From positions 1 to 23,470 of IMG/VR virus record IMGVR_UViG_3300009159_000330: 23,470 bases of DNA; one strand, given 5' to 3'. Source of the DNA: a virus. The notes under the pieces were generated by a model, which was not told the DNA's origin, searched no databases, and was given only the letters and a program-made list of their open reading frames with translations. A program made the position numbers and the translations under genes. Positions 1-23,470 of the stretch are shown here, piece by piece (the stretch's first letter is position 1; every line of letters starts with the position of its first letter).

Positions 1-9
1 GATTGCCAT
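1..9 (-). CDS. Start of a further gene, cut by the window edge
   Basis: An ATG at 9 begins the codons M-A-I and runs out of the window at base 1. It lies just after the TAA stop of the preceding gene (13-11), with the same tight spacing seen throughout this operon. Only three codons are visible, so nothing can be said about the product except that the operon continues leftwards. Confidence 0.4.
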
Positions 10-10
10 G

Positions 11-277
11 TTATATCCCCAATGCTTGTTTAAGTTTTGCCAACTCGGTTGGGCTTTCCAAAATCATATCGGTCAATGACTTGGGTGCTGGCATATCAAT
101 AACTGCGGGTGGGTTTGGGTCTGTAAATTGACCATTTGCATATACCCATCCAATGCTCACCCTATCTGCTTGAATAGCCACATGACCCGCTTCAAAACCG
201 GGAGGGGGAGTTGTAGGTTGTTCTGCATACTCAATGACATTAACAACCACACCATCTTTAACGATTGCGTATTTCAT
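11..277 (-). CDS. Small tail-fibre-associated protein, 88 aa
   Basis: The protein opens with MKYAIVKDGVVVNVIEY, a hydrophobic beta-strand-like start, followed by a proline run (TPPPGFE) and a GWVYANGQFTDP segment. From memory, such short proteins are common directly after phage tail fibre genes, sometimes as assembly or capping factors; I cannot name a family. Its ATG (277-275) overlaps the TGA of the polyglycine protein gene as ATGA, so translation is probably coupled. No signal peptide or membrane segment is seen. The function is inferred only from position in the fibre module. Confidence 0.75.
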   Translation of the reverse strand: MKYAIVKDGVVVNVIEYAEQPTTPPPGFEAGHVAIQADRVSIGWVYANGQFTDPNPPAVIDMPAPKSLTDMILESPTELAKLKQALGI

Positions 278-1047
278 ACATAGTACTCCTCAATAATAAT
301 TACACCCGAACCACCAGCGCCGCCATTAGTATCGCCGCCAGCACCAGCCGCACCGCCAGCGCCAACGGCATAGGAATAAGTTGCTGATGGGGAGGCAATC
401 AGTTTTTCTACATATCCACCAGCACCGCCTCCGCCCCCTGCAACACGGGTTGCCCCGTTTCCACCACCGCCACTACCGCCACCACCTGAGTTAGTTGCAC
501 CAGCAAGCCCAGCTGCACCGTAACCACCAGCCGCACCACCACCAAAAGCGCTACTACCTCCAACACCACCGGGGGTCTGGTAAAGCACACCAGCAAAAGC
601 GCCAGCTCCGCCGCCACCAACAATGCTTAAATCACCGTTACTAGCAGTACCGCCGGGCGCTGTTCCAGTAGTACCGCCAACTTTTCCTCCAGAACCGCCA
701 TTGCCCGTTAATGTTCCAAATGTGGTATTTCCACCGCCAGTACCATCTGCCCCATTTTGGTTTCCACCACCACCACCGCCACCACCAACGGCTCTAACCC
801 AAATAGCTTTTACATTTGCAGGGGTTGTGTAAGTACCAGAACCAGAATAAATAACACCAACTGTGTGTGGAATGGCTGTTAAGCCCGTGCCGCCTGAAGC
901 GACTGGAAGAGCATTGGTCAACGTAACAACCTGACTGGCACTTATAGATACCGCCGTTGTCCCCGCAGTTTGAAGCGCCAACACGCCGCTGGTGTCAGCA
1001 GTGTTTACTAAGCCTGCACTGGTGCTGGCATTGATTGTTACAGCCAT
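274..1047 (-). CDS. Polyglycine-rich tail fibre tip or adhesin, 257 aa
   Basis: The N-terminal third (about residues 1-80) is a Ser/Thr/Val beta-type fibre sequence containing ASGGTGLTAIP, a motif common in phage fibres. From about residue 88 onward the protein is dominated by glycine blocks: an unbroken run of eight glycines near residue 90, then GGGNTTFG, GNGGSGG, GGGGAGAFAG, GGGGSGGGGNG and GGGGGAGGY. It closes with a short hydrophobic strand (SGVIIIEEYYV). Glycine-rich blocks separated by short variable loops are the hallmark of polyglycine-II adhesins such as T-even Gp38, where the loops contact the receptor. That parallel is by composition only. It follows a 70-aa gene with a three-base gap and overlaps the next gene by ATGA. 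It is probably the host-recognition tip. Confidence 0.8.
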   Translation of the reverse strand: MAVTINASTSAGLVNTADTSGVLALQTAGTTAVSISASQVVTLTNALPVASGGTGLTAIPHTVGVIYSGSGTYTTPANVKAIWVRAVGGGGGGGGNQNGADGTGGGNTTFGTLTGNGGSGGKVGGTTGTAPGGTASNGDLSIVGGGGAGAFAGVLYQTPGGVGGSSAFGGGAAGGYGAAGLAGATNSGGGGSGGGGNGATRVAGGGGGAGGYVEKLIASPSATYSYAVGAGGAAGAGGDTNGGAGGSGVIIIEEYYV

Positions 1048-1049
1048 GG

Positions 1050-1262
1050 TTATGCTCCTGCCGCCTGTTGTAGCGGAGTTAAATTCTCAGTTGTCCAAAA
1101 GTCCTTGGCAAGCATAATCTTCAAATGCTCTTTGTTGCGTGACACGCAATCTGCCCAATCAACATCAGTCATCATCTCAGGCTTTGTACCGTTGATGAGG
1201 TTTACGCTGTCCATAGCGGCAGAGTAGTGCTTGGCAATTTGTTCTGCTGTGATTTCGTTCAT
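1050..1262 (-). CDS. Small fibre-module protein, 70 aa
   Basis: The start is the ATG at 1262, which overlaps the TGA of the S74 fibre gene as ATGA. A longer upstream reading in this frame would lie inside the fibre gene and is Arg/Gln-rich, so it is rejected. The product MNEITAEQIAKHYSAAMDSV is mixed helical, with an acidic middle (TDVDWADCVSRNKEHL) and a C-terminal FWTTENLTPLQQA segment. No catalytic motif or membrane segment is visible. Similar short proteins accompany tail fibres in environmental phages, but I do not recognise a named family. It may be a fibre chaperone or attachment factor; that is positional inference only. Confidence 0.75.
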   Translation of the reverse strand: MNEITAEQIAKHYSAAMDSVNLINGTKPEMMTDVDWADCVSRNKEHLKIMLAKDFWTTENLTPLQQAAGA

Positions 1263-2686
1263 GTTGATGCTCCTTTGAGTGCGTCTATTTCGGCTTTGAG
1301 TTCTTTGATTGCGTTGACCAGATACCAAATCAGGTTGTCTGTATCTACTGACATGACTCCCGTGCTTTCTGTTTTTACGCAATCAGGCAGTACTGTTTGA
1401 AGTTCTTGGGCTATTACGCCAAGCTGTACGCCTTGCTTGTCAATGACGGCATGGGCTGGCAACTCAGTTACCTCCTCTGCAATGCGGTACTCAAAGTTGC
1501 GTACACGGATGCCTGTGATTTTGCTTAAACCATCTGTGTTGTCAACAATGTTCTTTTTAAGACGCTGGTCAGATGTTGTGGCAAATGTAGTTGTATTTGC
1601 ACCGTTGTATGTGCCGCCACCGTTAGCATTGATGTATGCGGTATTTGTACCCTTGCCAGTAGAGTTTGCTCCAATATTGATACAGTAATTATTTCCAGAT
1701 GCGGCTAATTGTGCGCTACGTCCAACAAGTATGTTGTTAGCTCCTGTTGTTGTAGATGCCCCAGTATAGTATCCAACCATTACATTTGAATCACCAGTGG
1801 ATTGGTATCCAGACTGCATACCTAAATAAGTATTTTCTTGACCAGTTGCATTACTAAATCCAGCTTGGTAACCTACTGCTGTATTCCAATTAGCCGTGGT
1901 GTTGGATGATAAAGCATCATGCCCACAAGCGGTGTTGTAACTTCCAGTTGTGTTTAATGACAACGAGTTTCTACCAACAGATACTTGTTGTTGGCCTGTT
2001 GTGTTGTTTGCTAGTGCTTGCAATCCAAATGCTGAGTTATAAGAGCCTGTCGTATTTAAACCCAAAGCACTTTGCCCAACGCCTGTGTTGTTTGTTCCAG
2101 TTGTATTAGCGTATAAAGATTGATAACCTACAGCAGTGTTGCTAGATGCTGTGGTGTTGGCTTGGAGCGCCTCACGACCTACTGCTACGTTTGAGCCGCC
2201 AGTTGTATTTGCGCCTAGCGTGTTGTATCCACCTACTGCGGTGTTGTTTGTGCCAGTAGTATTTAACGCCAAAGCGTTTACACCAATAGCACAAAGCGTA
2301 CTAAATCCAGTAGTTGCGGCAGAGGCGGCGTTATAACCAACAGCAGTAACGTAGCCCTCAGTTGCTGTTTTACCTGCAAAGTATCCTACTGTCGTAGTAA
2401 ATCCATTTGTAACCAAAGAAGAACTTGCTTGATAGCCTATTGCTGTGTTGCCACTAGCTGTTGTGTTGCTTTGAAGTGCTTGATAGCCAACGGCTAAATT
2501 ATTAGCACCGCTAGTATTTGCATTCAGCGCACTTGTACCAAACGCAGTGTTAGTGGCAACAGAACCGCCTCCAGTACCCATATTCATGCTGGTGGTTGGC
2601 AATGTAACCACCGTGCTACCAGCAACCGCTGGAGCCTGTAGCGTGACGGAGCCGCTTGTATCGCCGTTAATTACTATGCTTGACAT
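1259..2686 (-). CDS. Tail fibre with YadA-like repeats and S74 chaperone
   Basis: A 475-aa receptor-binding fibre. The N-terminal 35 residues are Ser/Thr/Val rich. Residues about 45-340 are a chain of roughly 16-residue repeats of the form NTAVGYQSLYANTTG, resembling the head repeats of trimeric autotransporter adhesins (YadA/Hep_Hag type), which form left-handed trimeric beta-rolls. The last 104 residues are an S74 intramolecular chaperone, starting at SDQRLKKNI, with the Ser372-Lys377 pair matching the Ser-Lys dyad of the endosialidase family, followed by GVIAQELQTVLPDCV and a C-terminal helix (NAIKELKAEIDALKG). The family trimerises the fibre, then cleaves itself just before the Ser. A Shine-Dalgarno site (AAGGAAGAGAT) precedes the ATG. 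Confidence 0.92.
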   Translation of the reverse strand: MSSIVINGDTSGSVTLQAPAVAGSTVVTLPTTSMNMGTGGGSVATNTAFGTSALNANTSGANNLAVGYQALQSNTTASGNTAIGYQASSSLVTNGFTTTVGYFAGKTATEGYVTAVGYNAASAATTGFSTLCAIGVNALALNTTGTNNTAVGGYNTLGANTTGGSNVAVGREALQANTTASSNTAVGYQSLYANTTGTNNTGVGQSALGLNTTGSYNSAFGLQALANNTTGQQQVSVGRNSLSLNTTGSYNTACGHDALSSNTTANWNTAVGYQAGFSNATGQENTYLGMQSGYQSTGDSNVMVGYYTGASTTTGANNILVGRSAQLAASGNNYCINIGANSTGKGTNTAYINANGGGTYNGANTTTFATTSDQRLKKNIVDNTDGLSKITGIRVRNFEYRIAEEVTELPAHAVIDKQGVQLGVIAQELQTVLPDCVKTESTGVMSVDTDNLIWYLVNAIKELKAEIDALKGAST

Positions 2687-2695
2687 ATCTCTTCC

Positions 2696-3676
2696 TTATT
2701 GAACTACCCAGCGTGAGCCAGATGTAACTGTGACAACCACACCGCCACTCAAGGTAATCGGGCCTGCTGACATTGCCGAGTACCCTGATGCAATTGTGTA
2801 GCTTGTTCCTACTGTTTGGCTGTTCACCACAATACCATTCAATGCAACGGGTACTGATGCCTGAAACTCGCCTGTGCTTGGCTTGTACAACAGCTTGGCG
2901 TTACCTGTGTATAAAGTAGACGCAGTGCCTGATGTAGCCGCCGCAAACAAGGGATAGACATTGGTCGCTGTGCTTGTGTCGTTGCTCAGTGCCGCACCGC
3001 CCACAGAAGCCCATGCAGTGCCGTTGTAGCCTTCAAACTCAGTCGTTGTGGTATTGAAGCGCAACATACCGCTTGCTGGGGTAGGACGTTGACCAGTCGT
3101 TCCCTTGCTGATACTCAATGCACCAGTTGAGGAGAATGTTGAGTCAGCACTTGCCGTCAATGCACCTGTTACCGCAAGCGTTGTGCCATTCCAAGTAAGG
3201 TTGGCGGAGCCGCCCAAAACACCTGAGTTATTGAATTGAACCTGAGTGTTTGATCCAGCGGCATTTCCAACCGTTGAACTAACCTTAATAAAGTCAACAC
3301 CGTTCCAAACACAAACAGCAGATTCACCCGCAATGATCGTGACTCCAGTTGTTGGCCCAACGCCCACCAACTTAATAGACTGAGTGCTTCCCGTTTTGTT
3401 GATGACCACATAGGTCTTGGATTGAGCTGGCGCTGTAATAGTCCTTGTAACTGTCCCGCTTGCTGTCCACAAAAGAACTGCTTGCCGTGCTGTGTTTGCC
3501 GCTCCAGTGGTCGTTGTCAGGGTTACGTCTGCATCAGAACTCAGCGTAGTAGTGCCAGCAATTGCCGTATCCAAAAGGGCGGTAATTGAATTATTAACTA
3601 CATCGCCCCACGTTCCAGTTAGCTCTCCAGTGACGGGTAGCGCCAAACCCAAGAGTGATGAATATGCTGTTGCCAT
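2696..3676 (-). CDS. Tail fibre or tail spike-like structural protein, 326 aa
   Basis: The N-terminal section AYSSLLGLALPVTGELTG followed by TWGDVVNNSITALLD is typical of phage fibre proteins that attach to the tail. It is followed by Thr/Ser/Val-rich beta segments. A middle motif, GTTGQRPTPASGMLRFNT then EFEGYNGTAWASVGG, is a common phage fibre module (about residues 195-228). The C-terminus is a beta-rich stretch ending SGSRWVVQ. No enzymatic motif is evident. It lies between the repeat protein gene and the S74 fibre gene with gaps of nine bases or fewer, so it probably forms the shaft or connector for the distal fibres. Its role as a fibre is confident; its place in the fibre is inferred. 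Confidence 0.85.
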   Translation of the reverse strand: MATAYSSLLGLALPVTGELTGTWGDVVNNSITALLDTAIAGTTTLSSDADVTLTTTTGAANTARQAVLLWTASGTVTRTITAPAQSKTYVVINKTGSTQSIKLVGVGPTTGVTIIAGESAVCVWNGVDFIKVSSTVGNAAGSNTQVQFNNSGVLGGSANLTWNGTTLAVTGALTASADSTFSSTGALSISKGTTGQRPTPASGMLRFNTTTTEFEGYNGTAWASVGGAALSNDTSTATNVYPLFAAATSGTASTLYTGNAKLLYKPSTGEFQASVPVALNGIVVNSQTVGTSYTIASGYSAMSAGPITLSGGVVVTVTSGSRWVVQ

Positions 3677-3684
3677 GATTTACC

Positions 3685-4512
3685 TCAAGTTGCTACTTCT
3701 TCCCAAATTGGGGTCTGTGTGTTTGAAACATCTGCCCAACTAGGTGTCTGCGGGTTATTGATATTTTGCCAGTTTGCGGTCTGATTGTCATCTATGATCT
3801 TCCAATAAACAGCAACCACAGATCCTACCGCTCCTGATGCCTGATTCCCTGTTAAAGCAAATGTTCTTGCTCCTTTTCCAACCGTTCCCACAACAGCACT
3901 TGACTGATTTCCAGTTATGGCAACAGTCACCTCAAAGGAAACCGAGCCAACTGCGCCATCAGCCTGATTGCTTGGAAGCGGGACAATTACTCCGCCCGGA
4001 TAGCCATACGCCTCGTCCCCAGTCAATCCAATCGCTGTGCTGGAAACAGCAGTGCCAACTGCACCCGCCGCCTCATCACCAGTCAACGCAACTTCTTTGC
4101 CGTGGATCACCGTCCCTACAAAACCAGAAGCTTCTACTCCCGTCAAGGCCAGTGATGTGGCTCCACGAGAAACCGTGCCTACACCGCCGCTTGCCACATC
4201 CCCAGTCAGCGCAACATCTTTGCTGTGGACAACAGTGCCAACAGAACCAGATGCAGAAACCCCAGACAAGGCGACTACAAGAGAGCCTCCTACATTGCCT
4301 ACGTTTCCATAAGCAATATTTCCGTCTTCTGTTGGGTTGTTTGTCTCAGCAACATCCCCAACATTCCCAGAAGCCAATACCCCACTTAGTGCAATAGTCC
4401 GATCAGACGAGACTGATCCAACAGAGCCAGCCGCCTCATTCCCTGTTGGATATACCGTCCCTCCACCCCAAGGGCCGCTACTCCATGTACCGTCACCCCA
4501 GCCGAGAGACAT
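3685..4512 (-). CDS. Repeat structural protein with 11 ALTG-ASG-VGTV units
   Basis: A 275-aa protein. The N-terminus GWGDGTWSSGPWGGG is Trp/Gly rich. It is followed by 11 imperfect units of about 14 conserved residues on the pattern ALTGxxASGxVGTV, spaced by 2 to 11 variable residues. The middle units are nearly identical and the outer ones diverge (for example GLTGDEAYGYPGGV). The C-terminal 40 residues contain three copies of a short Trp motif: DNQTANWQ, NPQTPSWA and NTQTPIWE. The regular spacing suggests a beta-helix or beta-solenoid. I recognise the pattern as frequent in environmental phage genomes but know no function. It lies among fibre genes, so a virion structural role is likely. 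Confidence 0.8.
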   Translation of the reverse strand: MSLGWGDGTWSSGPWGGGTVYPTGNEAAGSVGSVSSDRTIALSGVLASGNVGDVAETNNPTEDGNIAYGNVGNVGGSLVVALSGVSASGSVGTVVHSKDVALTGDVASGGVGTVSRGATSLALTGVEASGFVGTVIHGKEVALTGDEAAGAVGTAVSSTAIGLTGDEAYGYPGGVIVPLPSNQADGAVGSVSFEVTVAITGNQSSAVVGTVGKGARTFALTGNQASGAVGSVVAVYWKIIDDNQTANWQNINNPQTPSWADVSNTQTPIWEEVAT

Positions 4513-4522
4513 GGACTACCTC

Positions 4523-5014
4523 TTAGGTGGTAGCCAAGCGCAACAAAGCGGTTGATGTGGTGTTTGATGGCATTGTCAAAGTGAACGTACCTGCCGTGAT
4601 GGTTTGCGAACCAAACGTATGGACACTAATAGCCTTGTTACTTTGAGTGGAGTTGTAAAGCAGAACAGTATCAAACGCTGTCGATAATGTCACTGTGGTG
4701 TAGGTAATTGAAGCTGAAGGAGTCCAATACGCCACACCAGCAGTTGCAGAACTGTTAGTGGAAGTCGGAGCCGTTGCATTAGTTACCGTTACGCCGCCAG
4801 CAGTGTAGTTAGTACCAGACACCTCTCCAGTCACCGTGTAAACAGTGGTAGCCGCATTGATGGTTGCAGATGTAAGGTACAGAGCCGCTTTAACTGTATC
4901 TGTAGTGGGCGATGTCAAACTGCCACGGGACACAATGGTTGAAGTGCCAAGCTGGTGTTGACCGAGCATAAGCTCGCTCATGAATGAAGTACACATTGAT
5001 TGGGTATTTGCCAT
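4523..5014 (-). CDS. Virion structural protein, paralogue of the 5219-5659 gene
   Basis: A 163-aa protein of Thr/Ser/Ala-rich beta character. Its middle matches the gene two positions upstream: VKAALYLTSATINAATTVY then TGEVSGTNYTAGGVTV, against FKIALYTSAATLNATTTAY then TNEVVGTGYTAGGATL in the other. The C-terminal halves also align, with DTVLLYNSTQSNKAISVHTF against GALIYNNTLAGKNAVAVLDF. The N-termini differ, so the attachment part may have diverged. The predicted all-beta fold and late position suggest a tail or decoration protein. The two copies are separated only by a 64-aa gene, indicating a tandem duplication followed by divergence. Confidence 0.8.
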   Translation of the reverse strand: MANTQSMCTSFMSELMLGQHQLGTSTIVSRGSLTSPTTDTVKAALYLTSATINAATTVYTVTGEVSGTNYTAGGVTVTNATAPTSTNSSATAGVAYWTPSASITYTTVTLSTAFDTVLLYNSTQSNKAISVHTFGSQTITAGTFTLTMPSNTTSTALLRLATT

Positions 5015-5024
5015 GATATTTCCT

Positions 5025-5219
5025 TTAGCCTAGAGGTTGTGTTTCGCCGCCAATAGGTGGCATTTTTTTCAAAGTTACATGAGCAGATCGGTGAACAAGC
5101 TCTCCATCCAGCCAATACTCAACCCATGTGGTTAATTCATTGTCATTGTCAACATTACCCTCACGCTTTTCCAGCAAAGAGTCATCCATTTCGCCCTTGG
5201 TTGTTGTAACGATTGCCAT
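5025..5219 (-). CDS. Conserved small phage protein, 64 aa
   Basis: The protein MAIVTTTKGEMDDSLLEKRE continues with a segment TTWVEYWLDGELVHRSAHVT and ends Pro/Gly rich. It looks like a small beta-sandwich or hairpin protein with an acidic N-terminal half. Its ATG shares a base with the TAA of the upstream gene (TAATG), so it is translationally coupled to the first of the two paralogous structural proteins. It sits between the two paralogues, which suggests a joint function. I recognise the sequence type from environmental phages but know no assigned role. Confidence 0.75.
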   Translation of the reverse strand: MAIVTTTKGEMDDSLLEKREGNVDNDNELTTWVEYWLDGELVHRSAHVTLKKMPPIGGETQPLG

Positions 5220-5659
5220 TATGAAATCCTTATGATTGCAGAGGTGCTTGACGCTGTTGGGAATTGAACTGTGAAAGTGCTTGCAACAGTTGTCTTATCA
5301 CTGCCAAAATCAAGAACTGCCACAGCGTTCTTACCAGCCAAAGTGTTGTTGTAGATCAATGCGCCACGAGCAGTGATCGTTGATGCCGCCCACGTTGCAT
5401 TTGAAAACGAAATGTAAGCTGTTGTGCCACTTGATGTTGGCGCTGTAGAGATTGAAAGCGTTGCACCGCCTGCGGTGTATCCAGTACCAACAACTTCATT
5501 GGTTGCGGAGTATGCAGTGGTTGTTGCATTTAGCGTTGCGGCAGATGTATACAAAGCAATCTTGAAAGTATTTGGGCCACCACTCAGCGCACTGAAGTTT
5601 TGTTGGGCGCTCAAAATATCTACTTTGAAGCTTGTTGGAATGCATTGTGTGATTGCCAT
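5219..5659 (-). CDS. Virion structural protein, paralogue of the 4523-5014 gene
   Basis: A 146-aa beta-rich protein beginning MAITQCIPTSFKVDILSAQQ. It shares with its downstream paralogue the ALY(T/L)(S)AT block, the G-T-x-YTAGG turn, an APTS turn, an (A/V)L(I/L)YN strand and a final DFGS or FGSQ segment followed by an FT(V/L)xxP strand. The composition (high Ala, Thr, Ser; few charged residues) is typical of extracellular-type phage beta proteins. Its position between the adaptor and fibre genes favours a tail or fibre-base component. No membrane or enzymatic motif is visible. The function is otherwise unknown. Confidence 0.8.
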   Translation of the reverse strand: MAITQCIPTSFKVDILSAQQNFSALSGGPNTFKIALYTSAATLNATTTAYSATNEVVGTGYTAGGATLSISTAPTSSGTTAYISFSNATWAASTITARGALIYNNTLAGKNAVAVLDFGSDKTTVASTFTVQFPTASSTSAIIRIS

Positions 5660-5670
5660 AATGTTCTTCT

Positions 5671-6357
5671 TTAATTGACAGGAATACTTATTTGACCGTT
5701 GCGGTATGCATCTCTACGATCCATTCCATCACCCAAACGCTTGAGTTGAGACAACGCCTCATCGTATCGTTTCTGGTACTGAGCAATAACATCTGGCTCA
5801 CCCTTCATAAAGGTGTAAGCCTCTAAAAGCGATCCATACAAAAGAACGGTTTCAAAGTTATCTCCAAGCCATGAATTTACTGACACCGTAATTGATGTTG
5901 GATAAGCAAAATAATGCATTTCAACAGAATAATTTGCGTCTGGCGTTGGGCCAACAATCAATGAAACGAGTAACGGGTAAGTTGAGTTTGTGCCAAATAT
6001 TGCGTAATACTCTGGCTGTGCGGTGTAAATTGGACTAGGGTAGGTTTCACGAATAAAACTTACATCCTTGTCCAGCAAAAAAGATTGAGGACTTGACGCT
6101 CCAAGAGCGGGTGTCGTGTAAACAGCCAGCGAATAAACAGCTAAAAAATCAGAAGGTAAGCTCAGGTACTTATTGCCAGAAGACAGCGTTCCACTGACAT
6201 TCTTTTTAAACTGAGGCATTTGCACCGTGTTGTAGATGCGAATTTCTGCGTTCTTAATGAATGTATTTATTTGGGTAGCCGAAGCCATGTCTTGGGAAGA
6301 CGGAAAGGAGTTCTCCGTGTATCCCTTAATGGCTGTAACCAACTCGCTGTACGTCAT
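5671..6357 (-). CDS. Head-tail adaptor-like protein, 228 aa
   Basis: The N-terminal MTYSELVTAIKGYTEN and the following INTFIKNAEIRIYNTVQMPQ form an alpha-helical region typical of podoviral adaptor proteins of the SU10/P22 gp4 type, which sit beneath the portal and connect it to the tail. A central beta region follows (GNKYLSLPSDFLAVYSLAVY). The C-terminal helix FETVLLYGSLLEAYTFMKGE then QYQKRYDEALSQLKRLGDGM is characteristic of that family. The assignment rests on remembered pattern, not on a search. The gene is in the right place, between virion interior genes and fibre genes. If correct, it supports a short-tailed virion. Confidence 0.7.
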   Translation of the reverse strand: MTYSELVTAIKGYTENSFPSSQDMASATQINTFIKNAEIRIYNTVQMPQFKKNVSGTLSSGNKYLSLPSDFLAVYSLAVYTTPALGASSPQSFLLDKDVSFIRETYPSPIYTAQPEYYAIFGTNSTYPLLVSLIVGPTPDANYSVEMHYFAYPTSITVSVNSWLGDNFETVLLYGSLLEAYTFMKGEPDVIAQYQKRYDEALSQLKRLGDGMDRRDAYRNGQISIPVN

Positions 6358-6367
6358 GGGCTATTCC

Positions 6368-6655
6368 TTACGCCATTGGCCCACGAGCCATGCGACCTTT
6401 GGTTGCCGCACCACTACCACGGACTTCAATGCCGCTGGTTTTGATGTCATCAGCATTGGGGTTGCCTAAGCTCACCCGCATTGCTGGAGTGCGAGTGGTT
6501 ACCTTGTCTGCCGACAATGTGTTGGGGTCAACCGCTTTGTTGCGTGAATTTTCAAGCTGATTAATGGTCATGCTTTTTCCCTTCATGGTATGAGGAGGCG
6601 CATACACAGAGGCATCGCCCACTTCCTTACCCATCATTTTTTTGCTGTATCCCAT
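6368..6655 (-). CDS. Small basic protein with RGSGAATKG C-terminal motif
   Basis: The start is the ATG at 6655, preceded by GGAGG at ideal spacing; an in-frame GTG at 6667 lacks this support. The 95-aa product begins MGYSKKMMGKEVGDASVY and contains a segment KSMTINQLENSRNKAVDPNT. It ends GIEVRGSGAATKGRMARGPM-A. The C-terminal RGSGAATKG resembles the RGDGCAVRGKTKG tag of the genes at 8.9-12.0 kb, with Ala replacing Cys, so it may be a divergent member of that tag family. I have the impression that this ending recurs in environmental phage proteins, but I know no function. The gene follows the 62-aa gene with one intervening base. Confidence 0.75.
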   Translation of the reverse strand: MGYSKKMMGKEVGDASVYAPPHTMKGKSMTINQLENSRNKAVDPNTLSADKVTTRTPAMRVSLGNPNADDIKTSGIEVRGSGAATKGRMARGPMA

Positions 6656-6656
6656 A

Positions 6657-6845
6657 TCAGCCTCCACGACCAGAGCGTTTCTGGTTCATTGCACGAGCCA
6701 TATTGCGACCCATAGCCTTCATGGCTACGCCAGTAACGCCGTGCTTGGCTTTACCGCCCACCATTGAAGGAACCTTTGGGCCGTCAATCCCAATTTGTTT
6801 ACCGACTGTTTTGCCTTTTTTGGCAACGCCATCAAATCCTGCCAT
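6657..6845 (-). CDS. Very basic Gly/Lys-rich small protein, 62 aa
   Basis: MAGFDGVAKKGKTVGKQIGI is followed by a segment with KVPSMVGGKAKHGVTG and an Arg/Met-rich end (MGRNMARAMNQKRSGRGG). Positive residues greatly outnumber acidic ones, so it could bind nucleic acid. No cysteine, membrane segment or known domain is visible. The last codons (CGT GGA GGC TGA) supply the GGAGG ribosome binding site for the next gene. The function is unknown; it belongs by composition to the run of small basic proteins that occupies 6.4-12.0 kb. Confidence 0.7.
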   Translation of the reverse strand: MAGFDGVAKKGKTVGKQIGIDGPKVPSMVGGKAKHGVTGVAMKAMGRNMARAMNQKRSGRGG

Positions 6846-6856
6846 GATGTTTCTCC

Positions 6857-7282
6857 TTATACCTGTACTGTAACGCTGTTTAAACTAACTGTGGCAATCA
6901 AATCGTTGGGAGTTAACCCAGCATCATCTGCCCTAGCTCCCCCAACGGGATTCCATCCCCATTGAAATACCCTGCTACCGCCATCAGGCCCGCCGCTTGC
7001 AAGTTGCTCCGTGCCGTTGCCGGGGATGACTTGTAGGCCGTTTAAACCTGACGAGTAGTAGCTCAAGTCTGGCCTTGGGTTGCGAACACCCTGCGGATCG
7101 TTCACTGGGTACATACCTAATTGCAGTTGAGGCTGGTCTGGCTCCCAGCATTCTGGACAAACCAAGATGTTGGCAATTTTGGTCTTGATCGTCAGCTTCT
7201 TCAACTGCTTCAGCATATACCGCTGACCACAGCGATCACACTCCGCAATGGAATACTTGCCAGAGGCAAACTGATTAGGCAT
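6857..7282 (-). CDS. Zinc-ribbon virion-region protein, 141 aa
   Basis: The start is the ATG at 7282, which overlaps the end of the upstream connector gene (TAT GCC TAA) and has AAGGA upstream; the longer frame start is less likely. Four cysteines in two CxxC pairs (Cys15-Cys18 in ECDRCG, Cys42-Cys45 in CPECW) form a zinc-ribbon knuckle, separated by a basic LKQLKKLTIKTK strand. A Pro-rich linker follows (EPDQPQLQLGMYPVNDPQ), then a Gly/Asn-rich tail. This arrangement is recurrent in environmental phages as I recall them, without known function. Zinc ribbons usually stabilise a fold or bind nucleic acid or protein. The neighbours suggest a minor virion or head-completion role. Confidence 0.75.
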   Translation of the reverse strand: MPNQFASGKYSIAECDRCGQRYMLKQLKKLTIKTKIANILVCPECWEPDQPQLQLGMYPVNDPQGVRNPRPDLSYYSSGLNGLQVIPGNGTEQLASGGPDGGSRVFQWGWNPVGGARADDAGLTPNDLIATVSLNSVTVQV

Positions 7283-8198
7283 AGAACAAGTTCCTTGGAA
7301 CGTATCTGTCTGAAGCCTTGTCTCGGTCTTCCGTTGAGGCAAGTAGCCACTGCTCTTCGTACTCGTTTTTCAAGAAGTCACGAACATTCATGGCCTGCGG
7401 AATCTTTTGCGATAGGTAAAAGGCCAAGCCTGCCACCATACAAGGAATAAATCTAAATGGAATATCTTGGTAAATCTGACCAGAAGTCCCAGAATCTTGA
7501 ATGCGGCGAAGGCGGTAATACGCAAAAATGTATGGGCCACCACCGTCACCTGCTGGGTAGACATTGATGTTTGGCAGGTTTTGAACTGTCAAAATAGCCG
7601 CAGTGCTGTGCGATGCCGCAGTCGTGCCGTTTTGACCACGAGCGCAGTTAATTAGCTGATTGCCATCTACAGACTGATAGTAGATGGTTTCGTTGTCAAT
7701 CAACACAAAACCGTTGGTCGTAAGCTCGTAAATATTAGTTACTGTGATGGTGGTATCAGTTGCCGTAATTGCGCCGTTTAAAGCGGCTGTGGTGACGTTA
7801 GACTGGCCTGATTGGCGGTTAATCCACACCTGAATAGGTCTACCTTGAGCCAGCTTGTTTGGAATCGTCATGTAGGTCGATTCGCTGATGCGGGTAATGT
7901 TGATGTCGGACTGCTGAGGTGTACCGTTTCCAGTGCGAGTTACTGTGTCCAAAAGATCAATTGTGTCCACAGGAATGGGGTAGCAAGCCTGACCAGTAAC
8001 GATGTTTATAAAACCTTGCTCAATCGTCCAAAGGTTGATGCCACGGTTTGCCCATTCAATGGTCATGATGTTTAGAGAGCGGCGAGCAGTCCTCATGTCG
8101 TAGCCAGTCTTCATTTCCTGACCACAACGCTCATACGCCTCTTCAATCAGGTTGACGAGATCAAGATTAAATGAGGTTGTTCCACTGGTTGTTGACAT
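7275..8198 (-). CDS. Probable head-tail connector or tail accessory protein, 307 aa
   Basis: The N-terminal helical region NLIEEAYERCGQEMKTGYD then TARRSLNIMTIEWANRGINL matches a conserved phage family that I associate with P22 gp4-like tail accessory or connector proteins. The middle is beta-rich and contains an inserted domain (ITATDTTITVTNIYELTTNG and a QSVDGNQLINCARGQNGT turn). The C-terminus is helical again (NVRDFLKNEYEEQWLLASTE). Helix-beta-helix is the usual connector layout. Its ATG shares a base with the preceding TAA (TAATG). The 228-aa gene at 5671 may be a second ring in the same tail stack. The connector role is inferred. Confidence 0.7.
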   Translation of the reverse strand: MSTTSGTTSFNLDLVNLIEEAYERCGQEMKTGYDMRTARRSLNIMTIEWANRGINLWTIEQGFINIVTGQACYPIPVDTIDLLDTVTRTGNGTPQQSDINITRISESTYMTIPNKLAQGRPIQVWINRQSGQSNVTTAALNGAITATDTTITVTNIYELTTNGFVLIDNETIYYQSVDGNQLINCARGQNGTTAASHSTAAILTVQNLPNINVYPAGDGGGPYIFAYYRLRRIQDSGTSGQIYQDIPFRFIPCMVAGLAFYLSQKIPQAMNVRDFLKNEYEEQWLLASTEDRDKASDRYVPRNLFYA

Positions 8199-8431
8199 TA
8201 TCTAAACCCTGCTGTTTTCTTTGCAATGCTTTTGGGCTGTGCTACAAATTGTTTTCCTGCCGCTTTACCTTTGCGTTTTGCTTTGGTTGTAGCCGCATAT
8301 TCGGAAGAAGACAAAGATTTAATGGCGGCTTCAGGCAAGTATCTTTCGCCTGTTTTTGACGAAGGCTTCCCCGACTTAGTGCGCCATTTCTGGTCAGACC
8401 AATTTTTTAAGGAAGTCTGCGGTGCTTTCAA
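8198..8431 (-). CDS. Conserved basic phage protein, probable TTG start, 77 aa
   Basis: I place the start at the TTG at 8431. It overlaps the upstream stop as TTGA and has GGAGGG about 8 bases upstream; an ATG further upstream (8497) would lie well inside the preceding gene. The product (M)KAPQTSLKNWSDQKWRTKSG continues KPSSKTGERYLPEAAIKSL and ends with an Ala/Lys-rich helix (EYAATTKAKRKGKAAGKQF). I recognise this as a widespread conserved phage protein, probably the DUF5872 group, of unknown function. The many basic residues suggest DNA contact. The start is an informed choice, since non-ATG starts are rare here. Confidence 0.75.
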   Translation of the reverse strand: MKAPQTSLKNWSDQKWRTKSGKPSSKTGERYLPEAAIKSLSSSEYAATTKAKRKGKAAGKQFVAQPKSIAKKTAGFR

Positions 8432-8907
8432 TCTTTGTACCCTCCGCCTTTTTCTTTGTACCTCTTGGCAAGCAACTGTGCTTTTCTTGCCGACCACTGT
8501 CCTGCCGCCGTGCCTTGTACCGCCGAAGCTTTGATAGAGTTAAACAACGACTTCCGCATACTGGGCTTGGTGTAGTTGCCAGCCTCATTTACGCTTCCGC
8601 CCTTTTCAAATCTCTTGCTGTAAGTTACGCCACCGCCAGTGATTTTGCCTTTAAATTCACCGTCTTTTGGTTTGTATCCGCCGCCTTCAATATACGCAGA
8701 AACATCAGAATCTTTTCCAAGACTCTTGGTAACTCCAGCCCTGCCGCCGCCACCTGTACCATATTTGTCAGAGTTGATTTGACCTTCGAGGTAAGGCTTA
8801 ACGTCTTTGTTAACCTCGCCACCCTCTTTAAACTGTTTAAACGCAGTCTCATCCCGCCGAGCTTTGGTTTTGGCTTTTGGCATCTTTGATGGAGCAATGG
8901 CTCCCAT
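8428..8907 (-). CDS. Basic Gly-rich protein with MGAIAPSKMP start, 159 aa
   Basis: I choose the ATG at 8907, giving MGAIAPSKMPKAKTKARRDE; an upstream ATG at 8946 lies inside the preceding gene. The ribosome binding site is weak (GTGGG). KEGGEV, EGGGYK and EKGGSV motifs recur through the protein, together with a GTGGGGRAGVTKSLG loop and a repeated Y-x-EG pattern (KPYLEGQINSDK, SAYIEGGGYKPK). The C-terminal SARKAQLLAKRYKEKGGGYK is strongly basic. It shares the KGG style of the neighbouring genes but lacks the DGCA tag. A beta-rich core with basic tail is likely. The function is unknown; I infer a minor virion protein. Confidence 0.72.
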   Translation of the reverse strand: MGAIAPSKMPKAKTKARRDETAFKQFKEGGEVNKDVKPYLEGQINSDKYGTGGGGRAGVTKSLGKDSDVSAYIEGGGYKPKDGEFKGKITGGGVTYSKRFEKGGSVNEAGNYTKPSMRKSLFNSIKASAVQGTAAGQWSARKAQLLAKRYKEKGGGYKD

Positions 8908-8914
8908 CCCACGA

Positions 8915-10000
8915 CTAGCAAGCACCTTTGCCTCCGTACATACCACCAGACTTCATCTTAGAGATCATGCCTTTGGTCTTGCCACGAATAGCACAACCAT
9001 CTGCACGACTGGATGCTGAGCTTACAGAGCCGCCCTTGGCAAACTTCTTGATTGCGCCGCCTTTGTTATACATAGGGGGGAAAGGTTCATCACCTTCATA
9101 CTTGTAACCTGAGTTAGCCTTGCTTGCCCCCGGCCTTTCTTGCATCACTGGGTCTTTAGCATCTCTCTTGGCTTGAGCGGCTTTTTTTCGTGCGGCGGCT
9201 TGAGCGGCTCTGGCTTCGGCTTGAGCGGCACGAGCCTCGACCTGAGCAATTCTGTCCATTGCCTTTGGGCCACCAGCCCAAGCAGAAGGGTTCATCACAG
9301 CCTCTGCCCTGCCGGGCATTGCCACCCTGCGAACTTCTTCCATGTTCTTTAGGCGTTGACCAGCGGGGCTTAATTTTTCAGCTGTAGCCGCTTTTGAAGC
9401 ACGGCTACCCATAGCCAATTCAGCGCCAATCTTTCCAACGCCACCACCCAAAGGTGTCAGCGCAGACATGGTGTTGGAGACATTGCGACCAAGCTCAGTT
9501 CCCGTGACTCGTTGGCCTTGGTTAATCGCTTCCCGTTGCTCGTCAGACATAGACTGGCCGGGGATTTGAGAAACCGCTCTGTCACTTGAATAAGGAATTT
9601 TTGCTCTTTGACTTGCTTGACGGCGTGATGCGTTAGCCAATTCATCAGCACTTTTTCCAGAACCAAGGGAAAGACCTTGACTTGATTTCTCAACTTTTTT
9701 AACAGCCTTTGCCAAACCAGACTTTCCTTCTGATTCTGACGAGTCAGAATCCATAACAGAATTATCTTTTGACGGAGGAAGTTGCGTAAAGTCATACTTA
9801 TATTGTTTATAAATAGGGGGCTCGCCAGCCAAAGCACGGCGTACGTCAGATTTGATGTACTCCATTTCATCTTCTGGCGGAAGAGCATTGCCTCTTACGC
9901 CAGAAGAATATCCAGTGTCAGAGCTTAGAGAGGATTTGCCTCCAGTGTAGTAATGCTTGACCTTGCCGCCATCTTTGAATTTCATTTGCTTTTTTGGCAT
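8915..10000 (-). CDS. Large tagged protein with coiled coil and DGCAIRGKTKG motif
   Basis: A 361-aa protein, the longest member of the tagged group. The N-terminus has KDGGKVKHYYTGGK. The middle is polar and probably disordered (SDSSESEGKSG), with a helical part around residues 160-230. Residues 251-281 repeat VEARAAQAEARAAQAAARKK, a clear coiled coil. Near the end come NKGGAIKKFAKGGSVSSASS, then RADGCAIRGKTKG (332-344). Here the tag is followed by 17 extra residues ending YGGKGAC, so it is not strictly terminal. The neighbouring 217-aa protein also ends GGKAC. TAAGGGGTAAATA places a Shine-Dalgarno before the ATG. It may be a scaffold-like or internal virion protein; the function is unknown. 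Confidence 0.75.
   Translation of the reverse strand: MPKKQMKFKDGGKVKHYYTGGKSSLSSDTGYSSGVRGNALPPEDEMEYIKSDVRRALAGEPPIYKQYKYDFTQLPPSKDNSVMDSDSSESEGKSGLAKAVKKVEKSSQGLSLGSGKSADELANASRRQASQRAKIPYSSDRAVSQIPGQSMSDEQREAINQGQRVTGTELGRNVSNTMSALTPLGGGVGKIGAELAMGSRASKAATAEKLSPAGQRLKNMEEVRRVAMPGRAEAVMNPSAWAGGPKAMDRIAQVEARAAQAEARAAQAAARKKAAQAKRDAKDPVMQERPGASKANSGYKYEGDEPFPPMYNKGGAIKKFAKGGSVSSASSRADGCAIRGKTKGMISKMKSGGMYGGKGAC
8969..9034 (-). repeat. Tag-coding repeat, copy D (inside the 361-aa gene)
   Basis: This encodes GGSVSSASSRADGCAIRGKT plus KG. It is about 80% identical at the DNA level over 36 bases to copy A at 10900-10977 (shared core GAGCTTACAGA on the plus strand), so recent duplication or exchange between these two genes is likely. 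Confidence 0.75.
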
Positions 10001-10010
10001 TATTTACCCC

Positions 10011-10664
10011 TTAGCAGGCTTTGCCGCCCATGTTCATTTTGACTACCTTGCCTCTGGTCATACCTTTGGTCTGTACTGTATGCTCGCCATGAGGACGCTT
10101 ACCACCTGCCGTGACCTTGCCCATTGGGGCGGCAATTACGCCGCCTTTGGCGTATTTCATAGTAGCCATGCCGCCTTTAGCCATCTTGCCTTTGCCGTCA
10201 GCCGCAAAGTCAGGAACCATCTTCCCGCCCTTGTTGACCATAGTCATGCCGCCTTCTGCGTAACCTTTTTTCATCATGGGTTTCATTCCCATCATTTGCT
10301 TCTTGTCCATCATCATGTCTTTTTTGGAGCCTTCTTTAACGCCCTTCATTTCGACATCTTTCTTGGACTTCTCAAATGGCATCATGCCTTTTGGCATTCC
10401 ACCTTTTTTAAGCTTTGTGAGGTCAGTAGACTTGCCGCCATGCGCCTGCTTGTCGTGCATAGAAAAAGCCTTCTTCACAACTTTTTTATCTTGTTTGAGA
10501 TCGGACTTCATGGAAGCGCCGCCTTCTTTGAATTTCTTGCCCATGTCTGCTTTCATAAAATCTTCTCCAACTGATTGAGAAACTTTTAGCCGCTTTGCGG
10601 CTGACGGATTGTTGGCTACCAAAGCCATGAAATTGTGTTGCTTTTTACTTTGGCTTGGCATCAT
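10011..10664 (-). CDS. Lys/Met-rich KGG-repeat protein, 217 aa
   Basis: The N-terminal SKKQHNFMALVANNPSAAKR then SVGEDFMKADMG has the KKQxxFM pattern found in small conserved phage proteins (DUF3008-like by memory). The rest is extraordinarily rich in Lys (about 45 of 217) and Met (about 29), with repeated (K/E)GG turns: KKGGM, AEGGM, NKGGK, AKGGM, AKGGV, TAGGK. It ends MTRGKVVKMNMGGKAC; its TKGMTRGK segment resembles the shared tag only loosely. The ATG overlaps the upstream TGA. Low complexity suggests a disordered basic protein that could neutralise packaged DNA. An alternative is a membrane-active or metal-binding (Met-rich) role. The function is unknown. Confidence 0.7.
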   Translation of the reverse strand: MMPSQSKKQHNFMALVANNPSAAKRLKVSQSVGEDFMKADMGKKFKEGGASMKSDLKQDKKVVKKAFSMHDKQAHGGKSTDLTKLKKGGMPKGMMPFEKSKKDVEMKGVKEGSKKDMMMDKKQMMGMKPMMKKGYAEGGMTMVNKGGKMVPDFAADGKGKMAKGGMATMKYAKGGVIAAPMGKVTAGGKRPHGEHTVQTKGMTRGKVVKMNMGGKAC

Positions 10665-10900
10665 TTGACCCCTTGAATAAGCTGATCAATTTTTTCTTCA
10701 AGGCGGTTAAAGCGCTGATCAATGTGGTCAGTAAGTCTTTGCACTTCTGCTTTAGTTGCTGTATCACGGGCAATTTCCTCTCGTGTAATGTTTAAAAGGC
10801 GCTCAATGCGCTTGACATCTTCAAACCTCTCTCGGATGAAGAACCAAAGACCACCCATAACTATGGAGAGTCCAGCAGACCAAATGGTGTTGAGTTCCAT
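10661..10900 (-). CDS. Membrane-anchored coiled-coil protein, 79 aa
   Basis: The start is the ATG at 10900, part of a TGATG overlap; a longer start at 10939 would lie inside the tag of the previous gene. Residues about 6-22 (IWSAGLSIVMGGLWFFI) form one transmembrane helix, followed directly by a basic-acidic coiled coil (RERFEDVKRIERLLNITREE) and a second heptad stretch (RLTDHIDQRFNRLEEKIDQL). Small proteins with this layout are candidate holins or spanin-like proteins, but no lysin gene is nearby in this window. An alternative is a virion membrane-contact protein. It is the only clear membrane protein in the window and sits among basic tagged proteins. Confidence 0.75.
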   Translation of the reverse strand: MELNTIWSAGLSIVMGGLWFFIRERFEDVKRIERLLNITREEIARDTATKAEVQRLTDHIDQRFNRLEEKIDQLIQGVK

Positions 10901-10977
10901 CAAACAAACTTCCCTTTGGTTTTCCCACGCACAGCGCACCCGTCACCACGAGCAGATGCAGAGCTTACAGAACCACC
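10900..10977 (-). repeat. Tag-coding repeat, copy A
   Basis: This is the end of the 98-aa gene and encodes GGSVSSASARGDGCAVRGKT then KGKFV and stop. Its last codons (AAA GGG AAG) also form the ribosome binding site of the next gene. Confidence 0.75.
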
Positions 10978-11196
10978 CTTCGCCCTTTTGATAGGCTTTT
11001 TCATTGCTTGAATTTTTGCCCTCATGTCATCAAACTCCGAATCAAAATCATCTTTTTGATTTTTAAGCGCATTTATTTCTGCTGTTGATTGAGCGTTTCT
11101 TTGGTCAAACTCGGCTTTGGACAAAACTTGATTGTTGTGAGTGTAAACATGATTGCCATTAGCGTCTTTGGTTACTCTAAAAACATCATCAGCCAT
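10900..11196 (-). CDS. Small tagged protein with DGCAVRGKTKGKFV C-terminus
   Basis: The start is the ATG at 11196 in a TAATG overlap. The 98-aa product begins MADDVFRVTKDANGNHVYTH, has an acidic coiled-coil-like middle (AQSTAEINALKNQKDDFDSE then FDDMRAKIQAMKKPIK) and ends AKGGSVSSASARGDGCAVRG then KTKGKFV. The tag is almost identical to that of the next gene upstream and to the internal tag of the 361-aa protein. The last codons (AAA GGG AAG TTT GTT TGA) place an SD-like AAAGGGAAG before the next ATG. No enzymatic motif is seen. The acidic body with a basic tag suggests a cargo or adaptor protein; this is inference. Confidence 0.72.
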   Translation of the reverse strand: MADDVFRVTKDANGNHVYTHNNQVLSKAEFDQRNAQSTAEINALKNQKDDFDSEFDDMRAKIQAMKKPIKRAKGGSVSSASARGDGCAVRGKTKGKFV

Positions 11197-11273
11197 TACA
11201 CAAACCTGCCCTTGGTTTTGCCACGAACCGCACACCCATCACCACGTTTGCTGGCGCTAGAAACCTTGCCGCC
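11196..11273 (-). repeat. Tag-coding repeat, copy B
   Basis: This is the end of the 164-aa gene and encodes GGKVSSASKRGDGCAVRGKT then KGRFV and stop. On the DNA it matches copy C over about 46 bases with roughly seven differences. Confidence 0.75.
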
Positions 11274-11690
11274 TTTTTTATATTCTTCTTTACCACGAGC
11301 TTCACGCTTAAGCTCGGCGGCGGATTGACGTCTTACGGCATCAAAACCAGCTTCTCGTGCGCCAGACATTAGTGTTCGATCGCCATGCTCAGCCGCCTCA
11401 AGGCCACGTTTGCCAGCCATTAAGTTTCTAACTGAGCGATATGCGTCAGCCCCAATACCCTCATCCCGCTGATAGTTATCTCCAACCTGACTCTTCATGT
11501 ACGCACCTTGTGCGTCAGCCCTAATTTGAGCTTTATCAATAGCCTCATCTTGTGGTTGATAATATGGAGCGCCGGGTTTGTTTTTAGTGACTCTTTTTTT
11601 TGTTTCCGAAGCAATATCGGCTCTGCGTTCGTCTTCACGATTCTCACGATTCATTCGATCGAATGGTGTTTCGTATTTGTATTTAGCCAT
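11196..11690 (-). CDS. Charged tagged protein with DGCAVRGKTKGRFV C-terminus
   Basis: The 164-aa product starts MAKYKYETPFDRMNRENRED and is highly charged and helical throughout (RRADIASETKKRVTKNKPGA, ADAQGAYMKSQVGDNYQRDE, AAELKREARGKEEYKKGGK). It ends VSSASKRGDGCAVRGKTKGR then FV. The body shows no resemblance to the other tagged proteins; only the C-terminal 25 residues are shared. The end of the preceding gene supplies a GGGAGG Shine-Dalgarno nine bases before this ATG. No membrane segment or catalytic motif is visible. A protein of this composition could be an internal virion or ejection-related protein, but that is speculation. Confidence 0.72.
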   Translation of the reverse strand: MAKYKYETPFDRMNRENREDERRADIASETKKRVTKNKPGAPYYQPQDEAIDKAQIRADAQGAYMKSQVGDNYQRDEGIGADAYRSVRNLMAGKRGLEAAEHGDRTLMSGAREAGFDAVRRQSAAELKREARGKEEYKKGGKVSSASKRGDGCAVRGKTKGRFV

Positions 11691-11756
11691 TTACACAAAC
11701 CTCCCTTTGGTTTTGCCACGGATGGCACAGCCATCAGCCTTTGTTACATACCCGCC
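11691..11756 (-). repeat. Tag-coding repeat, copy C
   Basis: This is the end of the DUF6321-like gene and encodes GGYVTKADGCAIRGKTKGRF then V and stop. The segment before the DGCA is shorter than in copies A, B and D (no SSAS), so this copy has a different junction to its host gene. Confidence 0.75.
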
Positions 11757-12005
11757 TTCAGCGCAATTCCATGCACGAAGACTCTTGTTAATCCTCGAAT
11801 CTGGATCGCTTGCGGTCTTGGCGCTTGTGAGCTTCTTCTTCATCCCCTCCATACGGGCGCAGAAGGAATCCCTGCGACTGCCACCTTCTGGTTGTGGACG
11901 CTTTAGATTCATCCCCTGAGCCTTGGCAGAAGCCCTCCCTTTTGCGTTTAAACCGCCTTTGGGATTCTTCCCTTCCGCTCTTTGCCATGCTGGAGATTTA
12001 GCCAT
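11691..12005 (-). CDS. DUF6321-like protein carrying the DGCAIRGKTKGRFV tag
   Basis: The 104-aa body KSPAWQRAEGKNPKGGLNAK then RPQPEGGSRRDSFCARMEGM then KTASDPDSRINKSLRAWNC matches a conserved phage domain I recognise as DUF6321-type, function unknown. In my memory the conserved body ends near SLRAWNC; here it is extended by AEGGYVTKADGCAIRGKTKG then RFV, the shared tag. So the tag appears added to a conserved domain. The start has a perfect AAGGAGG six bases upstream of the ATG at 12005 and overlaps the end of the glycosyltransferase gene by eight bases. The invariant Cys residues and Arg clusters suggest nucleic acid or metal binding, unproven. Confidence 0.8.
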   Translation of the reverse strand: MAKSPAWQRAEGKNPKGGLNAKGRASAKAQGMNLKRPQPEGGSRRDSFCARMEGMKKKLTSAKTASDPDSRINKSLRAWNCAEGGYVTKADGCAIRGKTKGRFV

Positions 12006-12750
12006 TTACAACCTCCTTGCCATCATCAAGAGGGCGGAGCATTGGATACAGATAATCCTCGCCAAAAGAGCCTTCAAACTCATGGATGCCCATGTGTCCA
12101 AGCTTGATAGTGGGGTCTATCCAAACCTCAAATCCAACCTCTCTGGCACGGTCACAGAAGGTGTAATCCTCCCCGACATAGCCTTCTGGCGTGGACTTGA
12201 AATCAAAGAATGAGTAGGACTTGCCATCCTGAATGCGGTCATCGATATATGCCCACTCAGGATGTGCATTCTGAAGAGTGGTGAACACATCACGGCGGAT
12301 GATCATGAATGCAGTGGCAACACGCAAGGCACGAACAAGACCCATTGGGTTCATTTGAACCTGACGGTCTTCATCAATATCCAGTGTAGAGATGTAGACC
12401 TTGCCCTTTTTACGAGCTACAGGAATACCAGCAACGATCCCTTTCTTGGGATCGCTGTTCCATGCCATGAGGCGAAAAACATCGTCAGCATTGAATGTGA
12501 TGTCAGAGTCAATGAACATCAGATCAGTGCAGTCAGACTCCAAGAAGTCATACGCAATCAAGTTTCTGGCACGAGAAACAACAGAGCATCCAGAGACGTT
12601 GCCCACTTGGATTTGAACGCCGTGCTTGCTGGCTTCAACGCAGAAATGAGCAAATGAGATTGCCCACTTCGTTGCTACCTTGTAGTCATACGAAGGAATG
12701 CCGATCATTATTTTTCGACCAGCCAGATTGAATGCGCCTTCTTGTTGCAT
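11998..12750 (-). CDS. GT-A fold glycosyltransferase
   Basis: A 250-aa protein of the size of single-domain GT-A glycosyltransferases. KIMIGIPSYDYKVATKWAIS is the nucleotide-binding first strand and helix. SGCSVVSRARNLIAYDFLES is followed by TDLMFIDSDITF, with the DSD motif (81-83) that coordinates metal and the sugar-nucleotide donor. GIVAGIPVARKKGK and RVATAFMIIRRDVF follow. The C-terminal GYVGEDYTFCDRAREVGFEV has the GED acid typical of the acceptor side, then HMG (219-221). There is no membrane anchor or signal peptide. It would transfer a sugar to a phage protein, a DNA base or a host component; the substrate cannot be read here. Its place between virion genes favours modification of a structural protein. 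Confidence 0.85.
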   Translation of the reverse strand: MQQEGAFNLAGRKIMIGIPSYDYKVATKWAISFAHFCVEASKHGVQIQVGNVSGCSVVSRARNLIAYDFLESDCTDLMFIDSDITFNADDVFRLMAWNSDPKKGIVAGIPVARKKGKVYISTLDIDEDRQVQMNPMGLVRALRVATAFMIIRRDVFTTLQNAHPEWAYIDDRIQDGKSYSFFDFKSTPEGYVGEDYTFCDRAREVGFEVWIDPTIKLGHMGIHEFEGSFGEDYLYPMLRPLDDGKEVVNG

Positions 12751-12753
12751 GGT

Positions 12754-13260
12754 TTATCCGTAGAAGATGTTTACAGCGACCAAGTTTGAAATAGATGCAT
12801 AAACGCCATTGGCAACAAGAACACCTTCAGCAGGTATGAATGGCGCATTGTTGTAAGAATCACCTGCGGCTGTGTCAAAAGACATAAGCCACTTTGTTCC
12901 GTACACAAGAGAGGGTGTGGCAGTGATAGTTCCTGAGTTGATGTCCGTTAAGGTAAACGAATTTGCATCAACTCTAGTGATTGCGTAGTTGCCGTTGGTA
13001 GCTGTCCCACCAGTTCCCGCCGCAAAATCAAACCCACGAACATCGCCTGTAACAAGGCCGTGCGCCGTTGAAGAAACAGTAACTGTTGTTCCTGATCTTC
13101 CATAGGTTGCTGTGGTTACAGGAGCCACTGTTGTGTCAAATAACGAAACGCTACCAGCGGTTGCGCTACCAGTGAAAGAAATCGCACGAACACGATTCCT
13201 GCCCATCACCATAAACCCACTTGCGTTTATGTGCGCTTGCTTTACGTCTGTCTGCATCAT
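12754..13260 (-). CDS. Beta-rich virion structural protein, 168 aa
   Basis: MMQTDVKQAHINASGFMVMG is followed by a domain TVTVSSTAHGLVTGDVRGFD then NYAITRVDANSFTLTDINSG. The HGL-x-TGD ... NG-Y-x-(V/I) ... D-x-NSFTL pattern is a known small beta domain repeated in phage tail and virion proteins. The remaining C-terminal half is hydrophobic beta (ASISNLVAVNIFYG). AAAGGA lies six bases before the ATG at 13260. The gene lies just after the second terminator, so its transcript must come from read-through or from an unseen promoter. A head-completion or decoration role is likely. The exact role is unknown. Confidence 0.75.
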   Translation of the reverse strand: MMQTDVKQAHINASGFMVMGRNRVRAISFTGSATAGSVSLFDTTVAPVTTATYGRSGTTVTVSSTAHGLVTGDVRGFDFAAGTGGTATNGNYAITRVDANSFTLTDINSGTITATPSLVYGTKWLMSFDTAAGDSYNNAPFIPAEGVLVANGVYASISNLVAVNIFYG

Positions 13261-13276
13261 GGCTAATCCTTTAAAG

Positions 13277-13300
13277 AAAAAAAGGGGAGACTAGCTCCCC
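13277..13300 (-). terminator. Rho-independent terminator after the 154-aa structural gene
   Basis: On the minus strand a perfect 6-bp stem GGGGAG/CTCCCC with a 5-base loop (CTAGT) is followed by a run of seven T. It lies seven bases after the TAA of the gene at 13307-13771 and just before the Shine-Dalgarno of the next gene, so it should cut expression of everything downstream unless read through. Confidence 0.85.
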
Positions 13301-13306
13301 GTCAGA

Positions 13307-13771
13307 TTAGTTTTGAGTAACAGTTGGATTGGCAGAACCATTTGAATCACGCACAGAATAAGTGATGATGATGGTTGCCGCACCAGTAGACAATGCAGTG
13401 CCAGCCAATGTGTAGCTAACGATGGCATCAGTTGTGCCTACATTGAGGAACAAGGCTGGTGTTGTTGCATTTGCAGTTAAGCTGATGCCACCAACAGAAG
13501 TGATTGTTCCTGTGGTTGTGAAGTCAACAGCACCAATACTTAGTTTGGCAGTTGTTGCCGCACTAAACACAACTGTGGTGACGATCTTGATGTCGGTAAT
13601 TTGAGCGCCAGCGGGGAGAACAAAAGCAGTGCCAGTCAAAGTGCCGAACACAACATTTACAGATTGGCTAACTGTAGTAGCGCCCATGTTGCGAATTGTT
13701 CCAGCAGTTGAGCCAGTGGTGTTTTTAACAGTGCCCAACAGCCAAGGGCCTAGGTGAGTTGCGAATCCCAT
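13307..13771 (-). CDS. Small beta-rich structural protein between two terminators
   Basis: The start is the ATG at 13771 with AAGGA six bases upstream; a longer start at 13789 lacks this support. The 154-aa product MGFATHLGPWLLGTVKNTTG is Thr/Ala/Val-rich with many short strands (ITDIKIVTTVVFSAATTAKL) and ends YSVRDSNGSANPTVTQN. Charged residues are very few, as in capsid decoration or head fibre proteins. Two terminators and a promoter candidate bracket it, so it may be transcribed as its own unit at high level, which fits a protein needed in many copies per virion. No named family is recognised. Confidence 0.8.
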   Translation of the reverse strand: MGFATHLGPWLLGTVKNTTGSTAGTIRNMGATTVSQSVNVVFGTLTGTAFVLPAGAQITDIKIVTTVVFSAATTAKLSIGAVDFTTTGTITSVGGISLTANATTPALFLNVGTTDAIVSYTLAGTALSTGAATIIITYSVRDSNGSANPTVTQN

Positions 13772-13856
13772 GATTATTCCTTTATGCAAAAGTCCCTACG
13801 TCATCATTGCATTGTCCGCTGGGGCGGTTGACGTAAGTAAAAGCCCAGATACCTAG

Positions 13857-13885
13857 TTTATACACCACATTTAAACGCTGTACAA
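13857..13885 (-). promoter_or_regulatory. Sigma70-like promoter candidate before the 154-aa gene
   Basis: On the minus strand a -35-like TTGTAC (13885-13880, three of six matches) and a -10 TATAAA (13862-13857, five of six) are separated by exactly 17 bases. It lies immediately downstream of the capsid gene terminator and upstream of the 154-aa gene. The spacer contains GTTTAAAT, one base off the recurring palindrome. A chance match in AT-rich intergenic DNA cannot be excluded. Confidence 0.4.
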
Positions 13886-13896
13886 GGTTTAAACGC

Positions 13897-13920
13897 AAAA
13901 AAAAGACTCCCGAAGGAGCC
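13897..13920 (-). terminator. Rho-independent terminator after the major capsid gene
   Basis: On the minus strand a stem GGCTCC/GGAGTC (one G-T wobble) is closed by a TTCG tetraloop between C and G, an especially stable loop, and is followed by eight T. The stem can extend with A-T pairs into the T run. It lies 17 bases after the capsid protein stop. A GTTTAAAC copy (13887-13894) sits directly beyond it. Confidence 0.9.
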
Positions 13921-13937
13921 TTTCTTTCCAAGGGCAA

Positions 13938-14852
13938 TTAAGCGCCTTGTGCGCCCCACATACCGAGGGGATCAGACCAACCGAAGCTATAACGCTCACG
14001 AGACTTGTAACGGACGTTACCAGTATCAAAGTCACCGTCCATGCTGTTAGACAAGGGGGTGCGAACGAAATGCTTCATGCCGTTGGGAACATCGGTGGTC
14101 AGGAACCAGCCGTTAGGATCGGTCAAGAAGTTGTTAACGGTGTAACCTTCAGAGACAGAACCATTGTTCTTCACAGCGTTGATGTCGTTGTCGGTTGTGC
14201 CAACACGCAGTTCGGTTTCAAGCAAACGAGTTGCAACGAACTGAAGCTGGGGAGGAACAATCAACTTCTTGGGCTTGGCGGCGATCAACAGATCACGTTC
14301 ATCAGTCCACTGCTGGATTTGGATAATGGCGGCTTCCAAGGAAGTCTCATTCAAATCTGCGGCGGTTGATTGGGTGTTGCTGTTAGTTCCACCAGAAACC
14401 AAGGGGTGGGCTGTAGAGAACAAAGGCACACCATCACCACCGTAATAAGCGGCAGAGTTGGTGAAACCGTTGTTCAACACGGCGGCGGCTTTAACCTGCT
14501 TGGTGTAAGCCATTGCACGAGCTAAAGCCTTGGTGTAGCGAGCAGACAAGCTGTCGTACAAGTTATCTTCGATGGCCTCTTCGGTCAGCGAGAAACCCAA
14601 AGCAATGGTTTCGTGGTTGTAACGAGCTGTAAACGCCTCTTGAGCATTGTCATAAGCGATGGCTTGGCCTTCGTTCTTGACTGGTGCGGCAGAGAAGCCT
14701 GACAGCTTGGTTTCTTCTTCAAAAGAACGCTCTGATGTTTCAGTGTCATAAATTTCTTTATGTTGCTGACCATACGTTGCGTATTCCAAACCGAACAAAG
14801 CGTTCAATCCGGGGAGCAGTTCTTTGAGTAGTTGTGCACGAGAAATAGCCAT
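13938..14852 (-). CDS. Major capsid protein
   Basis: A 304-aa protein in the canonical place after scaffold, with the only strong terminator in the head module right after it. The N-terminal MAISRAQLLKELLPGLNALF is followed by a YGQQHKEIYDTETSERSFEE arm. A central segment PLFSTAHPLVSGGTNSNTQS resembles the LF-STAHPL motif of Mu gpT-like and related HK97-fold capsid proteins. A helix AIIQIQQWTDERDLLIAAKP then KLIVPPQLQFVATRLLETEL is the spine-helix and beta region typical of this fold. It ends RYSFGWSDPLGMWGAQGA. There is no obvious protease cleavage arm and no protease gene in the window, so maturation may proceed without cleavage. Confidence 0.88.
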   Translation of the reverse strand: MAISRAQLLKELLPGLNALFGLEYATYGQQHKEIYDTETSERSFEEETKLSGFSAAPVKNEGQAIAYDNAQEAFTARYNHETIALGFSLTEEAIEDNLYDSLSARYTKALARAMAYTKQVKAAAVLNNGFTNSAAYYGGDGVPLFSTAHPLVSGGTNSNTQSTAADLNETSLEAAIIQIQQWTDERDLLIAAKPKKLIVPPQLQFVATRLLETELRVGTTDNDINAVKNNGSVSEGYTVNNFLTDPNGWFLTTDVPNGMKHFVRTPLSNSMDGDFDTGNVRYKSRERYSFGWSDPLGMWGAQGA

Positions 14853-14864
14853 TTAGATGCTCCT

Positions 14865-15479
14865 TTAAGCGGCGGTTACTACGTTCGTAGCAGACGTATA
14901 AGTGTGAACGCCAAAATTGAATTTGACGATCACCTCTGTAAACGAGCCAGAAGCGTTGACGGTTTCAGGAACCACATCAACAATGCGGAAAGGCAAAGTG
15001 GTGGTTGAACCAGTCGAGTTGTACACACCTTCTTTAGAGTCGCCAGAGGTAGTGCTACCAGCGGTCAAGAAAAAGGCCACGTTTTGACCAACAGCCGCAC
15101 GAGTCAAGCCACTGACAGCAGTCGAAGTAGACAGCACAGCAACTTTGTACAGAGTGTTGGGATCGTCAGCAACAATACCAACGGCATCAGCGGCAACAGT
15201 ACCACCGGGCCAATATTGAGTGAAGATCTTTTGGTTGGTTGATGGGTTTGTGTAAGAACAACCCATGAAAACGCCGACTGCATCAGTAGCGGAGGTCGTG
15301 CCCGTAGCGGCTCGGCTCAAAGTACCACCAGTGTTCAGACGGACAACATCACCTGCAAAGATAGATGTGCCAGAAGCTGAAGCAATAGGGATATTTCGAG
15401 TAGAACCAGCGAACACCTGACCGCCGATCAGATTGATCGGTTGAAACCCGTAAGGGCCTGAAACGGTAGGATATGCCAT
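14865..15479 (-). CDS. Probable capsid decoration or head structural protein, 204 aa
   Basis: MAYPTVSGPYGFQPINLIGG then QVFAGSTRNIPIASASGTSI and FAGDVVRLNTGGTLSRAA give a beta-rich, uncharged protein. Later segments such as GVFMGCSYTNPSTNQKIFTQ and YWPGGTVAADAVGIVADDPN are recurrent, in my memory, in capsid-adjacent phage proteins. The gene lies directly upstream of the major capsid gene with a 12-base gap, so the two are probably expressed together. Decoration or head-stabilising function is inferred from position and composition. An alternative is a second capsid subunit. Confidence 0.75.
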   Translation of the reverse strand: MAYPTVSGPYGFQPINLIGGQVFAGSTRNIPIASASGTSIFAGDVVRLNTGGTLSRAATGTTSATDAVGVFMGCSYTNPSTNQKIFTQYWPGGTVAADAVGIVADDPNTLYKVAVLSTSTAVSGLTRAAVGQNVAFFLTAGSTTSGDSKEGVYNSTGSTTTLPFRIVDVVPETVNASGSFTEVIVKFNFGVHTYTSATNVVTAA

Positions 15480-15497
15480 GAAAAAACTCCAAAAAGT

Positions 15498-15956
15498 TTA
15501 GAAACCTTTGCCAAAGGTTGTCGAAGACTTGCCTTCTCTGAAAAGGGGCATCCTCGCATCGCTTTGACGCATAAAACTGTTGTCTACAGCATCCGTCTGA
15601 GCTTGGGTTTGCCGATTGAAGTACGCACGGCGCTGATCCAAAAACTCATGAGGAGCCTTGCAAAGTAACAGCCCACTGATCTCGATGTTGTCTTTGAATC
15701 GACTACTCGGATCAATTAACAGTTGAAATTTGGGCTGTTCCTCTGTTCGTACTGGTTCCCAGCCTTCACGCAACATTCTCGAAATATTGCGGGGATCGGC
15801 GGCTCCCAGTGTTGAGGTACGCACCCAGTGATATGAGTAACCCGGTTCTTTGTCAGGTTCGGGCAAAAGTTCCGCTGGAGCCCACTGCTTTGGGCGCTCA
15901 TAGGTTGCTCTTGTATCAACATCACGGCTTAAACGGTTAATTTCAGTTTTTGTCAT
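15498..15956 (-). CDS. Conserved capsid-module protein, 152 aa
   Basis: The ATG overlaps the scaffold TGA as ATGA, so translation is coupled. The segment YSYHWVRTSTLGAADPRNIS then RMLREGWEPVRTEE is the conserved core of a family I recall between scaffold and capsid genes in many environmental podoviruses, without an assigned role. The C-terminal half is helical and Gln/Arg-rich (FLDQRRAYFNRQTQAQTDAV) and ends SSTTFGKGF. There is no membrane segment. Coupling to scaffold suggests an assembly cofactor or a minor head protein. Confidence 0.75.
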   Translation of the reverse strand: MTKTEINRLSRDVDTRATYERPKQWAPAELLPEPDKEPGYSYHWVRTSTLGAADPRNISRMLREGWEPVRTEEQPKFQLLIDPSSRFKDNIEISGLLLCKAPHEFLDQRRAYFNRQTQAQTDAVDNSFMRQSDARMPLFREGKSSTTFGKGF

Positions 15957-16909
15957 TTCAAATCTCCAAGTAATAAAACTTCTTTGGCGTACTGCTCATT
16001 GGTAATTCCAAGTTTTCTGGCGAGATCAACTTGGGAAGGCTTCAGCTTCATTTTTTTTGAAGCAGTGCTTCTTGAGGCAGGAGCTACGACAACGCTCGGT
16101 TTCGTGCGAGCAGGAGGTTTGGAATCGACTTCGATTTCCGTTTCATCGCCATCCTCGAATTTTTCGGGGAAGCGCTTACGCACTGTTGCGTCAATGCGTC
16201 TGTAATACTCATCGGTTGTGGCATAGCCAGCACCATGTTCGGAGACGAGTTTTTCGTGTATACCCATCGCCAAAGCTCGCATTTCAGAGTCTGAATCAAT
16301 CCAAGAGTTACGCTCTCGCCATTTCTCAAACTTCTGATCACGGGGCGGCTGTTTAGGCCGTTGGGGCGTTTGTACCACAAATTCTTCATCCTGAACAGGC
16401 TGATTTTTAAAATTTTGTTCAGCCCTTTCAGCGTTCGCAATTGACATCTTTGCTTCGGTCATTGCTTCCTGAGCATCAATAATCTTGTCTGTGTCGCCTG
16501 ACTCATACGCATCCCGATACTCACGTTTAGCCTTTTCAAGGGCGGCGTGGGCATTGGTCTTGATGGAGTTGATGGCAAAGCCTTCGGTGTTGTTTACACG
16601 CCCTTTGAGTGCTTTGTTTTCCTCAAAAAGCCTTTTGGCAACTGCTACAGCCTCTTCACGTTCTTTGTCGGCGGATTCTTTCGCCCTTCGTTCATCGTGA
16701 TAGACCTTTTTAAAGGCGGCTATCTTTTGCTTGGCGGCGGCTGAATATTCATCCAACTCATCGTTGTCAAGCTCCTCTACAAACTTTGGATCGGATGGCG
16801 TTTTGCCACGATCTTGTTCAGGGGTGTCATCTTCGATTTCAATTTCAATCTCTTCCGAGGCATCCATTTCATCGGGAAACTTGTATTCTTCACCTTTGTA
16901 TGTACTCAT
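15953..16909 (-). CDS. Head scaffolding protein
   Basis: A 318-aa acidic, mostly helical protein between the co-chaperonin and capsid genes. The N-terminus contains EEIEIEIEDDTPEQDRG, a motif I recall in scaffold proteins of related phages. Residues about 55-165 are a long charged helix with coiled-coil character (KQKIAAFKKVYHDERRAKES, EREEAVAVAKRLFEENKALK). A Pro/Gln linker follows (QTPQRPKQPPRDQKFEKWRE). The C-terminal basic region (ASKKMKLKPSQVDLARKLGI) would be the usual capsid-binding helix. It should guide procapsid assembly and then leave. No protease motif is seen, so this is scaffold rather than a fused scaffold-protease. Confidence 0.82.
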   Translation of the reverse strand: MSTYKGEEYKFPDEMDASEEIEIEIEDDTPEQDRGKTPSDPKFVEELDNDELDEYSAAAKQKIAAFKKVYHDERRAKESADKEREEAVAVAKRLFEENKALKGRVNNTEGFAINSIKTNAHAALEKAKREYRDAYESGDTDKIIDAQEAMTEAKMSIANAERAEQNFKNQPVQDEEFVVQTPQRPKQPPRDQKFEKWRERNSWIDSDSEMRALAMGIHEKLVSEHGAGYATTDEYYRRIDATVRKRFPEKFEDGDETEIEVDSKPPARTKPSVVVAPASRSTASKKMKLKPSQVDLARKLGITNEQYAKEVLLLGDLK

Positions 16910-16918
16910 GTGCGCTCC

Positions 16919-17335
16919 TTATTTGCGTTTGATGCCACGGGGGTCTTCCACAATACCTTCAACGGAGTCATCGTTGATGATGCGAAATTCTTTGCCGTGG
17001 ATGACAAGTTTGGTTCCAGCGTGGGGGCGAACAAGGATGAAGTCACCCTCTTTACACCAAGCACCGTTGGGAAACCGCTTTTCATCTTTGTAGCAATCAG
17101 AGCCAAGCTTGACCACAAACAGCACGGTGGTCAGTATCTCTTCGTTATGCACAGTGAGTTCGGCTTTGATGATGCCGCTCTCGTACTCTTTTTCCTGCTC
17201 TGGAATGGCGCAAAGAATGCGGTATCCAGTGGGATTTGGGAGTTGTTTTGCCTTTTCTTCGTGGGTAAAAGGCTCGACCTCTTTCAATGCGCTTTCTTCT
17301 GCCAGCCTCGTGCCGACACTTGAGAAGTCATTCAT
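16919..17335 (-). CDS. GroES-like co-chaperonin
   Basis: The start is the ATG at 17335, with GGAGAG five bases upstream and an eight-base overlap with the preceding gene; an earlier start at 17383 is unlikely. The 138-aa product has an extra N-terminal 32 residues, then a GroES-like domain: NPTGYRILCAIPEQEKEYES begins the barrel, SGII (53-56) matches the mobile-loop GGIV that contacts GroEL, FVVKLGSDCYKDE resembles the VLAVGNG strand, and CKEGDFILVRPHAGTKLVIH then GKEFRIINDDSVEGIVED matches VKVGDIVIFNDGYG and EVLIMSESDILAIV. GroES is 97 aa and T4 gp31, which acts with host GroEL to fold the capsid protein, is 111. Such a role is expected here. Confidence 0.85.
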   Translation of the reverse strand: MNDFSSVGTRLAEESALKEVEPFTHEEKAKQLPNPTGYRILCAIPEQEKEYESGIIKAELTVHNEEILTTVLFVVKLGSDCYKDEKRFPNGAWCKEGDFILVRPHAGTKLVIHGKEFRIINDDSVEGIVEDPRGIKRK

Positions 17336-17516
17336 TAAATCTCTCCATTTTTTGCTTCTGGTCTGATACGAATTCCCGTGCAATCAGCAGACCTCGAATC
17401 TGACCGCACGTTGCCTTGTATTCCGACAGGTCACTTACGTTGCCTGTGGCTACAAAATCTCGTAATTGGTGAATTTTTTCGTCAATATTCTTAACAATTA
17501 CGTCAAAGTTATCCAT
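17328..17516 (-). CDS. Small helical protein between portal and co-chaperonin, 62 aa
   Basis: MDNFDVIVKNIDEKIHQLRD continues FVATGNVSDLSEYKATCGQI and ends REFVSDQKQKMERFNE. It looks like two or three amphipathic helices with no membrane segment. The ATG shares a base with the portal TAA (TAATG) and the gene overlaps the co-chaperonin start by eight bases, so the three genes are translationally coupled. Similar short helical proteins follow portal genes in other phages in my memory, without known function. A portal or terminase cofactor role is plausible but unproven. Confidence 0.72.
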   Translation of the reverse strand: MDNFDVIVKNIDEKIHQLRDFVATGNVSDLSEYKATCGQIRGLLIAREFVSDQKQKMERFNE

Positions 17517-20023
17517 TACTCACCTGTCGTTGGTTCTGTTGGAGGGGTTTTGTTCTTTGCTTCGTGCAGTTTAAACAATGACTCTCTGTTTAAACGATCT
17601 TTGGAGGAGGCCATTTCGTAGCCTAAGCGATGACCGCTAAGGTTGGCTTTGTCCTGCTCTGCCTCGGATTTTTGAGCCAAAGCCGCCTTTTCGTGGGCAA
17701 TTTTGACTCCAAGCTTGTGACCTTCCAGATTGGTGTGTGTTTCCAATTTGGCCTCTTCGACCTGCAATTGAGCCTGTTTGAGGGCTGTATCTGCTTGGTC
17801 TTTGGCTGTTTTGCGCTTGATTTCTTCTGCTTTGAGTTGCAATTCCTGCATCTGCATTTGGATGATGGGGTCTTGCTGTTGTTGAGCAACTTGCTCTTGA
17901 GCGGCTTCTGCTTGGTTCTTTTGAAGCAGTTGTTGGCTGGCTTGCGCCACCAAACGAGCAATCTGAATCTCGTATTCCTGTGGCAATTCGTCATCATCCT
18001 CAGACAAATATGGCAACGGTGCGCCAACTTGCTGTTCGATCTCTTGACGATACTGATAAGCAAAATGCTCTGCAATGTGAGCTTGTATGCTGGAAGATAT
18101 TTGTTGTGCCGCTGGGCTTTGCCCAATTATTGCCGCCGTTTTGGGGTCTTGCAGGAAATTCATGTGGGAGGCAATATGCGCCTCATGATCCTGATAGATA
18201 AAAGCTTTGAGCGGCTTTGCCATCATTGCATTCATGTTCTCGCTTAATGGATCACGAGGTTTCTGATCATCTTCCAAGGGAATAAGCTTTTGAGCGTTCC
18301 TGATGCCCAGCACATCCAGCATTTGACGATGAAGCTGAGGCATATTGTAGATTCCGGGGGCATTTTGAGCCAACTGGAGTACCGCCTGATATTGCACAAT
18401 CTTCTGAGCCATTGTGGCGGCATTGGGATCGCTGACAGGGATGACATCACAGCAGTCATAGTCTGACTTCTTGGCGCTACGGCTACCCTCTTCTGGCTCG
18501 TAGTCGTACTCTTCCTCGGTGTAATCCCTAATGATGTCTCTTAACAACACCAATTCTTGCTTCATGGAGTAGTGGATACGAGCTTGAACGGCAGACATCA
18601 CCTTCAAAGTTCTTTCCAACAGCGCCAGTGTGGAGCCAACTGGGGCATTGGCAGACATATCCGCCACGTTTAAATCGCCTGAACCAGCGGCTCTGCGGCC
18701 TTCTTCCACGATATTTGCAAGCAGTGCCATCAGAACTTGGCTTGGCTCTTTGTATGGAAGTGGCAAAAGATTGTCTTTGAGTGTGCCTGATGCAACGTCT
18801 GCATCTCGCCATTCTCCGGGGGAAATTGGGGTGTCATCGCCTTTGACTCTCATGCCCTTGGTCTTGAACCCTCCGGGGAGATTTGCCAAAGTTCCAGCGT
18901 CTACCAACTGACGAATCAGTGATGTGCCTGACTTTGCAAATGCGCCAATCAGATGGATTAGGCCGAAGTAATAGAAGCCAAACCCGGGGACGTATCCATA
19001 ATGGACGAAGTGATTTCGTTTTTGTTTGGTTTCATCTTCTGGTCGCCAGTTGCGGCGCACAGCCAGCACGGTTGTTGTTTCTTTGTCGATGGTAACGATG
19101 TAGGGCAGAGCAATGCCTGTTGGCTCTCCGTCTTCATCGCAGTCCTCAAACCCAGCGATGTCGAGGTCAACGTGTACTTCATAAATCTTGTACCTCTCAT
19201 CTGTAGTCGCCTTGAAGCCCATTTTCTCAGCAATCTTTTTCTCCACCTCATCAAGGCTGGTGCTTGGCTCACCAAGCTCTTCGTCAATGTAAAAACCATC
19301 ATGCACTAGACGAGCAAGTTCGTTCTTTGTTTTACGCATCACATGGGTGACACGAGGAGAGTTTTGTAGTGAAGATGCGCCGTAGGGGACAATGATGTCT
19401 TCGGCTGGTACAAATATAGATGTCTGACGATTAAGTGTTGGGTCGAAGTAGACCTTCTTAAATGCATTACCTGACAGACCCAAGCCCCAAATCATTCGTT
19501 CATGCTCAGGGCGAAACTCTGTCATCACATCGGTCAACTCATAGTTCATGTCATCTTGAACACGAGTGGCGGCTTCTTTTTTCTGTGGCGTTTCTTTGCC
19601 AATGATCTGGGTCTTGACTGGCCCTGCGGCGGGGAAAGTTGCCATGATTGTTTCTGCTTGGAACTTGACCAGCGCCTCTGAGAGCAGGGGGTGGTAGACA
19701 CCACAAGCGCCCTCCCAAGGTTCTGACCGCTCTTCGATTTTCATGCCGAGGAGTTCAAGCCCATCGACATAGGTCTGCATCCAGTCTTTACGAGCGCCTA
19801 TGTCATCTTCAATGTCGCCAATCAAATCATTGGCAATGGTTGAGAGTTCCTTGGGATCAATATGTTCTGCAAGGTTTTCGTCAAAGCCAATCTCTGGAGA
19901 CATCACATCTTCAATTGAAGAGTCTTCGTCCTCGCCAATGATTTCAATTTCAATTTCAACCGTAGGCACTTCTTCTATGATGGCAAGTCCTGCTGGCGCT
20001 TGGTATAAACTTTTTTCAATCAT
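17516..20023 (-). CDS. Portal protein, P22-like, 835 aa
   Basis: The largest protein in the window and directly after the large terminase, as expected for a portal. The N-terminal region is acidic (TVEIEIEIIGEDEDSSIED). The core includes ERSEPWEGACGVYHPLLSEA, LVKFQAETIMATFPAAGPVK, RMIWGLGLSGNAFKKVYFDP and VPAEDIIVPYGASSLQNSPR, typical of P22-type podoviral portals. RAAGSGDLNVADMSANAPVG lies in the channel region. The last 150 residues are Gln/Ala/Lys-rich coiled coil (QEQVAQQQQDPIIQMQMQEL), like the long barrel of the P22 portal (725 aa). It forms the dodecameric DNA entry ring and nucleates head assembly. The Shine-Dalgarno is GAGGA. Confidence 0.9.
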   Translation of the reverse strand: MIEKSLYQAPAGLAIIEEVPTVEIEIEIIGEDEDSSIEDVMSPEIGFDENLAEHIDPKELSTIANDLIGDIEDDIGARKDWMQTYVDGLELLGMKIEERSEPWEGACGVYHPLLSEALVKFQAETIMATFPAAGPVKTQIIGKETPQKKEAATRVQDDMNYELTDVMTEFRPEHERMIWGLGLSGNAFKKVYFDPTLNRQTSIFVPAEDIIVPYGASSLQNSPRVTHVMRKTKNELARLVHDGFYIDEELGEPSTSLDEVEKKIAEKMGFKATTDERYKIYEVHVDLDIAGFEDCDEDGEPTGIALPYIVTIDKETTTVLAVRRNWRPEDETKQKRNHFVHYGYVPGFGFYYFGLIHLIGAFAKSGTSLIRQLVDAGTLANLPGGFKTKGMRVKGDDTPISPGEWRDADVASGTLKDNLLPLPYKEPSQVLMALLANIVEEGRRAAGSGDLNVADMSANAPVGSTLALLERTLKVMSAVQARIHYSMKQELVLLRDIIRDYTEEEYDYEPEEGSRSAKKSDYDCCDVIPVSDPNAATMAQKIVQYQAVLQLAQNAPGIYNMPQLHRQMLDVLGIRNAQKLIPLEDDQKPRDPLSENMNAMMAKPLKAFIYQDHEAHIASHMNFLQDPKTAAIIGQSPAAQQISSSIQAHIAEHFAYQYRQEIEQQVGAPLPYLSEDDDELPQEYEIQIARLVAQASQQLLQKNQAEAAQEQVAQQQQDPIIQMQMQELQLKAEEIKRKTAKDQADTALKQAQLQVEEAKLETHTNLEGHKLGVKIAHEKAALAQKSEAEQDKANLSGHRLGYEMASSKDRLNRESLFKLHEAKNKTPPTEPTTGE

Positions 20024-20031
20024 GGGGTTCC

Positions 20032-21537
20032 TCAGTAGTAGGCCGCTTTTCGTTTGCGGGGGACAAAGTCTTCTTCATCATCCGTGTTTAAACGGAGAAA
20101 GCCGCCCTGTCGGAACCTTAACAGCGCCTGACTGGTTGAGTCAACTAAGTCGTCATGCTCACCATTTGGGAAGGAAGCACACTCCTCCATGACCTCTTCA
20201 GCCCAGCGCCTGTCTGGACACCAGACAAAGCCAGACGCAAATATGTCAGATATTGCGTTTACACGGGCTATCTTATCATTGCCTTTGCTTGGTGTGTACT
20301 CTTGAAGCGGTATTCCTGTGCGGCGCATTTCATAGATCAGCGGGGCTCCTGCCGCCTTCTTTTCGATCAGTAAAGTGTCAGGCTCCCATTCGTTGTACAT
20401 CTCAAAGGCTTTGGCTTTTAGCTCAGGAAACTCCAAGCGGTCTTTGAATGCATCCAGCAAGATGATGTTTGGTTGGGCATTGCCTTTTTCATCGGGATGT
20501 CTGAACACTCCCCATGTGGTGCAAGCTGAATAGTCAGCCCTGTTGTGCTTCTCGAACGCTGTATCCCAGCTTTGGATGGTGTATTCGCACTCTGGTGGGT
20601 GATCTTTGTCCCAAATTCTCCACATTTCCCGCTTGATGAGCGCACCGCCCTCGGATGTTGGGTTTTGTTGGTACTGAGCCTCCCATTTGGATACTGGAAT
20701 CTCAGATTTGATGGCTTCAAGCTCTTCTTGTGACCAGAATTCAGGCCAAAGTGGTGTGCCAGATGGCATTAATGCAGGAAATTCAATGGTTTCCCACTCA
20801 TCCCCATCCCTTTTGACCGAGTTTGACACTACCTGACCCGTCAAATCCCGCTTTGACCAGCGAGTCATCACAATGATGATGGCTCCCCCCGGCTGTAAAC
20901 GCTGGCGAGGGCCTGAGCTGTACCACTCATAGACCCTGTCATACACCTTTGGGTCACCCTGCATGGCTTCCTGCTCGGAGTGGGGATCATCAATGATGAG
21001 AACGTCAGCGCCTTTACCCGTCACTGCACCGCCTACACCGATAGCGAAGTAGTCACCGCCCTTGTTTGTGTTCCAGCGTCCTGCGGCCTTGCTGTCCGTG
21101 GATAACTTTGTGGGGAAGATGCGCTGGTAGGGGGCTGTATTGACCAAGTTCCTGACCTTACGACCAAATCCCACTGACAATTCAGCGGTGTGGGCAGTCT
21201 GGATAATCTTTTTGTGTGGGTACTTACCCAGAAACCATGACGGAAACAGAAAAGATGCGAACTCTGACTTGGTATGCCTAGGCGGCATATTGATGATGAG
21301 CCTTTTTAACTTGCCATTGGCAACCCGCTCAAAGGCATCTGCCATGATTTTGTGATGCCGCCCTGCGATGAATGAAGGCCACATATCTTCTACAAAGGGA
21401 ATGAAGTGTTCCTTGCATTGTTCTCTACGATCAGCTTCCATCAGAAGCTTGATCTTTGGGATCATTTCATGCTCAGGCGGCAGTGTCTCCAACATCTGGA
21501 GGTACTGCTCCATCTCCTCTGTAGTCAGAAGACTCAT
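20032..21537 (-). CDS. terL: Terminase large subunit (packaging ATPase and nuclease)
   Basis: A 501-aa DNA-packaging motor. The ATPase half has a variant Walker A (NMPPRHTKSE, 83-92), an adenine-binding region (FIAGRHHKIMADAFERVANG), Walker B (DVLIIDDPH, 178-186) and a coupling motif (IIIVMTRW). The nuclease half has an RNase H-like fold: SWDTAFE (Asp325), TLLIEKKAAG (Glu392) and NGEHDDLVDSTSQ (Asp462/463), the three acidic sites needed for metal. It ends with a basic tail (RKRKAAYY). It overlaps the winged-HTH gene as ATGA. With the portal it pumps DNA into the procapsid. Alternative family names (Terminase_6 or psiM2 ORF9-like) are not settled by eye. Confidence 0.95.
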   Translation of the reverse strand: MSLLTTEEMEQYLQMLETLPPEHEMIPKIKLLMEADRREQCKEHFIPFVEDMWPSFIAGRHHKIMADAFERVANGKLKRLIINMPPRHTKSEFASFLFPSWFLGKYPHKKIIQTAHTAELSVGFGRKVRNLVNTAPYQRIFPTKLSTDSKAAGRWNTNKGGDYFAIGVGGAVTGKGADVLIIDDPHSEQEAMQGDPKVYDRVYEWYSSGPRQRLQPGGAIIIVMTRWSKRDLTGQVVSNSVKRDGDEWETIEFPALMPSGTPLWPEFWSQEELEAIKSEIPVSKWEAQYQQNPTSEGGALIKREMWRIWDKDHPPECEYTIQSWDTAFEKHNRADYSACTTWGVFRHPDEKGNAQPNIILLDAFKDRLEFPELKAKAFEMYNEWEPDTLLIEKKAAGAPLIYEMRRTGIPLQEYTPSKGNDKIARVNAISDIFASGFVWCPDRRWAEEVMEECASFPNGEHDDLVDSTSQALLRFRQGGFLRLNTDDEEDFVPRKRKAAYY

Positions 21538-21764
21538 AGCTTGACGATGTCGTTGACCACTTTATTGGTCAATTTAATGGTTCGCATCTTCTTGGGCTGT
21601 GTCTCAATGGCTCCCATCTTTTCCAGTCTGCGGATGTATCGAAAGATGTTGGACTTGCTCTTCATACCAAGACCAATGGCAATCTCTCGGTAGGATGGCG
21701 TGATCTTGCGTATTTGCTGGCAAGCCACGATGAAGTCGTAGACCAGTTTGGTTTTCTTTTCCAT
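21534..21764 (-). CDS. LexA-like winged-HTH DNA-binding protein, 76 aa
   Basis: The start is the ATG at 21764 with AGGGG five bases upstream; an in-frame GTG at 21806 is not needed. The product MEKKTKLVYDFIVACQQIRK continues ITPSYREIAIGLGMKSKSNI then FRYIRRLEKMGAIE, which closely follows the LexA N-terminal winged helix (F-x-x-x-PS-REIA-x-LG-x-KS ... L-x-x-K-GxIE). The peptidase half of LexA is absent. It is coupled to terL by ATGA. It may regulate the late operon, perhaps by binding sites in the adjacent noncoding tract, or assist terminase in choosing DNA. Assignment to this HTH class is good; the role is inferred. Confidence 0.82.
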   Translation of the reverse strand: MEKKTKLVYDFIVACQQIRKITPSYREIAIGLGMKSKSNIFRYIRRLEKMGAIETQPKKMRTIKLTNKVVNDIVKL

Positions 21765-21796
21765 GCGAACCCCTATGCGAACATATGTACGAACGG

Positions 21797-21825
21797 AATA
21801 TAGCACGTTTAAACACGATTAAGAA
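21797..21825 (-). promoter_or_regulatory. Promoter candidate before the winged-HTH and terL genes
   Basis: On the minus strand TTCTTA (-35, 21825-21820, weak) and TATATT (-10, 21802-21797, five of six matches) are 17 bases apart, with the GTTTAAAC copy at 21807-21814 in the spacer. The start codon at 21764 would lie about 27 bases downstream of the expected transcription start. A palindromic site inside a spacer is a usual place for a repressor operator. Confidence 0.4.
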
Positions 21826-21830
21826 CGATC

Positions 21831-21848
21831 AAGAAAACCCGAAGGGTT
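21831..21848 (-). terminator. Weak hairpin terminator candidate upstream of the winged-HTH gene
   Basis: On the minus strand AACCC-TTC-GGGTT forms a 5-bp hairpin followed by TTCTT. The stem is short and the T tract interrupted, so termination would be partial at best. It could separate the terS transcript from the winged-HTH and terL transcript whose promoter candidate follows. Confidence 0.35.
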
Positions 21849-21930
21849 GCAGTCCTATGCATATGGATACTGCTATGTATAGTTTTTAGGAAAATCTATA
21901 TAGGTTATTGGTAGTCGAGGCGCTCATCTC

Positions 21931-21958
21931 CCAAAACTTTTGGTAGGCACTTCCTACC
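21931..21958. repeat. Two overlapping inverted repeats
   Basis: CCAAAA-C-TTTTGG (21931-21943) is followed without a gap by GGTAGG-CACTT-CCTACC (21942-21958); the two share the GG. They cannot both form fully at once, so this could be a switch between two hairpins or a protein-binding site. There is no T tract of terminator length. Confidence 0.55.
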
Positions 21959-22121
21959 CCCATTCGGCTTGCAGTTGTACACCGAACTTGCGAACGATAC
22001 TGCTTTTTCAAAATATATAGGGGGTGGGGGTTTGGTAATACAAAAGTTAAGGGGGGTGTTTTCTGGGATTGGTTGTGTGGATTTGAGTGTAGTGTAAGGA
22101 CAGTCGATGCCGCCGAGAAAA

Positions 22122-22142
22122 GGGGGGTGGGAGTGGGTGGGG
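22122..22142 (+). other. G-quadruplex motif
   Basis: Four G runs (6, 3, 3 and 4 bases) are separated by loops of 1, 3 and 1 bases on the plus strand, a full match to the usual intramolecular G4 rule. Further G runs occur at 22020-22030 and 22051-22056. In a minus-strand transcript this would be the template strand, so folding could stall polymerase or mark a cleavage region. Folding is predicted only. Confidence 0.7.
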
Positions 22143-22155
22143 TTGCTCCTAGCGC

Positions 22156-22273
22156 ACACGCCTCTAGCCGCCTAGCGCACGAGTGGAGAGCATCGTTTAC
22201 ACGCCATGCACAGGCACACGCTACGCCGCACACACGCCTCATGCATACGCATACACGCCTCGCATACACGCCT
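22156..22273 (+). repeat. ACACGCC direct repeat array
   Basis: ACACGCC occurs at 22156, 22199, 22232, 22253 and 22266, with a one-base variant (ACACGCT) at 22216. The last two lie in a perfect tandem of GCATACACGCCT starting 13 bases apart (22249 and 22262). Spacings are 43, 17, 16, 21 and 13 bases. The rest of the tract is also rich in GCAC, GCATAC and GCGC. This resembles an iteron-like or terminase-binding array, but no function can be read from the sequence alone. Confidence 0.7.
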
Positions 22274-22316
22274 TGCACATAGCGCTACAGAGCCACTCCC
22301 AATTAGTTATCTCCCC

Positions 22317-22943
22317 TCAGTGCTTGGCTGATGGCAGTGTGACGTTGAGCATCGATGCCATCTTTGCCTTGAGTTCACCTTTGAGCTTTTCTACATCAAG
22401 ATCGTTCTCATCCTTGTCAGCAGTGTCATTGAACATACCAATGCTCTTGCCCATCATCTCCAATGCTCTGAGCTTGTCACTCACTCGCTCAGTGTTCTTG
22501 GCGTGTTCAAAGAGTTCCTGCATGATGAATCGCCTCGTAGCCAACTCGTCATTGATGACCATCTCTCGTTTAGCTTGGAAGACTGGTTCAAGTAGTAAAG
22601 TAATTCTTCCGTCATTCAGCAGTCTGTTCGCATTAGCCATAACGGTGGCATTGGTGCTATTCGAGCAGTCATACACTTTCCTGTACGCCTCTGCTGGACT
22701 GAGTCCATCCGCAATGGCAGAGGCGAACAATTTCATCTTGGTAGTTGTCTTTCTATTCTCGATGACTTCATCTTCATTGGGCTTATGTCCAAATGGCTTT
22801 CCATCTCCTCTCACTGTTATCTCTACTTGGGAAGCGGCTGACCGTATCGCTTCGCTGTAGTCTCCCTCGCCGTCAATGATTGCATCTGCGAACGGTGCAG
22901 TGCTTACACCGATATCGTTCTCATTGATTTTGTTTTGTGCCAT
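22317..22943 (-). CDS. terS: Terminase small subunit
   Basis: I choose the ATG at 22943 (AAAGGGA eight bases upstream, 208 aa); an ATG ten codons earlier has no clear Shine-Dalgarno. The N-terminal 65 residues are acidic and variable. Residues 66-120 (TTTKMKLFASAIADGLSPAE, AYRKVYDCSNSTNATVMANA, NRLLNDGRITLLLEP) are the helix-turn-helix of small terminases: the AI-x-x-G-x-(S/N)-x-x-EAYR pattern then the A-x-RLL-x-x-x-x-I pattern. The C-terminal helices (RRFIMQELFEHAKNTERVSD, KLRALEMMGKSIGMF) are the typical oligomerisation and motor-contact region. It recognises the packaging site and recruits TerL. It is separated from terL by the winged-HTH gene and a noncoding tract, which is unusual. Confidence 0.85.
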   Translation of the reverse strand: MAQNKINENDIGVSTAPFADAIIDGEGDYSEAIRSAASQVEITVRGDGKPFGHKPNEDEVIENRKTTTKMKLFASAIADGLSPAEAYRKVYDCSNSTNATVMANANRLLNDGRITLLLEPVFQAKREMVINDELATRRFIMQELFEHAKNTERVSDKLRALEMMGKSIGMFNDTADKDENDLDVEKLKGELKAKMASMLNVTLPSAKH

Positions 22944-23470
22944 GTTGTGATCCCTTTCACTTGGTTTAAACACTCTGCAATTGTTCTCACCATTTTCTCA
23001 GCACGACACACACAACGCAACTCGTTCGCATAACGCATCAATGCACCTCACAACTGCAAGCAGTGTGAACACCAGCAAGGCGATGGACAACTGCAAGCCA
23101 ACAGCAGTGTTGTTGTTTCCAGTGGCAAGCCAACAGCAAGACGTTTAAACATTCATCACTGCAAGCTCATCACAAGCTCATGCCCTGCACTTCATCGCCT
23201 CTCTTCCCTACAGCACTCAGTGCCTATCAAGCACCTGTCCATTCGGCTTCGCCTTGTCCCTCAGCCTCAATCGTTCGCATTGAAAACTGAAGCATTCATT
23301 ACCACAATGCAAACAAAGGTATACATTAGCCATTTTGGAGAACTCCAACTCTCGTAACTCGTTGATTCATAACGATTTAAATATTTCTGCCTTTTTGCAA
23401 CGAACCCCATTGCAGGGTTGTGTAAACGTGATAGCATTCGTTTCAGTTTGGTGCTTGCATCAAACAACAA
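22944..23470. other. Noncoding leader upstream of terS
   Basis: No credible gene is found. It holds GTTTAAAC at 22964 and 23143, a 12-base element in two direct copies (23050 and 23087), a 14-base direct repeat GCAAGCCAACAGCA (23093 and 23125), TCGTTCGCA (23022 and 23271) and CCATTCGGCTT (23239). A minus-strand reading of 67 codons at 23267-23470 is open at the window edge with only a TTG at the boundary; it is uncertain and may be the end of an upstream gene. No good sigma70-like promoter was found before terS. Confidence 0.6.
23050..23138 (+). repeat. Interspersed ACAACTGCAAGC and GCAAGCCAACAGCA repeats
   Basis: ACAACTGCAAGC occurs at 23050-23061 and 23087-23098, and its exact reverse complement at 21967-21978, on the other side of terS. 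GCAAGCCAACAGCA occurs at 23093-23106 and 23125-23138. A shorter related CACTGCAAGC lies near 23157. A 12-base sequence would be expected well under once in this window, so three copies, all noncoding, suggest a functional site. Confidence 0.7.

Follow-up and report, generated by a model that had tools for sequence, protein, structure and literature searches.

Four of six consecutive genes in the window, the whole 23,470-nt stretch of virus record IMGVR_UViG_3300009159_000330 that was analyzed, encode proteins bearing the ending [A/G]DGCA(I/V)RGKTKG, confirming the original prediction of a tag shared across consecutive genes. The tag, 11 residues long, is a short linear motif, not a domain. We tentatively propose, at rather less than even confidence, that it is a portable docking motif for one conserved head or neck partner, by which exchangeable accessory proteins are loaded, most likely into the virion.

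The tag and its carriers

All four genes lie on the minus strand. Tagged protein 1 (104 aa; 11691..12005) consists of a DUF6321 domain followed by GGYVTKADGCAIRGKTKGRFV, with the motif at 11704-11735. Tagged protein 2 (164 aa; 11196..11690) has a charged body followed by GGKVSSASKRGDGCAVRGKTKGRFV (motif 11209-11240), and tagged protein 3 (10900..11196) has a coiled-coil body followed by GGSVSSASARGDGCAVRGKTKGKFV (motif 10913-10944); the latter is 98 aa long from its ATG or 111 aa from an alternative upstream GTG start at 11235. Tagged protein 4 (361 aa; 8915..10000) carries GGSVSSASSRADGCAIRGKTKG and then MISKMKSGGMYGGKGAC, with the motif at 8970-9001. Tags 1-3 close their proteins with RGKTKG(R/K)FV and the stop codon, whereas tagged protein 4 continues for 17 further residues. 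The pattern DGCA-x-(R/K)GKTKG has exactly four matches in the window, all on the minus strand and in frame. For a shorter motif core, 0.17 chance matches are expected in the window, and none of 100 shuffles reaches four. The tag was said usually to follow GGxVSSAS, which is true of three of the four.

The bodies are indeed unrelated, with no significant similarity among the four (all pairwise E > 0.02). Tagged protein 1 matches DUF6321 (PF19846) at 66 bits against a gathering cutoff of 28.5; in 227 relatives the homologous protein lacks the tag, and most relatives stop at RAWNC. In tagged protein 1 the tag is added behind the domain. The body is a member of PF19846 and the phage families phrog_727, phrog_3477, and phrog_4689, and several PHROG profiles place the domain itself at the C-terminal side of a larger protein. 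Tagged protein 2 has no Pfam or PHROG match, and tagged protein 4 matches no Pfam or PHROG family above noise. The bodies behind the tag are interchangeable, and the occurrence of the DUF6321 protein with and without it identifies the tag as an optional add-on. The two remaining members of the six-gene run, also on the minus strand, are untagged. One (10661..10939) encodes a small protein in which one membrane segment is likely and a coiled coil is present; its resemblance to holins is one of appearance only. The other (10011..10664) encodes a 217-aa basic protein with an N-terminal PSxSKKQHNFM motif and the C-terminus HTVQTKGMTRGKVVKMNMGGKAC, which is a degenerate tag at most; clade relatives have a full DGIA-type tag.

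The motif extends well beyond what was originally noted. The carriers are mostly uncultured viruses of bacteria. A Cys-type pattern retrieved 579 distinct ORFs from IMG/VR, and the general form is DG[C/I/V]A-x-[R/K]GKT-x-G, in which the D, G, G, T, and G positions are near-invariant over hundreds of sequences. The predicted C-terminal placement holds in the sense of proximity for essentially all of these ORFs (577 of 579 motifs lie at most 31 aa from the C-terminus), but it is not strict: the distance of the motif from the protein end is 11, 14, or about 22 residues, and in some proteins it is N-terminal or duplicated in tandem. No match was found when the window was compared with phage isolates by megablast. 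With isolated tags as tblastn queries, only three cultured cyanobacterial phages (Synechococcus phage MinM2, Planktothrix phage Pag-Yong1, and Pra-JY27; tagged-protein accessions UMO75986 and WEV89192) were matched, and queries of the 62-aa-protein type (described below) and the DGIA type gave no useful match. A scan of GTDB genomes found the motif on only 5 contigs; it is therefore not a common prophage feature.

The searched libraries and open literature yielded no description of the motif, and the peptide strings gave no match in the literature. The isolated tag peptides have no PHROG match, and among 110 tagged proteins no Pfam, PHROG, or NCBIfam family recurred as a match. The tag is not an internal part of one known domain, and no curated Pfam, NCBIfam, or PHROG family was found to cover it. 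The string GCAIRGKT fits the Walker A pattern of P-loop NTPases (GxxxxGK[TS]), but the Lys varies to His, Leu, or Met in relatives, the region is predicted to be unstructured and lies at the chain end, and no recurrent NTPase family was matched. An ssrA-like degron read through its carboxylate was likewise rejected, given that the motif is not at the extreme C-terminus and also occurs N-terminally or in tandem. Cys-based chemistry was rejected because Ile or Val replaces the Cys in many relatives.

The motif is also found at the N-terminus of a conserved family of 62-aa proteins, whose member in the window (6657..6845, minus strand), absent from the original prediction, is a fifth carrier. This protein lies beyond the head-tail adaptor, carries DGVAKKGKTVG at its N-terminus, and has a C-terminal helix, GVTG..MK.MGRNMAR..NQ; its motif scores 29.5 bits against a maximum of 19.4 among 6000 reversed ORFs. 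A 99-aa protein (6368..6667, minus strand) ends in RGSGAATKGRMARGPMA, possibly a related second C-terminal motif, which is C-terminal in 339 of 341 instances.

Selection on the peptide and dual use of its codons

Among the four tags, the 33-nt cores show 5-8 nucleotide differences and only 0-1 residue difference, and thus are not recent DNA copies of one another. Among paralogous tags of one genome, synonymous codon differences occur at 59% of shared four-fold residues, as compared to 67% expected for random codons, while only 5.7% of conserved residues differ. Because synonymous differences are near random and the amino acids almost constant, the tag is selected as a peptide. The linkers common to tagged proteins (KKGG.V) and their cassette-like spread might instead suggest that the motif is a DNA element, mobile or selfish, or that Lys/Gly-rich proteins resemble one another by chance through low complexity. 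This is exceedingly unlikely, given the near-saturation of synonymous sites under constant amino acids, the small number of matches expected by chance, and the failure of reversed patterns to match; the synonymous divergence of paralogous tags rules out the DNA-element reading.

The last codons of a terminal tag are also the Shine-Dalgarno site of the following gene, a new finding. The end of tag 1, ACCAAAGGGAGGTTTGTGTAA (11691..11711, minus strand), is the Shine-Dalgarno sequence of tagged gene 2 (start 11690). Tag 2 behaves likewise: its end, ACCAAGGGCAGGTTTGTGTAATG read on (11196..11216, minus strand), is a Shine-Dalgarno sequence and overlaps the start of tagged gene 3 by one base. In 617 of 754 short-tag genes, the distance from the stop codon to the next ATG is between -5 and +6 nt, and all 470 Shine-Dalgarno matches of at least 4 nt at short-tag genes fall inside tag codons. 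The last Gly codon is GGA or GGG in 66% of short C-terminal tags, as compared to 3% at the middle Gly. These data would suit a tag kept only as a translational junction that supplies the following gene with its ribosome-binding site and overlap. However, the bias disappears in long C-terminal (8%) and N-terminal (6%) forms although the peptide is kept, and the DGxAxRG half precedes the Shine-Dalgarno site and shows free synonymous variation. As a whole explanation the junction is refuted, and we consider it very improbable that the tag is kept for this role only; ribosome binding is instead a supported additional role of the tag's 3′ end. Because the tag also starts the next cassette, each gene reads as a plug-in cassette of start, body, GG-linker, and tag, and recombination in tag and linker may exchange such cassettes. 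Alignments break at the tag, which fits both recombination in it and constraint on it.

The tagged bodies fall into 192 clusters, of which 132 are singletons. In genomes with at least 90% identity in the major capsid protein (MCP), a body homologue is found in 5% of cases, as compared to 44-96% for untagged neighbors in the same test, making the tagged bodies less conserved than any other genes in the slot, the region between the MCP and the head-tail adaptor. They are short, basic, and disorder-prone, with few aromatics and almost no membrane segments. The tags, too, are positively charged. Whole tagged proteins have a median net charge of +10, whereas the MCP, portal, and scaffold are acidic. 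These properties are compatible with a GKTKGR-type tail that acts as a nucleic-acid-binding basic patch on disordered, protamine-like proteins that condense DNA or serve as counterions. The near-invariant D, G, G, T, and G positions are, however, far stricter than a generic patch requires, and this role appears improbable.

Genomic slot, capsid clade, and candidate partners

In the window, the slot that holds the clade's C-terminal tags spans 7275..14852 on the minus strand, from the MCP (13938-14852) to the adaptor (7275-8198). Among 403 tagged loci, the MCP lies upstream in 174 of 174 and the adaptor downstream in 340 of 347, on the same strand. In 30 long records, the motif either forms one small cluster or is unmatched, and a reversed control pattern has no match. 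The matches thus map to the structural operon rather than being scattered over nonvirion genes. An MCP tree separates 44 tagged from 38 untagged MCPs by one change on a long branch (100/100 support). When slots were fetched by MCP, the tag was present in 25 of 27 within the clade and in none of 35 in sister groups. The slot also contains holin-like genes and, in relatives, lysis genes, and therefore position within it is no proof of a virion component.

Fast turnover of the bodies resembles an arms race, as expected if the tag were aimed at a host factor such as the ribosome, RNA polymerase, the membrane, or a defense protein, and the bodies were late host-directed accessory proteins. Against this, the motif is limited to a single structural region in a single capsid clade rather than being genome-wide, and 110 bodies gave only marginal matches to PADLOC families; we regard a host target as quite unlikely. 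The location and clade evidence would apply equally to morphogenesis helpers that dock to a head or neck assembly factor (scaffold, GroES-like protein, or adaptor) and do not enter the virion, and the module also encodes a scaffold-like protein of 318 aa and a phage GroES. Conservation would be expected of helpers, yet the bodies are the least conserved in the slot, and this role is unlikely.

AlphaFold2 predicts no fold of its own for the tag, with pLDDT values of 35-44 across it; mean pLDDT is 59 for the 62-aa family and 61 for DUF6321 plus tag, and the motif is without fold in both. We infer one common partner, as originally proposed, because a selected peptide without predicted structure of its own sits on unrelated, fast-changing bodies in one slot and one clade; as an inference, this part is well supported. 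By the docking reading, tagged proteins would bind through the peptide to one conserved phage assembly protein, with the MCP, scaffold, portal, and adaptor as candidates, and would thereby be loaded into the procapsid or virion as accessory proteins, by analogy with T4 internal proteins; once loaded, they may be ejected into the host. The procapsid interior, the destination originally suggested, is a possible one, in keeping with where the genes lie, with the small size and basic nature of the proteins, and with the T4 parallel. In a comparison of group-specific divergence, the MCP has the highest between/within ratio (1.76), with 11 fixed differences, and the portal likewise has 11 fixed differences; this is a lead only, because the measure favors slowly evolving proteins. 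Searches of solved structures with the MCP, adaptor, and tagged proteins gave no match, and no virion proteomics of tagged phages was found in the sources searched.

Comparison with known systems and significance

The T4 internal proteins IPI, IPII, and IPIII are small, basic, and poorly conserved and carry a targeting peptide of 10-19 residues, which is N-terminal and cleaved by gp21 (PMC9026906). Similarly, the tag is a short constant peptide on unrelated small basic proteins whose bodies vary between relatives, in a head-gene context. It differs in being mostly C-terminal, unrelated in sequence, and a ribosome-binding site as well, and its carriers are putative virion cargo. A cleaved N-terminal propeptide of the T4 type was rejected, as the motif is mostly C-terminal; no cleavage site was identified at the tag, and no dedicated prohead protease was recognized among the window proteins scanned. 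The window MCP is of the gpT-like tailed-phage type and matches profiles named after fused MCP-proteases.

Encapsulin cargo-loading peptides are C-terminal, follow a flexible linker on various cargo proteins, and are read by a shell protein with the capsid fold. The tag resembles them as a C-terminal peptide behind a linker on different proteins, but its sequence is unrelated and its many hypervariable carriers belong to a tailed phage. An encapsulin system was rejected, since the operon has no encapsulin gene and the shell gene is the gpT-like MCP. HTVC023P-type pelagiphages, Roseobacter phages CRP-901 and CRP-902 (PMC10149686), and DSL-LC04 have homologous TerL, portal, GroES, scaffold-like protein, MCP, and adaptor, and HTVC023P and DSL-LC04 encode small Lys-rich proteins in the same slot. 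These phages lack the DGxAxRGKT tag; some of their proteins end in RGxGAAxRG, strings for which the literature returned only unrelated papers.

A further possibility, which we consider doubtful, is a cargo plug-in system in which the conserved peptide, with codons that also start the next gene, would allow any small protein to enter the operon, be expressed, and be packaged in the virion, giving each phage a rapidly exchanged injected set, probably a counter-defense or takeover repertoire. That the 3′ codons serve both as peptide and as ribosome-binding site suggests a way in which cassettes can be swapped with the operon intact. The motif groups hundreds of dark-matter phage proteins into one functional class despite their unrelated bodies, and it provides a handle for annotating such proteins and asking their roles. 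If it is a loading signal, it would offer a compact tag with which proteins of choice could be packed into phage heads, and the accessory proteins that an uncultured phage clade injects could be listed from sequence.

The tag and its genomic setting

The original prediction of an 11-residue peptide, DGCA(I/V)RGKTKG, shared by four proteins of the window was confirmed. Tagged proteins 1-4 (11691-12005, a DUF6321 protein; 11196-11690; 10900-11196; 8915-10000; all -) carry it in frame on the - strand, far above chance expectation, and their bodies (the remainder of each protein) are unrelated as proposed, with no significant similarity among the four. Three of the proteins end in the tag; in the fourth, 17 residues follow it. 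The source record is a viral fragment of 23.5 kb with the gene order TerS, TerL, portal, GroES, scaffold-like protein, gpT-like major capsid protein (MCP, 13938-14852), a run of small proteins, head-tail adaptor (7275-8198, -), gp11-like tail protein and fibre genes; "scaffold-like" and "gp11-like" are our own reading. Ranked by MCP, the nearest cultured relatives are three cyanobacterial phages, MinM2, Pag-Yong1 and Pra-JY27 (68% identity); HTVC023P-type pelagiphages and phage DSL-LC04 come next. The wider group also includes CRP-901/902 (PMC10149686).

Pattern scans of IMG/VR, plus a few other fetched loci, gave lower bounds of at least 579 distinct Cys-type tagged ORFs in at least 409 loci, all in frame. 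Among the matches listed, the motif lies within 31 residues of the C-terminus in 577/579. With window genes as queries, the matches listed gather in the MCP-to-adaptor region (MCP upstream in 174/174, adaptor downstream in 340/347), with essentially all of these genes on the same strand. Thirty long records contain 0-4 motifs each, clustered wherever there is more than one; a reversed control pattern found no match in them. When slots (MCP to adaptor) were fetched by MCP similarity alone, independently of the tag, 25 of the 27 complete slots of the window's clade held at least one tag. For sister groups, whose slots were collected through a broader MCP alignment, the figure was 0/35. The tagged phages, including MinM2, form a single group (support 100/100) on a long branch of an MCP tree built from 82 sequences.

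A glycosyltransferase-like gene (phrog_1574; 11998-12750, -) lies immediately upstream of the tagged run; it is an unlikely partner of the tag because it occurs in only 3/27 MCP-fetched slots. The adaptor measures ~308 aa in the tag clade versus ~231 aa in sister groups, and the match of its residues 121-207 in the window to tail-fibre/baseplate-type profiles suggests an inserted domain.

Selection on the peptide and its codons

The consensus comprises a linker, GG.V.SASKRA, then DG[C/I/V]A-x-[R/K]-G-K-T-[K/R]-G-[K/R]-[M/F/I]-V, with D, G, A, G, K, T and G conserved, the fifth position free, and Ile or Val replacing Cys in a sister form. Since most genomes were fetched via the tag itself, the search pattern accounts for part of the constancy of the core letters; C-terminal position, genomic context and codon divergence are independent of this selection. 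The interchange of Cys, Ile and Val would point to a buried hydrophobic contact rather than to thiol chemistry. A conserved 62-aa family (window 6657-6845, -) has this motif at its N-terminus, so the tag is a portable linear motif, C-terminal in most cases but not of necessity. The C-terminal module of that family (GVTG..MK..GRNMAR..NQ) also occurs without DGxA behind other N-terminal halves, e.g. KHEKRMHKGMAKGG, and so is seemingly another exchangeable end module. On a Patulibacter MAG contig (L129:162-1841, -), an acyltransferase-like ORF continues into a perfect DGCAQRGKTKGRMI tag close to where the contig ends; a chimeric assembly is the probable cause.

Selection acts on the tag peptide. 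The four window cores (33 nt each) show 5-8 nucleotide versus 0-1 amino-acid differences. Tags within one genome differ in codon at 59% of shared four-fold residues (random expectation, 67%), and conserved residues differ in 5.7%. The ends of tag 1 (AAAGGGAGGTTTGTGTAA) and tag 2 (AAGGGCAGGTTTGTGTAATG) in the window are also the Shine-Dalgarno sites of the following genes. Among the matches listed, 617/754 short-tag genes have a stop that is separated from the next ATG by -5 to +6 nt, and 470/470 Shine-Dalgarno matches of 4 nt or more lie inside tag codons; matches of 5 nt or more occur in 25% of real versus 10% of synonymously resampled tags. GGA/GGG encodes the last Gly in 66% of short C-terminal tags, in 8% of long C-terminal tags and in 6% where the peptide takes another form; other Gly positions across these three classes use GGA/GGG in 1-14%. 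Because the bias is confined to short C-terminal tags, the peptide is kept even without a ribosome-binding role and at gene ends takes on that role too.

Hypervariable bodies

Among the matches listed, 540 bodies form 192 clusters, of which 132 are singletons, and no family of Pfam, PHROG, NCBIfam or PADLOC recurred among 110 mostly long representative tagged proteins. The bodies are short, basic and aromatic-poor, almost never with a membrane segment; MCP, portal and scaffold, in contrast, are acidic. When DUF6321 and comparable conserved carriers are left out, tagged bodies had a homologue in other genomes at MCP identity of 90% or more in 50/1034 comparisons (5%), as against 44-96% for neighbouring small proteins in the same test. 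Several pairs whose MCP genes are 93-98% identical have replaced bodies, while the tag DNA and part of the other slot DNA still align, and alignment typically resumes in the linker just 5' of the tag. A weaker reading of this turnover, unconstrained divergence of disordered sequence instead of replacement, may hold for some pairs. The tag is an add-on, since DUF6321 proteins exist with and without it. A PSxSKKQHNFM N-terminal motif (phrog_16759; window 10011-10664, -) opens a variety of proteins, some of them large and labelled virion structural by PHROGs; one protein (L176:3350-4900) combines it with a C-terminal DGCA tag.

Relatives and possible role of the tag

A second C-terminal motif, RGxGAATKGxxARGPMA, ends a conserved small protein (6368-6667, -) and its relatives (C-terminal in 339/341). 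HTVC023P has proteins with RGGGAAVRGMGFKGVF-like endings, and some DUF6321 proteins bear GGGCEIRGKTKGKMV, which looks intermediate; a common origin is conceivable. Related-looking endings, RGGGAAVRG..FKG, were seen in tag-negative marine relatives.

The tag is a linear motif under selection, restricted to one clade and one region, on exchangeable bodies and with a dual-coded 3' end. Structure prediction gives it no fold of its own (pLDDT 35-44). T4 internal proteins, which are small, basic, poorly conserved between relatives and carry a targeting peptide of 10-19 residues, offer a precedent (PMC9026906); the tagged proteins resemble them in being small, basic and fast-varying with a short shared peptide. 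Loading of proteins into the virion is, tentatively, the leading candidate role. That the tag docks proteins for assembly only is less likely, that it is aimed at a host target slightly less likely still, and nucleic acid binding is the least probable of these four. No description of the tag was found in the family libraries (Pfam, PHROG, NCBIfam) or the open, non-subscription literature searched. We place it within a known category, modular targeting peptides carried by variable phage proteins, since its function, on which any claim to a new category would depend, is here only inferred. In a loading role, one conserved phage partner in the head or neck would recognise the tag, tagged proteins would enter the virion and be ejected into the host, and their cassettes may be exchanged by recombination at the tags.
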